Assembly (NCBI GenBank): GCA_016215555.1
Contig: JACRJC010000034.1
Span: forward strand, 62,001 to 126,000
DNA: 64,000 nt
Direction: 5' to 3'
DNA from: Rhodospirillales bacterium
GTDB taxonomy: Bacteria > Pseudomonadota > Alphaproteobacteria > Rhodospirillales > WMHbin7
The position numbers and the translations under genes were made by a program. Below the pieces are notes generated by a model. That model saw nothing but the letters and a program-made list of their open reading frames with translations, had not been told where the DNA came from and did no database searches. This document shows, one piece after another, positions 1 to 64,000 of the stretch (within the stretch, counting starts at the first letter, position 1; every line of letters starts with the position of its first letter).

Positions 1-1233
1 TTCCCCCACCGCCGCCCACACCTTGTCTAACTGCGCACCAGAAATGCCGTAGGGCGGCATGACATAGATGGTGTTGCCCAGCGGGCGCAGAAGCACGCCC
101 GAGGCGATGAAACGCTCGTACAATTTGGGGCCGATGCCCGCCAGATAGCCCTGATCCTGCACCTTCACATCCAGGGCGGCGATGGTTCCCAAACGGCGCA
201 CTTGCAAGAACCGCTCGTCACCTTCAAAACGGGCCAGGCGTTCTTCCTGCATCCGGCCAAGCCTGGCGATGCGCTCCAAAACCGGTTCCGTCTCCCACAC
301 ATCCAGATTGGCGTTGGCGGCCGCGCAGGCGATGGGATTGGCGGTGTAGGAACTGGAATGAAAAAAAGTCTTGGTCCGGTCCTCGGAATAATGGGCTTCG
401 AAAATATCGGCCCAGCACAAGGTGGCGGCCAGCGGCACGGCTCCGCCGGTCATGCCCTTGGCCAGGCATAGAATATCGGGGGTGATTCCCGCCTGCTCGC
501 AGGCGAACAGGCTGCCGGTGCGCCCGAAACCGGTCATCACCTCGTCGGCGATGAACAGCACGCCGAAACGCTCGCAAATGCGCTTCATCTCGGTCAGCAC
601 CTTAGGCGCATAGATCAGCATGCCGCCCGCCCCCAGGATCAGGGGCTCGACCACGAAACCCGCCACGTCGCCCTGTTTGCAGGCGGTTTCCAGCGCATCC
701 AGACAGGCTTGCTCGCACCCTTCGGAGGGGAAGGGAAGATGCGTCACCTGGAACAAGACCGGCTCATAGGCCTGGGTAAAGACGCCGCGCGCCCCCACCG
801 ACATCGTGCCCACCGTGTCGCCGTGATAGCCGCCCTCCAATGCCACAAATTTGCTGCGCGCCTGGCCCCGGTTGCGCCAATAGCCCAGCGCCATCTTCAA
901 GCCCACTTCGACGGCGGTGGAACCGCTGTCGGAAAAGAAGACGTAATCGAGCCCCTTGGGCGCGATCCTAACCAATCGTTCGGCCAAACGTTCCGCCGGT
1001 TCGTGGGTGAGGCCTGCGAAGATCATCTGATCCAGCCTGGCCGCCTGTTCCTGAATGGCCCTGGCGATGGGCGGATGGCAATGCCCATGCGTGATGACCC
1101 ACCAAGACGAAATGGCGTCGATCAGATCCTTGCCATCGGCCCCATGCAGCACCGACCCCGACGCCCGCTCGATCAGCGGCATCTGGGGGTGCAGCGCATG
1201 CTGGGTGAAGGGGTGCCAGACCCGCGAGGTCAT
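1..1233 (-). CDS. bioA: BioA, adenosylmethionine-8-amino-7-oxononanoate aminotransferase (3' end outside window)
   Basis: PLP-dependent class III aminotransferase that makes 7,8-diaminononanoate from KAPA and S-adenosylmethionine in biotin synthesis. The protein starts [16 protein letters not shown], a typical BioA N-terminus. It keeps the SSWWVTHGHCHP substrate-pocket stretch, the [11 protein letters not shown] stretch and the PLP lysine in CLAKGMTGG. The frame is open to base 1, giving 411 codons against about 420-430 for the family, so only the last few residues are missing. Its ATG overlaps the bioD stop as ATGA, so bioF-bioD-bioA are probably translationally coupled in that order. Confidence 0.95.
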
Positions 1234-1838
1234 GACGTGAAATCCCCGAGATCGAAATTGGCGGCAAAGGCCTGGGACAGGCTTTGCGCCGTCACTTTCT
1301 CGATCCAGGGCAATCGCCCCAGGCGCTTTATCTTGCCGAAATCGCAGATGCTTCGTTCGCTGTCCTCGTTGGCCTCGCCGATGAAGGCTAGGCCCAGAAC
1401 CGCGATGCCCCGCGCCCGCAAACCTTCCAGGCTCAACAGGCTGTGATTGATGGTGCCAAGCGTGGTGCGGGCGCAGAGCACCACCGGCAAGTTCCAGCGT
1501 TTCATCAGATCGGCGAATAAGCTCCGCTTTGAAAGCGGGCTTAGAACGCCGCCCGCCGCTTCGATCACCAAGGGATCGGCAGCCGGCACATCCAATCCAT
1601 CGGCATCGATTTCAATGCCATCCCTGGCCGCCGCCAGATGCGGCGACATTGGACGCGAAAGACGATAGGCTTCGGGCAGAACCCTGGCCCCCATGCGGGC
1701 GGCGAAGACGCTATCCGTCTCGTCCTCCAGCCCCGCCTGCACCGGCTTCCAATAGCCGGCTCCGAGCGCGCAGGCCAGCCCGGCCGCGAAAACCGTCTTT
1801 CCGATGCCGGTGTCGGTACCCGCCACCACGATCTTCAT
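1230..1838 (-). CDS. bioD: BioD, dethiobiotin synthetase
   Basis: ATP-dependent closure of the ureido ring, converting 7,8-diaminononanoate and CO2 to dethiobiotin. At 202 aa it is of normal or slightly short family length. The P-loop GTDTGIGKT lies at residues 7-15, followed by the KPVQAG stretch that binds substrate and Mg. The motif EAAGGVLSP around residue 95 matches the second conserved block. It overlaps bioF upstream by 4 bp and bioA downstream by 4 bp, so it is the middle gene of a compact biotin operon. Confidence 0.95.
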
Positions 1839-2947
1839 GGCTTCAACAGACTTTTCAAATCGTCAAGCAGATTGGCCATAACCGCCTCATCCACATTCAA
1901 GGTGATGGTCAGACGCAGGCGCGACGTCCCTTCGGGCACGGTGGGCGGGCGGATGGCCCGAATATCATAGCCCTTGGCCTGAAGCTGCGCGGCCAAAGCC
2001 ACGGCGCGTTCGGGCGCCCCCACGATGACGGGCTGAATCTGCGTACCGCTTGGCGTCAGGCCGATTTCTCGCAGACGCTGGCCGGTGAAGGCGACCAAAG
2101 ACGCCAGGCGCTCCCTTCTTTCCGGCTGCTCCTGGCACAGTTTCAGGCTGGCCCGCACCACCGAAGCCATCAAGGGCGAGGGTGCGGTGGCGAAAATGAA
2201 GGGCCGCGCCCGATTGACCATGAAGTCTTTCAGCACCTGGGCGCAGGTCAGAATCCCGCCCATCGAACCCAGCGCCTTGCCGCAGGTATGCAGGGCAATC
2301 ACGTTCCGGCGCCCTTCGAAGGGGGCCGTCAGGCCGCGCCCGTCCGAGCCCAGCACGCCGGTGGCATGCGCCTCATCGACGACCAGCATGGCCTGATGGC
2401 GCTCGGCTAGTTCCATCAAGTCCGAAAGCGGCGCCAGGTCGCCATCCATGCTGTACAGGCTTTCCACCGCCATCCAGACCCGGCCCCGCCCGCGATGCGC
2501 TTTCAAGGCCTCCTCGAAGGCCAAGACATCGTTATGGGCGATGCCTTGGCTCTCGGCCCGGCTCATGCGCAGGCCGTCATGCACGCTGGCATGGATCAGT
2601 TCGTCGTAAAGGATCAGGTCGCCGCGCTGGGGCAGGGTGGCGAAGAGGGCCGAATTGGCGGGAAAGCCGCCCCCGAAATACAGGGCACTTTCAGCGCCGA
2701 AAAAGCGGGCCGCCTCGGCCTCCAGGGTCTCGTGTTCAGGATGGTTGCCGCACAGCAGGCGCGAGCCTCCCGCCCCCACCGGCACGCCGCGCGCCAGCGC
2801 CTCTTGAACCGCCTGGGCCAGTTCAGGCGAATCGGCCAGGGCCAGATAGTCGTTCGAGGAAAAATCGTGACGGAGACGGGGGGACAGCGCCCTTAGGCGT
2901 CCCGCCTGTTCAAGGTCCGAAAGCGCTGTCCGGAAGGTCTCAAGCAT
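1835..2947 (-). CDS. bioF: BioF, 8-amino-7-oxononanoate synthase
   Basis: PLP enzyme of the alpha-oxoamine synthase family that condenses pimeloyl-ACP or -CoA with alanine to give KAPA. It has 370 aa, slightly shorter than the usual 380-390. The Asp of [10 protein letters not shown] (from residue 191) pairs with the PLP pyridine nitrogen, and Lys224 in [12 protein letters not shown] is the Schiff-base lysine. It is the first gene of bioF-bioD-bioA. No bioB or bioC is visible here, and a repeat copy (2998-3080) lies just upstream. Confidence 0.95.
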
Positions 2948-2997
2948 GCCGATGAGTTACGCCAAAAGCGGCCCTCGGTCAAAAGAAAGCGCCAATT

Positions 2998-3080
2998 CCT
3001 CATCTTGAGGAGCGCAGCGTCTCGAAAGATGAGGCTTCCACCCTTCGAGACGGGCGCTTGGCGCCCTCCTCAGGGTGAGG
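2998..3080. repeat. Dispersed palindromic repeat, copy A
   Basis: An imperfect palindrome. The outer arms read CTTGAGGAG and CTCCTCAGGGTGAGG, and the inner arms read CGTCTCGAA and TTCGAGACG. A second copy with the same outer and inner arms lies at 35022-35125. It sits between bioF and the rhodanese gene, both on the minus strand, and may also act as a hairpin after the rhodanese gene. Similar CTTCGAGACG / CTCAGGGTGAGG repeats are common in alphaproteobacterial intergenic DNA. Confidence 0.75.
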
Positions 3081-3084
3081 TTTT

Positions 3085-3453
3085 TTACCGCCCGGCGGCG
3101 ATCTCGCCGCCCATCTGAGCCCAGGCGATGATGCCGCCGCTCAGGCGATGGATCGGGCCCTGATAGCCGGAAGCGGCCAGCAGCATGGCCGCCATGCCGC
3201 AACGCGAGCCGCTGCGGCAGTGAATCAGCAGATTCTTGCCCTCGGGCACGTCGGGGATGACCGCCGGATTGAAGCGCGACAGCGGCAACGGAACGGCGCC
3301 GGGAATATGGCCGGCCAGGAATTCGTTGTCTTCGCGCACATCCACGATCACGGCCTGATCCTGTCCGACCCAGTCTTGCAACTGAACGGCTTCAACCATC
3401 AAGATATTGTCGAAAGCGGGAACCTGGGGAACGCCAAGAAGATGTCCGAACAT
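3085..3453 (-). CDS. Single-domain rhodanese-like protein
   Basis: A 122-aa single rhodanese domain, the size of GlpE-type sulfurtransferases. The VDVREDNEFLAGHIPGA signature lies at about residues 37-53. The active-site loop CRSGSR has its catalytic Cys at residue 79, and the C-terminal GGIIAWAQMGG matches the family end. It probably transfers sulfur from thiosulfate or a persulfide carrier in the cytoplasm, as there is no signal peptide. It stands alone. Its upstream region has a TTGACA-like -35 (3511-3516, minus strand) directly after a CCTACCC heptamer. Confidence 0.85.
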   Translation of the reverse strand: MFGHLLGVPQVPAFDNILMVEAVQLQDWVGQDQAVIVDVREDNEFLAGHIPGAVPLPLSRFNPAVIPDVPEGKNLLIHCRSGSRCGMAAMLLAASGYQGPIHRLSGGIIAWAQMGGEIAAGR

Positions 3454-3584
3454 GGAAAAACTACCGGTCTGTGGTTGGTCGAATATTAGGTAGTTCTTAT
3501 ATTATTTCCTGTCAAGACCTACCCGCCGCCTTGATGTGGGGTCGATCGGCCCGAAAACAAGACGGGCGGCCCCATGCGCACGAT

Positions 3585-3623
3585 CGTTTTAATCCGCGTT
3601 GCGACGTGACGCGGATTAAAACG
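3585..3623. repeat. Perfect 15-bp inverted repeat
   Basis: Left arm CGTTTTAATCCGCGT at 3585-3599 and its exact reverse complement at 3609-3623 around a 9-nt loop. It lacks a T-run, and the arms are AT/GC mixed, so it looks like part of an extragenic palindromic element rather than a terminator. The next element (3648-3713) begins 25 bp away, and a CGTGAATC at its edge is repeated in inverted form there. Confidence 0.8.
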
Positions 3624-3647
3624 TGAATCGTTCGCTAAAACAAATTT

Positions 3648-3713
3648 CTAGAGCAGATTCACGCCCTCACTCGAAGCCGCATAACGGCTTCGATTTCTGG
3701 CGATCTGCTCTAG
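3648..3713. repeat. Nested inverted repeat (11-bp outer, 8-bp inner arms)
   Basis: Outer arms CTAGAGCAGAT (3648-3658) and ATCTGCTCTAG (3703-3713) are perfect. Inside them lies a second perfect hairpin, CGAAGCCG (3672-3679) with CGGCTTCG (3685-3692). This is the organisation of a mobile palindromic (REP/MITE-like) unit. It fills most of the 390-bp gap between the rhodanese gene and infC. I saw no second full copy in the window. Confidence 0.75.
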
Positions 3714-3801
3714 GAACCGCCCGTCTACTCATACCCTAAACTTCAAAGCCAAACCCGAGCGCAGAACCGCTTCAAGCGAGGGTTTGACCGAACAGAACCG
3801 G

Positions 3802-3838
3802 GAAAAAGTACACCGAGGCGAAGCCGAGGGACTTTTTC
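3802..3838 (-). terminator. Possible infC terminator
   Basis: Arms GAAAAAGT (3802-3809) and ACTTTTTC (3831-3838) enclose a small GC stem. On the minus strand the structure begins a few bases after the infC stop and carries T-rich sequence on its 3' arm. The stem is AT-rich, so this is only a plausible rho-independent terminator of thrS-infC. Confidence 0.4.
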
Positions 3839-3844
3839 ACGATG

Positions 3845-4381
3845 TTATTTCGGCGCCATGACCATGACCATCTGGCGGCCTTCCATTTTGGGGAACTGTT
3901 CGACCTTGGCCAACAGATCGAGTTCTTCCTTGACCCGATCCAGGACCTTGACCCCCAGTTCCTGATGCGCCATCTCGCGGCCACGGAAGCGAAGGGTCAC
4001 CTTCACCTTGTCGCCTTCCTCGAGGAATTTCTTCATGGCCCGCATCTTGACCTGATAGTCGTTTTCGTCGATGCCCGGACGCAGCTTGATCTCTTTGATT
4101 TCGATCACTTTCTGCTTCTTGCGGGCCTCGTTCTTTTTCTTCTGCTCCTCGTATTTGTACTTGCCGAAATCGAGGATTTTGCAGACCGGCGGCTCGGCAT
4201 TGGGCGATACTTCGACCAGATCGAGTCCGGCCTGACTTGCCTTTTCCAGAGCTTCACGGATTTGAACGACGCCCAGCATTTCACCGTTCTCATCGACGAG
4301 CCGCACGCTGCGTGCGGAAATCTCGCCGTTAATGCGCGGCCCATCCTTAGAGGGCGGCGCGGGCATTGGTCCTTTAACGAT
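3845..4381 (-). CDS. infC: Translation initiation factor IF-3, probable AUC start
   Basis: IF-3 binds the 30S subunit, blocks premature joining and proofreads start codons. The protein shows the N-terminal block [20 protein letters not shown], the lysine-rich linker and the C-terminal domain ending with the [12 protein letters not shown] type of sequence. The first in-frame ATG (4364-4366) has AGGA only 3 nt upstream. Five codons earlier an ATC (4379-4381) sits exactly 6 nt after a perfect GGAGG (4388-4392). Because infC genes classically use a non-canonical start for autoregulation, I place the start at the ATC (about 178 aa). It lies 45 bp after thrS and is probably co-transcribed. No rpmI-rplT follows. 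Confidence 0.9.
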
Positions 4382-4387
4382 CAGAAA

Positions 4388-4392
4388 CCTCC
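4388..4392 (-). promoter_or_regulatory. Ribosome binding site that selects the AUC start of infC
   Basis: GGAGG on the minus strand, 6 nt from the ATC at 4379-4381 and 21 nt from the first ATG. The spacing fits the ATC and not the ATG. Confidence 0.65.
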
Positions 4393-4426
4393 ATCGGTTG
4401 CGTCAAAGATCCGGCATGACGACAAG

Positions 4427-6370
4427 TCACGCCGTCTCCCGCCGGATATCGGGCGGGGTCGATTCGGCCCTAAGCATAGCCACAGCCTCATCAAGCGCAA
4501 GCACTTCTTGCTTCTCGCCGCCCAGGCGGCGCAGGGCCACCTGGCGGTTCTCGGCCTCGCGCTTGCCCACCACCAGCAGATAGGGGACTTTGGCCAGCGA
4601 ATGTTCGCGCACCTTGAGGTTGATTTTCTCGTTGCGCAGATCGGTGTCGGCCTTCAGCCCGGCCTTCTTGAGGGCCCAGCGCACCTCTTCGGCATAGGAA
4701 TCGCCGTCGCTGGTGATGGTGGCGACCACGGCCTGGGTGGGCGCCAGCCAGCCCGGCAAGCGGCCGGCATGGTTCTCGATCAGGATGCCGGTAAAGCGCT
4801 CGAGCGAGCCGAACAAGGCCCGATGCAGCATGACCGGGCGGTGCTTGGCCCCATCCTCGCCGACATAAGTAACGTCGAAACGCTCGGTCAGATTCATATC
4901 GACCTGCAGCGTGCCGCACTGCCAGTCGCGCCCGATGGCGTCGCGCAAAACGAATTCCAGCTTGGGGCCATAGAAGGCGCCTTCGCCGGGATTGAGCGTA
5001 TAGGCGAGGTTCATATGTTCAAGCGCGCCCTTCAGGGCCGCTTCCAGCTTGTCCCAGACCTCGTCCGAGCCGATGCGCTTTTCGGGCCGGTCCGAGAATT
5101 TGATGCGCACATTGTCGAAGCCGAAATCCTTGTAGATGTCGAGGATCAGATCGACCACCTTCTTGCACTCGTCTTCCATCTGTTCCAGCGTGCAGAAGAT
5201 ATGGGCATCATCCTGGGTAAAGGCGCGAACGCGCATCAGGCCGTGTAGCGCGCCCGAAGGCTCGTAGCGATGAACCTTGCCGAATTCGGCCATGCGCAAG
5301 GGCAGGTCGCGATAGCTTTTGATGCCTTGCGCGAAGACCTGGATGCCGCCCGGGCAGTTCATCGGCTTGACGGCATAGATGCGCTCGTCCTCGCGGTCGG
5401 GAAAGAAGCGGGTGAAGAACATGTTTTCGCGGAAAGTGTCCCAATGGCCGCTGGTCATCCACATCTGGCGGTCCATCAGTTCCGGCGTGCTGATCTCGAC
5501 ATAGCCGGCCTCGTCCTGGCGGCGGCGCATATAATCCATCAGGGTGCGAAACAGGGTCCAGCCCTGGGGATGCCAAAAGACGGCGCCCGGAGCCTCTTCT
5601 TGGAAGTGGAAAAGGTCCATCTCCTTGCCCAGGCGGCGATGGTCGCGCTTCTCGGCCTCTTCCAGCATGGTGGTGTAGGCGTTCAGATCCTTGTCGTTGG
5701 TCCAGGCGGTGCCGTAGATGCGAGACAGCATGGCGTTCTTGGAATCGCCCCGCCAATAGGCGCCGGCCACCTTCATCAGCTTGAAGGACTTGCCCAGCTT
5801 GGAGGTCGAGGGCAGATGGGGACCACGGCACAAATCCATCCAATCGCCCTGTCGGTAGATCGAAATTGGCTGGCCGTCGGGAATGGCCCCGATCAGCTCG
5901 GCCTTGTAATGCTCGCCGATGCTTTTGAAATGGGCGACCGCTTTGTCGCGTTCCCACTCTTCGCGCACCAGCGGCAGATCGCGGTCCACGATCTGTTTCA
6001 TCCGCTCTTCGATCTTGGGCAGGTCTTCCGGCGTGAAGGGAGTCTTGGCGGCGAAATCGTAATAGAAGCCGTTCTCGATGGCCGGGCCGATGGTGACCTG
6101 CGTCCCCGGGAACAGTTCCTGCACCGCCTGGGCCATGACATGGGCGGCGTCGTGGCGGATGAGTTCCAGCCCCTCGGGATCCTTGGCGGTGACGATGGCG
6201 ACCTTGGCGTCAGTCTCGATGCGGGTCGCAAGATCGACCAGCGTCCCATCCAGCTTCATGGCCAGGGCGGCCTTGGCCAGTCCGGCGCCGATGCCGGCGG
6301 CCAGTTCGGTTCCCGTCACCGCGCCCTCGAATGAGCGGACGGAACCATCGGGAAGGGTAATCGCAACCAT
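4427..6370 (-). CDS. thrS: Threonyl-tRNA synthetase
   Basis: Class II aminoacyl-tRNA synthetase of 647 aa, full length. It has an N-terminal TGS domain (about residues 1-60, beginning [14 protein letters not shown]) and the second editing domain with [11 protein letters not shown], where the zinc/editing histidines sit. The catalytic core carries [10 protein letters not shown] and the motif 2 loop [14 protein letters not shown]. The anticodon-binding domain at the C-terminus ends [15 protein letters not shown]. It is the first gene before infC. The 110-bp upstream gap shows no obvious T-box or attenuator. Confidence 0.97.
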
Positions 6371-6480
6371 GGGCGGAACTCTTGATTTAGAAGGGCTTCA
6401 GGACCGGGCAGAGTAGTCCGTTTGGCCGCTCTGTCAAGACAGCGGGGCAGCAAAATCCAGGCTTTTTCCGCTAAAAACCC

Positions 6481-7248
6481 CTACTTTTCAAGTTCCGACC
6501 CCAACCCGCTCATCCCCGCCAGCAGGGGGCCGAACAGCTTTTCCGGGGCCTCGCCCCATTTGGCGATGAATTCCTCGCGTCTGGCAGGGCTGAAGTAAGC
6601 CTTGATGCGCTGGGGCGCGAACAGGGTCGAGAGCAGCAGATAGATATGCCTCCGCTCGAAGCGCAAGCCCGGCTTGGGCGTCGAATTCATGATGGTGAGC
6701 AGCCAGTCTTGGCGAACCTCGAAACGTAAAAAGGCTCGCGCCACCGCGACCAGGGCCGTTTCATAGACCTCGACCATGTCGGGATCGTCATGGAAACCGG
6801 CCCATTCGACGGTGCCGGACGGCCCCCGATGGCGAAGGGCGGCCTGCTCGGCGCGAGCGGCCAATTGGGCATGGGTTTCGTTGCCGAGCATCATGCGCAG
6901 CGCCGTGAAGAATTGCGCCAAATGGCCGCGCTCGATACCGCCTTGCGGATCGTCCAGAAGTGGTGCCAGCGGTCTGACCAGCACGCGGCCCAGAAAATTG
7001 CGGCGCAGGACCTCGTAGCGCTGAGCCGAAAAATCGGCCTGGCAATCCTTCGCCATCTTGCCGCAGCAAGCCGCCAACAACGCATTGTCGCAAGACAGCC
7101 GGGCTGTGATGCTGCGCACTTGATCCAAGGAGATCACGCCGCCTTCGGCCTCGGTCTCCAACCGCTTCAAGGCGATTCCCAAGGCCATCTTGGCCATCTG
7201 GTGGCAGCGGCTCCCCTCTTGGCTCATCCGACGTGCAAGGCTTGTCAT
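6481..7248 (-). CDS. Conserved-looking hypothetical protein, 255 aa
   Basis: I do not recognise a family. The protein is soluble and probably mostly helical, with no signal peptide or membrane segment. It has a CDNALLAACCGKMAKDC stretch with four cysteines in about 17 residues (around 73-89). That spacing could bind a metal but matches no motif I know. Codon use and GC resemble neighbours, so it is likely a native gene. It lies 110 bp upstream of thrS on the same strand, and is separated by 76 bp from the response regulator gene. Confidence 0.7.
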   Translation of the reverse strand: MTSLARRMSQEGSRCHQMAKMALGIALKRLETEAEGGVISLDQVRSITARLSCDNALLAACCGKMAKDCQADFSAQRYEVLRRNFLGRVLVRPLAPLLDDPQGGIERGHLAQFFTALRMMLGNETHAQLAARAEQAALRHRGPSGTVEWAGFHDDPDMVEVYETALVAVARAFLRFEVRQDWLLTIMNSTPKPGLRFERRHIYLLLSTLFAPQRIKAYFSPARREEFIAKWGEAPEKLFGPLLAGMSGLGSELEK

Positions 7249-7324
7249 GGCCTTCCCCCTTTGCGACTCTCCTCGCTAGAGGTAATGCAACATTTGGGAG
7301 AAAAGATGAAGCGATGCTATATGT

Positions 7325-7999
7325 TCAAATTTCAAAGCGATAACCAATGCCGTAAACGGAATGCAAAACCTCGGCATTGGGCAGAATGGCGTTCAGCTTC
7401 TTGCGAATGTTCTTGATGTGGCTATCGACGATGCGGTCCGAAACGTCTTCGCTGTCGGGATAGGCGAGGTCGAGAATCTGTGCCCTTGAATAAATGCGCC
7501 CCGGACGCGTCACCAGCAAGCGCAGCAACCGGTATTCGGTGGGCGTCAAATCAAGCCTTTTTCCGGCCATGGAAATGCGCTGGCTTTCCTCGTCAACCTC
7601 GATCAGTGAATTCGAGGCCTGGACCTCGCCGGGCTGAATGCGGCGCAAGACGGCGCCGACCCTGGCCATGACTTCGCGCGGGCTGAAGGGCTTGCAGATA
7701 TAGTCGTCGGCGCCGCTGTCCAGCCCGATCAGCCGGTCGGCTTCCTCGACCCTGGCCGTGACCATGATGATGGGCACATTCGAGAATTTGCGCACCTCGC
7801 GGCAGACTTCCAGGCCGTCCATCCCGGGCAGCATGAGATCGAGAAGAACCAGCGCCGGTTCCTGGTCGCGGATGGAATCGAGTGCGACGGCCCCATTCTC
7901 GATATGGCGCGGCTGATAGCCGGCCTTGGCCAGATAATCCATCAGAATGTTGGCGATCGTGGGTTCGTCCTCGACGATCAGAATCTGCCTTGCCGTCAT
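7325..7999 (-). CDS. BaeR-like OmpR-family response regulator
   Basis: A 224-aa receiver plus winged-helix DNA-binding regulator. The receiver starts ILIVEDEP, with the phosphoacceptor Asp in LVLLDLMLPGMDG and the switch Lys in DDYICKPFSPREV. The C-terminal effector ends DSHIKNIRKKLN...VYGIGYRFEI. The receiver is especially close to E. coli BaeR (REIRRFSDIPIVMVTA-like block). The start is the ATG at 7997-7999, preceded by GGAGAGGAAGA. It overlaps the kinase gene stop as ATGA, so the kinase precedes it in a single operon. Confidence 0.9.
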   Translation of the reverse strand: MTARQILIVEDEPTIANILMDYLAKAGYQPRHIENGAVALDSIRDQEPALVLLDLMLPGMDGLEVCREVRKFSNVPIIMVTARVEEADRLIGLDSGADDYICKPFSPREVMARVGAVLRRIQPGEVQASNSLIEVDEESQRISMAGKRLDLTPTEYRLLRLLVTRPGRIYSRAQILDLAYPDSEDVSDRIVDSHIKNIRKKLNAILPNAEVLHSVYGIGYRFEI

Positions 8000-9864
8000 T
8001 CTTCCTCTCCTTGTCCGCAGGGCAGGGATACCATGATGCGCAAGCCGCCCAATTCGGAATGTGCCGCCTCGATCTCGCCGCCCATCGCCGCGATCAGGCT
8101 TTTCGAAACGCAAAGTCCAATGCCGGAACCGCCATGATCGCGCGAGCGTGAGGCATCGACGCGATAGAAGCGCTCGAACAGGCGCGGCAAGGCTTCATCC
8201 GGGACGCCGGGCGCCGTATCGTCGAAATAGACCACGAAGCGTCCCCCGACCCGGGCAGCTTGAATTCGCAGCCGCCCGCCGGAATCGGTGTAGCGCAGGG
8301 TATTTTCCACCAGATTGGCGAAGACCTGCTTCAAGCGCACGGGATCGCCCAGGACGGTCGGCGCCGCCAGGGCGTGATCCTTGTCCCATTCGATCATCAA
8401 ACCCGATTCGGCGAAACGGCTTTTGAAGGCCGAAACGGTCTCGTCTAGCGAATCCAGCGGATCCAAGGGCAGATGCTGGCAATCGAGCTGACCGACATCC
8501 GAGCGCGCCAAGGTGTAAAGATCGTCCACCAGTTGGGTCAGGCCCATCACTTCCCGGTGCAGCACGGACAAGGTTCTGTCGTCGGCTTCGTGAATGCCAT
8601 CCTGAATGGCCTCGACCTGGGCCCGCATCACCGCGATCGGCGTGCGCAACTCGTGCGACGTGTCGGCCATCCACTGGCGGAGCGAATTCTCCATTCTTTC
8701 GCGTTCGGCCAGACGCAGTTGTTGTTCGGCAAGCTTCTGCTCGGTCATCTCGTCGAGCCGGGAGAGAAGATAGTTGAAGCCCAGGGCCAGCTCGCCCACC
8801 TCGTCCTTGCGCACCACCGGCACCGGCTGCAGATCGATCTCGCCCTCGGCCATGCGGTGGATAAGGCGCGACGTGTTGGTCAACGGCTTGAACATGCGCG
8901 GCAGAAACCACAGCAGAAACAAACTGATGGTGCCCGCCGAAAGGGCCGCCGCCCGGAAGGCGAAGGTCAGGGTGGTGTCAACCGCCTCGAAGGCTTCCCG
9001 CGTCGGCACTCGAGCGACCAGAAACCAGTCCGTCACCGGCACGCTGGCCATGGCCGACAATTCCTCGACCCCGAAGGCGTTGACGGTGATGCCGGTGCCC
9101 CGATAGCCGGCCATCGCCTTGTCGTGCAGAAGGTTGACGCCCGGCTTGGGCAAGGGCTTCAGGATCATTTCCGGGCGGTCGGCCGACACGAACAGATTGT
9201 CCTTAGGCGAAATCAGAAGAAATCCGCCGGTCTGGCCGATTTTTCTGGTGGCGATCTGACCCAGGAAATCGGGGGCGGCGATTTCGGTCGCGCCCGACAG
9301 AACCGCCCGCACCCGCCCGGTTTCGTCCAGGACCGGCGCCGACATGACGATCAGGGGGATGTTGTCGGTTCTGCCGCGGAAAGGCTTGCCAATGACGGGT
9401 TGCTTGAGGCGCAAGGCTTGCTCGAACCAGTCGCTGCTGCTGAAATCAAGACCGGCGCGTCCGAACACGGCGGGAAACTCAGCCAGAACGCCCTGCCCGC
9501 TGACCGGCAAGACGACCAGTCCGCGCGAGAATTTGGGGTAGATTTCGTGCCGTTCCCGAAGCCAGGTTTCAAGCCCCGCCGGGTCTTGCAACAGCTTTGG
9601 CGGCAACTGCCGGGCCAGGCTGGCGATCAGTTCCTTTCGGGTTCGGATACGGTCATCGACGTCATTGGCGGCATATTCCGCGATCGTCCATTGGCGGGAA
9701 GCCGACAACTCGCCCATCCTGTTCTTGAGAAAGGGAAACATGACGGCGATGCGCAAGAAAAGCGCCATGAAGATCAGGAACAGCGCCAAGGCGATCAGAC
9801 GCACGATCAGGCTGCGGCTCAATTCCCGCGCCCGCTCTGCCATACCGTGCAGCCCACTTTTCAT
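7996..9864 (-). CDS. BaeS-like sensor histidine kinase with dCache sensor domain
   Basis: Inner-membrane kinase of about 622 aa. It has a TM segment near residues 20-45, a roughly 240-residue periplasmic region with the dCache-type block DWFEQALRLKQPVIGKPFRGR, and a second TM near residue 300. After these come a HAMP domain, a HisKA domain (DTSHELRTPIAVMRAQVEAI, phospho-His) and a HATPase domain with NLVENTLRYTDSGG and GGSGIGL. The kinase core resembles BaeS, but BaeS has a short periplasmic domain, so the input differs. I chose the ATG at 9862-9864 because GAGGAC precedes it by 4 nt. An ATG 11 codons upstream lacks a ribosome site. Confidence 0.9.
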   Translation of the reverse strand: MKSGLHGMAERARELSRSLIVRLIALALFLIFMALFLRIAVMFPFLKNRMGELSASRQWTIAEYAANDVDDRIRTRKELIASLARQLPPKLLQDPAGLETWLRERHEIYPKFSRGLVVLPVSGQGVLAEFPAVFGRAGLDFSSSDWFEQALRLKQPVIGKPFRGRTDNIPLIVMSAPVLDETGRVRAVLSGATEIAAPDFLGQIATRKIGQTGGFLLISPKDNLFVSADRPEMILKPLPKPGVNLLHDKAMAGYRGTGITVNAFGVEELSAMASVPVTDWFLVARVPTREAFEAVDTTLTFAFRAAALSAGTISLFLLWFLPRMFKPLTNTSRLIHRMAEGEIDLQPVPVVRKDEVGELALGFNYLLSRLDEMTEQKLAEQQLRLAERERMENSLRQWMADTSHELRTPIAVMRAQVEAIQDGIHEADDRTLSVLHREVMGLTQLVDDLYTLARSDVGQLDCQHLPLDPLDSLDETVSAFKSRFAESGLMIEWDKDHALAAPTVLGDPVRLKQVFANLVENTLRYTDSGGRLRIQAARVGGRFVVYFDDTAPGVPDEALPRLFERFYRVDASRSRDHGGSGIGLCVSKSLIAAMGGEIEAAHSELGGLRIMVSLPCGQGEEE

Positions 9865-10006
9865 GTTTGTCCTCATTGGCCTGTATAGCTTGGCCATTCA
9901 GTATGGAGGAAGGATGAAAACAATCCCCGGCGCCCGCGATCCGGAAACGGGGCTGTCGAATCTTGGCGAGAATAAGCTCAAACTTGACAGCCGCTGGTCG
10001 CGCATC

Positions 10007-10339
10007 TCATAGCAGCTTTTCGTCGGGCCGGAATTGCCGCTTCGGATCTTCGATTTCGACCACCCAGAGGTCGGAATCGATCTTCAGGCTGCGGGCAATA
10101 TAGGTTTCCGCCTTTTCCTCGGCCACCGGTTCCGGCCCGGTGGCGCGCATCCAAACCGATTCGCCGCCCCCGTCCTGGACCTGCGACAGCACGGATGCCG
10201 TTCCATCAAGATAGGACAGCTTCAAGAGAATGCTGCCCGAATCGGCATCGCCCTTTTTTCGGACCACTGCCGCCACCGCCTGGCAATCCAATCGCCAAAG
10301 CAGGGCCTGAATCCGAAGTCCGCTTTTCACCCGTTCCAT
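10007..10339 (-). CDS. DUF1491 family protein
   Basis: A 110-aa cytoplasmic protein of an alphaproteobacterial family without a known function. The start (LKSGLRIQALLWRLDCQAVAAVVRKKG, in part), the GSILLKLSYLDGTA block and the DLWVVEIEDPKRQF C-terminus match the family as I remember it. It is divergent from the response regulator that starts at 10436. The 96 bp between them probably holds both promoters. Confidence 0.75.
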   Translation of the reverse strand: MERVKSGLRIQALLWRLDCQAVAAVVRKKGDADSGSILLKLSYLDGTASVLSQVQDGGGESVWMRATGPEPVAEEKAETYIARSLKIDSDLWVVEIEDPKRQFRPDEKLL

Positions 10340-10435
10340 CGCGTGCTCTTTTCTCTTATGCCCAGGTCTAGTATAGTGGACTTCTCGCTCTTAAGTGAAA
10401 TTCCACCAAATAAGGCCAGAAGAGCACCGGGACCC

Positions 10436-11437
10436 ATGTTTGAACTGATACCCAACGACGCCCGCTCGACCATCCGCATCATGCTGGTCGAGCCCGACAC
10501 CCAGTTGCGCAACAATCTGCGCCAGGCCTTGATGGGGGCCGGGCTGAAGAGCGTTCACGATTACGGCAGCATCGAGAAGATGAAGGACGAGTTCGAGCGC
10601 GAAACGCCCGATCTTTTGTTCATCGACGCGCATGCGCCGGGCGGCGACGCCTGCGAGCTGGTGCGCAATGTCCGCTTCAACCGCGGCGGCAACAATCCCT
10701 TCATCTCCATCGTCCTGACCGTCTGGCAGACCAAGATCGACGACATCGAGAAACTGGTCAACACGGGCGCCGACCACATCATCTTGAAGCCGCTGTCGCC
10801 GCAATTGATGTTCAAGCGCATCGAAGCTTTGATCGAGCGGCGCAAGCCCTTCGTCGCCACTTCGGGCTATATCGGCCCCGACCGCCGCAAGGGCGGGCGC
10901 GAGGGCACCGAGGTGCCGCATTTCCACGTTCCCAACACCTTGAAGCTGAAGGCCGCCAACCGCAAGGTCGATGGCTCGCAACTGCAAAAAGCCATCGATC
11001 TGACGCTGGGGCGCATGAATGACGAGATGGTGGTCCGCCTGGCTTTCCAACTGGCCTTCCAGGCCGAGCGGCTGGCCCCCCTGGCCGAGACTGGCGACCG
11101 CGAAGCCCCCTATGCGCTCAAGGATCTGAAATGGGCGCTGATGGAATTCCTGCGCCGCATCGACGAGAAGGGCAATGCCCAGATCGTCAAGCTGTCAAAA
11201 ACGCTGGACGAGGTTTCCGACCGCATCGGCAGCGCCCATCCCAACCCGGCCGAGGCCAGGGATATCGAGCTTCTAAGAAAGCTGGCCCAGGCCATCAATA
11301 TCGGACTTCGCAGCGCCGTCTCGCCCGAGGATCTGGCCAGCAAGGTCAACGACGCCATCGAAAAGTCGGATCGCCGTCGCAAGGCCAAGCAGGAATCTGC
11401 GGCCATCGCCCGCGCCTCGTCTGGCGCTCTGGCCTAG
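10436..11437 (+). CDS. CheY-like response regulator with helical C-terminal extension
   Basis: 333 aa. The receiver (residues about 15-140) has acidic residues in MLVEPDTQ, the phosphoacceptor Asp in LLFIDAHAPGGD and the switch Lys in IILKPLSP. It is followed by SGYIGPDRRKGGRE, a linker common in alphaproteobacterial regulators, and then about 180 residues of predicted helix with no DNA-binding or catalytic motif I can name. Output is therefore probably protein-protein interaction. Start at ATG 10436. A longer reading frame upstream overlaps DUF1491 and is not likely used. No kinase is adjacent. Confidence 0.8.
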   Translation: MFELIPNDARSTIRIMLVEPDTQLRNNLRQALMGAGLKSVHDYGSIEKMKDEFERETPDLLFIDAHAPGGDACELVRNVRFNRGGNNPFISIVLTVWQTKIDDIEKLVNTGADHIILKPLSPQLMFKRIEALIERRKPFVATSGYIGPDRRKGGREGTEVPHFHVPNTLKLKAANRKVDGSQLQKAIDLTLGRMNDEMVVRLAFQLAFQAERLAPLAETGDREAPYALKDLKWALMEFLRRIDEKGNAQIVKLSKTLDEVSDRIGSAHPNPAEARDIELLRKLAQAINIGLRSAVSPEDLASKVNDAIEKSDRRRKAKQESAAIARASSGALA

Positions 11438-11447
11438 GCCGGTTGCG

Positions 11448-11852
11448 GTGGGTTTCAAGCTGCATCCCAGGCTGGAAGCCGACACCATTCCGGTCAAGAT
11501 TCTGGGGCTGTCGCGGCTGTTGCTGCTGAACGATTCCAACTGGCCGTGGCTGATTTTAGTGCCCGAACTGGCGGAGATTCGAGAAATCCATCAACTATCG
11601 GCAAGTCAGCGGGTTGAACTGATGGAGGAGATCGCCTTCGCCGGCGAAACCCTGGAACGCCTGTTCAATCCGGCGAAAATCAATGTCGCGGCTTTGGGCA
11701 ATATGGTGCCGCAGTTGCACGTCCATGTCATCGCCCGCTTCGAGACCGACCCCGCCTGGCCCAAGCCGGTCTGGGGCGCCGTCCCCCCAATTCCCTACAG
11801 CCCCCAGGCCCTGGTCGCCCGGCTGAAGCAGTTGCACGAGGCTTTCGCTTGA
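11448..11852 (+). CDS. HIT-domain protein
   Basis: A 134-aa histidine-triad family protein, a small nucleotide hydrolase or transferase fold. The triad region reads VPQLHVHVIARF, so the first position of the classical H-x-H-x-H is Gln while the two following His remain. This variant is usual in one proteobacterial subgroup, as far as I recall. Start is GTG at 11448, 10 bp after the response regulator stop. Its stop overlaps the next gene's start as TGATG, so the two are probably coupled. Confidence 0.8.
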   Translation: MGFKLHPRLEADTIPVKILGLSRLLLLNDSNWPWLILVPELAEIREIHQLSASQRVELMEEIAFAGETLERLFNPAKINVAALGNMVPQLHVHVIARFETDPAWPKPVWGAVPPIPYSPQALVARLKQLHEAFA

Positions 11853-12409
11853 TGAAACATTTCTTCGCCGCCTTGCTTTTGGCCGCCACCCTTGTAACCG
11901 CAGCGCCGCTATCCGCTCAGGACAATAAATTGGGCGCCGACTTCGGACCGGAGGGCTGGGGCTATCGGATCGGTTTTCCCGTCGATTGGGTCAAGGTCGA
12001 GCCTTCCGACTATGCCGTCGTCTTCAGCGGACGCGAGGGAACGGCTTCCTACAACACGACGGTCAGCATTCAGAATGTGCGCACGCATGACGGCGACGAC
12101 AAGCTGGCGGCGGTGACGGGCGAAATGGCCCGGCTCGAAGGAAGGATGCAAGACCAGACGGCCGGCCTGGAGATACTTACGCGCCACCCCTTCGTCTATG
12201 AGAAGAACGGGCTGAAGCTGACCGGCGCCCAACTGGTGGCCGAATTCTCCAGGCGCAGCAACGCCTTCCGCCAATGGATCGTCATCCTGCCCAGGCCCAA
12301 ATCGCCGATCCTGCATGTCTGGATCTTCACCGGACCGGTCGAGGATTTCCCCCGTGCCCTGCCCACCGCCAAAGCGATGCTGGACAGTTTCGTCATCAAG
12401 GGGGAGTGA
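11852..12409 (+). CDS. Exported protein of unknown function (periplasmic)
   Basis: 185 aa with a clear signal peptide (KHFFAALLLAATLVTAAPLSA, cleavage likely after the Ala before QDNK). The mature part has a PsbP/Mog1-like feel: GYRIGFPVDWVKVEPSDYAVVFSG near the start and SRRSNAFRQWIVILPRP in the middle, as in many proteins that share that alpha/beta fold. That is a fold guess, not an assignment. The start is the ATG overlapping the HIT stop. A TTG one codon upstream is also open. Confidence 0.75.
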   Translation: MKHFFAALLLAATLVTAAPLSAQDNKLGADFGPEGWGYRIGFPVDWVKVEPSDYAVVFSGREGTASYNTTVSIQNVRTHDGDDKLAAVTGEMARLEGRMQDQTAGLEILTRHPFVYEKNGLKLTGAQLVAEFSRRSNAFRQWIVILPRPKSPILHVWIFTGPVEDFPRALPTAKAMLDSFVIKGE

Positions 12410-12755
12410 GGCCCTCATATTCAATCAGCAACGCCTCAACGGCCTTTTCCAGTTCAGGCAGATGAATGCGAATGACTTGCTTCAATAGGTTGGGGTCGAT
12501 TCTTTGGTACGCGTGCCGAAGTTGATTGCCGAGATCGGCCAACTTGCGCCACTCTATATTTGGGAAATCACGCTTATAGGGCTCCGGAATATGCCGGCTG
12601 GCCTCGGAAATGATCTCAAGCTCCCGCTCGACGGCTCTGAAGACCAGCGGATTGGTTTCAAACAGGTCCAAGGGAGATACAAGCAAATGTCTCTCTATGG
12701 CCTCAATCGCTTCGGAAATATCCATCAATCTGGCCTTGATGGAGCGCCCAACCAT
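12396..12755 (-). CDS. HepT-like (DUF86) HEPN toxin
   Basis: A 119-aa all-alpha HEPN protein, the toxin half of a HepT/MntA-type toxin-antitoxin pair. Family features are the LMDISEAIEAI N-terminal helix and the DLGNQLRHAYQRID block. In the canonical R-x4-H-x-Y motif the His and Tyr are kept (H81, Y83), but the position of Arg holds Gly76. Many DUF86 proteins show this GN-x2-RH-x-Y form. It begins at the base where the antitoxin gene ends. The last 14 bp overlap the convergent exported-protein gene. Confidence 0.85.
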   Translation of the reverse strand: MVGRSIKARLMDISEAIEAIERHLLVSPLDLFETNPLVFRAVERELEIISEASRHIPEPYKRDFPNIEWRKLADLGNQLRHAYQRIDPNLLKQVIRIHLPELEKAVEALLIEYEGLTPP

Positions 12756-13051
12756 CAGAAAACCCTTTCCGCCTCAGCGATAATCTCATCCTTGAGAACG
12801 GGATGAAGTGAACGGCGCGTCATGATATCGACTGGAACGTGAATTCCGTCTTCAAGGAAATATTTTATTTCCAGAAGATCGAACAAGGAGAAATCGCCGC
12901 CTTCGTCGTGATCGATGAAAAGGTCAAGGTCGCTCTTGGAATTGGCTTCGTTCCTCAGAGTCGATCCGAAGAGATAGAGAGAGCGCACGCCAAGATTTTT
13001 CAAGGCCTGTTCCCGGCTCCTTAAGGCGGCTATGGCGGAAATCCTATCCAT
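12755..13051 (-). CDS. MntA-like nucleotidyltransferase antitoxin
   Basis: A 98-aa minimal nucleotidyltransferase. The GS-x10-DxD motif is intact (FGSTLRNEANSKSDLDLFID, GS near residue 29 and DLD near 41), and a third acidic residue lies in VPVDIMT. In studied HepT/MntA systems this enzyme AMPylates a Tyr of the HEPN toxin, and the target Tyr is present here in RHAY. It lies 10 bp downstream of the large coiled-coil gene and directly ahead of hepT. Confidence 0.85.
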   Translation of the reverse strand: MDRISAIAALRSREQALKNLGVRSLYLFGSTLRNEANSKSDLDLFIDHDEGGDFSLFDLLEIKYFLEDGIHVPVDIMTRRSLHPVLKDEIIAEAERVF

Positions 13052-13061
13052 TTCGCCAATC

Positions 13062-16052
13062 CTACTCGATCCGGCCCAGCACGCGGGCGAGAACGATGTA
13101 AAGCTTGCCGACTTCGGAAGCGGTGAAGGTGGCGGTCAGGACGTCGGCGCGGTCGGCGGCCTTGGACCGGGCCAGCAGATTCTCGAACTCGTTGACATAG
13201 CGGACCACATAATCGCGGAACTGCCCGTCCTCGGCGATTTTGCGCCTGGCGCTGTCGATCTTGCCGCGATCAAGCTGCTTTAACAGGCGGCGCACGAAAA
13301 TGGCCTGATCGCCCTTCTGGAACTTGCGCCAGGTTTCGTCGTCGATGTCGGGCTGGAACAGGCGGGCCACATCGACGGCCAGCGATTGCAGGCGCTCGAC
13401 CACGAAGGCCGCTCCTTGCAGGAAGCTTTCCAAACCAACCTCGGAGCGCATCTGCTTAAGCGCCGCCGCCTGCGAGGCGGCGGCATCCGAGGTGCGGATC
13501 AACTCGCCGACTTGGCGCTCGAAGACGCCGCCCAGCTCCTGGGCCTTGGCGGCCACGCGGTCGCCGGTATTGAACAGTTCGCCTGTCTGGGTTTTCAGCT
13601 TGTCGTAAACGTCCTCGACCTCGCGCACGGCGCCTTCGGCGGTGTTGCCGAGATCGGCGGCCTGACGGCGGAAATTCTCTCCGGCGGCGCGCACATGGGC
13701 GACGGCGCGCTCGCTTGATCCCACCAGTTCGCGCATGCTCTGGCGCAGCATGTCGTTGACGGCGGCGACATTGGCCGAGGTGCGACCGGCACTTTCGGCG
13801 AAATCGGTGCTGGATTGGCGCAGCATGTCCGACAGGCTGCGGCCTTGCATATGGGCCTGATCCGAGGCCTCGGTGACGTCCTGCGACTGCTGCTTCAAGG
13901 CCTCGTTGAAGGCCCTGAGCAGAGCCAGCGATTCGCCGGAGACGCGCGACAGGGATTCGCTCTGGCGCTCGATCTGCGAACCGGCTTCCTTGACCTGGCT
14001 TTCGGCGTGATCGGCGACATGGGCCAAAGATTCGCCCTGACGTTTCAAGGTCTCGCCCACCACCTGCAGGCGGGCGGTGGCGGTGTCGGACAATTCGGCC
14101 AGTTGCTGAGTGCGCCGTTCCAGGGATTCGCCCATCACATTGGTGCGCGAGGCGGCCTGCTCGGCGGCATCGACCATTTCCGAAGCCCTTGTGCGCAGGG
14201 CCTCGCCCAGGGCCTCGAGATCGAAGGCGACGCGGCTGGAGGTGGTGGTCAAGTCGCTGGTCGAGCCGCGCAGCACTTCGCCGATGGCCTTGATGCGGGC
14301 CATCGCCTGGTCCGAAGTCGCGGTCAGATGGCGCGACTGCTGGGCCAGCGAGGATTCCGACAATTTGGCCTGGGCCGAAACCACATTGGCGATGTCGGCC
14401 AGTTCCTGGGCCTGCTTTTTCAGCGCGTTGCGGATCTGTTCGGTCAAGCGCGCCGACTGGTCGCCGCCCTTCGACAATTCGCCGATCAGTTCCTTCATCG
14501 CTTCCGACAAATCGCGCGAGCGGCCGGTCAGGCGCTCGTCGGCCTCGACCAGCAGGCGGGCCTGGGCCTGATAGCCTTCGCCCAAGGTCAGCATGCCGGC
14601 ATTGGCCTTTTCGGTGCTGGCGTTCAATTCGTCGGCCCGGGCCTGAACCAGACCGCCGATCTCGGTGATGCGGGCCTGGGCGTCGGTGCTGGCCTCTTCC
14701 AGCGCGCGGCGCGAACGGATGAAGCTTTCCTCGACCGAACGGAAACGTTCCAGCGCCGTATCGCTGGCCTGGCCCAGTTCGCGCGATTGAACGCCGACGG
14801 CTTCCTCGACGATCTTCACGCGGCCCAGCACGCGGCCCGACACTTGTTCGATGGCCTCGACCTGGCGGCCCAACATGGAATCGATGCGCTCGCCGGCCTC
14901 GCCGATGCGCCGCCCCACCTCTTCCAGCGACAGCGCCCGCAGATTCAGCAACTCGCTCGATTTTCCAGCGTCCTGGACCAGCTTGTCGCTCAAGCTGCCC
15001 ACTTGTTGGACGGCGGTCGAGCTGCTGGACAGCAATTTCTTGGATTGTTCGTCGATCAGGCGGGCCGTGGTCTCGGCATCCAGCTTGGCCGCTTCCGAGG
15101 CCTTGGACAGGCTTTCCTGCTGCTGGCGGGCCAATTCGGCAATCGCCTTGGTCCGGCTTTCTGCTTCCTGCCCGGCCTGGGTCAGATTGCCGGCCAGCTG
15201 ACGCAGCAGGCTTTCGGCCTCGCGCACGCGCCCCGCCGCCTGTTCCGAAGCCGCCGACACTTCGCCGACCTGATGGCGCAGCATGGCCTCGGCCTCGCGG
15301 GCCCGGCCCGAGGCCGCTTCGGCGACGCCCGAGAATTCGCGCACATGGTCGCCCAGCAAGCGCACCGCCGTCTGCGCCCGTTCCTCGACCGAACCGGCGA
15401 CATTGACCAGTTCGTCGGTATGGCGCTTCAACTGATTGCCCAGCGCCGCCACGTCCTGGGCGGCCATGTTCGAGGCCCGGGTCAATTGGCTGGCCTGGCG
15501 GGCCAGCGAGTCGCCGATCTGCCGGGCGCGCTCCTCGCCCTCGGCGTCGGGATAGAGCAGCAGGCCCAGGCGGCGCTCCAACTCGGCCAGGCTGCGGCTT
15601 TGCGCGCCGGCCCTTTCGTAATGCAGGATCACCAGCCACAAGATGGCCACGGGAAGCGCCACCCCGCCCAAAAGGCCGCCGAATTCGTGGGGCAGCATCG
15701 AGAACAGGTTGGCATAGCCCACCGCCTCATCGACATAGATCAGCGCCAGCAGGGTCCACAGCACGGTCAGGACCAGGCCGCCCCAGACCCGCAACCGCTG
15801 AAGCTTGCCGCTTTTGGCGATCTGCCTGGGGCTTAGGCGCAGGGGGGCTTCGAAGACTTCATCCCGGTAGACCGGCGGGGCCGGGGATGGAGCAGGCTCG
15901 GGCGGCGGGGGCGGCGGCGATTCGGCAGCCGGCTGAGATGCTTGCGGCGGTTCGGGCTGGACGGCCTCGACCGTCGCCGCCTTTTCGGCGTCGTAGGCGA
16001 TTTTCAACGAGCTTGTACCCGCAGCCGGGCGCTGGCGAAGTTCTTCGGCCAT
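13062..16052 (-). CDS. Large membrane-anchored coiled-coil protein (TipN-like?)
   Basis: 996 aa in four parts: a cytoplasmic Pro-rich N-terminus (PPPPPPEPAPSPAPP around residues 46-60); two close TM segments (about 89-107 and 125-147); about 700 residues of alanine-, serine- and glutamine-rich coiled coil with recurring blocks such as LKRQGESLAHVADHAESQ; and a conserved globular end with FQKGDQAIFVRRLLKQLD. Two N-terminal TMs plus a long coiled coil resemble the polarity factor TipN of Caulobacter, and I infer a polar or envelope organising role with low certainty. The GC-rich repeats produce long shadow frames in other phases, which I do not accept as genes. Confidence 0.85.
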   Translation of the reverse strand: MAEELRQRPAAGTSSLKIAYDAEKAATVEAVQPEPPQASQPAAESPPPPPPEPAPSPAPPVYRDEVFEAPLRLSPRQIAKSGKLQRLRVWGGLVLTVLWTLLALIYVDEAVGYANLFSMLPHEFGGLLGGVALPVAILWLVILHYERAGAQSRSLAELERRLGLLLYPDAEGEERARQIGDSLARQASQLTRASNMAAQDVAALGNQLKRHTDELVNVAGSVEERAQTAVRLLGDHVREFSGVAEAASGRAREAEAMLRHQVGEVSAASEQAAGRVREAESLLRQLAGNLTQAGQEAESRTKAIAELARQQQESLSKASEAAKLDAETTARLIDEQSKKLLSSSSTAVQQVGSLSDKLVQDAGKSSELLNLRALSLEEVGRRIGEAGERIDSMLGRQVEAIEQVSGRVLGRVKIVEEAVGVQSRELGQASDTALERFRSVEESFIRSRRALEEASTDAQARITEIGGLVQARADELNASTEKANAGMLTLGEGYQAQARLLVEADERLTGRSRDLSEAMKELIGELSKGGDQSARLTEQIRNALKKQAQELADIANVVSAQAKLSESSLAQQSRHLTATSDQAMARIKAIGEVLRGSTSDLTTTSSRVAFDLEALGEALRTRASEMVDAAEQAASRTNVMGESLERRTQQLAELSDTATARLQVVGETLKRQGESLAHVADHAESQVKEAGSQIERQSESLSRVSGESLALLRAFNEALKQQSQDVTEASDQAHMQGRSLSDMLRQSSTDFAESAGRTSANVAAVNDMLRQSMRELVGSSERAVAHVRAAGENFRRQAADLGNTAEGAVREVEDVYDKLKTQTGELFNTGDRVAAKAQELGGVFERQVGELIRTSDAAASQAAALKQMRSEVGLESFLQGAAFVVERLQSLAVDVARLFQPDIDDETWRKFQKGDQAIFVRRLLKQLDRGKIDSARRKIAEDGQFRDYVVRYVNEFENLLARSKAADRADVLTATFTASEVGKLYIVLARVLGRIE

Positions 16053-16251
16053 TTCCTATCCTTTTGAACGCTCCCAGGGTCCGACTCTTACCCTTGTGCG
16101 TCAACGGATTTCTGACCCTATCCGCGCCCCACTAGACCTAGCTTGCCAACCCGCATTTCCTACCCGTATATGGGCGGTGCCTTGTAACCCGTCCAAGCGC
16201 CCCCATCTCATGGGAGATGCAAGGGGAACTCATACCTGTCAAAACCAGCCG

Positions 16252-16782
16252 ATGACCGAGACATCTCTTTCCAAGCGAAGGCCCGACCCGGCTCCAGCTT
16301 TCTGCGGCGCCATCGACATGCGCATCCAAAAGGACGGCACCTGGCTCTATCGGGGCTCGCCGATCGGTCGCAAGGAGATGGTCTGCCTGTTCGCTTCCGT
16401 GCTGACCCGCCACGAAGACGGCAGCTACTGGCTGGTGACGCCCTCCGAAATGGCCTGCATCGAGGTGGAGGATGTCCCCTTTCTGGCCGTCGAGCTGTTT
16501 TCCTGCGGTTCTGGCCGCGACCGGGTGGTTTCCCTGCGCACCAATATCGATGAATTGGTGACGGTGGACGACATGCACCCCTTGCGCATCGCCACCGATC
16601 CCAAGACCGGCGAGCAGATTCCCTATGTCTGGGTGCGCGACGGACTGGAAGCCAGGCTGTCTCGTCCGGTATATTACGAATTGGTGTCGCTGGGACACGA
16701 GGAAGCGACGACGGAGGGAAACCAGTTCGGTCTATGGAGCAGCGGCTCGTTTTTTCCCCTGGGCAGTCTGGAAGAGGCGTAA
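16252..16782 (+). CDS. DUF1285 family protein
   Basis: 176 aa, cytoplasmic. The CGAIDMRIQKDGTWLYRGSPI opening and GRKEMVCLFASVLTRHEDGSYWLVTP are typical of DUF1285, a family of beta-rich proteins with no confirmed function. The start is ATG 16252. An open frame upstream to 16096 has no good ribosome site. Its 3' end overlaps the Nudix frame by up to 49 bp, and four genes (DUF1285, Nudix, TlyA and perhaps the AhpD-like gene) run in one direction as a likely operon. Confidence 0.85.
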   Translation: MTETSLSKRRPDPAPAFCGAIDMRIQKDGTWLYRGSPIGRKEMVCLFASVLTRHEDGSYWLVTPSEMACIEVEDVPFLAVELFSCGSGRDRVVSLRTNIDELVTVDDMHPLRIATDPKTGEQIPYVWVRDGLEARLSRPVYYELVSLGHEEATTEGNQFGLWSSGSFFPLGSLEEA

Positions 16783-17411
16783 TCGAACGCCCTCCCTTCT
16801 CGCGCGACCTGCTGTCCGAGCGCCTGCGCCACCATCGGCCCGGATTGCGCCGCTCGCCGGGGGCTGCGCCGTCCCGGCGCGGCGACGACGATCTCAATCC
16901 CGGCATGAACATCAGCGCCAGCCCAAGGCCCGCCGCCGTGCTGGTCGGGCTGGTCGAACGCGAGGACGGTTTTACCGTGCTGCTGACAAGGCGCACAGAT
17001 CATCTGCAGCACCATGCCGGGCAGGTCAGTTTTCCGGGCGGGCGAATCGAGGAAAAGGATGCCACCCCCTCCCAGGCGGCGCTGCGCGAAACCGAAGAGG
17101 AAATCGGCCTTCACCGTTCGCATATCGACCTTATCGGGCGGCTTGACGATTACATCACCGGCACCGGCTTTTGCGTCACCCCCCTGGTCGGGCTGATCCG
17201 CCCCCCCTTCGATCTCACGCCCGACCCTTTCGAAGTGGCCGAAGTGTTCGAGGTGCCGCTGGCCTTCCTGCTCGATCCCGCCAACCATCAGCTTTGCGAG
17301 AAGGAGGTCAAGGGCAGCCTGAAGCGCTATTTCGCCATGCCCTATGGCCGGCATTACATTTGGGGCGCCACCGCCGGAATCTTGATGAATCTCTACGAAG
17401 TGCTCAGATGA
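16734..17411 (+). CDS. Nudix hydrolase, CoA pyrophosphatase type
   Basis: 225 aa. The Nudix box GX5EX7REUXEEXGU is intact (GGRIEEKDATPSQAALRETE followed by EEIG, about residues 101-124). The preceding LLTRRTDHLQHHAGQVSFPGG matches the extra UPF0035 motif of CoA pyrophosphatases, which split CoA into ADP and phosphopantetheine. The protein may start later than 16734, because the first 50 residues are Arg/Pro-rich and overlap DUF1285. The family is usually about 190-210 aa. Its stop overlaps tlyA as ATGA. Confidence 0.88.
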   Translation: MEQRLVFSPGQSGRGVIERPPFSRDLLSERLRHHRPGLRRSPGAAPSRRGDDDLNPGMNISASPRPAAVLVGLVEREDGFTVLLTRRTDHLQHHAGQVSFPGGRIEEKDATPSQAALRETEEEIGLHRSHIDLIGRLDDYITGTGFCVTPLVGLIRPPFDLTPDPFEVAEVFEVPLAFLLDPANHQLCEKEVKGSLKRYFAMPYGRHYIWGATAGILMNLYEVLR

Positions 17412-18148
17412 AAGTCCGCCTCGATCAGTTGCTGGTGGATCGGGGCCTAGCCGAAAGCCGCGCCAAGGCCCAGGCCCTGGTCATGGCCGGGCAGGTCTAT
17501 TCCGGCGAGCGGCGTCTGGACAAGCCGGGCCATCCCATCGCCGACGATGCCGCCATCGACCTCAAGGGCCAGCCCCATCCCTATGTCTCGCGCGGCGGCT
17601 TGAAACTGGCGCACGCGCTTTCGCATTTCGCCATCGATCCCAAGGGCTGGGTGGGGCTGGATGTCGGGGCCAGCACCGGCGGCTTCACCGACGTGCTGCT
17701 GCAGAACGGCGCATCCAAGGTCTATGCGGTCGATGTCGGCCACGGCCAACTGGCCTGGAAGCTGCGCAACGATCCGCGCCTGGTGGTCCTGGAACGCATC
17801 AATGCCCGCCATCTTTCCAACGAACAAGTGCCCGAACCCATCGACATCGTCGTCTGCGACGCCAGCTTCATCGGCCTTGAAACCGTGCTGCCCGCCCCCT
17901 TGGCCCTGGCCAAGCCGCAGGCCTGGCTGGTGGCCCTCATCAAGCCGCAATTCGAGGTCGGCAAGGGCCGCGTCGGCAAGGGCGGCGTGGTGCGCGATCC
18001 CGCCCTGCATGCCGAAGTCTGCGCCCGCATCCAAGATTGGGTGAACGGCTTGGCCGGCTGGCGGGTCGTCGGCGTCGAGCCCAGCCCCATCCTGGGGCCC
18101 GAGGGCAATGTCGAATTCCTGTTGGCGGCCAGAAAGGAGAAAGGCTAG
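17408..18148 (+). CDS. tlyA: TlyA-family rRNA (cytidine-2'-O)-methyltransferase
   Basis: 246 aa. An S4 RNA-binding domain (about residues 3-62, RLDQLLVDRGLAESRAKAQAL in part) is followed by an FtsJ-like SAM methyltransferase. The SAM site is VGLDVGASTGGFTDVLL, and catalytic-type residues are in VVCDASFIGLE and ALIKPQFE. The family methylates 16S/23S rRNA; older annotations call it hemolysin A. ATG 17408 overlaps the Nudix stop, suggesting translational coupling. Confidence 0.93.
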   Translation: MKVRLDQLLVDRGLAESRAKAQALVMAGQVYSGERRLDKPGHPIADDAAIDLKGQPHPYVSRGGLKLAHALSHFAIDPKGWVGLDVGASTGGFTDVLLQNGASKVYAVDVGHGQLAWKLRNDPRLVVLERINARHLSNEQVPEPIDIVVCDASFIGLETVLPAPLALAKPQAWLVALIKPQFEVGKGRVGKGGVVRDPALHAEVCARIQDWVNGLAGWRVVGVEPSPILGPEGNVEFLLAARKEKG

Positions 18149-18187
18149 CCTTAGGCAAAACCAACAACGCTACTCTAGGAGAGGTCC

Positions 18188-18760
18188 ATGCCCCAACCCG
18201 ACCATATCGTTCGCATTCCCCTGCCCGCCCAGGACAGCCTGGACGAGGATTTGAAGAAATATCTGGGCAAATGCCAAGAAAAGCTGGGTCTGGTCCCCTA
18301 TGTGCTGCAGGCCTATACCGCCAGGCCGGCCAAGCTTCGCCATTTCATCAGCTATTACAACGAGTTGATGCTTGCCGAATCGGGGCTGTCGAAACTCGAG
18401 CGGGAAATGATCGCCGTCGCCGTCTCGTCCCATAACCGCTGCTATTACTGTCTGGTCGCCCATGGCCAGGCGGTGCGCCAGCTCTCGGGCGACCCTCAAC
18501 TGGGCGAAATGATGGTCATGAACTACCGGGTGGCCGAGCTTTCCCCCCGGCAGCGGACGATGCTCGATTTCGCCTGGAAACTGACCAGCGACCCGCAATC
18601 CATCCAGGAACCCGACCGCGAACAGCTTCGCAAGGTCGGTTTTAGCGATTCCGACATCTTCGACATCTGCGACGTGACGGCATTCTTCAATTATACCAAT
18701 AGGATGGCCCACGGACTGGATATGATGCCCAATCCCGATTACCACGCCATGAGCCGCTGA
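18188..18760 (+). CDS. AhpD-like / carboxymuconolactone decarboxylase family protein
   Basis: 190 aa. The redox-active CxxC with distal His appears as RCYYCLVAHGQAV, the AhpD-type alkylhydroperoxidase active site. The LSKLEREMIAVAVSS helix before it is typical of peroxidase-related members. It probably acts as a thiol-dependent peroxidase, though the natural substrate cannot be told. It follows tlyA after 39 bp with its own AGGAGAGG ribosome site, so it may be the last gene of that operon. Confidence 0.88.
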   Translation: MPQPDHIVRIPLPAQDSLDEDLKKYLGKCQEKLGLVPYVLQAYTARPAKLRHFISYYNELMLAESGLSKLEREMIAVAVSSHNRCYYCLVAHGQAVRQLSGDPQLGEMMVMNYRVAELSPRQRTMLDFAWKLTSDPQSIQEPDREQLRKVGFSDSDIFDICDVTAFFNYTNRMAHGLDMMPNPDYHAMSR

Positions 18761-18929
18761 TCGGACAATTGCCGTTCTATAGACGCCTATTTTCATTGCT
18801 GTTATCAAGTTATAATTGTAATGGAATTGGCCGGTATTTGCGTTAAATCAATCCAACCCCTTGCGGTCGGCCCCAAAAACGCCTAGATTGATATATCGTG
18901 TTCTAGAATGGAACGCATGGGGGCAAAAT

Positions 18930-19331
18930 ATGAGAATAGAACCCTTTGAGAGCCCACAACGGTCTGTCCAGCGGCAAGAAGCCGTCAAGACCGATTCCGC
19001 TCCTCAACCCGAAACCAAACCGGTCGATCCTGTGGGCTTCATCAGCCCGGTCATTCACGTCGATAGTCAGGCCGGCGTCGCCATCTTGCAGTACCGCGAC
19101 AATACGACCGGCGAAGTGACCGCTCAGATTCCGTCTGAGACCGTGGTCAAGCGCTATCGCGCTGGCGAGGCCGTGGCCCATCCGGGTCAGACGGCCTCGG
19201 CGCCTCCGCCTACCGGCGGCGAAACCAGTGCGGCGCCCGCTCCGGTCTCGTCTGGCGGTGGCGAAAGCGGCGGCGGTGGCGGCGGCGGCGACACTGGCGG
19301 CGGCACGGGCAGCGAAAGCACCGGCAGCTAA
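18930..19331 (+). CDS. Small FlaG-like protein with Gly-rich tail
   Basis: 133 aa. The core IHVDSQAGVAILQYRDNTTG and following QIPSETVVKRY matches the pattern of FlaG proteins (VDx-tG-x-VVxxxD-TGEVIRQIPSEEVL). FlaG family members affect flagellar filament length. No flagellar gene is nearby, so the role is open. The last 50 residues are Ala/Pro then Gly/Ser repeats, low complexity and probably disordered. Start is ATG 18930, after GGGGGC. The 170-bp upstream region is AT-rich and likely holds the promoter. Confidence 0.7.
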   Translation: MRIEPFESPQRSVQRQEAVKTDSAPQPETKPVDPVGFISPVIHVDSQAGVAILQYRDNTTGEVTAQIPSETVVKRYRAGEAVAHPGQTASAPPPTGGETSAAPAPVSSGGGESGGGGGGGDTGGGTGSESTGS

Positions 19332-19394
19332 GCAGGCGCTTGTCATGTTAATCTGAGAATCGGCACCGCGGGTCTTGCCTGCGGTGGCGGATTG

Positions 19395-20144
19395 TTATTT
19401 TCCGCAGGCCGGGCAGGGCTTCAGTCTTGCCGGCACTTCAAGGCCGCTGCCGTCCATCAGCGCCGCGTCCCCAAGCAGCCGTTCTGCCGGTCCATCGGCC
19501 GCCACCCTGCCCTCGCACAGCACGATGACGCGCGGACACAGATCCAGCACCATCTCGAGATCATGGCTGACCACGATCTTGCTGTGCTCGAATCCCTTCA
19601 GCAGATCGATGATCTGGCGCCGCCCCTTGGGGTCCAGACCCGTCGTCGGTTCGTCCAGCAGCAGGATGCCGGGCGACATGGCCAGCACGGCGGCAATCGC
19701 CACCCGGCGCTTTTCGCCGCCCGACAGATGGTGCGGCGGACGGTCGCGCAGATGCCAGGCTCCGACCTGCTCGAGACAGGCCTGAGCGCGGATCTTGCAA
19801 TCCGCCTCCTCCATGCCGGCATTCAAGGGGCCAAAGGCGACGTCGTCCAGGACGGTGGGCATGAAGAGTTGGTCCTCGGAATCTTGAAAGACCGTGCCCA
19901 CGGTCTTGCGCACCTGGGCCAGCGTTCGAGCCCCGACCTTCAGATCGCCGACCGTCACCTCGCCCTGCCCGGCCAGCAGTACGCCATTCAGATGCATCAG
20001 CAACGTCGTCTTGCCGGCGCCATTGGCGCCGACGATGGCCACGCTTTCGCCATGGCGGATTTCGAAGCTGACGCCTTTCAGCACGGCCTCTTCCCCGGGA
20101 TAGGCGAAATGCAGATTTTGCAGGGCGAGACGGTGATGGCTCAT
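19395..20144 (-). CDS. Nickel/cobalt ECF transporter ATPase (CbiO/NikO)
   Basis: 249-aa ABC ATPase of the energy-coupling type. The Walker A GANGAGKTT, Q-loop VFQDSEDQLF (the QDxDDQ-like sequence of ECF ATPases), signature LSGGEKRRVAIA, Walker B ILLLDEPTTGLD and switch His in VVSHDLEMV are all present. It powers Ni or Co uptake with CbiQ and CbiM. The start ATG 20142-20144 overlaps the cbiQ stop as ATGA. A longer frame upstream is a shadow of cbiQ. It ends the operon CbiM-CbiQ-CbiO. Confidence 0.93.
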   Translation of the reverse strand: MSHHRLALQNLHFAYPGEEAVLKGVSFEIRHGESVAIVGANGAGKTTLLMHLNGVLLAGQGEVTVGDLKVGARTLAQVRKTVGTVFQDSEDQLFMPTVLDDVAFGPLNAGMEEADCKIRAQACLEQVGAWHLRDRPPHHLSGGEKRRVAIAAVLAMSPGILLLDEPTTGLDPKGRRQIIDLLKGFEHSKIVVSHDLEMVLDLCPRVIVLCEGRVAADGPAERLLGDAALMDGSGLEVPARLKPCPACGK

Positions 20145-20956
20145 GGCCAGATACCAAGGGCGGCGCCGCCGATCCATTGCGCCGGATGATAAAAGCGGAT
20201 CAGGGCGAAGACGATCAGCCAGCCCAAAAGGAACCAGCCGTCTTGAGGTCTGAAGGACAGGGCCGACAGCCGGCGCATCTCGCCATCGAAGCCGCGCAGC
20301 CACATGGCCCGGTGGACGCGCAGGGCCCGCTTAAGCGAGCGCAGCAGCAACTGGCCCAGGATGGCGGCGAAGACCCGCCAGGACGGCGGGCGGCCATGGA
20401 CGGCGCGCAGGCGATAGGCCAGCACAACGCGGCTGGCCTCGTCCGCCAGCAAGAACAGGTACCGGTAAAGCCCCAGCATTTGAGTGACGAAGACCTGCGG
20501 CACGCCCAGCCTTTCCGCCGCCCGGGCCAGGGCCGGAATGTCGGTCGTCGCCACCAGCAGCACCAGGGCCGAGACGGTGAGAAGACTGCGCAGCAGAATC
20601 GAGGCGAAGGAGATCCAGCCTCCCGAGATGGCGAGGCCGCCCAGTTCAAGCGCGATCCTGGTGTCGAACAGCGGATTGAAAAGCCCGACCAGCGCCGCGA
20701 AAGGGGCCACGGCCAGCACGCGCCGCAGGATCAGGCCCGCCGGAACGCCGGAACGCGCCCATAGAAAAATGGGAAACAGGAAGAAGGGAAGCTGGTCTCC
20801 AAGCGCGTATTTGTCCTGGGAAACCACGGCCAGGGCAAAGGCCAGGGTCGCCAGCAGTTTGGCCCGGGGATCAAGGCGGTGGATGGGCGATTGCGCCCTG
20901 GCCCAGCGATCCAGCGTGCCGAAATCGCGGGCGGACGACGCGCAGGCGCCACCCAT
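20141..20956 (-). CDS. ECF transporter transmembrane protein (CbiQ/NikQ)
   Basis: 271 aa with about five to six membrane segments. Two family coupling motifs are visible: the early SPIHRLDPRAKLLATLAFA and the cytoplasmic helices ending in RLRAVHG and MWLRGFDGE, the A-R-G-like motifs that contact the ATPase. It sits between CbiM and CbiO genes with 1-bp and 4-bp overlaps. Its GC-rich N-terminus is a little longer than usual. Confidence 0.92.
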   Translation of the reverse strand: MGGACASSARDFGTLDRWARAQSPIHRLDPRAKLLATLAFALAVVSQDKYALGDQLPFFLFPIFLWARSGVPAGLILRRVLAVAPFAALVGLFNPLFDTRIALELGGLAISGGWISFASILLRSLLTVSALVLLVATTDIPALARAAERLGVPQVFVTQMLGLYRYLFLLADEASRVVLAYRLRAVHGRPPSWRVFAAILGQLLLRSLKRALRVHRAMWLRGFDGEMRRLSALSFRPQDGWFLLGWLIVFALIRFYHPAQWIGGAALGIWP

Positions 20957-21969
20957 CAGGCGGTTTCGGGACGGCGCTTGAGCAGCATGCCGGCCAGCAT
21001 GGCCAGGGCCAGGACGATGGCGCCGCCGACCAGGCCGGACAGCGTGGTCCCGGCATCGGGATGGACAAAGCCGTCTTCAGCCGCCGCTTCTTCCGCGCCC
21101 TCGGCCTCGGTTTTGGGGAAGCCGTAATCGGGCAGGAAGGACAGCTTTTCCTGAATCTGCGCGGCCAGGGCATGCAGGCCGTCATCGGCGCCTTCCAACT
21201 CCTTGCCCTCGCCGACCAGACGTCCGATCGACCATTCCAGCCCATCGGGATGGCTTGAGGCGAACCACGAGAAAATTCCGCCCGACAGCACGGCCAGCAC
21301 GGCCAGCGCCGCCAAGGCCCGCTTGCCGGGAAGGGCCGGCCGATCGGCGCGCAACAAGCCGGGTTCGGTCCTGGCCAGCAACTCGACGACGGCCAAAGTG
21401 ATCAGCCCCTCGCCGATGCCGATGGCCAGATGGATGGGCTGCATGGCCAGCAGGAAGGTCGAGAAAGGCAGTTCGGCAATACCCGACAGGCTGGTCTGCA
21501 GGACCACGCCGAAAGCTCCCAATTGCAAGGCCAGGACAGCGCACAGCCAGGTCACCGGCTTGGCCTGCTTGCCGACGGCGAAGGGCCTGTACAAGAAGGG
21601 ATAGACGATATAGCAGGCCAGGAAACCCATATTGAAGATGTTGGCCCCCAGGGCCAGCAGGCCGCCATCGGCGAAGAACAGCGCTTGCACCGTGACCACC
21701 GAGGCGATGGTCAGAAAGCCCGCATGCGGACCCAACAGGATGGCCAGCAATAGCCCGCCCGCGAAATGGCCGCTCGAGCCGGTGCCGGGAATGGTGAAGT
21801 TCAGCATCTGCACGGAAAAGACCAAGGCCCCCATGATGCCCATCAAGGGCACCTGGCGCTGGTCGAGGGATTTTTTCATCTTGGCCGAAGCGACGGCGAT
21901 GGCGGTGCCGGTGACCGCCCACATGCCAGCGCCCACAGCCGGTGACAAAAGCGCATCCGCCATATGCAT
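20956..21969 (-). CDS. Ni/Co ECF transporter substrate-binding protein, CbiM with CbiN/NikN-like C-terminus
   Basis: 337 aa. The CbiM part begins MHMADALLSPAVG; the metal is held by the N-terminal Met-x-His region in this family. It keeps the GSSGHFAGGLLLA and LGANIFNMGF blocks. The C-terminal 110 residues hold FASSHPDGLEWSIG, the NikN/CbiN signature, and a final TM segment, so M and N functions are in one chain. I start at ATG 21969 because GGGGG lies 7 nt before it; a GTG four codons earlier is unlikely. NikR is encoded just upstream on the same strand, so nickel is the likelier substrate. Confidence 0.92.
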   Translation of the reverse strand: MHMADALLSPAVGAGMWAVTGTAIAVASAKMKKSLDQRQVPLMGIMGALVFSVQMLNFTIPGTGSSGHFAGGLLLAILLGPHAGFLTIASVVTVQALFFADGGLLALGANIFNMGFLACYIVYPFLYRPFAVGKQAKPVTWLCAVLALQLGAFGVVLQTSLSGIAELPFSTFLLAMQPIHLAIGIGEGLITLAVVELLARTEPGLLRADRPALPGKRALAALAVLAVLSGGIFSWFASSHPDGLEWSIGRLVGEGKELEGADDGLHALAAQIQEKLSFLPDYGFPKTEAEGAEEAAAEDGFVHPDAGTTLSGLVGGAIVLALAMLAGMLLKRRPETA

Positions 21970-21990
21970 GAGAACCCCCACGAATCGTTC

Positions 21991-22019
21991 TCGTATGAAG
22001 AATTTCTAATTCGTATGAA
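21991..22019 (-). promoter_or_regulatory. Candidate NikR operator (direct repeat) before the transporter operon
   Basis: TCGTATGAA occurs at 21991-21999 and again at 22011-22019, a direct repeat with 20-bp period (two helical turns). GTATGA / TCATAC is the half-site of known NikR operators (GTATGA-N16-TCATAC in E. coli), but there it is inverted; here both copies point the same way. It lies 22-50 bp before the start codon, where a repressor would block transcription. Confidence 0.5.
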
Positions 22020-22067
22020 AGATTAGCCCGCCCCTCCGGGGGGCGTCAAGGGGGCTTGGGCCGAGCA

Positions 22068-22574
22068 TCAGCTTTTCGGGACGCTGTGCACATGCTGGTG
22101 GGCATGGGCATGGCCGTGATGATGATCCTGGGCATGATGGCCGTGCTGGTGGTGGCTGTGCGTGGCCTTGATCTCGACCGGGACGGCGTTCAGCTTGCCG
22201 TGCCGGACCCCGGTTTCGGCGCAGATTTCGCCGGCGAAGCGCTTGACCTCGGCGGTAGGGCCGCGCAGCACCGTTACTTCCATGCAGTTCTCGTGGTCGA
22301 GATGGACATGCAGCGTCGACAGCGTCAGATCGTGGTGCGCATGCTGGGCCTGGGTCAGGCGCCGGGCCAGTTCGCGCTCGTCATGGTTATAGATATAGGA
22401 CAGGCTGGCGATGCAATGGCCTTCGGGCTTTTCCGCCTGCAGGCGCTCGGTCTCCAAGGTTTCGCGCAGAATGTCGCGCACCGCTTCCGAACGGTTCTGA
22501 TAGCCTTTTTGCTGAATATAAGCGTCGAACCGCGCCAGCAGCTCTTCTTCCAGCGATACGGTGAAACGGTCCAT
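22068..22574 (-). CDS. nikR: NikR nickel-responsive repressor with His-rich tail
   Basis: 168 aa. The ribbon-helix-helix DNA-binding domain (MDRFTVSLEEELLARFD...GYQNRSEAVRDILR) is followed by the ACT-like metal domain. The square-planar nickel ligands fit E. coli NikR: a His in HAHHDL, the two His of LHVHLDHENC and its Cys. About 30 extra residues at the C-terminus are strikingly histidine-rich (for example HQHGHHAQDHHHGHAHAHQH), which E. coli NikR lacks. They could store nickel or tune affinity. The gene ends about 100 bp before the transporter gene. Confidence 0.93.
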   Translation of the reverse strand: MDRFTVSLEEELLARFDAYIQQKGYQNRSEAVRDILRETLETERLQAEKPEGHCIASLSYIYNHDERELARRLTQAQHAHHDLTLSTLHVHLDHENCMEVTVLRGPTAEVKRFAGEICAETGVRHGKLNAVPVEIKATHSHHQHGHHAQDHHHGHAHAHQHVHSVPKS

Positions 22575-22833
22575 GCGGCCCCCTCCCTCTTGAACTGACC
22601 CTGCGCCGACCCAAGATAGCAAGATCGGAGGCCAAACAACAGCGGCCCCACAGAAGGAGAGACGCGCCTTGCACTTGGTGCATAAAAAGGAGCGAAGCGA
22701 CTGGCCCATTGAGGGCCCGCGAGCCTCCGAGCGAGCGAAAGCCTAGGGCGCACAGCGCCCGCACGGCGTTTGAGTGTAGAAAAAAAAGGACCGCGGCCAA
22801 GCGTTCCGGAGGAATGCGCAAGGCCGAGGGACA
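22575..22833. other. Gene-free stretch upstream of nikR
   Basis: The region between nikR and the prk terminator, 259 bp. Open frames across it have no family features and look like shadows. It should contain the nikR promoter. I see no convincing operator, RNA gene or repeat. Confidence 0.5.
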
Positions 22834-22868
22834 TAAAAAAAGAGGCTGGGCCCGAAGGCCCAGCCCAA
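22834..22868 (-). terminator. Rho-independent terminator of cbbM-prk
   Basis: Perfect 9-bp stem GGCTGGGCC / GGCCCAGCC (22844-22852 and 22857-22865) closed by a UUCG tetraloop on the minus strand and followed by seven Ts. It lies about 65 bp after the prk stop. Confidence 0.92.
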
Positions 22869-22929
22869 GTGACGCACCAGGATGGAGGAAAATTCCTAAA
22901 GGCTGATCGGACAAGTCCGCCCGTACCGA

Positions 22930-23823
22930 TCAGACCGTCAGGCTGCGCCGGTCCTCCATAATCCGACGCAGAATCGGCGCCATGATCAATTCCATGGCCA
23001 AACCCATCTTGCCGCCAGGGACGACGATGGTGTTCCTGCGGCTCATCCACGAATCCTTGATCATTCGCAGCAGGAACGGAAAATCGATCTTGAAGCGGTC
23101 GGGCTTCTTGAAGCGAATGACGACCAGACTTTCGTCCAGCGTGGGAATGTCGCGGGCGATGATGGGATCCGAGGTATCGACCACCGGAACGCGCTGGAAG
23201 TTGATGTCGGTCAGCTTGAACTGCGGCACGATGTAATGCACATAGTCGTGCATGCGGCGCAGGATGGTGCCCATCACTTCCTTTTCGGAATAGCCCCTGG
23301 TCTGGGTGTCGCGGTGGATTTTTTGAATCCATTCCAGATTGATGACCGGCACGACGCCGATTTTCAGGTCGGCGAATTGCGCCACGTTGATCAGGCTGGT
23401 GCAGACGCAGCCGTGCAGCCCTTCATAGAACAGCAAGTCGGTGTTGGCCGGCAAGGGCTCCCAAGGCGTGAACTCGCCCGGCTTGACCCCATAATGCTTG
23501 AAGCTTTCGGCGTCCTCGTCGTTATGGACATAGAAGCGCCGCTTGCCGGTGCCGGTTTCGCCATAGGAGCTGAAGCATTCCTCGAGTTCCTCGAACAGAT
23601 TGGCATCGGGCCCGAAATGACTGAAGGTGTTGTTGCCCTTCAGGGCCGCATCCTCCATGGCCTTTTTCATTTCGACGCGCGAATAGCGGTGATAGCTGTC
23701 GCCCTCAATCACCGCCGGCATGATGTTGTCGCGGCGGAAAATATGTTCGAAGGCCTCGCGCACCGTGCTGGTGCCGGCCCCCGACGAGCCCGTGATGGCG
23801 ATGACGGGATGCTTTTTCGACAT
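22930..23823 (-). CDS. prkB: Phosphoribulokinase, proteobacterial (class I) type
   Basis: 297 aa. It phosphorylates ribulose 5-phosphate to ribulose 1,5-bisphosphate. The P-loop is GSSGAGTSTV (residues 12-21), and the sequence then runs VIEGDSYHRYSRVEMKKAM and LFYEGLHGCV, typical of the octameric, NADH-activated bacterial PRK. It follows cbbM with no gap (stop TAG and start ATG are adjacent), so RuBisCO and its substrate-making kinase are made together. A second PRK of another subfamily lies at 29846-30787. The symbol is by analogy only. Confidence 0.95.
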   Translation of the reverse strand: MSKKHPVIAITGSSGAGTSTVREAFEHIFRRDNIMPAVIEGDSYHRYSRVEMKKAMEDAALKGNNTFSHFGPDANLFEELEECFSSYGETGTGKRRFYVHNDEDAESFKHYGVKPGEFTPWEPLPANTDLLFYEGLHGCVCTSLINVAQFADLKIGVVPVINLEWIQKIHRDTQTRGYSEKEVMGTILRRMHDYVHYIVPQFKLTDINFQRVPVVDTSDPIIARDIPTLDESLVVIRFKKPDRFKIDFPFLLRMIKDSWMSRRNTIVVPGGKMGLAMELIMAPILRRIMEDRRSLTV

Positions 23824-25206
23824 CTAGGCCGCCTTTACCTTCAAGGCGGCGCGCCAGCCCGGATATATCCGGTCGGCGTCCTCGGGGAAGCTTTCGAAGG
23901 CGCCCAGAAGTTCAAGATGGCTGCGGGCGTAATCGACCAGATTGACCTTCGCCTGCCAGGCTTCGTGCGCCTGCCTGAGCGACAGGGCGCCGGCGATGGG
24001 GCCGCCCTTGTGGCCGAAAGCGCCGCCGCCCGAGGTTTGGATGATGTTGGAATGGCCGAGATTGTCGAAGAAGCCAGGCAAGCGCAGCGCGTTCATGCCG
24101 CCCGAGATGATGGGTGTGCAGGCCTTCATGCCAAGCCATTCCTGGCGATAGTAGAGCCCGTCGGCGGCATCGTTCTCCAGCATATAGGCGACGATCCGGT
24201 CCTCGGGCTTCCCTTCCATCTTGCCGTAGCCCATGGTGCCGGTATGAATGCCCGAAGCCCCCTGCAGGCGGGCCATCTTCATATGCACCAGCACATTATA
24301 GCCGCGCATCGACTGGTTGCTGGTCACCATGCCGTGGCCGGCGCGGTGATAATGCAAAAACTGGTTGGGGAAATTGCGCCGGGCCAGAGTCACCGCCGTC
24401 GGGCCGCCCACGAAGCCATCGACCAGGAAGGCGACATGGCTGGCGTCGGAACCGAAGGTTTCCAGGATGTAATGGCCGCGAGCCAGCATTTCCTGGGGAT
24501 CGTCGGCGGTGATGTTGGCCGAGAACAGCTTGGCCTGGCCGGTCTTGTCCTGGGCCCGTTTCATGGCGTCGGCGACCAAGCGGATGGTTTCCTTCAGGGG
24601 GGCGAAGACCTGATTGCCCTGCGGCTCGTCGTTCTTGATGAAGTCGCCGCCCAGCCAGAAATCGTAGCAGGCGCTGGCGAAGGGCTGGGGGCGCAGACCC
24701 AGCTTGGGCTTGATGATGGTGCCGACGATCATGCCGCCATCGACCAGCGGGCGGCCCAGCACCCGCCACATATCGGAAATGTTCACCGAAGGGCCGTCGA
24801 ACAATTTCAGATAGGCGGGCGGAACGTAGAAATCCTGCATCTTGGCGTAGTCGATATCGCCCATGCCCTGATTGTTGCCGATGGTCAGCGTCAGGAACGA
24901 GACCAGCATGGCCTTGCCGTCGATGATGTTCAGATCGAACAGTTCGACGGGATAGGCGATCTTCATCAGCTCATTCGCCGGGTCGATCTCGTAGACCAGG
25001 GCATCGACGCCCCTGGTGAAATCGTCGGTGGTGCAAACCTCGACATTGGTGCCGGTCGAAGATTCGGCGGCGAAATGGGCGGCGGCGGACAGATAGTTTT
25101 CACCGCCCTTGGGCCTCATGCGATAGGCGCACAGGACATGGCGGCCACCCTTGATGAGGTCGGCTTCGGCAAGCTTCAGATTGGCATAACGCTTGGACTG
25201 GTCCAT
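23824..25206 (-). CDS. cbbM: Form II RuBisCO large subunit (CbbM)
   Basis: 460 aa. It carboxylates ribulose 1,5-bisphosphate. Form II is shown by the sequence ([18 protein letters not shown] start) and by the lack of a small-subunit gene. Numbering coincides with Rhodospirillum rubrum CbbM: catalytic Lys166 in TIIKPK, and carbamylated Lys191 with Mg ligands Asp193 and Glu194 in [11 protein letters not shown] chose the ATG at 25204-25206, preceded by GAGGA at 4 nt; the frame is open 11 codons further but without a ribosome site. The upstream 160 bp hold a GGGTRG array. Confidence 0.98.
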
Positions 25207-25274
25207 TTGGTCCTCGTGCGTGATCCGGCGATGATACATCCCCCCAGATCATTTTCTTTTATCTTGCTCTAAGG

Positions 25275-25362
25275 GAAAGGGTGGGGAAACACACCAATAG
25301 GGGTGGCGGTAAACTCTTGTGGGTAGGGGATCGTCAACCTTAAAGAGGGTGGTTTGGGTAGG
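25275..25362. promoter_or_regulatory. cbbM upstream region with five GGGTRG direct repeats
   Basis: GGGTGG or GGGTAG begins at 25279, 25301, 25321, 25347 and 25356 on the plus strand, so the cbbM coding strand reads CYACCC. The first three are 22 and 20 bp apart, near two helical turns. The 14-mer GAAAGGGTGGGGAA (25275-25288) is repeated exactly upstream of korA (55392-55405). This looks like binding sites for a regulator or for promoter architecture. No canonical -35/-10 is obvious. Confidence 0.45.
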
Positions 25363-25366
25363 CGAA

Positions 25367-25732
25367 TCACGCCGCCAATTTTATGTCGGCCCGGACGATA
25401 TCGAAGGGGACAAAAAAGCCCGATTCCCCGCTCACGATCAGTCCGAATTCCGTTAGCGCTCGAACATCCGAATGCACATTCTTGTAATCGCGCTTCAAAC
25501 TGGCCGCCAGGGCCCGCACGGAAAGCGGGCCTTCACGCTTTAGGGCTTCCAACAGCGCCCAACGCTTGGGTGTCAACGCCTTCAGCATCTCGGGCAAACT
25601 GGCAAAGCCCAGATGATAGCTGGGCGATTTGACGGTTTCCCCCTTGGCCGTGGCCTTCCAAGCCTGCCTAAAAGCCTGCGCTTCATCTTCCAGGCTGGTC
25701 AGACCGATAAGCAGCGACTTCTTTTTGCTCAT
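25367..25732 (-). CDS. HTH protein, HVO_A0114-like, partner of DUF6516 protein
   Basis: 121 aa. The C-terminal half (from about residue 50) is a winged helix: LTPKRWALLEALKREGPLSVRALAASLKRDYKNVHSDVRALTEFGL in outline. That is the pattern of the HVO_A0114 group, found next to DUF6516 proteins in presumed toxin-antitoxin loci. It likely binds its own promoter and neutralises or controls the partner. The start overlaps the partner stop as ATGA. The pair is set between rpe and cbbM in the Calvin cluster. Confidence 0.75.
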   Translation of the reverse strand: MSKKKSLLIGLTSLEDEAQAFRQAWKATAKGETVKSPSYHLGFASLPEMLKALTPKRWALLEALKREGPLSVRALAASLKRDYKNVHSDVRALTEFGLIVSGESGFFVPFDIVRADIKLAA

Positions 25733-26028
25733 GTCAGCCTCCGAACGTCGGCCATAAAATCGGCCAGCAACCGATCCACATCCACAAAGCGGTAGGGCTC
25801 CTCCTGCGTTCCGTAATGACGGTGATCGCCCTTGCCCCTTTCATTATCGTAACGCACCAGACACGCACCCGCCCGCCCAAAATACAGGCGGTATTTGAGG
25901 CCATGGGGCTTCCCCTCGGCTGGCCTTGGCAACCGCCAAAGAACCATCTCGACGATGCCGCCGGCATGGACGAACTTACGATGCAGAATCAGCGTCGCTG
26001 GCATATGGCTATTTATACCATATGGCAT
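25729..26028 (-). CDS. DUF6516 family protein (presumed toxin partner)
   Basis: Up to 99 aa. The conserved KGDHRH motif (about residues 66-71) and preceding YRLYFGRAGACLVRYDNERG are typical of DUF6516, often in two-gene pairs with an HTH protein. No enzymatic activity is known to me. Neither the ATG at 26026-26028 nor the one at 26002-26004 has a good ribosome site. A TATAAATA lies just before the second, so a leaderless start there is possible. Confidence 0.7.
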   Translation of the reverse strand: MPYGINSHMPATLILHRKFVHAGGIVEMVLWRLPRPAEGKPHGLKYRLYFGRAGACLVRYDNERGKGDHRHYGTQEEPYRFVDVDRLLADFMADVRRLT

Positions 26029-26049
26029 TGCGGCATGACAAGGCGGTGA

Positions 26050-26703
26050 TTATCCGCAAGCTTTTCTGATGGCGTCCATATTGCCCTTGTAGTCGGGCGA
26101 TTTGAACACCGCCGAACCGGCCACCAGGACATTGGCTCCGGCCGCCACCACCTGTGGCGCCGTCTCGGGCGTAATGCCGCCATCGACCTCGATCTCGATG
26201 GGACGGTTGCCGATCATCCTCTTGATGCGGGCGATTTTTTCGACCTGGCTTGGAATGAAGCTCTGACCGCCGAAGCCGGGATTGACGCTCATCACCAGCA
26301 CCAAATCGATCTTGTCCAAGACATAGTCGAGCAGGCTTTCCGGCGTGGCGGGATTCAAGGACACGCCCGCCTTCTTGCCCAGGCTGCGGATCAGTTGCAG
26401 CGTGCGGTCGAGGTGACTGCCTGCCTCGGCATGGACGGTGATGATGTCCGAACCCGCCTTGGCGAAAGCCTCGATATAGGGATCGACGGGATCGATCATC
26501 AGATGGACGTCCATCACCTTCTTGGTGTGCGGTCGGATGGCCGCCACCACCAGGGGGCCGATGGTGATGTTGGGCACGAAATGGCCGTCCATCACATCGA
26601 CATGCACCCAGTCGCAGCCCGCGGCATCGATGGCGCGGATCTCATCGCCCAGCTTGGCGAAATCCGCCGACAGGATCGATGGCGCTATCTTGATGGCGGG
26701 CAT
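26050..26703 (-). CDS. rpe: Ribulose-phosphate 3-epimerase
   Basis: 217-aa TIM barrel that interconverts ribulose 5-phosphate and xylulose 5-phosphate. Catalytic and metal residues are in [47 protein letters not shown] and IEVDGGI. It supplies ribulose 5-phosphate for PRK in the Calvin cycle. It follows fba by 22 bp. The start ATG at 26701-26703 is the canonical [15 protein letters not shown]; the longer frame upstream is a shadow of fba. Confidence 0.96.
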
Positions 26704-26725
26704 GCGCGGGTTCCTCGATCCTGAC

Positions 26726-27790
26726 TTAACCGAACTTGGGATCCAGGCTGCCGTCGGCATAGCGCTTGGCCATGTCGGCCAGCGGAATGGCCCTGATCTT
26801 GGAAGCGTTGCCGGCGGTGCCGAACTGCTGATAGCGGTCCTCGCACAGTTTCTGCATGGCCGCCATGGCCGGCTTGAGATAGGTGCGCGGGTCGAACACC
26901 TTGGGATCTTCGGCGAAGACCTTGCGGATCTGGCCGGTGATGGCCATGCGGCAGTCGGTGTCGATATTGACCTTGCGCACGCCGTGCTTGATGCCGACGA
27001 TGATTTCCTCGAGCGGCACGCCGAAGGTCTGCGGCATGGCGCCGCCGAATTTGTTGATGATGTCTTGCAGTTCCTGCGGCACCGAGCTTGAGCCATGCAT
27101 GACCAGATGCAGATTGGGCAGGCGCTTGTGGATTTCCGTGACCACGCTCATGACCAGCACCTCGCCGGTCGGCTTTTGCTTGAACTTGTAGGCGCCGTGC
27201 GAGGTGCCCATGGCGATGGCCAGCGCATCGACCTTGGTCTTTTTCACGAAATCCACCGCCTGGTCGGGATCGGTGACCAGCTTGTCCTTGCTGATCTTGC
27301 CCTCGGCGCCGTGGCCGTCTTCCTTCTCCCCCTCGCCCGATTCCAGCGAGCCCAGAACGCCCAGTTCGCCTTCCACCGACACGCCGACCATGTGCGACAT
27401 CTCGCTGACCTGGCGGGTGACATCGACATTGAAGTCGTAATCGGCCACCGTCTTGCCGTCGGCCTTCAGGCTGCCGTCCATCATCACCGACGAGAAGCCG
27501 CTCATCACCGCCGACATGCAGGTGGCGGGGGAATTGCCATGGTCCTGATGCATGCAGACCGGAATTTCGGGATAGAGCTCGATGGCGCCCAGGATCAGGT
27601 GCTTCAAGACGATGTCGTTGGCGTATTGGCGAGCACCCCGGCTGGCCTGCAGGATGACCGGCGAGTCGGTCTTCTTGGCGGCGGCCATGATGGCCAGCAT
27701 CTGCTCCATATTGTTGATGTTGAAGGCGGGCACGCCGTAACCGTTCTCGGCGGCGTGATCGAGAAGCTGACGCAGCGAAATGAGTGCCAT
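26726..27790 (-). CDS. cbbA: Class II fructose-bisphosphate aldolase (CbbA type)
   Basis: 354 aa, a zinc-dependent aldolase making fructose 1,6- and possibly sedoheptulose 1,7-bisphosphate. Zinc and catalytic residues are visible in [37 protein letters not shown] and the C-terminal MHGSSSVPQ and KVNIDTD blocks. The [11 protein letters not shown] insertion is typical of the Calvin-cycle subtype. It sits between tkt and rpe with short gaps, as part of one transcription unit. Confidence 0.96.
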
Positions 27791-27834
27791 GAGATCGTTC
27801 CTTCGTTCTGGTGCGTAACCGGCTTGTTATTGAC

Positions 27835-29823
27835 TTATTGACCTGCGAACTGCTTGGCCTTGGCGGCCACCGCCCCTGCCGTGATGCCGAAATGGGCGTA
27901 CAGCTTGTCGGCGGGGGCCGAGGCGCCGAAGCCCGGCATGCCGATGACGGCGTCGGGCGTTCCTACATACCTCTCCCAGCCGAATGGCGAAAGGGCCTCG
28001 ACGGCCACCCGCCGCCCGGCCTGTCCCAAAACCCCGTCCTTATAGGCTTGGGGCTGGCGGTCGAACAGTTCCCACGAGGGCATGGAAACCACGGCGGCGC
28101 GAATATCATCCGCCTGCAACATTTCGCGCGCCTGAAGGGCGATTTCAACCTCGGAGCCGGTGGAAATGATGGTCACCTGGCGAGCCCCGCCCTCGGCCTC
28201 GGCCAGGACATAGCCGCCCTTGGCCGACTTGTTCTCGGCCACGTCCGAACGCAGCGTGGGCAGATTCTGGCGCGACAAAGCCAAGGCCGAAGGTCCGGCC
28301 TTGTTTTCAATCGCCAATTGCCAGCATTCGGCGGTTTCCACGGCGTCGGCGGGTCGGAAGACCGTCAGATTGGGAATGGCCCGCAAACTGGCCACATGCT
28401 CGACCGGCTGATGGGTGGGGCCGTCCTCGCCCAGGCCGATGGAATCATGGGTCAACACATAGACGACGCGCAGCCCCATCAGGGCCGACATGCGCATGCC
28501 GTTGCGCATGTAATCGGAAAAGACCAGGAAGGTGCCGCCATAGGGGATGAAGCCGCCATGCAGGGCCAGGCCGTTCATGACGGCGCTCATGGCGAATTCG
28601 CGCACCCCGTAATGGATGTAGCGGCCCGAAAAATCGCCGGGCTTCACCGAAGGCGTCGATTCGGTGACGGTGAGGTTGGAATGCGTAAGATCGGCCGAAC
28701 CGCCGACCATTTCGGGGATGACGCCTGTCAGCACTTCCAGCACATCCTGGCTGGCCTTGCGGGTCGCCATCTTGGGCTTATCCGCCGCCAGCTTGGCCTT
28801 GAAGCCGTTCAAGGCTTCGAGATAGGCCTTGGGCAGTTGGCCCGAAAGCAGGCGGTCGAATTCCACCTTCCTGGCCGCTTCCATGGCGCCGTGACGCTTG
28901 GCCCAGGTCGAACGCGCCTCGGCGCCCTTGCGCCCAGTGGCCGCCCAGGCCTCGGCGATGGGGGCTGGAATTTCGAAGGGAGCGTGCGGCCAGCCCAGCT
29001 TGTCACGCATGCCGGCGATTTCATCGGCGCCCAGCGGGGCGCCATGCGTCTTTTCGGTGCCCGCCTTGGTCGGCGCGCCAAAGCCGATCACGGTCTTGCA
29101 GGCGATCAGGGTCGGGCGGTCGGCATGCTGCGACGCCGCCAGCGCCTTGGCGATGGATTCGGGATCATGGCCGTCAACGCGGCAGGTCGCCCAGCCCGAG
29201 GCGGCGAAGCGCGCCAACTGATCGTCCGACGTGGTGAGGTTGGTGTCGCCGTCGATGCAGATTTGGTTGTCGTCCCACAGCACGACCAGCTTGCTTAGCT
29301 TGAGGTGCCCGGCGATGGAAATCACTTCCTGGCTCAAGCCCTCCATCAGGCAGCCGTCGCCGGCGATGACATAGGTGCGGTGATCGACGATGTCGGCGCC
29401 GAAGCGGGCCGCCATCATGCGCTCGGCCAAGGCCATGCCGACGGCATTGGCCAAGCCCTGCCCCAAAGGCCCGGTGGTGGTCTCGACGCCCGGACAATGG
29501 CCGTATTCCGGATGTCCCGCCGTTTTCGAGCCAAGCTGGCGGAAATTCTTCAACTCGTCCAGCGTCACGCCCGGCGTGCCGATCAGGTGCAACAGCGCAT
29601 AGATCAGCATCGAGCCATGCCCCGCCGACAGCACGAAACGGTCGCGGTCGGGCCAGGCCGGATCCAGGGCGTCGTATTTCAAGAATCTTGTGAACAGCAC
29701 GGTGGCGACGTCGGCCATGCCCATGGGCATGCCGGGATGGCCCGACCTGGCCTTCTCGACGCCATCGGCGGCCAGAAAGCGCAGGGCATTGGCGAGATCC
29801 TTGTGCTGAACCGGACTGGACAT
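27835..29823 (-). CDS. tkt: Transketolase
   Basis: 662 aa, thiamine diphosphate enzyme moving two-carbon units in the Calvin and pentose phosphate cycles. The N-terminal [22 protein letters not shown], the TPP motif beginning GDGCLMEG and ending near [11 protein letters not shown], and the pyrimidine domain with [19 protein letters not shown] are all intact. Its length is normal. It lies between the cyanobacterial-type PRK gene and the aldolase gene, 22 and 44 bp from each. Confidence 0.97.
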
Positions 29824-29845
29824 AACGGCACTGCTCCTTGAAAGA

Positions 29846-30787
29846 CTAAACGGCGTAATGGCCCATGGCGGCCTTGACGAGGTGGTAGGCGACCAGCAAT
29901 TGGACCAAGGCCAGCGGATGGCTTTGCCGCTTGATGTCGGTGGCGTCGATGAACTGGCCCAGATTGCCGCGCATGTGGCTGGCTTCGGGAATCAGGCTCC
30001 ACAGCAAATCTTCCAGGGCCTTGAAGCGGCGTTCCTCGATGTCGCCCGCCACTTCCAGCACATCGACCGGCTTGCCATCGACGTCGCGGGCCAGTTCCAG
30101 GCGCACGCCGTTCTTGGCTCCCATATCGACGACCGGCGAGAGATCGGGATGCGGCAGCGTCGGCCGCAGGGTCAGCCTGGCGTTCAGCTTCGATCCGGTC
30201 TCGTCGGGATGCGATTCGGGCGGATAGAAGCTGACCACCATGTCGGCGAAGGTGCGCTGCGGAAACACGAATTGCGGACTGTCGCTTTTGCGCTTTTCCA
30301 GCGACATCAAGACGTCCTCGACCGAATAGCCGCGCTTGATGGTGTCGCGCTGGATTTTCCATTTCATGCGCAGGGCTTCCTCGGGCTCGAGGAAGATCTT
30401 GACGTCGTAACCGTCGCGCATGGCCCTTGTGGTATAGCCCAAAAGCCCTTCCAGGATGATATAGGGCTTGGGTTCGACATATTCGGGCTTCTCAAGCTTG
30501 CCGCCGTCGTGATTGTAGACCGGCTTCAAGATCGGCTGGTTGTCGCGCAACAAGCGGATATGCTGTTCCAGAATGTCGATATAGTTGGCCGAGGGGTCCA
30601 AGGCCGAATGGCCGTTGGCGTTGCGCTGGGCGCGCTCGAACCGGTGATAGTCGTCGGTGCAGATGATGGCCACGCGATCGGGCCCCAGGATGGCGGCGAT
30701 GCCTTGCGAAAGCGTGGTCTTGCCAGAGGCGGAATCGCCCACGATGCCCAGGATGATCGGTCGTTGAACGCTACGGCTGATCGGCAT
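29846..30787 (-). CDS. prk: Phosphoribulokinase, cyanobacterial/plant (class II-like) type
   Basis: 313 aa. The P-loop is [10 protein letters not shown] (about residues 17-26), followed by [42 protein letters not shown] and DRKI-like [24 protein letters not shown] in part. These blocks resemble plant and cyanobacterial PRK rather than the prk product at 22930-23823. The redox cysteines of plant PRK are not evident near the P-loop. It directly abuts glpX (stop and start adjacent), as in a bisphosphatase-kinase pair. Confidence 0.9.
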
Positions 30788-31759
30788 TTAACCCTCCCGC
30801 TTGTGCCAGGTGGTGAGGATCTGGCGCGTGCCGCCCGGTCCAGCCACCATCATGGTTTGTGTCTTTTCGAGATCCTTCGTGCGTTCGACGCCTTCCAGCA
30901 TCAGGCCGGTAGTGATGCCGGTGGCGCAGAAATAGACGAGATCGCTTTTCACCAGATCGTCGAGATTGTACCAGCGTTCGAGATTGAAGCCGGAGGCCAG
31001 CACGGCTTGGCGCTCGGTGGCCAACTGGGGATCGATGCGGGCCATGAATTCCCCGCCCAGGGCCTTGATGGCGACCGCCGAGATCATGCCCTCGGGAACG
31101 CCGCCGGTACCCATCAGGGCGTCGATATCGGAACCCGGAATGGCGGCCAGAATGGCGCCGGCCACATCGCCGGCGGGATAGAGGGCGACGCGGGCGCCGG
31201 CCTTGTGGATGGCTTCGACCAGGTCGCGGTGGCGGGGCTTTTCCTGCACATAGACGGTCAGGTCTTCGACATGCTTGCCGGTTTCCTTGGCCACCACGGC
31301 CAGCTTCTCGGCGACCGGCATGGCGGGATCGATCTTGCCTTTGACCTGCGGGGGGCCGGCGAATTTTTCCACATAGAAGGCCGGTCCGGGATCGAACAAA
31401 GCGCCCCTGGGCGTCATGGCGATGACGGCCATGGCGTTGGTCATGCCCTTGGCCAGATAGCTGGTTCCCTCGATGGGATCGGCGGCGATGTCGAACTTCA
31501 TCGTGCTGGACGGATCGCCCAATTTCTCGCCGGTGTAAAGTTCTGGAAATTCGTCGGCGCTGCCTTCGCCAATCAGCACGCGCCCGTCGATCGGCAACTG
31601 ATCGAGCCTTTCGCGCATGGCGTGGATGGCGGCGAAATCGCCATGGTTCTTATCGCCGCGCCCGATCCAGTGATAGGCGGCGCGGGCCGCGGCCTCGGTG
31701 GCTTGACGCAGGGCGTAGACGAATAATTCGCTAGAGCAGGGCTCGGGCGGCTTCAGCAT
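30788..31759 (-). CDS. glpX: Class II fructose-1,6-bisphosphatase (GlpX type)
   Basis: 323 aa. Family blocks are GRGDKNHGDFAAIHAMRERL, VLIGEGSADEFPELYTGE, DPIEGTSYLAKG and LMGTGGVPEGMISAVA. It removes a phosphate from fructose 1,6-bisphosphate; in cyanobacteria the homologue also hydrolyses sedoheptulose 1,7-bisphosphate, which would suit this cluster because no other SBPase is seen. I start at ATG 31757-31759, 8 nt after GGGAGG; upstream ATGs are less well placed. It is the first gene of glpX-prk-tkt-cbbA-rpe. Confidence 0.93.
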   Translation of the reverse strand: MLKPPEPCSSELFVYALRQATEAAARAAYHWIGRGDKNHGDFAAIHAMRERLDQLPIDGRVLIGEGSADEFPELYTGEKLGDPSSTMKFDIAADPIEGTSYLAKGMTNAMAVIAMTPRGALFDPGPAFYVEKFAGPPQVKGKIDPAMPVAEKLAVVAKETGKHVEDLTVYVQEKPRHRDLVEAIHKAGARVALYPAGDVAGAILAAIPGSDIDALMGTGGVPEGMISAVAIKALGGEFMARIDPQLATERQAVLASGFNLERWYNLDDLVKSDLVYFCATGITTGLMLEGVERTKDLEKTQTMMVAGPGGTRQILTTWHKREG

Positions 31760-31908
31760 GTCCATTTCCTCCCGGGGTTCCATTTGGTGTCGGAACTTCT
31801 AGTCCAGCCTAGCATCATGGGTAGGTTTCGTTTTGCCAACACCCACCCGGGTCGGGGTGAAAAATTATTTGCAGGGGAGAGATGCCACCCGATGAGGTGG
31901 CAAGCTCT

Positions 31909-32535
31909 CTAACTCGTTTCGCGTTCCTTCAGATATCTGGCCACGGCCTGGGCGCGATTGCTGACCCCCAGCTTGTCGAACAGATTCTTCAGATGGAACT
32001 TCACCGTATTAAGCGAAATGTCGAATTGCCCGGCGATCTGGGCGTTGGTGAGCCCTCCCGCCAGGGCCGCCAGCAACTCGCGCTCGCGCGGCGTCAGCCC
32101 GGCAAAAGGATCCGAGACCAGCTTGGCGACATCCATGAAGGGAAAAACCATGCGCCCGGACGCCACTTGCAAGATGGTGTCGATCAGCACGGCGGGCTGA
32201 TCCTTCTTCGAGCAAAAACCCGCCGCTCCCAAGGCCATCGCCTGGCGGGGAATGTCGGGATTGGGCGAGCCGGTATAGACGATGATGCGGGGCGCCCCTT
32301 CCCTGCCCTTTAGGGCGGCCAGCACACCCTTCCCGTCCAGGAAGGGCATTTCCCATCCGATGATGCCGGTGTCGAAGTTCAGGCGCCCGACAGCCTCGAC
32401 GAAACGTTCGCCGTCTGCGCAGACGGCGACCAGCCGGAAGCGGTCGTCGTTCTCGAACAAACGGACCAAGCTTTGCTGCAGCAACGGATTTTTTTCTGCG
32501 ATGACGATGTCGATCTGCGGCTTGTTCATGTTCAT
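31909..32535 (-). CDS. NarL/LuxR-type response regulator with atypical receiver
   Basis: 208 aa. The C-terminal LuxR helix-turn-helix is clear (LTPRERELLAALAGGLTNAQ, then SLNTVKFHLKNLFDKLGVSNRAQAV). The receiver keeps Thr/Ser and Lys positions (IVYTGSPN and CSKKDQ), but the phosphoacceptor site reads IIGWEMP where D is expected, and the acidic pair is IAEKNP. It probably works without phosphorylation or with another signal. It ends 150 bp before glpX, so a link to Calvin-cluster control is plausible. No LysR-type cbbR is seen. Confidence 0.85.
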   Translation of the reverse strand: MNMNKPQIDIVIAEKNPLLQQSLVRLFENDDRFRLVAVCADGERFVEAVGRLNFDTGIIGWEMPFLDGKGVLAALKGREGAPRIIVYTGSPNPDIPRQAMALGAAGFCSKKDQPAVLIDTILQVASGRMVFPFMDVAKLVSDPFAGLTPRERELLAALAGGLTNAQIAGQFDISLNTVKFHLKNLFDKLGVSNRAQAVARYLKERETS

Positions 32536-32718
32536 AACGCCGTTCACTCCCCTCGGCGGTCGAGACAATATATAAGCAACCGCGCAACAATACCTGAATC
32601 CAAGTGTAGCGCAAGCCCTACCCTTTAGAAGGTATCCAAAGCCCCCTTTCTGAGCCGATAAATTTTCGGCCAATCAAAGGGGCAGGGCAATACCACCAAC
32701 ATTTTAGAATCGCCTTCC

Positions 32719-32732
32719 ATGATCTGGATCAA
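32719..32732 (+). promoter_or_regulatory. FNR-type box before the 35-residue membrane protein
   Basis: ATGAT-CTGG-ATCAA matches the TTGAT-N4-ATCAA consensus at 9 of 10 positions. If it sits at -41.5, the -10 falls on GATAAA/TAAACT at 32753-32760 and the start of transcription near 32767, 27 nt before the start codon. This is class II FNR promoter geometry. Confidence 0.65.
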
Positions 32733-32793
32733 AACATGGGCCTAGTTGCGATGATAAACTGCGCGATCTTTATGTAATTCCGAGGAGGGGTGC

Positions 32794-32901
32794 ATGCATT
32801 TGGACGCTACGGCATGGCAGGCGATTATCGGTTTTGGAACGATCATCGTCATCACGGTTGGTTTGTTGGTCTTCTTCGTGACCCGCAAGATGGGCAAATA
32901 A
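32794..32901 (+). CDS. 35-residue single-pass membrane protein
   Basis: A small gene with its own promoter, ribosome site and terminator. It encodes MHLDATAWQAIIGFGTIIVI, then TVGLLVFFVTRKMGK: a short N-terminus, one TM helix (about residues 9-30) and a basic end, so the C-terminus likely faces the cytoplasm. GGAGGGG precedes the ATG by 3 nt. The upstream FNR-type box suggests low-oxygen expression. The size and shape recall small oxidase subunits such as CcoQ or CydX, but I do not recognise a family. Function unknown. Confidence 0.75.
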   Translation: MHLDATAWQAIIGFGTIIVITVGLLVFFVTRKMGK

Positions 32902-32925
32902 CCTTCCGCGACGAATCGCCGGATA

Positions 32926-32966
32926 ACGGCCACCCTTTCGGTCGAGGGGTGGCCGTTTTCTTTTTT
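32926..32966 (+). terminator. Rho-independent terminator after the small membrane protein
   Basis: A perfect 10-bp stem, ACGGCCACCC (32926-32935) with GGGTGGCCGT (32947-32956), followed by TTTTCTTTTTT. It starts 24 bp after the stop codon and shows that the microprotein gene is monocistronic. Confidence 0.93.
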
Positions 32967-33079
32967 CAGGCCACCCTTGTCTTGCCATCTTCATATTTCC
33001 GTCATCTATCCGACAGTCGAACTGTAACAGTGCCTGAGCCATCTTGCCCCTGGCACCCACCATCCGTATGAGGGACAAG

Positions 33080-33349
33080 ATGAAGACCCTGTTCAAGACT
33101 CTGGCGCTGGCTTTGCCCGTTGCCCTTTCGCTGGCCGCCTGCGCCTCCAGCTACAGCAAGCCCGGCTTCTACACCGAAGTGAAGGATGGACGCCTGTGGG
33201 TGTTCGAGGAAGGCTCGAAGGGCCTGGCTGAATTCAAGAAGTCGGGTGAGCCCGCCAAGCAGTACACCAAGGTCGGCGCCGGCCCCGAAGGCATGACCAT
33301 CAAGTCCGACGACGCCAAGACCATCGACAAGTATATGGCGGCCAAGTAA
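33080..33349 (+). CDS. Small lipoprotein
   Basis: 89 aa. A lipoprotein signal (KTLFKTLALALPVALSLAAC; lipobox LAAC, modified Cys near residue 21) is followed by SSYSKPGFYTEVKDGRLWVF and a charged tail. The mature protein is only about 68 residues and has no domain I can name. An Ala/Ser after the Cys predicts outer-membrane sorting by the usual rule. The ATG at 33080 follows AGGGACAAG. It has its own terminator. Confidence 0.8.
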   Translation: MKTLFKTLALALPVALSLAACASSYSKPGFYTEVKDGRLWVFEEGSKGLAEFKKSGEPAKQYTKVGAGPEGMTIKSDDAKTIDKYMAAK

Positions 33350-33379
33350 GTCCGTTTGGACAGGCTCTCTCCAAGACCA

Positions 33380-33408
33380 AACCGGCGCCGTCCATCGGCG
33401 CCGGTTTT
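33380..33408 (+). terminator. Terminator of the lipoprotein gene (possibly bidirectional)
   Basis: An 11-bp stem, AACCGGCGCCG (33380-33390) and CGGCGCCGGTT (33396-33406), followed by TTTT. The convergent gene stops at 33414, so the hairpin may serve both directions; the AA of the left arm gives a weak U-tract on the other strand. Confidence 0.85.
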
Positions 33409-33413
33409 CGCGG

Positions 33414-34841
33414 CTAATAATCGCGCTTGAGAATCCCGCTGGCGCCGTACAGCCCCATGCCGGTCAGGAACCAGCCGGCGGCGACGTGCAGCCAGAGATA
33501 GGCTTCCGCCAGCCAGCCGAAAACTCCCGTGGGTACGGGCAGCCAGAAAGTCTCTTGTTTGAGATCGACCAACGGCAGCAGCACATCCAGCGAATAGACG
33601 ATGGGCAGGAAGGGTTGCGGCGCCGGGCCGGCCAGGCCCGAGGCGGCAATGACCGAATTGGCCTCGGCCAACCAGAAGACGGCAGCGCCCAGCAGCCACA
33701 TCGCCAGCAGCCAGTGAACGGCCCGCCAGGGCGCATAACCAAAGCCGATGCTGGACTCCAGCACATGGCTCCAAGCCCAGCGCAGGGAGCCAAGGCGGCC
33801 CTTGCGCCTGAATTCGCGCTCCTTCTCCATCAAGGCCAGACGGGCGTCGCGCCGATGGCCCAAGGCCTTCAGCACCTTGGCCAATTGCTCGTAGGGCTGC
33901 GGAGTGAAGCTTTCCGTATCCTGGCGTTCCAGCCAGCGCTTGCGCACCGAAAAGCCAAGCGGCGCCTGATCGGAAAAGCGCTCGAAGCAAAAGCCGTCGA
34001 TTTGCAGCTTGCCGACGGCGGGCCAGCTCGGCTCGTCATCGTCGAAGACCTTGGCATGCGAATGCCGCACGTCGAGCTTGCCGTCGAAGCGTCCGCCCCG
34101 GATCGACAACAGCTTGCCCATATCCGCCGAGACCAGACTGATGTCGCCCTTGGCCTCGAAGCCGTCGCGCAGGAAAACGCCGCCCGCCACCTTGATGCCG
34201 TCGGCGTAGAGCGCCCGCCCGCCCTCGTTTTCGAAACGGCCCTTGATGCAAGACAAGATGCCGCCGATCTCGGCCTCCAGCAAGCGCACCTCGCCCTTGG
34301 CCCGGAAATCGTCGCGCAGAAACAGGCTGTCCCTGACCTTGACGCCACTGAAATCGATGGCCGGGCCCTTCTTGCTTTCGAACCGCCCGCCGATGCATGA
34401 CAGAACGCCGCCGATCTCGGCCGCCGGCAAGGCCAATCCGGCCGTGCATTCGAAACCCGCCGTCAGTAGAACGGCGCCGCTGACCCGCATGCGGTCGGCG
34501 CGGAAGGCCTTGGCGACACGGCATCCAGGCAGGAAAAGGCCGACCAGGCGCGCGTCCCGCAGCATCATGCCGTCGGGGAAATCGCAATTCACGAAATAAA
34601 GCCAGACATCGACCCGGCGGTTTTCCAGGTCGAACACGCCTTCGACCTCGATGCCTTCGACATGGATGCCCTTGGGATGCAGATCCCCGTAACGGCCGCC
34701 GATCAGATCGATGAGGAAGGCGGCGGAAATCTTGGGCTTGGCGTCCAGGGCAAAGCGCAGAAACGAGCCTTCCGCAGCCGCGGCCAGGATCTGTTCTTCG
34801 ATCGGGCTTAGCCCGGATTCTTCGTTGAGTCTCAAGTCCAT
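33414..34841 (-). CDS. Beta-helix repeat membrane protein, unknown function
   Basis: 475 aa. Residues about 50-270 contain tandem units of the type AEIGG-[VI]-LSCI-x-GRFE followed by GVKV-x(4)-FLRDDF-x-AKG, each near 50 residues, as in right-handed beta-helix or pentapeptide-like proteins. Residues about 290-350 are charged and helical (PYEQLAKVLKALGHRRDARL). Two or more TM segments lie in the last 120 residues (HWLLAMWLLGAAVFWLA and WLHVAAGWFLTGMGLYGASG). A similar architecture is annotated vaguely as membrane-associated oxidoreductase in actinobacteria. I see no cofactor motif. Confidence 0.8.
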   Translation of the reverse strand: MDLRLNEESGLSPIEEQILAAAAEGSFLRFALDAKPKISAAFLIDLIGGRYGDLHPKGIHVEGIEVEGVFDLENRRVDVWLYFVNCDFPDGMMLRDARLVGLFLPGCRVAKAFRADRMRVSGAVLLTAGFECTAGLALPAAEIGGVLSCIGGRFESKKGPAIDFSGVKVRDSLFLRDDFRAKGEVRLLEAEIGGILSCIKGRFENEGGRALYADGIKVAGGVFLRDGFEAKGDISLVSADMGKLLSIRGGRFDGKLDVRHSHAKVFDDDEPSWPAVGKLQIDGFCFERFSDQAPLGFSVRKRWLERQDTESFTPQPYEQLAKVLKALGHRRDARLALMEKEREFRRKGRLGSLRWAWSHVLESSIGFGYAPWRAVHWLLAMWLLGAAVFWLAEANSVIAASGLAGPAPQPFLPIVYSLDVLLPLVDLKQETFWLPVPTGVFGWLAEAYLWLHVAAGWFLTGMGLYGASGILKRDY

Positions 34842-35021
34842 AAGAGCGCAATTATTCTAAGATTAATTAATTGTGACAGCTTCTTTTACGGGCGGATGGT
34901 GTCAAACTTCTGCGACCGGCGCAACCGATCAATGGTTGATCGCAAGCAAGAACGACGTCTGAAAAATCCGGCTCTTCGACGTTTGCTGTGGAATTTGATT
35001 TGATTGCCGACATAGTTCTTA
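34842..35021. other. Promoter region, no gene seen
   Basis: Together with repeat copy B this forms a 334-bp gap between the beta-helix gene and the universal stress protein gene, both on the minus strand. It has AT-rich DNA at 34851-34880, a likely promoter for the beta-helix gene. GATCAATGGTTGATC (34927-34941) is a short perfect-arm palindrome (GATCAA/TTGATC), oriented opposite to an FNR box. Confidence 0.45.
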
Positions 35022-35125
35022 CCTCATGCCTTCCGGAGGGCCGAAGGCCCGTCTCGAAGGATGGGCATCGACAAAATGCCCCACCCTTCGAGACGCCTGC
35101 GTGCCGCAGGCTCCTCAGGGTGAGG
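35022..35125. repeat. Dispersed palindromic repeat, copy B
   Basis: Second copy of the element at 2998-3080. Shared parts are CCTCAT at the left end, GTCTCGAAGGATGGG, CACCCTTCGAGACG and CTCCTCAGGGTGAGG at the right end. The loop sequences differ. It lies after the end of the universal stress protein gene. Confidence 0.75.
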
Positions 35126-35175
35126 ACTCTTGTTTACCCATTTCCATTTGCAGCGTCGAGGAGCCAAAAATCCCG

Positions 35176-36012
35176 TCAGTGCGACAGAATGACCGGCACC
35201 GTCATATGTTTCAGCATATGGCGCGTAGCTCCGCCCAGCACGATCTCGCGCAGGCGCGAGCGGCCATAGCAGCCCATGACGATGAGATCGATATTCTCGT
35301 CGGCGGCCCTGGACAGCAGCATGTTGCCGACATCGACATCCTCGGCGAAGACATGCTGAGCCTCGGCCTTGACGCCGTGGCGGGCCAGATGCTGAGCGAT
35401 GTCGGCGCCAGGCACGGCGCCATGGCCGTTATTGCCGCCCCTGGGGTTGATGGCCAGCACGAACACATGCTTGGCGTCGCGCAGAATCGGAATGGAATCG
35501 CCCACCGCACGGGTGCTTTCGCGGGACGCGTTCCAGGCCACCATGATGCGCTGGCCCAGAACCTTGAAATGACCGGTATAGGGAACAACCATCACCGGGC
35601 GTCCCAGTTCGAAGACCAGTTCATCGGCGATGTCGATTTGGCTGCCGTCGCCGTTGATGGAGCCGTCATGCTGGCCGACCACCACCAGATCGGCATAGCG
35701 CCCGTGCAGGGACAATTGCTCGACCGGATCGCCTTCGGCGAAGCGCCATTCCACCGGCAGGCCGCTATTGCCCGTCCGCTCGCCCCACAGCTTGGCGGCG
35801 GCGGCCAGGCCTTCTTGCTGGTAGCGGGCCTGAACCTCCTGGACCTGCTGTCCCATCAGGGATTGCACGAATTCCGGCACGTCCGGATTCGTCGCCACGT
35901 AAAGGCCGATCAGATGCGCGTTCTGGGTCTTGGCCAGGGAAAGGGCCAGATCGATGCGGGTGGCGCAGTTCGCCGATCCATCGACATGCACCAGTATGTC
36001 TTTATAGGGCAT
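35176..36012 (-). CDS. Tandem universal stress protein (two UspA domains)
   Basis: 278 aa with two Usp domains. The first begins YKDILVHVDGSANCATRIDLAL; the second begins KVLGQRIMVAWNASRESTRAV and ends DLIVMGCYGRSRLREIVLGGATRHMLKHMTVPV in part. The second keeps the ATP-binding G-x2-G-x9-G-[ST] region (GCYGRSRLREIVLGGAT), while the first reads VVVGQHDGS, a weaker form. Such proteins help survive starvation or low oxygen, and the position next to panC and the cco locus fits that. A CCTACCC heptamer lies 41 bp upstream. Confidence 0.9.
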   Translation of the reverse strand: MPYKDILVHVDGSANCATRIDLALSLAKTQNAHLIGLYVATNPDVPEFVQSLMGQQVQEVQARYQQEGLAAAAKLWGERTGNSGLPVEWRFAEGDPVEQLSLHGRYADLVVVGQHDGSINGDGSQIDIADELVFELGRPVMVVPYTGHFKVLGQRIMVAWNASRESTRAVGDSIPILRDAKHVFVLAINPRGGNNGHGAVPGADIAQHLARHGVKAEAQHVFAEDVDVGNMLLSRAADENIDLIVMGCYGRSRLREIVLGGATRHMLKHMTVPVILSH

Positions 36013-36106
36013 GACAGTCCTCGTCTTCCAAAAGCTGGTTTGTTTGGAAAAGCCTACCCCAATTCACGGCGCTTGGCACTACCCGCCTGGACTTACGCGT
36101 TGTAAA

Positions 36107-36946
36107 TCAATCGATGGGCAGATTGTCGATCAGCCGCGTCCGGCCCAGCCAGAGGGCGGCCAGAATGCGGGCCGGGCCCTTCGCATGCTCGATGGCGGCC
36201 AGGGTGGCGGCATCGCGCACTTCCACGTAATCGGCCTTGTCGAACCCAGCCGCCAGCAGGGCCCGAATGACGTCGCGGCAAGTTTCCGTCGCTCCGGCGC
36301 CGTCATGGATGCGCTGTGCCGCTTGCGAAAGCTGGCGAAACAGCAGCGGCGCCAACCGGCGTTCCTCGGGCGTCAGATAGGCGTTGCGCGACGATTTGGC
36401 CAAGCCGTCGGCCTCGCGCAGGGTTGGCGCGCCCAGGATGCGCACCGGAATGTCCAGATCGGCAACCAGGCGCTTGATGACCTGCAATTGCTGGTAATCC
36501 TTTTCGCCGAAGACCGCCAGATCGGGCAAGGCCTGCAGCAAAAGCTTGGTCACCACGGTGGCGACGCCGGCGAAATGGCCGGGCCGGCAATCGCCGCACA
36601 GGCCTTGCGAGACCCCGGCGACGGTAATGCTGGTGGCGAAATCCTTGGGATACATCACCTCGACGCCGGGCAGATAGGCCAGGTCGCAACCGGCGCTTTC
36701 CAGCAGCGCCAGATCGGCATCCTCCTGCCTGGGATAGCGCTGGAAATCCTCGTTGGGGCCGAACTGGGCCGGATTGACGAAGATGGTGGCGACGGCGCGA
36801 TCAGCCTTCTGCTTGGCCAGCGTCACCAAGGACAGATGGCCCTCATGCAGGGCGCCCATGGTGGGCACCAGCCCCACGCTTTGCCCCTGCCTTTGCCAAC
36901 CGGCAATGACGGCCCGCAGATCGGCTGGCGTGCGCGCGACCTGCAT
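36107..36946 (-). CDS. panC: Pantothenate synthetase
   Basis: 279 aa. Joins pantoate and beta-alanine with ATP to make pantothenate. Family blocks are VGLVPTMGALHEGHLSLV (HIGH-like HEGH), TIFVNPAQFGPNEDF, FGEKDYQQLQVIKR and SSRNAYLTPEER (KMSKS-equivalent). Its start codon lies inside the end of the 274-bp foldback element. panB is not in the window. Confidence 0.96.
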   Translation of the reverse strand: MQVARTPADLRAVIAGWQRQGQSVGLVPTMGALHEGHLSLVTLAKQKADRAVATIFVNPAQFGPNEDFQRYPRQEDADLALLESAGCDLAYLPGVEVMYPKDFATSITVAGVSQGLCGDCRPGHFAGVATVVTKLLLQALPDLAVFGEKDYQQLQVIKRLVADLDIPVRILGAPTLREADGLAKSSRNAYLTPEERRLAPLLFRQLSQAAQRIHDGAGATETCRDVIRALLAAGFDKADYVEVRDAATLAAIEHAKGPARILAALWLGRTRLIDNLPID

Positions 36947-37218
36947 TAGGCCGTAAACTCATAAACGCCACGGACGCGACGCTGGCGATTTTCGTGTCCG
37001 GACAGGCGCTTGTCCCGCCGTGGACTGGGCGTCCACAAGGGGCAAGCAACGCATCCGGACGCGAAAATCGTCGCGTCCCTTTGGGCTTGGGTGAAAATGG
37101 CCGACTGATGCGTCGAAAAACTCGACCATATTCCCGACATGCTCATCCTTTTTCTCCTGTCATTCCGCAATTTTCACCGCAAGCGCGTCTCGCGGGGTTT
37201 ATCAGTTTACGGCCTAAT
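36945..37218. repeat. 274-bp foldback element with 22-bp terminal inverted repeats
   Basis: ATTAGGCCGTAAACTCATAAAC (arm at 36945-36966) matches the reverse complement of 37197-37218 at 21 of 22 positions. Inside are hairpin A, 36986-37001 with 37055-37070 (15 of 16 paired), and hairpin B, 37085-37098 with 37170-37183 (one gap). The element fills the fnr-panC gap: its right end supplies the fnr stop codon and its left end the panC start codon. TTA/TAA at the edges could hide a TA target duplication, as in mariner/IS630-type MITEs. Confidence 0.7.
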
Positions 37219-37987
37219 CGCCTCCCCCCTCGGCCAGCTTGGAGAGCAGCGGCAGATTGTTCAGCACCACGTGCGAATTGTCGGGAATGACGATCACACT
37301 CAGCTTCTTCAGATGCGTGAAGGTGCGGCTGACGGTTTCGATGGTCAGACCCAGGAAGTCGGCGATGTCGGAACGGCTCATCGGCAGCGCCACCGGGCTT
37401 TCCGGAAGGCCGCGTTCGGTGGCGCGTCTGGCCAGCGAGGCCAGGAAGGAGGCCAGACGCTCCAGCGCCGTCTTGCGGCCCAGCCACAGCATCTGCTCGT
37501 GGGCCCGCATCAGTTCGCGCACCGCCAGATCGAACATGCGCCGTTCAAGCATGGGAGCCACTTCGCGCGTCTGGCCACCCAGCATCCTCTGAGGGAAACG
37601 GCAGGCGCTAGCTTGGTTAAGAGTTTCCGCCGAATAGGGATATCCAAGACTGTTGGCGAGGCCGAAGACGTCGCCGGGAAACAAGAAGCCCACGATCTGG
37701 CGCCGTCCGTCTGACAGCAGCTTGTAAAGCTTCACCGAACCCGAGGTCAGGGCATAGACATGCCCCGCCTTGTCGCCTTCGCGGAAAATGGCGTGCAACG
37801 GCGGAAACTGGAACTGATCGCGCATCGACAGCACGCGCGTGAATTCATCCTTGGTCAGGCGTGAGCACAGCGAGGTTTCCCGGTTGATGTCGCAGACGCG
37901 GCAAAGCTGCGACGGATAGTCGCTTGGCCGCAGGCTTTCGGTGTCTGCCGGATCTCGAAAGTCGCGGACGTCGAATGAAGCGGTCAT
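37214..37987 (-). CDS. fnr: FNR-type oxygen-responsive transcription regulator
   Basis: 257 aa of the Crp/Fnr family. C29, C32 and C41 (CRVCDINRETSLC) plus C129 (ASACRF) can hold a [4Fe-4S] cluster, so it should sense oxygen directly. A cyclic-nucleotide fold (GSVKLYKLLSDGRRQIVGFLFPGD in part) precedes the HTH at about residues 190-230. There the recognition helix has ETVSR, the E-x2-SR that reads TTGAT half-sites. ATG 37985-37987 overlaps the ccoS stop, so it may be co-expressed with ccoGHIS. Its likely targets include ccoN (box at 46277-46290). Confidence 0.93.
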   Translation of the reverse strand: MTASFDVRDFRDPADTESLRPSDYPSQLCRVCDINRETSLCSRLTKDEFTRVLSMRDQFQFPPLHAIFREGDKAGHVYALTSGSVKLYKLLSDGRRQIVGFLFPGDVFGLANSLGYPYSAETLNQASACRFPQRMLGGQTREVAPMLERRMFDLAVRELMRAHEQMLWLGRKTALERLASFLASLARRATERGLPESPVALPMSRSDIADFLGLTIETVSRTFTHLKKLSVIVIPDNSHVVLNNLPLLSKLAEGGGD

Positions 37988-38169
37988 GTTTTGTCGCTGT
38001 CCTTGTTGACGTCCGCTTTCGGCTGCGGCGGATCGTCGTCGAATAAGATGCGATGCGCAGAACCGTCGAGATCCTCGAACTGCCCCGACTTCAGGGCCCA
38101 CAGGAAGGCAAGCAGGCCGAACAGGCCCAACAGCAACGCCACCGGAATGAGCATCAGAAGATTTGTCAT
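37984..38169 (-). CDS. ccoS: CcoS, cbb3 oxidase assembly protein
   Basis: 61-aa one-TM protein. After the TM (LLMLIPVALLLGLFGLLAFLW) comes ALKSGQFEDLDGSAHRILFD, the CcoS signature. It is needed in studied species for fitting heme and copper into the oxidase. ATG at 38167-38169 overlaps the ccoI stop (TGATG). A TTG one codon upstream is also open. Confidence 0.95.
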   Translation of the reverse strand: MTNLLMLIPVALLLGLFGLLAFLWALKSGQFEDLDGSAHRILFDDDPPQPKADVNKDSDKT

Positions 38170-40499
38170 CAACGCCTTCCCAGACGCAGCGCATTCACGA
38201 TCACCACCACCGAGGACGAGGACATGGCGATCGCCGCGATCAAGGGCGTGACATGTCCGGCCATGGCCAGTGGGACGGTAACCAGATTATAGGCGAGCGC
38301 AAGCCCGAAATTCTGCTTGACCAGCATATTCGATTTCTTGGCGACTCTCAATGTCTCGGCCACCGACATCAAACGATCACCCTGGAAGATGACGTCGGCG
38401 GCGGTCTGGCTGACATCGACCGCCGTCGATGGCGACATCGACACGAATGCAGCCGACAAAGCCGGCGCGTCGTTCAGTCCGTCGCCAACCATCAAGGGCT
38501 TGTGGCCGGCTTGCTTCAATTCCTCCAGCCTTGCCACTTTGTCGGCCGGCAGGCATAAGGCGCGCCATTTCGCCACGCCCAAACGATTGGCCAGGCTCTC
38601 GACGGCGAAAGCGCGGTCGCCGGACAGCAATTCCAAAGAATATTTCATCTTCGTCAGTGCATTGACGGTTTCTTTGGAATCCAGCCTGGGGCTGTCTTCG
38701 AAAGCGAAGCGGACCGGCTGGCGGCCCGTGCGCGCCAGCCATAATTCCGGCCCCTCGCCGCCATCCAACTCGTCGGATACCTGGCACCAGGCGCGGCGCC
38801 CCAGGCGAACGCCGTCGCCCTCCAGCCCCAGTCCGGCCAGTTCCGTCACCTCCCGCATCGGCGCCGCCTCCGGGCAGCGGCGGGCCAGGGCCCGGGCCAG
38901 GGGATGGCGGCTGGAAACGGCCAGCGAGGCCGCCAGGGCCAAATCGGCCGCGGTCCAGTCGCCTGGCAGCAATTCGGGCCGGCCCAGGGTCAGGGTGCCG
39001 GTTTTGTCGAACAGAATGTGATCGACCTGGGCCAGGCGCTCCAGCGCCGTGGCGCTCTTCATCAGAATGCCTTGGCGCATCAGGCGGCCCGAGGCCACGA
39101 CCTGGACCACCGGCACGGCCAGGGCCAGGGCGCAAGGACAGGTGATGATGAGGACCGAGACGGCAATCATCAGCGCCGGCTGCCAGGCTGTTCCCAGGAT
39201 CAGCGTCCAAAACAGAAATGTGCCCAAGGCCGCCGTATGCACCACCGGCGCGTACCAGCGCGCCACCCGGTCGGCAATGGCGGCATAGCGGGCCCGGCCC
39301 TGCTCGGCATTTTCCATCAGGCGCACGATTTCGGCCAGCAGCGTGGCTTCGCCGGCCGCCGTCACTTCAAGGCGCAAGGCCGCCGACAGATTCAGCATGC
39401 CGGCAAAGACAGGGGTTCCGGGTTTGGCCTGGATGGGCAGGGTTTCGCCGCTGATCAGGCTGGCGTCAAGGTCTGAGACGCCTTCCGAGACCTTGCCGTC
39501 GATGCCGATGCGCTCGCCCGGAGCCACCAGAACGATGCTGCCGGTCGCCACCTGTTGGGGCGGCAGCAGTTTCCTGGCGCCGTCGGCCAGCAGAACCGTG
39601 ACCGAGCGCGCCCCCAGGGCGATCAGATGCGAGGCGGCGGAACGGGCGCGGCCGCGGGCCCGGCTATCGAGATAGCGGCCGATGAGCAGGAAGAACAACA
39701 GCGAGATGGCGGCGTCGAAATAGGCGTGCTCGCCGGCGCGAACGGTCTCCCACAGGCTCATGCCGGTGGCGAGCAGAACCCCCAGCGAGATCGGCACGTC
39801 CATGTTGGTGCGCTTGGCCGAAAGCGCCTCGTAGGCCGACTTGAAGAAGGGGCGGCCGCTATAGACGACGGCGGGCAGCGCGATCAGGGCCGACAGCCAA
39901 TGCAGGAAGGTGCGCGTCGCCCAACCCATATAATCGGCCTGCCCGGCCCAGATCGACACCGAGAACAGCATCACATTGCCGGCGGCGAAGCCGGCCACCG
40001 CCATGCATTTCAGCAGTTCCTTTTCATGCGCCGAAACGGCATCGCCGATGCGGGCCGGATCGTAGGGCACCAGGCGGTAGCCCAATTGGGTCACGCTGTG
40101 CACCAGCAGATTTGGATCGGCGGCGCCATCGATCCAACGCAGTTCCAGCCGGCGCGTGGTCATGTTCAGGCGGGCATGGGTGACGCCCGGTTGCCTTGCC
40201 AGCACATTCTCGATCAGCCAGACGCAGGCGGCGCAATGCAGCCCTTCCACCATCAGATACAAGACCTGATCGCCCTTCTGGCCCGGCTTGGCATGCTGCG
40301 TGAAATCGACCCGGGCCGCATCGTCCTCCTCGGGCACCAGGGGACGCTGGGCGGGATCGAGCGAACGGCGCTGGTAATATTGGTCCAGCCCCAATCCTTC
40401 GACCAGATCATGCGCGGCCTGGCAGCCAGCGCAGCAATACTGGCCGCCGATCTCCTTGCCGGGGATTAGACCCTGACCGCAATGACGGCAGCTGGCCAT
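38169..40499 (-). CDS. ccoI: CcoI, copper-translocating P1B-type ATPase for cbb3 assembly
   Basis: 776 aa. An N-terminal Cys-rich segment (CRHCGQGLIPGKE...CCAGC) comes first, then an HMA domain with GLHCAAC. Eight TM helices include the ion-path CPC (ITCPCALALAVP), and the phosphorylation site is DKTGTLT. The hinge GDGLNDAPAL is also present. It exports copper for the CuB site of CcoN. The gene stands between ccoH (9 bp upstream) and ccoS in the ccoGHIS operon. Confidence 0.96.
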   Translation of the reverse strand: MASCRHCGQGLIPGKEIGGQYCCAGCQAAHDLVEGLGLDQYYQRRSLDPAQRPLVPEEDDAARVDFTQHAKPGQKGDQVLYLMVEGLHCAACVWLIENVLARQPGVTHARLNMTTRRLELRWIDGAADPNLLVHSVTQLGYRLVPYDPARIGDAVSAHEKELLKCMAVAGFAAGNVMLFSVSIWAGQADYMGWATRTFLHWLSALIALPAVVYSGRPFFKSAYEALSAKRTNMDVPISLGVLLATGMSLWETVRAGEHAYFDAAISLLFFLLIGRYLDSRARGRARSAASHLIALGARSVTVLLADGARKLLPPQQVATGSIVLVAPGERIGIDGKVSEGVSDLDASLISGETLPIQAKPGTPVFAGMLNLSAALRLEVTAAGEATLLAEIVRLMENAEQGRARYAAIADRVARWYAPVVHTAALGTFLFWTLILGTAWQPALMIAVSVLIITCPCALALAVPVVQVVASGRLMRQGILMKSATALERLAQVDHILFDKTGTLTLGRPELLPGDWTAADLALAASLAVSSRHPLARALARRCPEAAPMREVTELAGLGLEGDGVRLGRRAWCQVSDELDGGEGPELWLARTGRQPVRFAFEDSPRLDSKETVNALTKMKYSLELLSGDRAFAVESLANRLGVAKWRALCLPADKVARLEELKQAGHKPLMVGDGLNDAPALSAAFVSMSPSTAVDVSQTAADVIFQGDRLMSVAETLRVAKKSNMLVKQNFGLALAYNLVTVPLAMAGHVTPLIAAIAMSSSSVVVIVNALRLGRR

Positions 40500-40508
40500 G
40501 CAACTCCG

Positions 40509-41009
40509 TTACGGAATCTGAATTCGCTGGGCCAGTTGATAGCTGTCTTTGTCGCCGATGGCAACCACGCGCAGATCCCAGACCCCATGGAAGTCCAACT
40601 GCGCTTCCGTTGTGTAGTTTCCCTGGCCCTTGGCCGACATCGGCACGCTGACGTCATGCCCGTCTTGAACCGGGCGGATCAGCAGAGCCCGCACGATCAG
40701 ACCGTCGATAGGCTTTCCATCCTTGGTCTTGAAGCTGGCTTCGATCAAGACTTGACGCTGAAGCCCGGTGTTCGCCGGCCCCACGGGCAAGACCTTGGCT
40801 TCGACCTGCCAGCCCAGCTCCTCCTGGCGCTTGGCCAGTTCGAGGTTCTTGTTGTAAGCCAGGCCCTTCTCATAGGGATTCTTGGTCTCAAGCCCCGAGA
40901 AGGTAGTGGTCGCGGTATAGATCAGGATGCCGTTGACGGCGACCACGACCATGAAGGCGGCGACGAAGATATAGGGGTACCACCAGCCGGGTTTACGCGC
41001 CTGAGCCAT
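40509..41009 (-). CDS. ccoH: CcoH, cbb3 oxidase assembly protein (FixH)
   Basis: 166 aa with one N-terminal TM (WWYPYIFVAAFMVVVAVNGIL) and a periplasmic domain of the FixH family (TTFSGLETKNPYEKGLAYNK; FHGVWDLRV near the end). It stays with the oxidase subunits during assembly in known systems. It lies 9 bp after ccoG and 9 bp before ccoI. Confidence 0.95.
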   Translation of the reverse strand: MAQARKPGWWYPYIFVAAFMVVVAVNGILIYTATTTFSGLETKNPYEKGLAYNKNLELAKRQEELGWQVEAKVLPVGPANTGLQRQVLIEASFKTKDGKPIDGLIVRALLIRPVQDGHDVSVPMSAKGQGNYTTEAQLDFHGVWDLRVVAIGDKDSYQLAQRIQIP

Positions 41010-41018
41010 CGGTAAGCT

Positions 41019-42467
41019 TTACTCCTCGGGTCCGGCGAAGATGTCCGACGCCTGGGCGGTATCGCCCGTCAGCTTGTCGCGGATGGTGATGGTGATCGGC
41101 ACCGAGCCCTTGGGCACGTCGCCTCGAGCCACCGACAAGAAGACGCGATAATCGCCGACCTGGTCGGGCTTGACCGGCAGCATCGGGGGCCCGTCGATGT
41201 CTTCCTGACCGATGATGCTGGTCTTGGAGACTTTGACGCCGTCGATCTCGAAAACGATCTCGCGCGGCACGCGGACCATGTTGAGAATCTTGAAGGTGTA
41301 GCCGTTGCGCACGCCGCCGTCCGACATGCGCGAGAACAAGGGCGCGCGCTCGTGGATGACGTTCAGCTTCAGGCGGTCGCGGGTCGATAGCGAGTAAACC
41401 ATGATCGACGAGACGATGATCAGCACGGCACAGTAAATCAAGGTGCGCGGGCGCAGCAGTTGCGGATGCGGCTTTTGGCCCTGCGCGCGCGATTTCTGGT
41501 TGGCGATCGAATCGTAGGTGATCAGGCCGTGCGGCAGCTTGAAGCGGTCCATGACCTCGTTGCAGGCATCGACGCACAGGCCGCAATTGAGGCAGGCCAA
41601 TTGCGAGCCCTCGCGGATGTCGATGCCGGTCGGGCAGGCCTGGACGCAGGCGTTGCAGGCCACGCAATGTCCGCGGCCCTCGAAGCTCTCGCCGGGCCTG
41701 GCGGGTCCGCGCGGCTCGCCGCGCCAGGGTTCGTAGGTGATGATGAGCGATTCGTCGTCCAGCATGGCGCCCTGGAAACGGGCATAGGGGCACATATAGA
41801 TGCAGGCCTGCTCGCGAGCCCAGCCGGCCATGACATAGGTGGTGGCGGTCAACAGGAACAAGAACAGATAGGTGCCGCTGCCGGCGTCGCCCCTGAAGAT
41901 TTCGCCGATCACCGTGGTGGCGTCGTTGAAATACATCACCCAGGCGCCGCCGGTCAGGACGGAGATGATCAGGAACAGGAAATGCTTGAACAGCTTGATG
42001 CCGAGCTTGCGCATCGACCATGGGCCCTTGTCGAGCTGCATGCGCTTGGTGCGCTCGCCCTCGACCAGGGCTTCGACCCACAAGAAGAGGTCGGTCCAAA
42101 CGGTCTGAAAACAAGCGAAGCCGCACCAGACGCGGCCGAACAGCGAGGTGGCGGCGAACAGAACGACGGCGGCGATGATCAGAAGGCCGGTCAGATAGTA
42201 AATTTCCTGCGGCCAGATTTCGATGAAGAAGAAATAGGCGCGTCTGGCCGGCATGTCGATCAGAATGGCCTGGTCTGGCGCGCCCGGACCCCGGTTCCAG
42301 CGCAGGAACGGCGCAAGATAATAGATGCCCAGCAGCACGATCAGCGTCACCCATTTGGCCGTCCTGAAAATGCCCTTCACATTGCGTGGGTAAGGCTTCA
42401 CATAGGTCGCGTAAAGCTTGCTTTGCTTGCCCTTGTTCTTGGCTTGCGCAGGTTGCGTCATCGACAT
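41019..42467 (-). CDS. ccoG: CcoG, polyferredoxin-type assembly protein (FixG)
   Basis: 482 aa with about five TM helices and two 4Fe-4S clusters: CVACNACVQACPTGID and CLNCGLCVDACNEVMD. C-terminal periplasmic immunoglobulin-like FixG domain (residues about 370-480). In other bacteria it reduces Cu(II) to Cu(I) during oxidase assembly. First gene of ccoGHIS-fnr. It is separated from ccoP by 344 bp with a terminator, so the assembly genes have their own promoter. Confidence 0.96.
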   Translation of the reverse strand: MSMTQPAQAKNKGKQSKLYATYVKPYPRNVKGIFRTAKWVTLIVLLGIYYLAPFLRWNRGPGAPDQAILIDMPARRAYFFFIEIWPQEIYYLTGLLIIAAVVLFAATSLFGRVWCGFACFQTVWTDLFLWVEALVEGERTKRMQLDKGPWSMRKLGIKLFKHFLFLIISVLTGGAWVMYFNDATTVIGEIFRGDAGSGTYLFLFLLTATTYVMAGWAREQACIYMCPYARFQGAMLDDESLIITYEPWRGEPRGPARPGESFEGRGHCVACNACVQACPTGIDIREGSQLACLNCGLCVDACNEVMDRFKLPHGLITYDSIANQKSRAQGQKPHPQLLRPRTLIYCAVLIIVSSIMVYSLSTRDRLKLNVIHERAPLFSRMSDGGVRNGYTFKILNMVRVPREIVFEIDGVKVSKTSIIGQEDIDGPPMLPVKPDQVGDYRVFLSVARGDVPKGSVPITITIRDKLTGDTAQASDIFAGPEE

Positions 42468-42730
42468 TGATCCTGTCCCGTTCTGATCTCGAAACCGGCG
42501 CCAGAGTGCGGCGCGAAGGGATGCGCCAGAAGGCGCGAATTAACATGGCCGCCATGCCGTTTCAACATGCCCTTGGCATGATGCGGCAGTCCGGACGGAA
42601 GGCCAGCGCCGAACTTGACCGGCAAATTTGAAGCTGCATATTAGCCAAGCCTGAACAGACATGCCATCGCATTCATAGCACTTTCCAAGTGCCCTGAAAG
42701 TGACTTTGGTTACATAAGTTTCCTGGACTC
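42468..42730. other. Intergenic region upstream of ccoG
   Basis: No gene. It should carry the ccoG promoter. I looked for an FNR box: only half sites such as TTGAT at 42469-42473 are present, without the second half. The region 42640-42720 is AT-rich compared with its surroundings. It ends at the ccoP terminator. Confidence 0.5.
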
Positions 42731-42767
42731 GAAAAGAAAACCGCCGCCCCCGATGGGAGGCGGCGGT
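42731..42767 (-). terminator. Rho-independent terminator of ccoNOQP
   Basis: On the minus strand, ACCGCCGCC pairs with GGCGGCGGT (42759-42767 and 42740-42748) and is followed by a TTTTCTTTTC tract. It lies 45 bp after the ccoP stop. Confidence 0.92.
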
Positions 42768-42811
42768 CGTCCTTTTCTCCTGTCTGGCCCGTAAGGACAA
42801 GACCGGTTGAC

Positions 42812-43678
42812 TTACTTCACGCCACCGCCCAGCGAGTGGACGTAAATGGCCAGCATCTTGATCGTCTCGGCAGGCAGACGGGCTTCCCAGGCCGGCATGA
42901 CGCCGTGCTTGGGATTGGTCACTTGGGCGACGATAGAAGCCTTGTCGCCCTTGATCTGGGTGTAGAGGGCGTTGGTCAGTGCGGGAGCGCCCATATCCTG
43001 GTTGCCCACGCCGCCTTCACCATGGCAGGCCACGCAATTGTCGGCGAATATCTGCGCGCCGGGAGCGGCGGCGTCCGCCTTGCCCGAAGACAGACCGACG
43101 ACATAGTCGGCGACCTTTTCGATTTCGTCGGCCTTCAGAACGCCGTCGATGCCGAAACGGGTCATTTCCTGCGAACGGCCCTTGGCGTCGTCCGAACGGA
43201 TGCCGTGGGTGATGGTCTGCTGGATCTGTTCCAGCTTGCCGCCCCAGATCCATTCGTCGTCGGTCAAGTTGGCGAAGCCCAGCGAGCCCTCGCCGCCGGT
43301 GCCGTGACAAGGAGCGCAGTTTTCGTTGAAAGCCGCCTTGCCGCCCCGAAGGGCATAACCCAGGAGATTCTGGTCCTTGGCGATGTCGCCAACTTCCTTG
43401 CCCTGGAAATCGGCCAGCCACTTTCCGCGCTGTTGCGCCTGAAGAGCCAAGTCCTTGGACAGCTCTTCGCGGGAGCTGTACTTGAGCACGCCCTTTGTAT
43501 AGCCGGTCAGCGTCGGAATCGACGGATACGCAACGAAATATCCGATCGACCACACGATGCAAGCCCAGAAGATGTAAGCCCACCACTTCGGCAGCGGAGT
43601 ATCGAGCTCCTTGATGCCATCCCACTCATGACCGGTCGTATTTTGACCGGAGATGAGATCCTTTTCGACGTTAGCCAT
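42812..43678 (-). CDS. ccoP: CcoP, diheme cytochrome c subunit of cbb3 oxidase
   Basis: 288 aa. An N-terminal TM (YIFWACIVWSIGYFVAYP, preceded by the typical ELDTPLPKWWAY) anchors two c-type heme domains: CAPCHGTGG and CVACHGEGG, with axial Met in later loops. It passes electrons to CcoO and the CcoN active site. Start ATG 43676-43678, 6 nt after AGGAG; a TTG six codons upstream is unlikely. Confidence 0.97.
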   Translation of the reverse strand: MANVEKDLISGQNTTGHEWDGIKELDTPLPKWWAYIFWACIVWSIGYFVAYPSIPTLTGYTKGVLKYSSREELSKDLALQAQQRGKWLADFQGKEVGDIAKDQNLLGYALRGGKAAFNENCAPCHGTGGEGSLGFANLTDDEWIWGGKLEQIQQTITHGIRSDDAKGRSQEMTRFGIDGVLKADEIEKVADYVVGLSSGKADAAAPGAQIFADNCVACHGEGGVGNQDMGAPALTNALYTQIKGDKASIVAQVTNPKHGVMPAWEARLPAETIKMLAIYVHSLGGGVK

Positions 43679-43692
43679 CGACCGCTCCTCGT

Positions 43693-43842
43693 TCAATCGT
43701 CCTTCAGGGGGATGTTGCCGTACTCTTCCAATTTGGCCTTGTTCTTAGGCCAGAAAGACCACGCAACGATCCCAATGAAGACTACGAAAATCCAAACCGT
43801 CCACAAGGAGCGCGCCCATTCATAGAATTCTTGCAAGGACAC
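43693..43842 (-). CDS. ccoQ: CcoQ, small cbb3 oxidase subunit
   Basis: 49-aa one-TM protein between ccoO and ccoP. TM about residues 13-32 (LWTVWIFVVFIGIVAWSFWP), then a charged tail KNKAKLEEYGNIPLKDD. CcoQ stabilises the assembled oxidase. The start is probably GTG 43840-43842, 8 nt after GGGGAGG; a TTG two codons on, 7 nt after AGGAG, is an alternative. It stops 14 bp before ccoP. Confidence 0.9.
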   Translation of the reverse strand: MSLQEFYEWARSLWTVWIFVVFIGIVAWSFWPKNKAKLEEYGNIPLKDD

Positions 43843-43857
43843 GCTCCTCTCCTCCCC

Positions 43858-44580
43858 TTACCTGTTTACCAGCTCGGGCTTAACCGACTTGAAGTCGACC
43901 AGCGTGCCCAGCATCTGGAGATAGGCGATCATCGCATCCATCTCGGTCAGCTTGTCGGGGTTGCCGTCGAAGTCGCCGGTCTTGGCCTTCGGGTAGCGGG
44001 CTTCGACCGCCTTGGCCGCATCGCCGCCCGTGGCCTGAGCCTCGAGATCGGCGACCGCGTTGGCGATCTGCTCGTCGGTATATGGCGTGCCCACAAGGCG
44101 CAGGGTCTTCATCTCGCCGGCGATGGTCGCCGAAACGTTCAGAGGACGCTGCATATGGGCGTAAGTCGGCATGATCGACTGCGAAACGACGCTGCGCGGG
44201 TTGACCATGTGCTTGAAGTGCCACTCGTTCGAGTATTTGCCCCCCACGCGGGCCAGATCGGGTCCGGTGCGCTTGGACGACCACTGGAAGGGATGATCGT
44301 ACTGGCTTTCAGCGGCAAGGCTGTAATGGCCGTAACGCTCAACCTCGTCGCGGAAGGGGCGGATCATCTGGCTGTGGCAGTTATAGCATCCTTCACGGAC
44401 GTAAATGCCGCGGCCCGCCAGTTCGAGGGGCGAATAGGGGCGCATCCCCTCGACCTTCTCGATGGTGTTTTCGATGGTGAACAACGGGATGATTTCGACC
44501 AGGCCACCGGCCGCGATCGACAGCACGATGCCGACGATCAGGGCGAGCGTATTGGTTTCGAAGATTTTATGGCTAAACAT
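43858..44580 (-). CDS. ccoO: CcoO, monoheme cytochrome c subunit of cbb3 oxidase
   Basis: 240 aa. N-terminal TM ([21 protein letters not shown]), then the heme motif [15 protein letters not shown], highly conserved in CcoO. Later residues [13 protein letters not shown] and IMPTYAHM provide the distal Met region. It starts at ATG 44578-44580 (GGGGGG upstream). Its gene follows ccoN by 11 bp. Confidence 0.97.
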
Positions 44581-44591
44581 TGCCACCCCCC

Positions 44592-46058
44592 TTAACCGCG
44601 AGCCGCTGCGGCGACGGTGGCCTCGTAGGGCTCTTCGTCACGCAGGTTGCCAGCGATGGTTTGGATGAAGTTGTAGGCCATGATCAGGCCGCCGAGCAGG
44701 AACAGAAGCCCGCCAGCCGCACGGATCACGTAGTACGGATGCATGGCCGCCACCGTCTCGATGAACGAGTACTGCAGGAAGCCAAGCTCGTCATACGAGC
44801 GCCACATCAAGCCTTGCATGATGCCCGAAATCCACATGGCGCAGATATAGAGCACGATGCCGATGGTGGCGATCCAGAAGTGGTAGCTGACCAGACGCAT
44901 CGAATAGAGGCGTTCACGCTTCCACAGCACCGGCACCAGATAGTACAGAGCGCCGAAGGAAACGAAAGCCACCCAACCCAAGGCGCCCGAATGCACATGG
45001 CCGACCGTCCAGTCGGTGTAGTGCGACAGCGAGTTCACGGCCTTGACCGACATGGCGGGACCTTCGAAGGTGCTCATGCCGTAGAAGCCGACCGAGGCCA
45101 CCAGGAAGCGGATCACCGGATCGGTGCGCAGCTTTTCCCAGGAACCCGACAGCGTCATCAGACCGTTGATCATGCCGCCCCACGAGGGCATCCACAGCAT
45201 CACCGAGAAGGTCATGCCCAGCGTCTGAGCCCAGTCGGGCAGAGCCGTGTAGTGCAGATGGTGCGGACCGGCCCAGATGTACAGGAAGATCAGGGCCCAG
45301 AAATGCACGATCGACAGGCGGTAGGAATAAACCGGACGCTCGGCCCGCTTCGGCACGAAGTAGTACATGATGCCGAGGAAGCCCGCCGTCAGGAAGAAGC
45401 CCACCGCATTGTGGCCGTACCACCACTGCGTCATGGCATCCTGAACGCCGGCATAGATGTTGTAGCTCTTCCAGAGCGGTCCACCGAAGAGGACGGTCGG
45501 AACAGCCAGATTGTTGCCGATGTGCAGAAGCGCGATCGTCACGATCATGGCCAGGAAGAACCAGTTGGCCACGTAGATGTGCGGCTCCTTGCGCTTGTAC
45601 AGGGTGCCCATGAAGGTGACCAGATAGATGACCCAGCAAACCGTGACCGCCAAGTCGCCGAACCACTCGGGCTCGGCATATTCCTTGCCCTGGGTGAAGC
45701 CCAGAACATAGGTGGTGGCGGCAATCACGATCACCAACTGCCAGGCATAGAAAAGGATGGTGCCGAGAACGGCGCCGCCGTACAGCCCGGCCTTGCAGGT
45801 CCGCTGGACCACGAAGAGGCTGGTGGCGAACAACATGTTGCCGCCGAAGGCGAAAATAACCGCCGAGGTGTGGACCGGACGCAGGCGTCCGAAAGAGGTC
45901 CATTCGAGGCCAAGGTTCAATGCTGGAAAGGCCAGCTGCGAGGCGATCACGACGCCCACCAGGAAACCGACGATACCCCAGAAGGTCGCTGCGAGAACGA
46001 ACTTCTTGATGAGATCATCCTGGTAAGGGGTCGCGTCCATATAGGTCGCTTGGGTCAT
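44592..46058 (-). CDS. ccoN: CcoN, catalytic subunit of cbb3 cytochrome c oxidase
   Basis: 488 aa, 12 TM helices. It reduces oxygen at a heme b3/CuB centre with high affinity. Histidine ligands lie in [14 protein letters not shown] (low-spin heme), WYGHNAVGF (CuB with the cross-linked Tyr of the C-family), GPHHLHY (CuB) and [14 protein letters not shown] (hemes b and b3). Start is the ATG at 46056-46058 with AGGAG 6 nt upstream. The 41 residues read further upstream are leader sequence. First gene of ccoNOQP. Confidence 0.98.
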
Positions 46059-46276
46059 GCCGAACTCCTGTTTCGACCGAAAATTACTTCCCCCGACGGC
46101 CCGAAGGCCGCCATCCGATTCGTCCGGACCTTGCTGGTCCGGATTTTGGGCCGAAAGGGTTTTTCCCGGTTGGAACAACCTCTGCGGCCCGATGCCTTGG
46201 TGCTTTAAAACGGATCAACCTACCCGTAAACCACACTATGACTAGGGGACTATGCCCCTCATCATCGCCTCGGCCA
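46059..46276 (-). other. ccoN leader and core promoter
   Basis: A CATAGT -10 element lies at 46249-46254, exactly where a class II FNR promoter with the box at 46277-46290 needs it, giving a start near 46242 and a leader of about 180 nt. The leader contains a perfect 8-bp hairpin TCCGGACC / GGTCCGGA (46123-46143) and a GGCGGCC-UUCG-GGCCGTC stem near 46095-46113. A CCTACCC lies at 46219-46225. No small gene with a good start is seen. Confidence 0.55.
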
Positions 46277-46290
46277 TTGATCTGAATCAA
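46277..46290 (-). promoter_or_regulatory. Perfect FNR/Anr box upstream of ccoNOQP
   Basis: TTGAT-CTGA-ATCAA, an exact match to the consensus, centred 32 bp from the middle of a CATAGT -10 hexamer. This is the classical anaerobic activation site for ccoN/fixN operons and the likely target of the regulator encoded at 37214-37987. Confidence 0.92.
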
Positions 46291-46376
46291 ATGCAACCGC
46301 TTTTTATGAGAATTCCGTCACGTTGCGCAGCGGTGAATTTCTTGCCTTCTCTGCCCAAAAAAGCGACAGTTCCCCG

Positions 46377-47579
46377 ATGACACAACGCGGCCCCGCCTCC
46401 AGCGCCATCCCATTGATTCTCCTGCAGAAAGGCCGCAGCTCGCGCCTTCGCGCCGGGCATCCTTGGGTCTTTTCCAACGAAATCGAGATGACCCTTGAGG
46501 CCAAGGCCCTGCTCCCCGGCAGCCTGGTCAGGCTGCAAGATGCCGGGGCCGAGCCTCTGGGGCTGGCCTATTTCAACCCCCACAGCCTGATCGCCGCCCG
46601 AGTCTTGAGCCGCGAGTCGGAGCGTCAGATTGACGTCAGCTTCATTGTTGAGCGTCTGAACAAGGCCCTGGCCCTGCGCGACACGCTGTTCGACCGCCCC
46701 TTTTACCGCCTGATTCACGCCGAAGCGGACGGGCTGCCCGGCATCGTCATCGACCGCTTCGATGACGCGCTCTCGATCCAGGCCAATACGGCCGGGGCCG
46801 AGTCCCTGCGCCCGCTGCTGCTTGAGGCGCTGGAGTCGGTGCTGTCGCCAAACCTTGTGGTTTGGGATGGCTCCAGCCCGGTCCGCCGTCTGGAGGGGCT
46901 GGAGCCCTGTTTCGATATCCCGAAGGGCCAGCTTGAGGGCCCGCTGGAAATCGAGGAAAACGGCGCCGTCTATTTCGCCGCTCCGGGCGAGGGCCAGAAA
47001 ACCGGCTGGTTCTTCGACCAAAGACCCAACCGCGCCCTGGCCGCCCGTCTGGGCAAGGATCGGCGCGTGCTCGACCTTTATTCTTATGCCGGAGGTTTCG
47101 GCGTGCTGGCCGCTGTCCGAGGCGCTTCGTCGGTTCTGTGCGCCGACCGCTCGGCAACGGCCCTCGACTTGGCCCGCAAGGCCGCCGAGCGCAACGGCGT
47201 TGCGGCTAAGATGGACTTTGAGAAAGCCGAGGCCTTCGACTATCTGGAAAAAGCGGCAGCCAGGGGTGAGAAGTTCGGCCTGGTCGTCGCCGACCCGCCC
47301 GCCTTCGTCAAATCGAAGAAGGATCTTGCCCAGGGGGCGAAAGGTTACCGCAAGCTGGCCAAGCTGGCCCAGGCCCTGGTCGAGCCCGGCGGATTCCTGG
47401 TCCTGGCTTCCTGTTCGCACCATATGACCCCCGAAATATTCTTGAAGGAATCGGTACAAGGGTTTGGCCGGCGTCAGGGCCGCATCCTGCATCAGGGCGG
47501 AGCGGGACCGGATCACCCGGTCCATCCCCTGCTGCCCGAATCGGCCTATCTGAAGGCGCTGTTTTTTCAGTTGGATTAG
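46377..47579 (+). CDS. RlmI-like class I SAM-dependent rRNA methyltransferase
   Basis: 400 aa. An N-terminal PUA-like domain (LRAGHPWVFSNEIE) is followed by a Rossmann methyltransferase with DLYSYAGGFGVLAAVRGAS (SAM site) and VADPPAFVKSKKD (catalytic DPPxF). C-terminal family end is LPESAYLKALFFQLD. RlmI methylates a 23S rRNA cytosine in E. coli. I start at ATG 46377; an upstream TTG-type start (46323) would add 18 residues. It diverges from ccoN. Confidence 0.9.
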   Translation: MTQRGPASSAIPLILLQKGRSSRLRAGHPWVFSNEIEMTLEAKALLPGSLVRLQDAGAEPLGLAYFNPHSLIAARVLSRESERQIDVSFIVERLNKALALRDTLFDRPFYRLIHAEADGLPGIVIDRFDDALSIQANTAGAESLRPLLLEALESVLSPNLVVWDGSSPVRRLEGLEPCFDIPKGQLEGPLEIEENGAVYFAAPGEGQKTGWFFDQRPNRALAARLGKDRRVLDLYSYAGGFGVLAAVRGASSVLCADRSATALDLARKAAERNGVAAKMDFEKAEAFDYLEKAAARGEKFGLVVADPPAFVKSKKDLAQGAKGYRKLAKLAQALVEPGGFLVLASCSHHMTPEIFLKESVQGFGRRQGRILHQGGAGPDHPVHPLLPESAYLKALFFQLD

Positions 47580-47631
47580 GAAGCAAGAAAGCCGTCGGCC
47601 CCGAGCTGTCAGCTTTCGGCTTGGCTGAGGG

Positions 47632-48624
47632 CTACCTCTTCACATCGATCAGTGTGCGCCCCTTGATCTCGCCATTCAAGATCGATTTGGCCAGATCGGG
47701 CAGATCGGCAAGACCGGCGATGCTGGTCATGCCGTCCAGCTTGTCCATCGGCATTTCCCCGGCCAGGCGCTTCCAGGCGGTGGTGCGCTCAGGCAACGGG
47801 CTGGCGCCCGAATCGATGCCCAGCAGATTGATGCCGCGCAAAAGGAAGGGAATGACCGTGGCGTTCAATTCGACGCCGCTGGCATTGCCGACCGAAGCGC
47901 AGGAACAGCGATGCTTCAAGGAAGCGAGAACCGTGCCCAGGCTGGCCCCGCCGACATTGTCGATGGCGCCGATCCAGCGTTCCGACAACAGCGGCTTCTT
48001 GGCCGCTTCCGACAATTCCTTGCGGTCAACGATGCTGGCCGCCCCCAGCGACTTGAGATAGTCGTGCTGCTCGGGCCGCCCGGTGGCGGCGGCGACGCGA
48101 TAGCCCAGATTGGCCAGCACGGCGACGGCGACGCTGCCGACGCCGCCGGCGGCGCCCGTCACCAGAACCTCGCCTTCCTTCTTTGGCGAAAGCCCATGCG
48201 CTTCCAGGGCCATGATGGCCAGCATGGCGGTGAAGCCCGCCGTGCCCAGCGCCATCGCCCGCTTGACGTCGAGCCCTTCTGGCATCGGCACCAGCCATTC
48301 GGCCTTGACCCGGGCCTTCTCGGCCATGCCGCCCCAATGGGCTTCGCCGACGCGCCAGCCGGTCAGGATCACCTGATCGCCCGGCTTGTACTGGGCCGAA
48401 CGGCTTTCCAAAACGGTACCCGAGAAATCGATGCCCGGGACGTGCGGATATTTGGCCACCATCCGGCCCAGGCCGTTCAGGATCAGCCCATCCTTGTAAT
48501 TGATGGTGGTGTAGTCGATGCCGACGGTGACATCGTGGTCGGGTAGCTGCGATTCATCGAGCATGGTCAGTTGGGAAGCGACCTTGCCTTCCGACTCGGT
48601 CAGCTGAATGGCTTTGAAGCTCAT
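47632..48624 (-). CDS. AcuI/YhdH-family zinc-less alcohol dehydrogenase (acrylyl-CoA reductase type)
   Basis: 330 aa, medium-chain reductase. The NADPH site is VTGAAGGVGSVAVAVLANLGYRVAA in part. TINYKDGLILNGLGRMV and PGIDFSGTV are AcuI-family blocks. It lacks the zinc-binding Cys cluster of true alcohol dehydrogenases. AcuI reduces acryloyl-CoA to propionyl-CoA, and YhdH is the E. coli homologue. The gene is alone; a weak AGCCG/CGGCT hairpin lies between it and the RlmI-like gene (47586-47617). Confidence 0.88.
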   Translation of the reverse strand: MSFKAIQLTESEGKVASQLTMLDESQLPDHDVTVGIDYTTINYKDGLILNGLGRMVAKYPHVPGIDFSGTVLESRSAQYKPGDQVILTGWRVGEAHWGGMAEKARVKAEWLVPMPEGLDVKRAMALGTAGFTAMLAIMALEAHGLSPKKEGEVLVTGAAGGVGSVAVAVLANLGYRVAAATGRPEQHDYLKSLGAASIVDRKELSEAAKKPLLSERWIGAIDNVGGASLGTVLASLKHRCSCASVGNASGVELNATVIPFLLRGINLLGIDSGASPLPERTTAWKRLAGEMPMDKLDGMTSIAGLADLPDLAKSILNGEIKGRTLIDVKR

Positions 48625-48705
48625 GGATATCCCTTTGTCCTGGTGACGTTTTCCCTCTTATAGCACGGGCCGGGCGGCAATTCATCCGCTCCGGCTTGCC
48701 GGTAA

Positions 48706-48734
48706 TTTACTAATGGTGTCTTTTACTGTATATA
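48706..48734 (+). promoter_or_regulatory. Possible promoter of the hydrolase/membrane pair
   Basis: TTTACT (48706-48711) and TATATA (48729-48734), 17 bp apart, in an AT-rich patch unlike the surrounding DNA, 37 bp before ATG 48771. Confidence 0.4.
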
Positions 48735-48770
48735 AAACCCCGTTATACGATTCTGCATCGGGGGGAAAAG

Positions 48771-49955
48771 ATGCTGAAGCTGGTCTGGACGCCGGGGAAG
48801 GTGCAGGTTCCGGCCCTGCCCGAATATCTGCAAACCCAAGACAGCCTGACTCTGAACGCCAGTACGGGTCCGCTGCTGCAGGCCTTTTCCCGCGTCGGCC
48901 TCAACCGAATGGTTCCGGCGCCCCAACCCGAACCGGCGCTGAGGGCGGCGCTGGACGCCTGGCTGGCCATCAAGGCCCGCCCGCGCATCGTCATTCTGGT
49001 GCATGGATTCTCCTACGATCCTTCGGGCAGAGTGGGCAACGGCACCGACAATCCCTTCAATTCCGTCTATGGCACCCCGGGACCGGCTCTCGATTATCAC
49101 AATAGCTGGCTGCCGATCATCGGCGAATGCACGGATACGGGCGTTTCGACGGGCGAGGATCTGGCCATCGCCTTTGCCTGGACCAGCGAGGGCAGCTTCT
49201 CGCAATTCGCCAATGTCGGCTGGAACAATCCCTATCAATATGCCGTCTTCGACCTGGCGCCGCTGGCGGCGCGGGCGCTGGCCACCGTCATCCTTTATCT
49301 GCAGCAAAGCGCCAATGTCCCGGTCCATATTTTCGCGCACAGCCTGGGCACCAGGGCGACCAGCCTGGCCTTCCGCCAGCTTGAACGCGGGCCGCAAGAC
49401 GAGCAGATCGGCAAGCTGATCCTTCTCGGCGGCGCCGAATATTGCGTCGATGCCTTCGCCAATCTGACGGGCCGGGCTTTTCAAGTCCTAAGCGTCGCCA
49501 GCCGCATCGACAGGGTTCTGAGCATGGGCGGCGACGAGTTCGGCCATCCGGTGCGATACAACGGCACGCCAGCCGCCCGGGTGATCGGGCGCGACGGCGT
49601 CAAAATCCTGCCCAACTGGCTGGACATCCAGCTCGACCATCCCGGCGTCGTGCCCTGGCTGGCGGGGCAGGGCTATCCCAATGTTTCCGCCGGCCATGTG
49701 GACGGCGACCACTCGCTGGCCTGGATGAATCACTGGGCCTACTACATGAACGACGGCAACCGCAAACTGCTGAGCGATCTGTTGGCCGATCCCGACAAGA
49801 ACATCGATTGGTTCAGGAGCAATTATTTTCCCGAGGGCATCGACGCCTCCTATTACGGCAATTTCGATCCCTTCATTCCCGAAACCCCGACATCGCTGGA
49901 TGGCCGGCGGTACGAACCGCCCCTACCAACAACAAATCAGGGAGATGCGACATGA
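48771..49955 (+). CDS. Alpha/beta hydrolase, unusual family
   Basis: 394 aa, no signal peptide or TM. The oxyanion strand is VILVHGFSYD (about residues 74-83) and the nucleophile elbow is FAHSLGT with Ser191. A candidate catalytic His is in DGDHSLAWMNHW (about residue 332), and an acid could come from the preceding strand (SVASRIDRV). It resembles DUF900-type lipase/esterases rather than haloalkane dehalogenases. Its stop overlaps the next gene as ATGA, so its job is probably tied to that membrane protein. Substrate unknown. A further 50 residues at the C-terminus (DYYGNFDPF-like, Pro/Thr-rich) are of unknown use. Confidence 0.8.
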   Translation: MLKLVWTPGKVQVPALPEYLQTQDSLTLNASTGPLLQAFSRVGLNRMVPAPQPEPALRAALDAWLAIKARPRIVILVHGFSYDPSGRVGNGTDNPFNSVYGTPGPALDYHNSWLPIIGECTDTGVSTGEDLAIAFAWTSEGSFSQFANVGWNNPYQYAVFDLAPLAARALATVILYLQQSANVPVHIFAHSLGTRATSLAFRQLERGPQDEQIGKLILLGGAEYCVDAFANLTGRAFQVLSVASRIDRVLSMGGDEFGHPVRYNGTPAARVIGRDGVKILPNWLDIQLDHPGVVPWLAGQGYPNVSAGHVDGDHSLAWMNHWAYYMNDGNRKLLSDLLADPDKNIDWFRSNYFPEGIDASYYGNFDPFIPETPTSLDGRRYEPPLPTTNQGDAT

Positions 49956-50737
49956 ACAAGGCCTTCGCGTTTTTCGTCGTCCTTCTTCTGCCGATTGCGG
50001 CCCAGGCCGAAGAGGCTGCCCAGGCTGCGGCACCAGTCATTCCAAGCTGGCCGTTGAAGAACGGGCCTTGGTTCATAGCTTTAGCCATCTTGTTCCTGCT
50101 CGTTTACGGAATGACTTACGGAATGCTGCGCGATCGCAAGCCATATGACGGCCTGGCAGGCCTCCCAGATAGGGCAATTCCCTTTAGCCTAAGTCGTCTT
50201 CAAATGACCCTGTGGACATTGGTCATCATCGGCAGCTATCTCTATCTGGCCTATGCGACGGGCGATTTGAATTTGGCGGTGAAGGATCAGGCCCTGGCTC
50301 TGATGGGCATTGTCGGAGGGACTTCGCTGGGCGCTGCCATCGTGGATGCCTCCACCTCGGATGGCGACGCCATCGACAAGGCCTTCGTTGTGGCGAAGGA
50401 AGCTCAAGACGGTCTCACCAAGGCCAAGGAAAACGGGGATAAGGCCGCCATCGACAATGCCCAAGAGATTTTTAAAAGGGCTCAAGAGCAACTTAAGAAT
50501 CTGGCGCCGAAGTCAGCCCACATACTCAAAGACCTTCTTTACGACGTCAATGGGGTCAGCCTGCACCGCGTACAAATGCTGTCGTGGACGCTGGTCTCGC
50601 TTTTGATGTTCATCGCCAGTGTCGTCACAAAGCGCGAGATGCCCGAACTAAATGGATCTCTTGTCGCCCTAATGGGGCTTAGCAACGGCGTCTATCTGGG
50701 CTTCAAGATTCCTGAGAAGCAGGCCAAGGAACAATAG
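49952..50737 (+). CDS. Membrane protein with internal duplication, unknown function
   Basis: 261 aa. A signal-like N-terminus (FAFFVVLLLPIAAQA) is followed by a TM segment near 40-57 and two homologous halves. Half 1 (residues 79-127) reads SLSRLQMTLWTLV, then ALALMGIVGGTSLG. Half 2 (203-250) reads SLHRVQMLSWTLV, then LVALMGLSNGVYLG. The shared pattern is SLxRxQMxxWTLV plus ALMG. Between them is a charged helical segment of about 55 residues (KEAQDGLTKAKENGDK). I recall this pattern from unnamed bacterial membrane proteins, but no function. It overlaps the hydrolase gene by 4 bp. Confidence 0.8.
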   Translation: MNKAFAFFVVLLLPIAAQAEEAAQAAAPVIPSWPLKNGPWFIALAILFLLVYGMTYGMLRDRKPYDGLAGLPDRAIPFSLSRLQMTLWTLVIIGSYLYLAYATGDLNLAVKDQALALMGIVGGTSLGAAIVDASTSDGDAIDKAFVVAKEAQDGLTKAKENGDKAAIDNAQEIFKRAQEQLKNLAPKSAHILKDLLYDVNGVSLHRVQMLSWTLVSLLMFIASVVTKREMPELNGSLVALMGLSNGVYLGFKIPEKQAKEQ

Positions 50738-50744
50738 GCGACGG

Positions 50745-50954
50745 CTACAGCGCCTCGACCCGCTCGATCACGAAACCGCGTTCGGGCGGGTACTTGACCT
50801 TGACCTTGCTTTCAGCGCCTTTGACGTCCTCGGCCTCGATCTCGATGTAATGGGTATCGGCCCAGGAGTCGGGATATTGGCGGTGATGCTCGCCCTCATA
50901 GACCAGGCGGCGCACCTCGGCATTGTATAAGGCGATTTCATAGGGGCGCGTCAT
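50745..50954 (-). CDS. Small hypothetical protein
   Basis: 69 aa if it starts at ATG 50954 (MTRPYEIALYNAEVRRL); an ATG seven codons upstream is also open. The sequence is soluble, with several aromatic residues and alternating charge (HYIEIEAEDVKGAESKVKVKYP), suggesting a small beta-sheet fold. No family recognised. It converges on the membrane-protein gene. Confidence 0.6.
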   Translation of the reverse strand: MTRPYEIALYNAEVRRLVYEGEHHRQYPDSWADTHYIEIEAEDVKGAESKVKVKYPPERGFVIERVEAL

Positions 50955-51029
50955 GGCGGCGCCTTTCTCCCTCATTGTCCCCGATCGGCTAACGTCGCAC
51001 AAATGCTGGGGCCTTTCCTGTGACGGCGG

Positions 51030-52025
51030 TCACAGCAAGCTTTGCAAGGCCGCTTCCAGTCGCTGCCATTCCGCTTCCTTCCCCGGCAGTCCGAAGCGCA
51101 GCCAGCAAGGATGTTTGGCGAAGGCGCGGACCAGGATGCCGCGCCGTCCCAGCCTTTCATAGGCATCCTCGGCCCGCTCGCTCTCGACCAGCCGGAACAA
51201 GGGCGTGCCGCCCATCGGCTTGAAGGCGAAACCGGCCAGCAGAAGATCCAGCCTTTTGGCGTTTTCCTTCAGCGTTTGACGCATGGCGCCGATCCAGGCC
51301 TCGTCCAGAAGAGCCGACTCGCCGATCACCTGCGCCGGGCCGTTGACCGCCCAGGATCCCAACTGGCGCCGCAAGCTGGCCGCGGTTCCGGCTTCGGCCA
51401 GGGCAAAGCCCAGACGCAGACCGGCCAGACCGAAGAATTTGCCGAACGAACGCAGCACGATCAGACCGGGCCGTCCCGCTTCCTTGGCGACGCTTCTGGT
51501 GGGTTCGGGATCGGCGAAGGATTCATCGACCACCAGAAATCCGCCGCGCCCGGCCAGCCGCTCGGAGAGGGCGATCAGCCGGGCAGGTTCTTGCAAGCGG
51601 CCGTCGGGATTGTTGGGATTGACCAGGACAACGATGTCGGCATCCTGGGCCTCTTCCAGCGTTGCCGCCTCCAAGACCCGGTGGCCGCCGTCGCGCCAGC
51701 AAGCCGCATGTTCCTCATAGGTGGGAGACAGAACGGCCACCTGGGCGTTACGACGCAGGCCGGGCAGCAATTGGATCAGGCTTTGGGCGCCGTTGGCGGG
51801 CACCACCAGCTTGGGGTCGGCGACGCCGTAACAATCAGCCGCCGCCGCCCGCAAGCCGGCATCCGAACCCGGCAGGCGGCGCCAAACCGACGGCTCCAGG
51901 CTGGGCATGGGATAGGCGTGGGGATTGATGCCGGTCGAGAGATCCAGCCAGCCGGCCTGGGGCCTGCCGAAACGTTTCTCGGCCGCCTCGAGATTTCCGC
52001 CGTGAAGAATGCGGGCAAAGGGCAT
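51030..52025 (-). CDS. cobD: Threonine-phosphate decarboxylase (CobD/CobC), cobalamin biosynthesis
   Basis: 331 aa, PLP aminotransferase fold. It makes aminopropanol phosphate for the lower loop of cobalamin. The N-terminus FARILHGGNLEAAEKRFG matches the family; PNNPDGRL, VVDESFADPEP and the PLP lysine in RSFGKFFGLAGLRLGF are present. HisC-type enzymes share the fold, but the HGGN start argues for CobD. I start at ATG 52025 rather than 15 codons upstream. No other cob genes lie beside it. Confidence 0.88.
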   Translation of the reverse strand: MPFARILHGGNLEAAEKRFGRPQAGWLDLSTGINPHAYPMPSLEPSVWRRLPGSDAGLRAAAADCYGVADPKLVVPANGAQSLIQLLPGLRRNAQVAVLSPTYEEHAACWRDGGHRVLEAATLEEAQDADIVVLVNPNNPDGRLQEPARLIALSERLAGRGGFLVVDESFADPEPTRSVAKEAGRPGLIVLRSFGKFFGLAGLRLGFALAEAGTAASLRRQLGSWAVNGPAQVIGESALLDEAWIGAMRQTLKENAKRLDLLLAGFAFKPMGGTPLFRLVESERAEDAYERLGRRGILVRAFAKHPCWLRFGLPGKEAEWQRLEAALQSLL

Positions 52026-52092
52026 GGACAGGACATAGCGGCATTTGCCGCGACACGCCACCTTAATCAATCTTTCCCAAAATCTTCCAATT

Positions 52093-52127
52093 CAAAAAAA
52101 ACCGGCCCTCTTGGGCAAGAGGGCCGG
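52093..52127 (-). terminator. Rho-independent terminator of korAB
   Basis: A perfect 11-bp stem, CCGGCCCTCTT / AAGAGGGCCGG (52102-52112 and 52117-52127), followed on the minus strand by eight or nine Ts. It lies 34 bp after the korB stop. Confidence 0.94.
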
Positions 52128-52160
52128 ATCGGGAGGAGGGACTGTTAATATCAGCCCTGA

Positions 52161-53501
52161 TTATTCTTCGCTGTTGGCGGGATCGGAATCCTCGTCCCAA
52201 CCCTTCTTGGGGGCCGGGTAGCGCTTGAACCACTTCTCGAGCTCGGCCACATGCGTGGCTTCCTCGAGCGCGAAGGTGGCGGCCAGCTTGCGAACCTCGT
52301 CATTGCGCGTGATGGCGGCGACCTGGGCGTAGAATTCCTGGCCGCGTCCTTCGTTGCGCAGCGCCACCTGAAGGACGTGATAGGGCGTCATCAGATAATG
52401 CGAGCTGTCGAAATCGGCGCTTTCCGGGGGCTCGTTGCCGGGCCAACGGAATTCCCAAGGCGCCAGATGCGGCACGTCCACGTTGGTGGCACGGGCCGCT
52501 ACTTCGGAGGCGTGCTTCCTCGAGAAATCGGCCATCTGCTTGAACAGGGCGGCCACTTCCTTGTTGTTGTGGGTTTCCATGGCATCGGCCAGCTCGTCGT
52601 AACGGGCCGCCGCTTCGTTTTCCAGGGCCAGCGCATGGGCCAGGAATTCGCCGACGTCATCCATGCCCGTGATCCTTTTGAAGTATTTCGCAAGGTCGGT
52701 GGTCGGTGTCGGCATGGCGCGCGGCACCGTGAAGGATGCCTTGGTCCCGGCATACAAGATGCCCTGGGTGAAGTGATCGTCGTCGAGCAAGCGGCGCGCC
52801 GCCTCGCGGGGATCGTTGGTCGGCTCGAAGCCGCCATGGACCATGCTTTTCCAATCGCGCTGTTCGGGGCGGAAGGTGACGCAGGGGCTTAAGACCTGGA
52901 TCAGCGAGAAGCCGGGATGCTTGATGCCCTCGACGATCAGGCGCGTCAAACCGTTGGGATCGCCCGAGAAGCCGCGCGCGATGAAGTTGGCGCCGCAAGA
53001 CAGGGCCAACTGCAAGGGCATGATCGGCGACACGCCGGGGCCTTCCGGCGTCAGGTCGCTCTCGGTCCAGTCGGACTCGGTGGTCGGGCTGGCCTGGCCC
53101 TTGGTCATGCCGTAGACGCGATTGTCCATGACGATGTAGGTCAGATTCACATTCCTGCGGCAGGCATGCAGGAAATGATTGCCGCCGATCGAGAAGCCGT
53201 CGCCGTCGCCGCCCGCCACGATGACGGTGAGGTCGGGACGCGCCATCTTGAGGCCGGTGGCCACCGCCAGCGAGCGGCCATGGACGCTGTGGAAACCATA
53301 GACGCTGGTATAGGCCGGAATGCGCGACGAGCAGCCGATGCCCGACACGAAAGCCGTGTTCTCCTTGACCAGCGCCAGTTCGGCGCAGGCCTTGGTGATG
53401 GCCGCCAACACGGAGAAATCGCCGCAACCTGGGCACCAGACCGGCTTCAGGTCCGACTTGTAGTCATTGGCCTTGGGGGCCTGGGGAGTTTGAATGTTCA
53501 T
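52161..53501 (-). CDS. korB: 2-oxoacid:ferredoxin oxidoreductase beta subunit fused to a ferritin-like domain
   Basis: 446 aa; usual KorB length is 280-350. Residues 1-265 are the TPP and 4Fe-4S subunit: C23 and C26 in CPGCGD, C57 in GIGCSS, C207 in SPCVTF, and TPP/Mg block GGDGDGFSIGGNH. Residues about 280-425 resemble rubrerythrin: E294-x6-Y301 then SRKH (S327, H330), and E384-x6-Y391 then EATH (E414, H417). So two E-x6-Y / ExxH repeats are seen, with Ser in place of the first ExxH glutamate. It lies 18 bp after korA. Confidence 0.88.
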   Translation of the reverse strand: MNIQTPQAPKANDYKSDLKPVWCPGCGDFSVLAAITKACAELALVKENTAFVSGIGCSSRIPAYTSVYGFHSVHGRSLAVATGLKMARPDLTVIVAGGDGDGFSIGGNHFLHACRRNVNLTYIVMDNRVYGMTKGQASPTTESDWTESDLTPEGPGVSPIMPLQLALSCGANFIARGFSGDPNGLTRLIVEGIKHPGFSLIQVLSPCVTFRPEQRDWKSMVHGGFEPTNDPREAARRLLDDDHFTQGILYAGTKASFTVPRAMPTPTTDLAKYFKRITGMDDVGEFLAHALALENEAAARYDELADAMETHNNKEVAALFKQMADFSRKHASEVAARATNVDVPHLAPWEFRWPGNEPPESADFDSSHYLMTPYHVLQVALRNEGRGQEFYAQVAAITRNDEVRKLAATFALEEATHVAELEKWFKRYPAPKKGWDEDSDPANSEE

Positions 53502-53519
53502 GGTCGTTGTTCCCGAATC

Positions 53520-55241
53520 TTAGAGCTGGCCGAGCAGGGTTTCGATTTCCTTGGGGCGCACCGGCAGCGGCCCCGGACGGTGGAAGGCTTTCACCGTGCC
53601 CGGAAGATCGTAATGGGCGCGCAGGAACTTGTGGAACTGCGCGTCATGGCTTTGCTCGACGACCAGAATTTTGGTCACCCCGTTCAAAGCCTGGGCCAGC
53701 TTTTCGGGCTGGGCGGGCAGCAGCAGGCGCAGGCTGACCAGCTTCACCTTCTTGCCGGCGGCGCTCAGGCGCTTGGCGGCCTCGCGGGCCGGGCCGGTGG
53801 CCGAGCCCCAGGTGACGATGGCGATCGTGCCCTCGCCCTCGACATCGGCCCACAATTGGCCGAAATCGAACTGCGCCAGCTTGCGTTGGCGCTTGTTGAG
53901 CTGCTTGGCGTGATCGGTGTCGCTGCTGGAGGGCGTGCCGCTTTCGGCATGTTCCAAACCGTCGGCGGTGTATTCACCGCCGGCCATGCCGGGAGCCGCC
54001 ATCGGCGAAATGCCCGACGGCGTGTCGGCATAACGCTTGTAGCCGCCATTGGCCAGGGCCTCGGCCGAGGGGACGAGGCGCTTGGTCTTGAAATCGATGG
54101 CTTTGGGCGGGTCGGTCACGGCGCGCGACTGTCCCAGCGCCTGATCGGACAGCATGATGACCGGCGCCTGCAGGCTTTCGGCCAGATGCATCGACCACTG
54201 ACCGGTCAGGGAACAATCGTCGATGCCGTTGGCGGCGGTCACGATGTGCGGAGCGTCGCCATGCAGGCCGTAGCAGGCGATGTTGAGGTCGCTTTGCTCG
54301 CTCTTGGTCGGAATGCCGGTCGAGGGACCGCCGCGCATGACGTCGATGACGACGATGGGGGTTTCCGACGCCACGGCCAGACCCAGCGATTCCGTCATCA
54401 GCGCCAGGCCGGGGCCCGAGGTCGCCGTCACCGAGGGCACGCCGCCGAAGGAAGCGCCGATGATCATATTGATGCTGGCCAGTTCGTCCTCGGCCTGGAC
54501 CAGCGTGCCGCCGATCTTGGCCAGGTTGGGGGCCAGCCATTCCAGCACCTCGGTGCCGGGCGTGATCGGATAGGCGGCGCAGAAGCGGGCCCCGCCCTGG
54601 ACCACGCCGTAACCGGCGGCTTCGTTGCCGCTGATGTTCCAGCGGGCGGCGAAACCGGGCTTGGCGGTTTCCAGCGGATAGCTGACCGACATCGCCTTGG
54701 CGAAGGCGGCGCCGGCGCCAATGCCGTCGCTGGACGACTTGATGGCGTCGGCGCCCTTGTGTTTCAAGGAATCGCCGACCACGGCCTCGATGGAGTCGAG
54801 CGGCAGGTTGAACAACTGGCCGACGACGCCCAGCGCCAGCATGTTGGCGCGCCCGCCCTTGATCTCTTCGGCCATCTTCTTCATCGGGAAATCGACGATC
54901 GCCGCCCCGCTCTTGGCGATGGCTTCGGGCATGTCGCCCTGTTCGGGATCGGTCAGCACCACGCTGTTCTTGGTCAGCGGCAGTTCGGCCACGAAACGAT
55001 TCACATTCTGCCAATCGACGGCGACCAGCACGTCGAAACTGTCCGAGGGGCCCGAAATCGGCTGCGAGCCGATGCGGACATAGGCCGCCGCCTCGCCGCC
55101 GCGAATCTGCGGACCCGAAGAACGGGTCATAAGACCGTAATAGCCCGCCTTGGCCGCTGCCTCGAGCAGCATCTGGCCAGCCGTCATGACGCCGGCACCA
55201 CCGCTGCCGACAAGTGCCACCGAAACCGACTGCAATGTCAT
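53520..55241 (-). CDS. korA: 2-oxoacid:ferredoxin oxidoreductase alpha subunit (gamma-alpha fusion)
   Basis: 573 aa. The N-terminal gamma domain (VALVGSGGAGVMTAGQMLLEAAAKAG; RSSGPQIRGGEAA) is followed by the alpha domain with GNEAAGYGVVQGGARFCAAYPITPGTE and TSGPGLALMTESLGLAV. With KorB it decarboxylates 2-oxoglutarate (or another 2-oxoacid) to an acyl-CoA and reduced ferredoxin, or runs in reverse to fix CO2. The type matches oxygen-tolerant two-subunit KorAB. The promoter lies in the 470-bp gap upstream. Confidence 0.92.
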   Translation of the reverse strand: MTLQSVSVALVGSGGAGVMTAGQMLLEAAAKAGYYGLMTRSSGPQIRGGEAAAYVRIGSQPISGPSDSFDVLVAVDWQNVNRFVAELPLTKNSVVLTDPEQGDMPEAIAKSGAAIVDFPMKKMAEEIKGGRANMLALGVVGQLFNLPLDSIEAVVGDSLKHKGADAIKSSSDGIGAGAAFAKAMSVSYPLETAKPGFAARWNISGNEAAGYGVVQGGARFCAAYPITPGTEVLEWLAPNLAKIGGTLVQAEDELASINMIIGASFGGVPSVTATSGPGLALMTESLGLAVASETPIVVIDVMRGGPSTGIPTKSEQSDLNIACYGLHGDAPHIVTAANGIDDCSLTGQWSMHLAESLQAPVIMLSDQALGQSRAVTDPPKAIDFKTKRLVPSAEALANGGYKRYADTPSGISPMAAPGMAGGEYTADGLEHAESGTPSSSDTDHAKQLNKRQRKLAQFDFGQLWADVEGEGTIAIVTWGSATGPAREAAKRLSAAGKKVKLVSLRLLLPAQPEKLAQALNGVTKILVVEQSHDAQFHKFLRAHYDLPGTVKAFHRPGPLPVRPKEIETLLGQL

Positions 55242-55713
55242 CTCTGTGTCCGCCTTTGTTGTGGGACGGGGTTTGTAGCCTCCGCCCGATTCATCCCTGG
55301 ACGCCCCGTTGTGACGGGGTGGCCCCTACCCTTGCGGGCGGCTGTCATCCACCTCTTTCCTAGCAATTCCGCACTGCGAAATCAACCGGGCGAAAGGGTG
55401 GGGAAGACCGAAAAAAACCGCCTCTTGACGTGACTCAAGCTTGGATTGGGCTTTTCGCCCTTTTTGTAACGATGACCTGGCGAGGGGTGAATTAGGTTGC
55501 CGACTACCGAATTACAAGATGGGAGAGGCGGTTGCCGATAATACGACCCTTTTGTGGTGATTTTTGGAATGCCGGATTCGGGTGCCGTCGCCGATGTTAT
55601 TCTTCGGCTAAGAACATATTCTGGCTGGGGATAGATTGGGCTGCAGGGCAGAGAATCGGTCGCTATTTAATTTTTTTCCGATCAAGCCTATCATTCGCCC
55701 AGGAGAATGATCC
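55242..55713. other. 472-bp divergent intergenic region
   Basis: It lies between korA (minus) and the coiled-coil gene (plus) and contains no credible gene. It holds the 14-mer GAAAGGGTGGGGAA (55392-55405) shared with the cbbM promoter, a CCTACCC at 55325-55331, and an AT-rich tract TATTTAATTTTTTTCC (55664-55679) close to the plus-strand gene. From about 55480 onward GC falls below that of the neighbours, continuing into the next two genes. Confidence 0.5.
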
Positions 55714-55956
55714 ATGGCCGACCCAGAAAACCTGACTTTGGTTTATCTACGCCGGATCGACGAGAAAATCGACCGCGTTGACGATAAGTTGAGCGACCTG
55801 ACTGTTCGCGTCAACGAGGTGCATTCCTCGGTCATCGCCCTGCGCCGTGATCAGGTGGGTGACGCGGAAGTCGTGGCTCACATCCAGTCCCGCATGGACA
55901 AAATGCAGGGCGAGATTGACCGCCTTAACCGGCGGCTTGATATCAAGGATGCATAA
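55714..55956 (+). CDS. Small coiled-coil protein
   Basis: 80 aa with heptad pattern through most of its length (LRRIDEKIDRVDDKLSDLTV, then SRMDKMQGEIDRLNRRLDIK). No TM. A good ribosome site, AGGAG, lies 7 nt before the ATG. Small coiled coils of this sort occur as phage- or plasmid-like accessory genes. It is directly followed by the HEPN-like gene. Confidence 0.75.
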   Translation: MADPENLTLVYLRRIDEKIDRVDDKLSDLTVRVNEVHSSVIALRRDQVGDAEVVAHIQSRMDKMQGEIDRLNRRLDIKDA

Positions 55957-56529
55957 TTGACCGTACCGACGACTGATGAACACCGAACAAATTTTGAAAG
56001 TTGGTATGTTTCCCCATTGCAAAGCCTTTATACAAACCCAGACGCTGGGTTTGTAATCATCATCACGGTCTTCGCGTTGCTTGAGCGTTATCTTCGGCAA
56101 AAAAATGGCTTAAGCCCAAAAGATAACTTAACCGACCAAGCGTGGGTATCCCTTTGCGATCTTTTTCCGACCTTGGCGAGCAAAGAGCTTGCGCACGATT
56201 TCTGGGATGCGACGAGAAACGGCCTTCTTCACCAAATCACGTTCCAAACCAGTCGTCCAAGAAACGGCGAGACGCCACCTGGAATCAGCTTTTCTCACGA
56301 ATATACTTCTGACTTAAGATTTTCCGAAGGTCGTTTCGAACTTCATCCGCAGAAGTTCTGCGAGACTGTTTTGAATGCGATCACCATTAACTTCGGCGTG
56401 TACTGCGGCGTCAACGCAAACACCAAACTTCCAAGTGTCTCTGCGAGAGTCAGGCAATATCAAGAGGGCAAGCTCGACCGGAAAGCCGTCCCGCCTGGAC
56501 AAATTGCCCTCACAACAAGCGTGGAATAG
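55957..56529 (+). CDS. Possible HEPN-like protein, low GC
   Basis: 190 aa if it starts at TTG 55957, right after the preceding stop and 7 nt after AAGGA; no ATG is available further in that would keep the fold. The helical middle has FWDATRNGLLHQ with R87-N-G-L-L-H92, which fits the R-x4-H of HEPN ribonucleases. The gene's GC and codon use are clearly lower than in surrounding genes, which suggests recent gain. No family assignment; the HEPN reading rests on one motif. Confidence 0.6.
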   Translation: MTVPTTDEHRTNFESWYVSPLQSLYTNPDAGFVIIITVFALLERYLRQKNGLSPKDNLTDQAWVSLCDLFPTLASKELAHDFWDATRNGLLHQITFQTSRPRNGETPPGISFSHEYTSDLRFSEGRFELHPQKFCETVLNAITINFGVYCGVNANTKLPSVSARVRQYQEGKLDRKAVPPGQIALTTSVE

Positions 56530-56547
56530 CGCCCGTCGGGATGCCCT

Positions 56548-56787
56548 CTACCCGAACGCTTTGAAGGCGATCAGGGTGAAGGTGTCCTTGATGCCAGGCA
56601 GTTTCTGGATGGTTTCGGTGACGAAGTGGCCGATGTCGGCGCCTTCTTCCAGATAGCATTTGGCCAGCAGGTCATACTGGCCCGAGGTCGAATGCACCTC
56701 GCTGACCTGATCGGTTTCCACCAGCGAGTCCGCGACTTCGTAAGCCTTGCCCAGATCGCATTTGATCATGACGAAGATGGTCTGCAT
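56548..56787 (-). CDS. Stand-alone Lrp/AsnC ligand-binding (RAM) domain protein
   Basis: 79 aa. Matches the AsnC C-terminal domain: FVMIKCDLGKAYEVADSL, then EVHSTSGQYDLLAKCYLE and a final FTLIAFKAFG. There is no helix-turn-helix, so it cannot bind DNA alone; such short forms may bind amino acids or heteromerise with Lrp proteins. It lies 3 bp after the end of the helicase gene and may be co-transcribed. Confidence 0.88.
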   Translation of the reverse strand: MQTIFVMIKCDLGKAYEVADSLVETDQVSEVHSTSGQYDLLAKCYLEEGADIGHFVTETIQKLPGIKDTFTLIAFKAFG

Positions 56788-56790
56788 GGC

Positions 56791-58908
56791 TCAGCCCTCT
56801 TGGGAAGGTTCCTTCGTTGATTCCGGCTCCGACGCCTGGGCCGGTTCCTCATCGGCTTCATCAGCTTCATCAGCTTCATCGGCTTCATCGGCTTCATCAG
56901 CCTCATCATCTTCATCAGCTTCAGGTGCGGCGTCCAGATGCTCGGCTTCGTCTTCAGGCTCGTCCTCGGCCGATTCCGGGGCCGGTTCGTCCAGCACCTC
57001 GACCTCGTCCTCGTCGGGAATGTCGATTTCCTCGATATAGGCGGTGGCGGGCCGGGTCTCGGGCGCTTCGTCCTCGTCCAGGATCTCGTCTTCCTCGATC
57101 TCGGCCTCGTCGATCTCGCCCGGCTTCCTCAAGGGCGGCAGCTTGACTTCGCGCTGCATGAAGGCGGGAATGTCGGCGCCAAAGCCGATCACCGGCGAAT
57201 CGTCGCCATCATCGTCGCGTCCCCGGCCGCGTCCACGGCCACGATCGCGGTCGCGGTCACGTCCACGGTCGCCGCGATCCCGGTCGCGATCCCCGCGTTC
57301 GCGGTGCTGCTGCGGGCGGGCTTCAGGCTCGAAACGCACCTCGGGCTGATCGGCATGCGCCGGATCGACGGCGGCAACGCCAACGACCGGCGTCTCGGCG
57401 ACGTCAACCGCTTCGGCGATTTCCTCGCGCACCCGCCCGGGGCGGTCGCGGCCCCTGCTTCGGTCGCGTCCTGCGCGTTCGGGACGGTCGCCCTTGTCGG
57501 CACGTCCGCGTCCGCCGCGGTCACGTCCGCCACGACCGCCGCGGCCACGGCCTTCGCCGCCCGAGCTCATGTCGGGAGCGGCGATGCCCTCGATGGTCTG
57601 GCGGGGAATTTCCTGGCCCAGCATCTGTTCGATGGCGGCCAGGGATTTGGCGTCGTCGGGCGTGCAAAGCGAATAGGCATGGCCCGAAAGGCCGGCCCGT
57701 CCGGTGCGCCCGATGCGGTGCACATAATCCTCGGCATGGAAGGGGATGTCGAAATTGAAGACGTGCGAAACGCCCTGAATGTCAATGCCGCGGGCCGCGA
57801 CGTCGGAACAGACCAGCAGGCGCACTTCGTCCTTCTTGAAGGAGTCCAGCGTGCGCATGCGCTCGGGCTGCGACATGTCGCCATGCAGTTCGGCGGCGTC
57901 CAGGCCGTGGCGCTTCAGCGACCGGTAAAGGATGTTCACCGTCTTCTTGCGATTGCAGAAGATGAAGGCGTTCTTCACATCCTCGGCGGCCAGCAGGCGG
58001 CGCAGGGCTTCGCGCTTGTCCAACTCATCGACGAGGATCAGCGTCTGCTGGACATTGGCGGCGGGGGCGGCGGGCGGCGCCACCGAAATGCGCTTGGGGC
58101 TGAACAGGAACGTATCGACCAGGCGCTGGATTTCCGGCGGCATGGTGGCCGAGAAGAACAGGGTTTGGCGAATCGTCGGCAGCTTGGAGACGATCTTCTC
58201 GACATCGGGGATGAAGCCCATGTCCAGCATGCGGTCGGCTTCGTCGATGACCAGGATCTTGACGTCGTTGAGCAAGATGCGTCCGCGCTCGAACAGGTCG
58301 AGCAGACGACCGGGCGTGGCGATCAAGACATCGACGCCGCGATCCAAATGGCGCACCTGCTCGTCCATCGATTCGCCGCCGATCAGCAGCGCCTTGGACA
58401 GCTTGTGGTACTTGCCATAGAGGTCGAAATTCTCGGCCACCTGGGCGGCCAGTTCGCGCGTCGGCTCCAGGATCAAGGAGCGCGGCATGCGGGCCTTGGC
58501 GCGGCCCGATCCCAGGATCTCGATCATCGGCAAGGTGAAGGAGGCGGTCTTGCCGGTGCCGGTCTGCGCCGTGCCCAGCACGTCGCGGCCCATCAGCACC
58601 ACCGGGATGGCTTCGGCCTGGATCGGCGTCGGATGTTCGTAGCCGACATCGGCGATAGCGCGCAGCACGTCGTGGCTTAGGCCCAATTCCAGGAAGGTGA
58701 TCTTTTCCTCGACCGGCGGCGGCGGCAGATGCGCGTGCGACTCGTGATGGTCGGGCATCGGCTCGTCGGGCTCGGGCGGCACAATGATTTCGGGAGCCGG
58801 CGCCGTGAAGGGGGCGGGCTCGGAGAGGAAATCGTCCTGGGGCTCGGACGCGCCTTCGGGGGCGTCGGGCGGCAGGGATTGAGGCTCGGAAGGATCGCGG
58901 TCGTTCAT
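56791..58908 (-). CDS. DEAD-box RNA helicase with RG-rich and acidic tail
   Basis: 705 aa; the typical RhlE/DbpA core is about 380-450. All core motifs are present: Q-motif upstream, AQTGTGKT (I), PTRELAAQ (Ia), TPGRLLDL (Ib), VIDEADRMLD (II), SATMPPE (III), ARGIDIQGV (V) and HRIGRTGRAG (VI). After it come Arg/Gly/Asp-rich repeats (GRGRGGRGGRDRGG) and a highly acidic C-terminus with DEADEADEADEADEA. The N-terminus has 70 acidic/Pro-rich residues. It probably remodels RNA at low temperature or in ribosome assembly. Confidence 0.93.
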   Translation of the reverse strand: MNDRDPSEPQSLPPDAPEGASEPQDDFLSEPAPFTAPAPEIIVPPEPDEPMPDHHESHAHLPPPPVEEKITFLELGLSHDVLRAIADVGYEHPTPIQAEAIPVVLMGRDVLGTAQTGTGKTASFTLPMIEILGSGRAKARMPRSLILEPTRELAAQVAENFDLYGKYHKLSKALLIGGESMDEQVRHLDRGVDVLIATPGRLLDLFERGRILLNDVKILVIDEADRMLDMGFIPDVEKIVSKLPTIRQTLFFSATMPPEIQRLVDTFLFSPKRISVAPPAAPAANVQQTLILVDELDKREALRRLLAAEDVKNAFIFCNRKKTVNILYRSLKRHGLDAAELHGDMSQPERMRTLDSFKKDEVRLLVCSDVAARGIDIQGVSHVFNFDIPFHAEDYVHRIGRTGRAGLSGHAYSLCTPDDAKSLAAIEQMLGQEIPRQTIEGIAAPDMSSGGEGRGRGGRGGRDRGGRGRADKGDRPERAGRDRSRGRDRPGRVREEIAEAVDVAETPVVGVAAVDPAHADQPEVRFEPEARPQQHRERGDRDRDRGDRGRDRDRDRGRGRGRGRDDDGDDSPVIGFGADIPAFMQREVKLPPLRKPGEIDEAEIEEDEILDEDEAPETRPATAYIEEIDIPDEDEVEVLDEPAPESAEDEPEDEAEHLDAAPEADEDDEADEADEADEADEADEADEEPAQASEPESTKEPSQEG
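56848..56923. repeat. 9-bp tandem repeat inside the helicase gene
   Basis: About eight imperfect copies of GCTTCATCN, coding (on the minus strand) for repeated Asp-Glu-Ala. It could vary in copy number by slippage without changing the frame. Confidence 0.85.
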
Positions 58909-58941
58909 GCGGGCCGGATCATAGGGGTTCAGGGCGTTCTG

Positions 58942-59121
58942 TCAATCGATCAAGTCCTCTTTGGGCTCTTGTCCGTCATTGGCCGGGGCTTCCTGGGCCG
59001 GAATGGCATAGCCTTCCGAAAGCCAGCGGTTGAGATCGCGGTCGGCGCAGCGCTGCGAGCAGAACGGTTTCAATTTCACGTCCATGGGCTTGCCGCAGAC
59101 CGGGCATCGGGGTCCGTTCAT
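58942..59121 (-). CDS. yacG: YacG, zinc-binding DNA gyrase inhibitor
   Basis: 59 aa. The zinc knuckle is CPVCGKP followed by FCSQRCADRDLNRWLSEGYA, so four Cys (C6, C9, C25, C29). YacG binds GyrB and inhibits gyrase in E. coli. The start overlaps the rng stop (ATGA). It ends 33 bp before the helicase start and is the last gene of infA-maf-rng-yacG. Confidence 0.94.
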   Translation of the reverse strand: MNGPRCPVCGKPMDVKLKPFCSQRCADRDLNRWLSEGYAIPAQEAPANDGQEPKEDLID

Positions 59122-60161
59122 GGGCTGGATACCTCAAACTTATCGTTTATTTCCAATGAGATAGTATGGCCGAGACGGGTCTCGGCGGTCTTCAGAGCCG
59201 CCGCCAGCCGACCTTTAAGCAGATCCAGAACCGGCCCCGGGGCGGCCAGGCGCGGGCGCGCGGCGGGGTTGGTCTTGACCAGGGCCAGGGCCCGGCGCAG
59301 GCCCTCATAGGCCATCGCCTCGGGCCCTTGAAAAAGATCGGCCAGGCTGGGGGTCCGGCGCTCGCGCGACAGTTCGACCAGCCCCAGGGGGGTGATGCCG
59401 CCGATATGAAGCGGCGTTTCGTCCCTGGCCGCCTCGGCCTTCAGGATTTCGAGAATCCGGCCCAGGCGCTTCCTGGGCAATCCCGCGAAATCTACGAGAA
59501 TCCTTCCAGCCAGATTGCGCAACCGGATCTGGCTGGCCACGGCCAGCGCCGCCTCGCGATTGGCCTGGAATTTGGCGTCCTGCCCTTTCTGCGCCCCGCT
59601 ATCGACATCGATGGCCGTCAGCGCCGCCGTGCGCTCGATGAGCAACCGTCCGCCCGAGGGCAGCCGGACCAGGGGACTTAGCGCTTCCTCGAGCGCCTCG
59701 GCGGCCCCGGATGTTTCGAACGGGTCTTGGGCCGATGCGGGCTTGCTTTCCAGAATCTCGTCCGCCTGGCCCCTGGCCTGAAGCTCGGACAAGGGATCGG
59801 CGGGCGCCAGCAGGCGTAAGGGCGGCATGGCCCCTTGGGGGACAATCAGGTCCTTGGGGAGGTCCAGCGACAGACGCGCCCCTTTTTCGCCCTGCGGATC
59901 GGCCTTGACGCGCACAACCACCGCCTCGCCCTCGCCGACCTGATGCTTGCCGAGATTGAGAAAGCCCGGCTGGGCCAGGCCGATCTCGACGAAGGCGGCG
60001 CCGATGCCGGCTTCAAGCTTCGTCACCCGGCCCAGATAGACGGCCCCCACATAGGGAGCCCCGTCATCGCGGGCCGCGCGAATGGCCACCACCCGCCCCT
60101 CCTCGATCCTTGCATAGCGGCGCTCGCCGGGCGAGGAGGAGATGACCAATTGGACGGTCAT
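59118..60161 (-). CDS. Short RNase E/G family protein
   Basis: 347 aa, shorter than RNase G (about 490). An S1-like N-terminal part (YVGAVYLGRVTKLEAGIGAAFVEIG) and the catalytic DNase I-like domain with TAIDVDSG and ILVDFAG (two Mg Asp residues) are kept. The C-terminal zinc-link and small domain of E. coli RNase E are absent. It is a standard alphaproteobacterial form next to maf and yacG. It probably processes rRNA or mRNA 5' ends. Confidence 0.9.
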   Translation of the reverse strand: MTVQLVISSSPGERRYARIEEGRVVAIRAARDDGAPYVGAVYLGRVTKLEAGIGAAFVEIGLAQPGFLNLGKHQVGEGEAVVVRVKADPQGEKGARLSLDLPKDLIVPQGAMPPLRLLAPADPLSELQARGQADEILESKPASAQDPFETSGAAEALEEALSPLVRLPSGGRLLIERTAALTAIDVDSGAQKGQDAKFQANREAALAVASQIRLRNLAGRILVDFAGLPRKRLGRILEILKAEAARDETPLHIGGITPLGLVELSRERRTPSLADLFQGPEAMAYEGLRRALALVKTNPAARPRLAAPGPVLDLLKGRLAAALKTAETRLGHTISLEINDKFEVSSP

Positions 60162-60736
60162 ATCGCCCCCGCCCCTTTTAGCAAGGCGTAGGTTTCGTGC
60201 AGAGCCAGTCCCACCACATTCGAATAGGAACCCGACAGAAACGAAACGAAGGCGGCGGCGCGGCCCTGAATGGCGTAGCCGCCGGCCTTGCCCACCCCCT
60301 CGCCCGAGGCGGCATAGGCGGCGGTTTCCTTAGGCTCGAGGCGCTTGAAGGTGACCGTGGTGGCGACCCGCCGGTCCCAATGTCGCCCCTCGGGCCCCAG
60401 CAGGCAGATGCCGCCCAGCACCTTGTGGCGGCGCCCGGACAATCGCTTCAGGCAGGCGGCCACCATATCGGCGTTTTCGGCCTTGGGCAGGATGCGCCGG
60501 CCCAGGGCGACCACCGTATCGGCCCCCAGCACATAGGCGCCGGGATGGCGGGCCGCCACCAGGCGGGCCTTTTCATAGGCCAGACGCCTTGCATGGGCCA
60601 GCGGCAGTTCATTGTCCAGGGGGGATTCGTCGCAATCGGCGGCGTCGATGGCGCCGGGGACGATGCCGATCTGGGCCAGAAGCTCTTGGCGGCGGGGCGA
60701 GGCCGAGGCCAGGATCAAGGATGGACCTAGGCGCAT
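60158..60736 (-). CDS. maf: Maf-family nucleoside triphosphate pyrophosphatase
   Basis: 192 aa. SLILASASPRRQELL at the N-terminus and GADTVVALGRRILPKAEN, where catalytic Asp and Lys lie, are canonical. VVGLALHETYALL ends the protein. It hydrolyses non-canonical or pyrimidine NTPs. The start ATG 60734-60736 follows infA by 8 bp. The rng start overlaps its stop (ATGA). Confidence 0.95.
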   Translation of the reverse strand: MRLGPSLILASASPRRQELLAQIGIVPGAIDAADCDESPLDNELPLAHARRLAYEKARLVAARHPGAYVLGADTVVALGRRILPKAENADMVAACLKRLSGRRHKVLGGICLLGPEGRHWDRRVATTVTFKRLEPKETAAYAASGEGVGKAGGYAIQGRAAAFVSFLSGSYSNVVGLALHETYALLKGAGAI

Positions 60737-60744
60737 CGCCAGAT

Positions 60745-60963
60745 CTACTTGAAACGGAAGGTGATGCGGCCCTTGGTCAAATCGTAGGGCGTCATTTCCA
60801 CATTCACGCGGTCGCCGGCCAGCACCCGGATGCGGTTCTTGCGCATCTTGCCCGACGTATGGGCCAGAATTTCGTGCTCGTTGTCGAGTTTCACTCGGAA
60901 CATGGCGTTGGGCAGGATTTCCTCCACAGTGCCCGAAAACTCGATGCCGTCTTCTTTGGCCAT
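60745..60963 (-). CDS. infA: Translation initiation factor IF-1
   Basis: 72 aa, exact family length. [20 protein letters not shown] and [18 protein letters not shown] are characteristic of the OB fold of IF-1. The start at ATG 60961-60963 follows AAAGGAGG. It heads infA-maf-rng-yacG and diverges from the PPK2 gene. Confidence 0.97.
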
Positions 60964-61094
60964 CCAGCCTCCTTTGGTGAAATTGGGTGCCCCTTGATGC
61001 GTCCAAGCCGGCATGACGTCAAGAGGAATCCTTGTTTTCACGGGCCGTCTGGTCCAGGATGGGGCGGGGTTCCGATATCACAAGGGGGATCAAG

Positions 61095-62729
61095 ATGTTC
61101 CAGACCGCCGAGCTTGGCCAAAAGGTTTCCAGGGAAGATTTCGACCGCATTTCCCAGGAGCTGCGCACCGACCTTTTGTCCCTGCAGAATGACCTGCGCA
61201 AATGCGACTTCCCGGTCATCCTGGTCTTCGCCGGCGTCGATGGCGGCGGCAAGGGCGAAACCGTCAACCTTTTGAACGAGTGGATGGACCCGCGCTGGAT
61301 CGTGACCCGGGCCTACAGCATGCCCTCGGACGAGGAAAGCGAGCGCCCCTTCTATTGGCGCTTCTGGCGCGACCTGCCGCCCAAGGGCCAGGTCGGCCTG
61401 TTCCTCAGCAGCTGGTATTCCAATCCCATCAACGGCCATGTCTGCAAGGACATCTCGACGCCCGAATTCGACACCCAGCTCGACCGCATCCTGGCCTTCG
61501 AAAAAACCCTGGCCGACGACGGCGCCCTGATCATCAAATTCTGGCTGCATCTAAGCAAGGCCGCCCAGAAGCGCCGCCTGAAGGCGCTGGAAAAGGACAA
61601 GCTGCAAAGCTGGCGCGTCACCAAGCAGGACTGGAAGAACTGGAAGAATTACGACCGTTTCATCGCCACGGCGGAGCATGCGCTCAGCAAGACCAGCACC
61701 GGCCACGCGCCTTGGGAAATCGTCGAAGGCGAGGATAGCCGTTTCAGAAGCCTGACCGTGCTGACCCAGGTCCGCGACGCCATTCGAAAGCACATGGTCG
61801 AGCGGGCGGCCAAGCGCAAGCTGGCCGCAGAACTGGCCGCCCAAAGCAACGCCAAGCGCGAGGCCGAACTGGCCGATGTCCACAGCAAAAGAAAGACGCT
61901 GGAGAAAAGCGCACAGGCTTCCAGCGCCAAAAATAGCAAGGGCAAGACCAAGGCGGTCAAGGCCGAGGAGGGCATTGTCGCCGCCCTGACGCCCCAGGGC
62001 AAGCTGATGCCGCGCACCGTGCTTTCCGCCATGGACATGACCCAGAAGCTTGAGAAGAAGGAATACGGACTGGCGCTGAAAAAGGCGAGGGCCGAACTGG
62101 CGCTTTTGCACCGCGAGGCCAAGGCCCGGGGGATTTCGACGCTTCTTGTTTTCGAGGGATCGGATGCGGCCGGCAAGGGCGGCGCCATCCGCCGCCTGAC
62201 CGCCGGCCTGGACGCCCGCGACTATCGCGTCACCCCCATCGCCGCCCCCACCGACGAGGAGCGGGCCCAGCATTATCTGTGGCGTTTCTGGCGCCATATT
62301 CCCCGCGCCGGACGCCTGACCATTTTCGACCGCAGTTGGTACGGCCGCGTGCTGGTCGAGCGCGTCGAAGGTTTCGCCCGGAGCGAGGAATGGCAGCGCG
62401 CCTATGCCGAAATCAACGATTTCGAGGAACAGATCGCCCAGCACGGCACCGTGCTGGCCAAGTTCTGGGTGCATATCACCAAGGACGAACAGTACCGCCG
62501 CTTCAAGGAGCGCGAGACCATCGCCTATAAGAAATGGAAGCTGACCGACGAGGATTGGCGCAACCGCGCCAAATGGGACGATTACGAAATCGCCGTCAAT
62601 GAATTGGTCGAACGCACCAGCACCCGCCATGCCCCCTGGATTTTGGTCGAGGGCAATGACAAAAGCTTCGCCCGCGTGAAGATCATCCAGTCGGTGGCCG
62701 ACCTCTTGAAGAAGCGGCTGGCGAAGTAA
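61095..62729 (+). CDS. Two-domain polyphosphate kinase 2 (polyphosphate:AMP phosphotransferase type)
   Basis: 544 aa with two PPK2 domains joined by about 60 helical, Lys-rich residues (AKNSKGKTKAVKAEE). Walker A is GVDGGGKGE in domain 1 and GSDAAGKGG in domain 2. Walker B-like blocks are FLSSWYSNPI and FDRSWYGRVL. Fused two-domain enzymes phosphorylate AMP to ADP at the expense of polyphosphate (class II). ATG 61095 is preceded by AAGGGGG at 6 nt; the 21 codons upstream have no ribosome site. Confidence 0.93.
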   Translation: MFQTAELGQKVSREDFDRISQELRTDLLSLQNDLRKCDFPVILVFAGVDGGGKGETVNLLNEWMDPRWIVTRAYSMPSDEESERPFYWRFWRDLPPKGQVGLFLSSWYSNPINGHVCKDISTPEFDTQLDRILAFEKTLADDGALIIKFWLHLSKAAQKRRLKALEKDKLQSWRVTKQDWKNWKNYDRFIATAEHALSKTSTGHAPWEIVEGEDSRFRSLTVLTQVRDAIRKHMVERAAKRKLAAELAAQSNAKREAELADVHSKRKTLEKSAQASSAKNSKGKTKAVKAEEGIVAALTPQGKLMPRTVLSAMDMTQKLEKKEYGLALKKARAELALLHREAKARGISTLLVFEGSDAAGKGGAIRRLTAGLDARDYRVTPIAAPTDEERAQHYLWRFWRHIPRAGRLTIFDRSWYGRVLVERVEGFARSEEWQRAYAEINDFEEQIAQHGTVLAKFWVHITKDEQYRRFKERETIAYKKWKLTDEDWRNRAKWDDYEIAVNELVERTSTRHAPWILVEGNDKSFARVKIIQSVADLLKKRLAK

Positions 62730-62754
62730 TCGGCGGGATTTTCCGGCAAAAGAA

Positions 62755-62784
62755 AACCGGCAACGTTGCGAAACGTTGCCGGTT
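62755..62784 (-). terminator. Terminator after the cytochrome operon
   Basis: A perfect 13-bp stem, AACCGGCAACGTT / AACGTTGCCGGTT (62755-62767 and 62772-62784). On the minus strand it is followed by TTTTCTTTT, right after the NapC-type gene; on the plus strand it lies 26 bp after PPK2 and may act in both directions. Confidence 0.9.
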
Positions 62785-62803
62785 CTCCAAAACAAAAAGC
62801 TGT

Positions 62804-63421
62804 TCAGTCCTCTCGGGGCGGCAGCTTGTGGGCGACGCCCTTATGGCACTGAACGCAGGTCTTGCCTTCCAGCGCCGCCTGCGGATGGCGGATTCTGGCG
62901 GCATTGCTTTGCTTATCGACATTCATCGAATCATAGGTATGGCAAGAGCGGCATTCGCGGGAATCGCTCTTGATCATATAGGTCCAGACCCGGTCCGCCA
63001 GTTCGCCGCGCTTGGCGTTGAACTTTTCCTCGGTGTCGATGGTGCCGCGGATTTCGGCGATGATGTCGTTGACGGCGAAGAACTTGCGCACCAGCTTGGG
63101 CCCCAACTGCTTGGGAACATGGCAGTCATGACACTGCGCATGGGCGCCCGAGCGGTTTTTGTAGTGGACGAATTCCTTGTACTCGTCGTAGTTCCTCTGC
63201 ATCGAATGGCAAGAAGTGCAGAATTCGGTGCGGTTGGTCCATTCGATGGCGGTGACGAATCCGGCCATGGACAAAATGCCGGCCACGAACACGATGACGT
63301 ACACGCCCAGCGACTTGCACAGCAGCTTCTTCTTGGAGGACGGCTGCTTCGAGTGCCGCTCGGTTTGAGCGGCACTCTTGGCGTCTTTTCCAGCCTCGCT
63401 TGGCTTCTTGGCCGGGCTCAT
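62804..63421 (-). CDS. NapC/NirT-family tetraheme cytochrome c
   Basis: 205 aa. A TM anchor (SLGVYVIVFVAGILSMAGFV) and four CXXCH heme sites (CTSCH, CHDCH, CRSCH, CVQCH). NapC/NirT proteins take electrons from quinol to periplasmic reductases. The N-terminus has 35 Lys/Ser-rich cytoplasmic residues, longer than usual. ATG 63419-63421 shares one base with the stop of the upstream diheme cytochrome gene, so the two act together. Confidence 0.93.
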   Translation of the reverse strand: MSPAKKPSEAGKDAKSAAQTERHSKQPSSKKKLLCKSLGVYVIVFVAGILSMAGFVTAIEWTNRTEFCTSCHSMQRNYDEYKEFVHYKNRSGAHAQCHDCHVPKQLGPKLVRKFFAVNDIIAEIRGTIDTEEKFNAKRGELADRVWTYMIKSDSRECRSCHTYDSMNVDKQSNAARIRHPQAALEGKTCVQCHKGVAHKLPPRED

Positions 63422-64000
63422 TATTCGGGCAACGACTGAGCGTGAGCCAGAATGTCGGCGGCGATGCTGGGATCGAGCGAACGCAGGGCCGGCATGGCTT
63501 CGCCGGACTGGCCGTTCAGCGACTTGTGCAGCAACTGCCAGGGGTCGCCCTTCAGAGCGCCAACGGCGGCGCCGGTGCTGACCTTCTTGCCGTCGGTGCC
63601 GTGGCAGCCGGCGCACAGCGTGTTGAAATAGATCTCGCCCTTGGCGGCGTTGCCCTTGGGCTTGCCGGAAGCGGGATCGATATATTTGCCGAGATCGGGC
63701 AGGCCCTTCGAAATGAAGAGGGCCATATCGTTGGCGTCCTGGGGCTGCAGCTTGCCGGCATAGGCGTGCTTGGCGTCCATGATGACGGCGGCGATGGCCT
63801 TGACGTCCTTGCCGGCCATGCCGGCAACGCCCTTGATGCCGGTGGCGTGGTCGGTCTTGCCGGCAACGCCGTCCTTGCCCTTGAAATCCCAGCCATGGCA
63901 TTCCTTGCAGCGCCAGGACTGCTTGGGATATTTGCCCGAGGCGGGATAGGCGGGATGCGTGTCCTCTGGCCGGTTCTGCTTGATTTCCTTGAACCAGTTG
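63421..64000 (-). CDS. Diheme cytochrome c (5' end outside window)
   Basis: At least 192 residues, open at the right edge. Two heme motifs are seen, CKECH near the visible N-terminus and CAGCH about 75 residues later. Between them is a Lys/Ala-rich stretch; the last section SLDPSIAADILAHAQSLPE resembles cytochrome c domains. The start and signal peptide lie beyond 64000. Given the NapC partner it is probably a periplasmic electron donor or acceptor in anaerobic respiration; it could equally belong to a nirT-type nitrite-reductase operon. Confidence 0.85.
   Translation of the reverse strand, partial: NWFKEIKQNRPEDTHPAYPASGKYPKQSWRCKECHGWDFKGKDGVAGKTDHATGIKGVAGMAGKDVKAIAAVIMDAKHAYAGKLQPQDANDMALFISKGLPDLGKYIDPASGKPKGNAAKGEIYFNTLCAGCHGTDGKKVSTGAAVGALKGDPWQLLHKSLNGQSGEAMPALRSLDPSIAADILAHAQSLPE

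Follow-up and report, generated by a model that had tools for sequence, protein, structure and literature searches.

A hydrolase and duplicated membrane protein encoded side by side in a Rhodospirillales genome, and the enzymes linked to the membrane-protein family

The question raised by this locus is what an alpha/beta hydrolase does in the company of an internally duplicated membrane protein, and whether the two belong to a unit that recurs elsewhere. In the window (the whole 64,000-nucleotide stretch of DNA that was analysed), the genes for two such proteins, P0001 and P0002, follow each other on one strand. A preliminary description of the pair had proposed a lipid-remodelling, effector or defence unit. 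These three roles are not separated by the evidence, and an effector or lysis role is favoured.

Layout and insertion of the gene pair

The features of the cassette are as follows.
48668 to 50746, no strand: insertion with both cassette genes (genus-wide DNA search and flank alignment)
48690 to 48770, + strand: AT-rich leader 5' of the pair, 43% GC
48771 to 49955, + strand: alpha/beta hydrolase P0001, 394 aa, without signal peptide (Pfam DUF900; N-terminus inspected)
49952 to 49955, + strand: ATGA stop/start overlap of P0001 and P0002 (sequence and translations)
49952 to 50737, + strand: membrane protein P0002, 261 aa, with a signal-peptide-like N-terminus and about five transmembrane (TM) helices

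The insertion was identified by comparison with three other genomes of the genus. DNA search and flank alignment gave 2,079 bp (about 2.08 kb) in the window and approximately 21 bp in the three congeners, with conserved flanks. The congener flanking genes are present and contiguous (matches at query 1-1668 and 3748-5500), and neither P0001 nor P0002 was found in the three genomes. Since both genes are missing and only about 21 bp lie between contiguous flanks, the pair was gained as a discrete unit, or else cleanly lost from the three congeners. The GC content is 55% in the membrane gene and 62% in both the hydrolase gene and the window. As part of the joint explanation given below, the cassette may be a horizontally gained two-gene module that attacks the envelope, a reading that we consider plausible at somewhat under even odds.

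The ATGA overlap, already recognized in the preliminary description, suggests that translation of the two genes is coupled. That description also gave the pair an AT-rich promoter of its own. The AT-richness was borne out, as the 43% GC of the leader falls in the lowest 0.7% among 80-bp windows; the promoter was not, as a scan found neither a sigma-70 consensus promoter nor a terminator. The leader is a probable promoter region.

Anatomy of the hydrolase and the membrane protein

P0001 matches Pfam DUF900 (PF05990) with 24 bits, above the curated cut-off of 20.5, and has the HGF and AHSLG motifs attributed to it earlier (VHGF at residues 77-80, AHSLG at 189-193). The G/A-x-S-x-G serine nucleophile, Asp and His of DUF900 members are all found, and the predicted triad Ser191-Asp247-His321 is common, by alignment, to the one relative detected in 248 genomes of the order. 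This relative is a prophage protein (locus L105 in genome G030) encoded 3' of the tail genes and fused to a GH108 endolysin with a peptidoglycan-binding domain. Because this relative is prophage-encoded, endolysin-fused and conserved in Ser, Asp and His, a lipolytic enzyme of the lysis type is the most likely identity of P0001. In the Gram-negative prophage itself, the fusion of an N-terminal alpha/beta hydrolase to the endolysin (L105:8070-9533) is the last phage gene before the host genes.

P0002 consists, in order, of a signal-peptide-like N-terminus, one TM helix and two repeat copies separated by a charged helical linker of 57 residues. The repeat unit reads S-L-x-R-x-Q-M, then a hydrophobic hairpin, then A-L-M-G.
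50177 to 50344, + strand: FAM repeat 1, residues 76-131, FSLSRLQMTLWTLV...ALALMGIVGGTSLGA
50351 to 50521, + strand: charged helical linker joining repeats 1 and 2, residues 134-190 (AlphaFold helices 136-161 and 164-184, block pLDDT 69-90)
50549 to 50710, + strand: FAM repeat 2, residues 200-253, GVSLHRVQMLSWTLV...VALMGLSNGVYLGFK

The preliminary description had noticed the shared SLxRxQM and ALMG motifs and the charged helical segment between them, and the analysis confirmed both. The homologous halves are SLSRLQMTLWTLV...ALALMGIVGGTSLGA and SLHRVQMLSWTLV...VALMGLSNGVYLGFK. Alignment of the half-profiles with hhalign gave a probability of 97.9% (E 5.6e-13), against at most 2.1% in column-shuffled controls (n=40). 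The Smith-Waterman score of the halves was 60, against 23 +/- 4.6 in 2000 shuffles, none of which scored as high. The internal repeat is not due to chance. In the distant relatives L046, L050 and L079, the second-half model is matched by the first half.

The predicted model of P0002 (pLDDT 72, modest) contains a signal-like helix, one TM helix, two helical hairpins and the long helical linker, for which a cytoplasmic location is predicted. Foldseek searches of PDB and BFVD returned no match to the fold at E < 0.001, and a sequence search of PDB likewise gave nothing significant. Small two-helix phage proteins in BFVD reached a high probability, but with E 0.5-1.3, and were set aside as hairpins of a generic kind. 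P0002 has no significant match in Pfam, NCBIfam, PADLOC or PHROGs; its PHROGs hits are sub-threshold, the best (E 0.011) being a family of unknown function and the sole holin match having E 0.82. No nucleotide-binding domain was recognized.

The membrane family and its enzyme partners

The family founded by P0002 is here called FAM. Relatives occur in a Myxococcales MAG, Bacteroidota, Undibacterium and other Burkholderiales, and also on Rhizobium and Polymorphobacter plasmids. A 13-row profile (A1), invariant at S79, Q84, W88, L117, G119, D194, R206, Q208, G242, G246, Y248 and K252, was used for genome searches and found FAM in 12 of 397 Pseudomonadota genomes (about 3%) and in 13 of 387 Alphaproteobacteria genomes. 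A phage or prophage origin was rejected, as IMG/VR and GenBank phages yielded no FAM. Most members have an N-terminal exported domain, for which a beta-sandwich was predicted in one member (low confidence) and which P0002 lacks. In split FAM, the halves are separate genes of 110-150 aa (L083-L085, L124, L125).

Neighbourhoods were read in about 46 genus-level lineages, near relatives being collapsed by our own judgement. Partner assignments rest on Pfam or PHROG matches or on record annotation, the simple gene caller being unreliable in GC-rich loci. An enzyme gene stands in the same gene run as FAM in about 17 of the 46 lineages (13 with tandem and four with split FAM). No enzyme adjoins FAM in about 29, including all Mucilaginibacter loci. 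FAM is thus modular and linked to enzymes in a sizeable minority of lineages and a stand-alone protein elsewhere. The many solitary genes indicate that FAM also functions alone or with unlinked partners. Hydrolases and nucleases had been expected to recur beside the family, and lipases, patatins, lysozymes or endolysins, nucleases and a subtilase do so in the linked lineages. The idea of a modular effector is supported to that extent; the accompanying expectation that FAM would seldom occur alone fails, since it literally does so in most lineages.

The partners are diverse. The window has an alpha/beta hydrolase as partner, and so does L055, from the same family, where the gene lies 11 bp upstream of FAM; BLASTP detected no homology between the two beyond the alpha/beta hydrolase class. 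A Tle1-like phospholipase (PF09994) adjoins FAM in L007 and L053/L088 and, together with a GH24 lysozyme, in L044, L075 and L076 (one genus). GH24 is also the partner in L016/L017, L018 and L077, GH19 in L045, and an N-acetylmuramidase, 478 bp away, in L090. CHAP, peptidoglycan-binding and patatin genes lie three to five genes downstream of FAM in L008, a patatin gene overlaps FAM in L127 (from a later Alphaproteobacteria sample), and Trypco1 and subtilase genes adjoin it in L054. In L049, L084, L085 and L124, split FAM (two membrane genes of about 115-150 aa) is followed by a NucA-type nuclease (PF01223) with a signal peptide. FAM and partner genes overlap in the window, L053 and L127. The lytic and lipolytic partners examined are leaderless, unlike the nucleases, with an uncertain start for the L127 patatin, and the peptidoglycan hydrolases match phage endolysin families. 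The Alphaproteobacteria sample, drawn after the pattern had been noticed, added one patatin pair and one nuclease set in about ten new lineages, the others being solitary.

Adjacency was counted in 18 carrier genomes, where four of 12 PF09994 genes and four of 17 PF00959 genes adjoin FAM, with a chance expectation below 0.01 for each (about 38 adjacent slots among about 95,000 genes, our estimate from genome sizes); as these carriers were hand-picked and include linked ones, the figures are indicative. Kinship inflates both counts, three of the four coming from one genus in each case, so that two genera each are left after collapsing. The linked loci L007, L016 and L018 lie outside this sample. 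On a 41-row FAM tree, presence of a linked enzyme requires ten changes, and Tle1 and alpha/beta hydrolase partners each arise at least twice. The neighbour test set by the preliminary description therefore came out positive, with partner switches on the tree and adjacency far above expectation for PF09994 and PF00959.

Several further arrangements were seen at these loci. The three-gene set of split FAM and nuclease recurs in four alphaproteobacterial genera. The split FAM of L083 lies beside a catechol dioxygenase gene and was counted as unlinked. A TerB-DnaJ protein is encoded directly upstream of FAM in G631 (L043:10401-11327); in L120, from another genome of the genus, the downstream genes are retained, but no TerB gene was called upstream. 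Beside FAM, L125:9178-10057 and L078:5088-6179 hold a homologous gene pair for a lipoprotein and a small helical protein. Similar pairs lie near FAM in L054, L089 and L090, where homology was not demonstrated, and as it holds only between L078 and L125, we do not count the pair among the components. In G661, the Tle1-like gene next to FAM matches in two pieces, apparently through a frameshift (L075:6835-7950), and is intact in two congeners.

Possible functions of the module

Our main reading, with a probability of roughly 40%, is that FAM is a membrane platform and gate, the enzyme an envelope effector and self-permeabilisation the outcome. The hydrolase, which has no signal peptide, would be made in the cytosol, membrane or envelope lipids being its predicted substrate. 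FAM, an inner-membrane protein with a duplicated two-TM hairpin, would hold it at the membrane until a trigger, sensed in the periplasm or delivered from the cytosol, caused FAM to let the enzyme reach its substrate in the envelope. By analogy with holin/endolysin cassettes, the producing cell would then be permeabilised or lysed, as suicidal phage defence or as content release. The FAM-enzyme interaction, gating, trigger and self-directed outcome are inferred. What was observed is the make-up of the two genes, the repeat in FAM, the insertion, repeated linkage to lytic and lipolytic enzymes that change from locus to locus, the leaderless partners and the lack of a type VI secretion system (T6SS) in several carriers. 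The prophage relative of the hydrolase, the match of the peptidoglycan hydrolases to phage endolysin families, the L088 run of cyclase, E2, FAM and Tle1 and the defence genes near FAM in L011, L053 and L087 also speak for this reading. Against a platform and gate speak the 29 or so lineages without an adjoining enzyme, which include most of the later Alphaproteobacteria sample, the absence of any PDB or BFVD structure that matches the FAM fold at E < 0.001 and the secreted nuclease partners of split FAM, which need no gate. FAM is also unlike known holins (its N-terminus is exported, and it has five TM helices and often an Ig-like domain in the periplasm) and is in no phage collection searched.

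Holin-dependent export is known as the type 10 secretion system (reviewed in PMC9527704). FAM loci resemble it and holin/endolysin lysis cassettes in that a leaderless endolysin-type enzyme gene lies beside a gene for an integral inner-membrane protein, with a lipoprotein gene pair nearby at some loci (L054, L078, L089, L090, L125). FAM departs from these systems in its exported N-terminus, its five or so TM helices, the duplication of its hairpin and the frequent Ig-like domain in the periplasm; it matches no holin family, has phospholipases among its partners and is absent from the phage collections searched. Kaur et al. 2020 (PMC7159879) describe effector-associated conflict systems, for example NucA with a peptidase (System 3) and EACC1 with a caspase (System 4), and do not name FAM in the sections consulted. 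A constant membrane component with variable effectors is shared, as are Trypco1 and subtilase beside FAM in L054 and NucA-type nucleases beside alphaproteobacterial split FAM; EACC1, however, has one TM helix, against about five and a duplication in FAM, no caspase or EAD domain was seen, and the neighbour in the window is a hydrolase.

A broader proposal, which we regard as doubtful, makes FAM the invariable core of envelope-effector modules of a class not yet described, in which a duplicated gate would be combined with interchangeable leaderless lipases, patatins or endolysins (a secreted nuclease in the split form), sometimes under cyclic-nucleotide control, for controlled self-lysis or phage defence. 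If true, one unnamed membrane protein with varied envelope-destroying enzymes would provide a new modular envelope breach outside T6SS and known holins. A function would also be given to a family without significant match in the databases searched and to leaderless Tle1-like, DUF900-like and GH24 genes of genomes that lack T6SS. The enzyme families are each known; the membrane family, putatively holin-like or an effector in function, has no significant match in the libraries searched, and keyword searches of the open-access literature did not find its recurrent pairing.

Among the alternatives, FAM could sense or regulate the state of the envelope from within the membrane, the neighbouring enzymes being housekeeping lipid or wall remodellers restrained at the membrane, with no killing involved. 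The solitary genes are the main weight for this: in many cases FAM stands by itself among genes of metabolism or of the envelope (L119, L123 next to an ABC-transport auxiliary lipoprotein gene), and its frequent predicted periplasmic beta-sandwich domain is sensor-like. We consider it unlikely though worth retaining, because the sparse distribution, the exact insertion in one species, the leaderless phage-type endolysin partners and the defence-type neighbours agree better with a mobile conflict module. Coincidence, with a small orphan family of membrane proteins lying near common hydrolases, would suit the unlinked majority of FAM copies and the commonness of alpha/beta hydrolases. It is strongly disfavoured by PF09994 and PF00959 adjacency at hundreds of times expectation, by the overlapping genes at three loci and by the several partner-type switches on the tree. 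FAM might instead be an antitoxin or immunity protein against a leaderless lytic enzyme delivered to other cells. The translationally coupled two-gene layout with lytic effectors would agree with this, Tle1, GH24 and nucleases often serve as T6SS effectors, the Tle1-like domain (PF09994) is the partner in three to four lineages, and T6SS is present in the Burkholderiaceae carriers tested. Yet TssC/VipB is absent from the window's genome (81% complete), G063, G238, G358, G266, G569, G941 and G923. G063, G358 and G266 carry FAM-enzyme pairs and are 98-100% complete, so T6SS delivery is excluded in these three and in the window's genome unless the assemblies miss it, and a T6SS effector reading was rejected for several carriers. 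No VgrG, PAAR, Hcp, adaptor or chaperone gene was seen beside FAM in the neighbourhoods read (annotations and Pfam scans of selected genes), and P0001 is DUF900-like, not Tle1. Moreover, lipases, lysozymes and nucleases that are not related to each other would all need to be neutralised by this one family, which is frequently solitary; we judge this alternative improbable.

A low probability is likewise given to the pair serving as effector in a phage defence system that is driven by cyclic nucleotides or by another sensor, the window copy having lost its sensor or using an unlinked one. Cyclic-nucleotide-activated effectors induce cell death (PMC9117128), those of CBASS systems with phospholipase and cyclase attack the membrane (PMC13092281), and the known outputs of Pycsar and CBASS include effectors that degrade lipids and membrane effectors (PMC9117128, PMC13092281). 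On a plasmid of Bradyrhizobium sp. 155 (L088:5210-9539), a PycC-like cyclase (E 1e-87), E2-ntca/E2-Crich, FAM and a Tle1-like phospholipase are encoded on one strand within 4.3 kb; they form a candidate operon of the Pycsar type, in which the effector pair would be new. Its close chromosomal relative L053 has Multi_ubiq, Prok-E2_E and a CapP-like gene near the FAM-Tle1 pair. The cyclase, however, was seen only at L088 and is absent around the window pair, which has no sensor gene; no PADLOC effector model matches FAM, in which no nucleotide-binding domain was recognized. FAM also lies beside PDC-S46 in L011 and an AriA/PtuA-like ATPase in L087; as the defence neighbours were hand-picked, this context is suggestive only. 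The four-gene operon of L088 makes a direct phage-defence test possible. On the Bradyrhizobium-type chromosome, multi-ubiquitin, Prok-E2 family E and TCAD9-like genes lie near FAM-Tle1 (L053:3443-7330), and the L088 run adjoins an AAA ATPase gene and a second DUF2235 gene.
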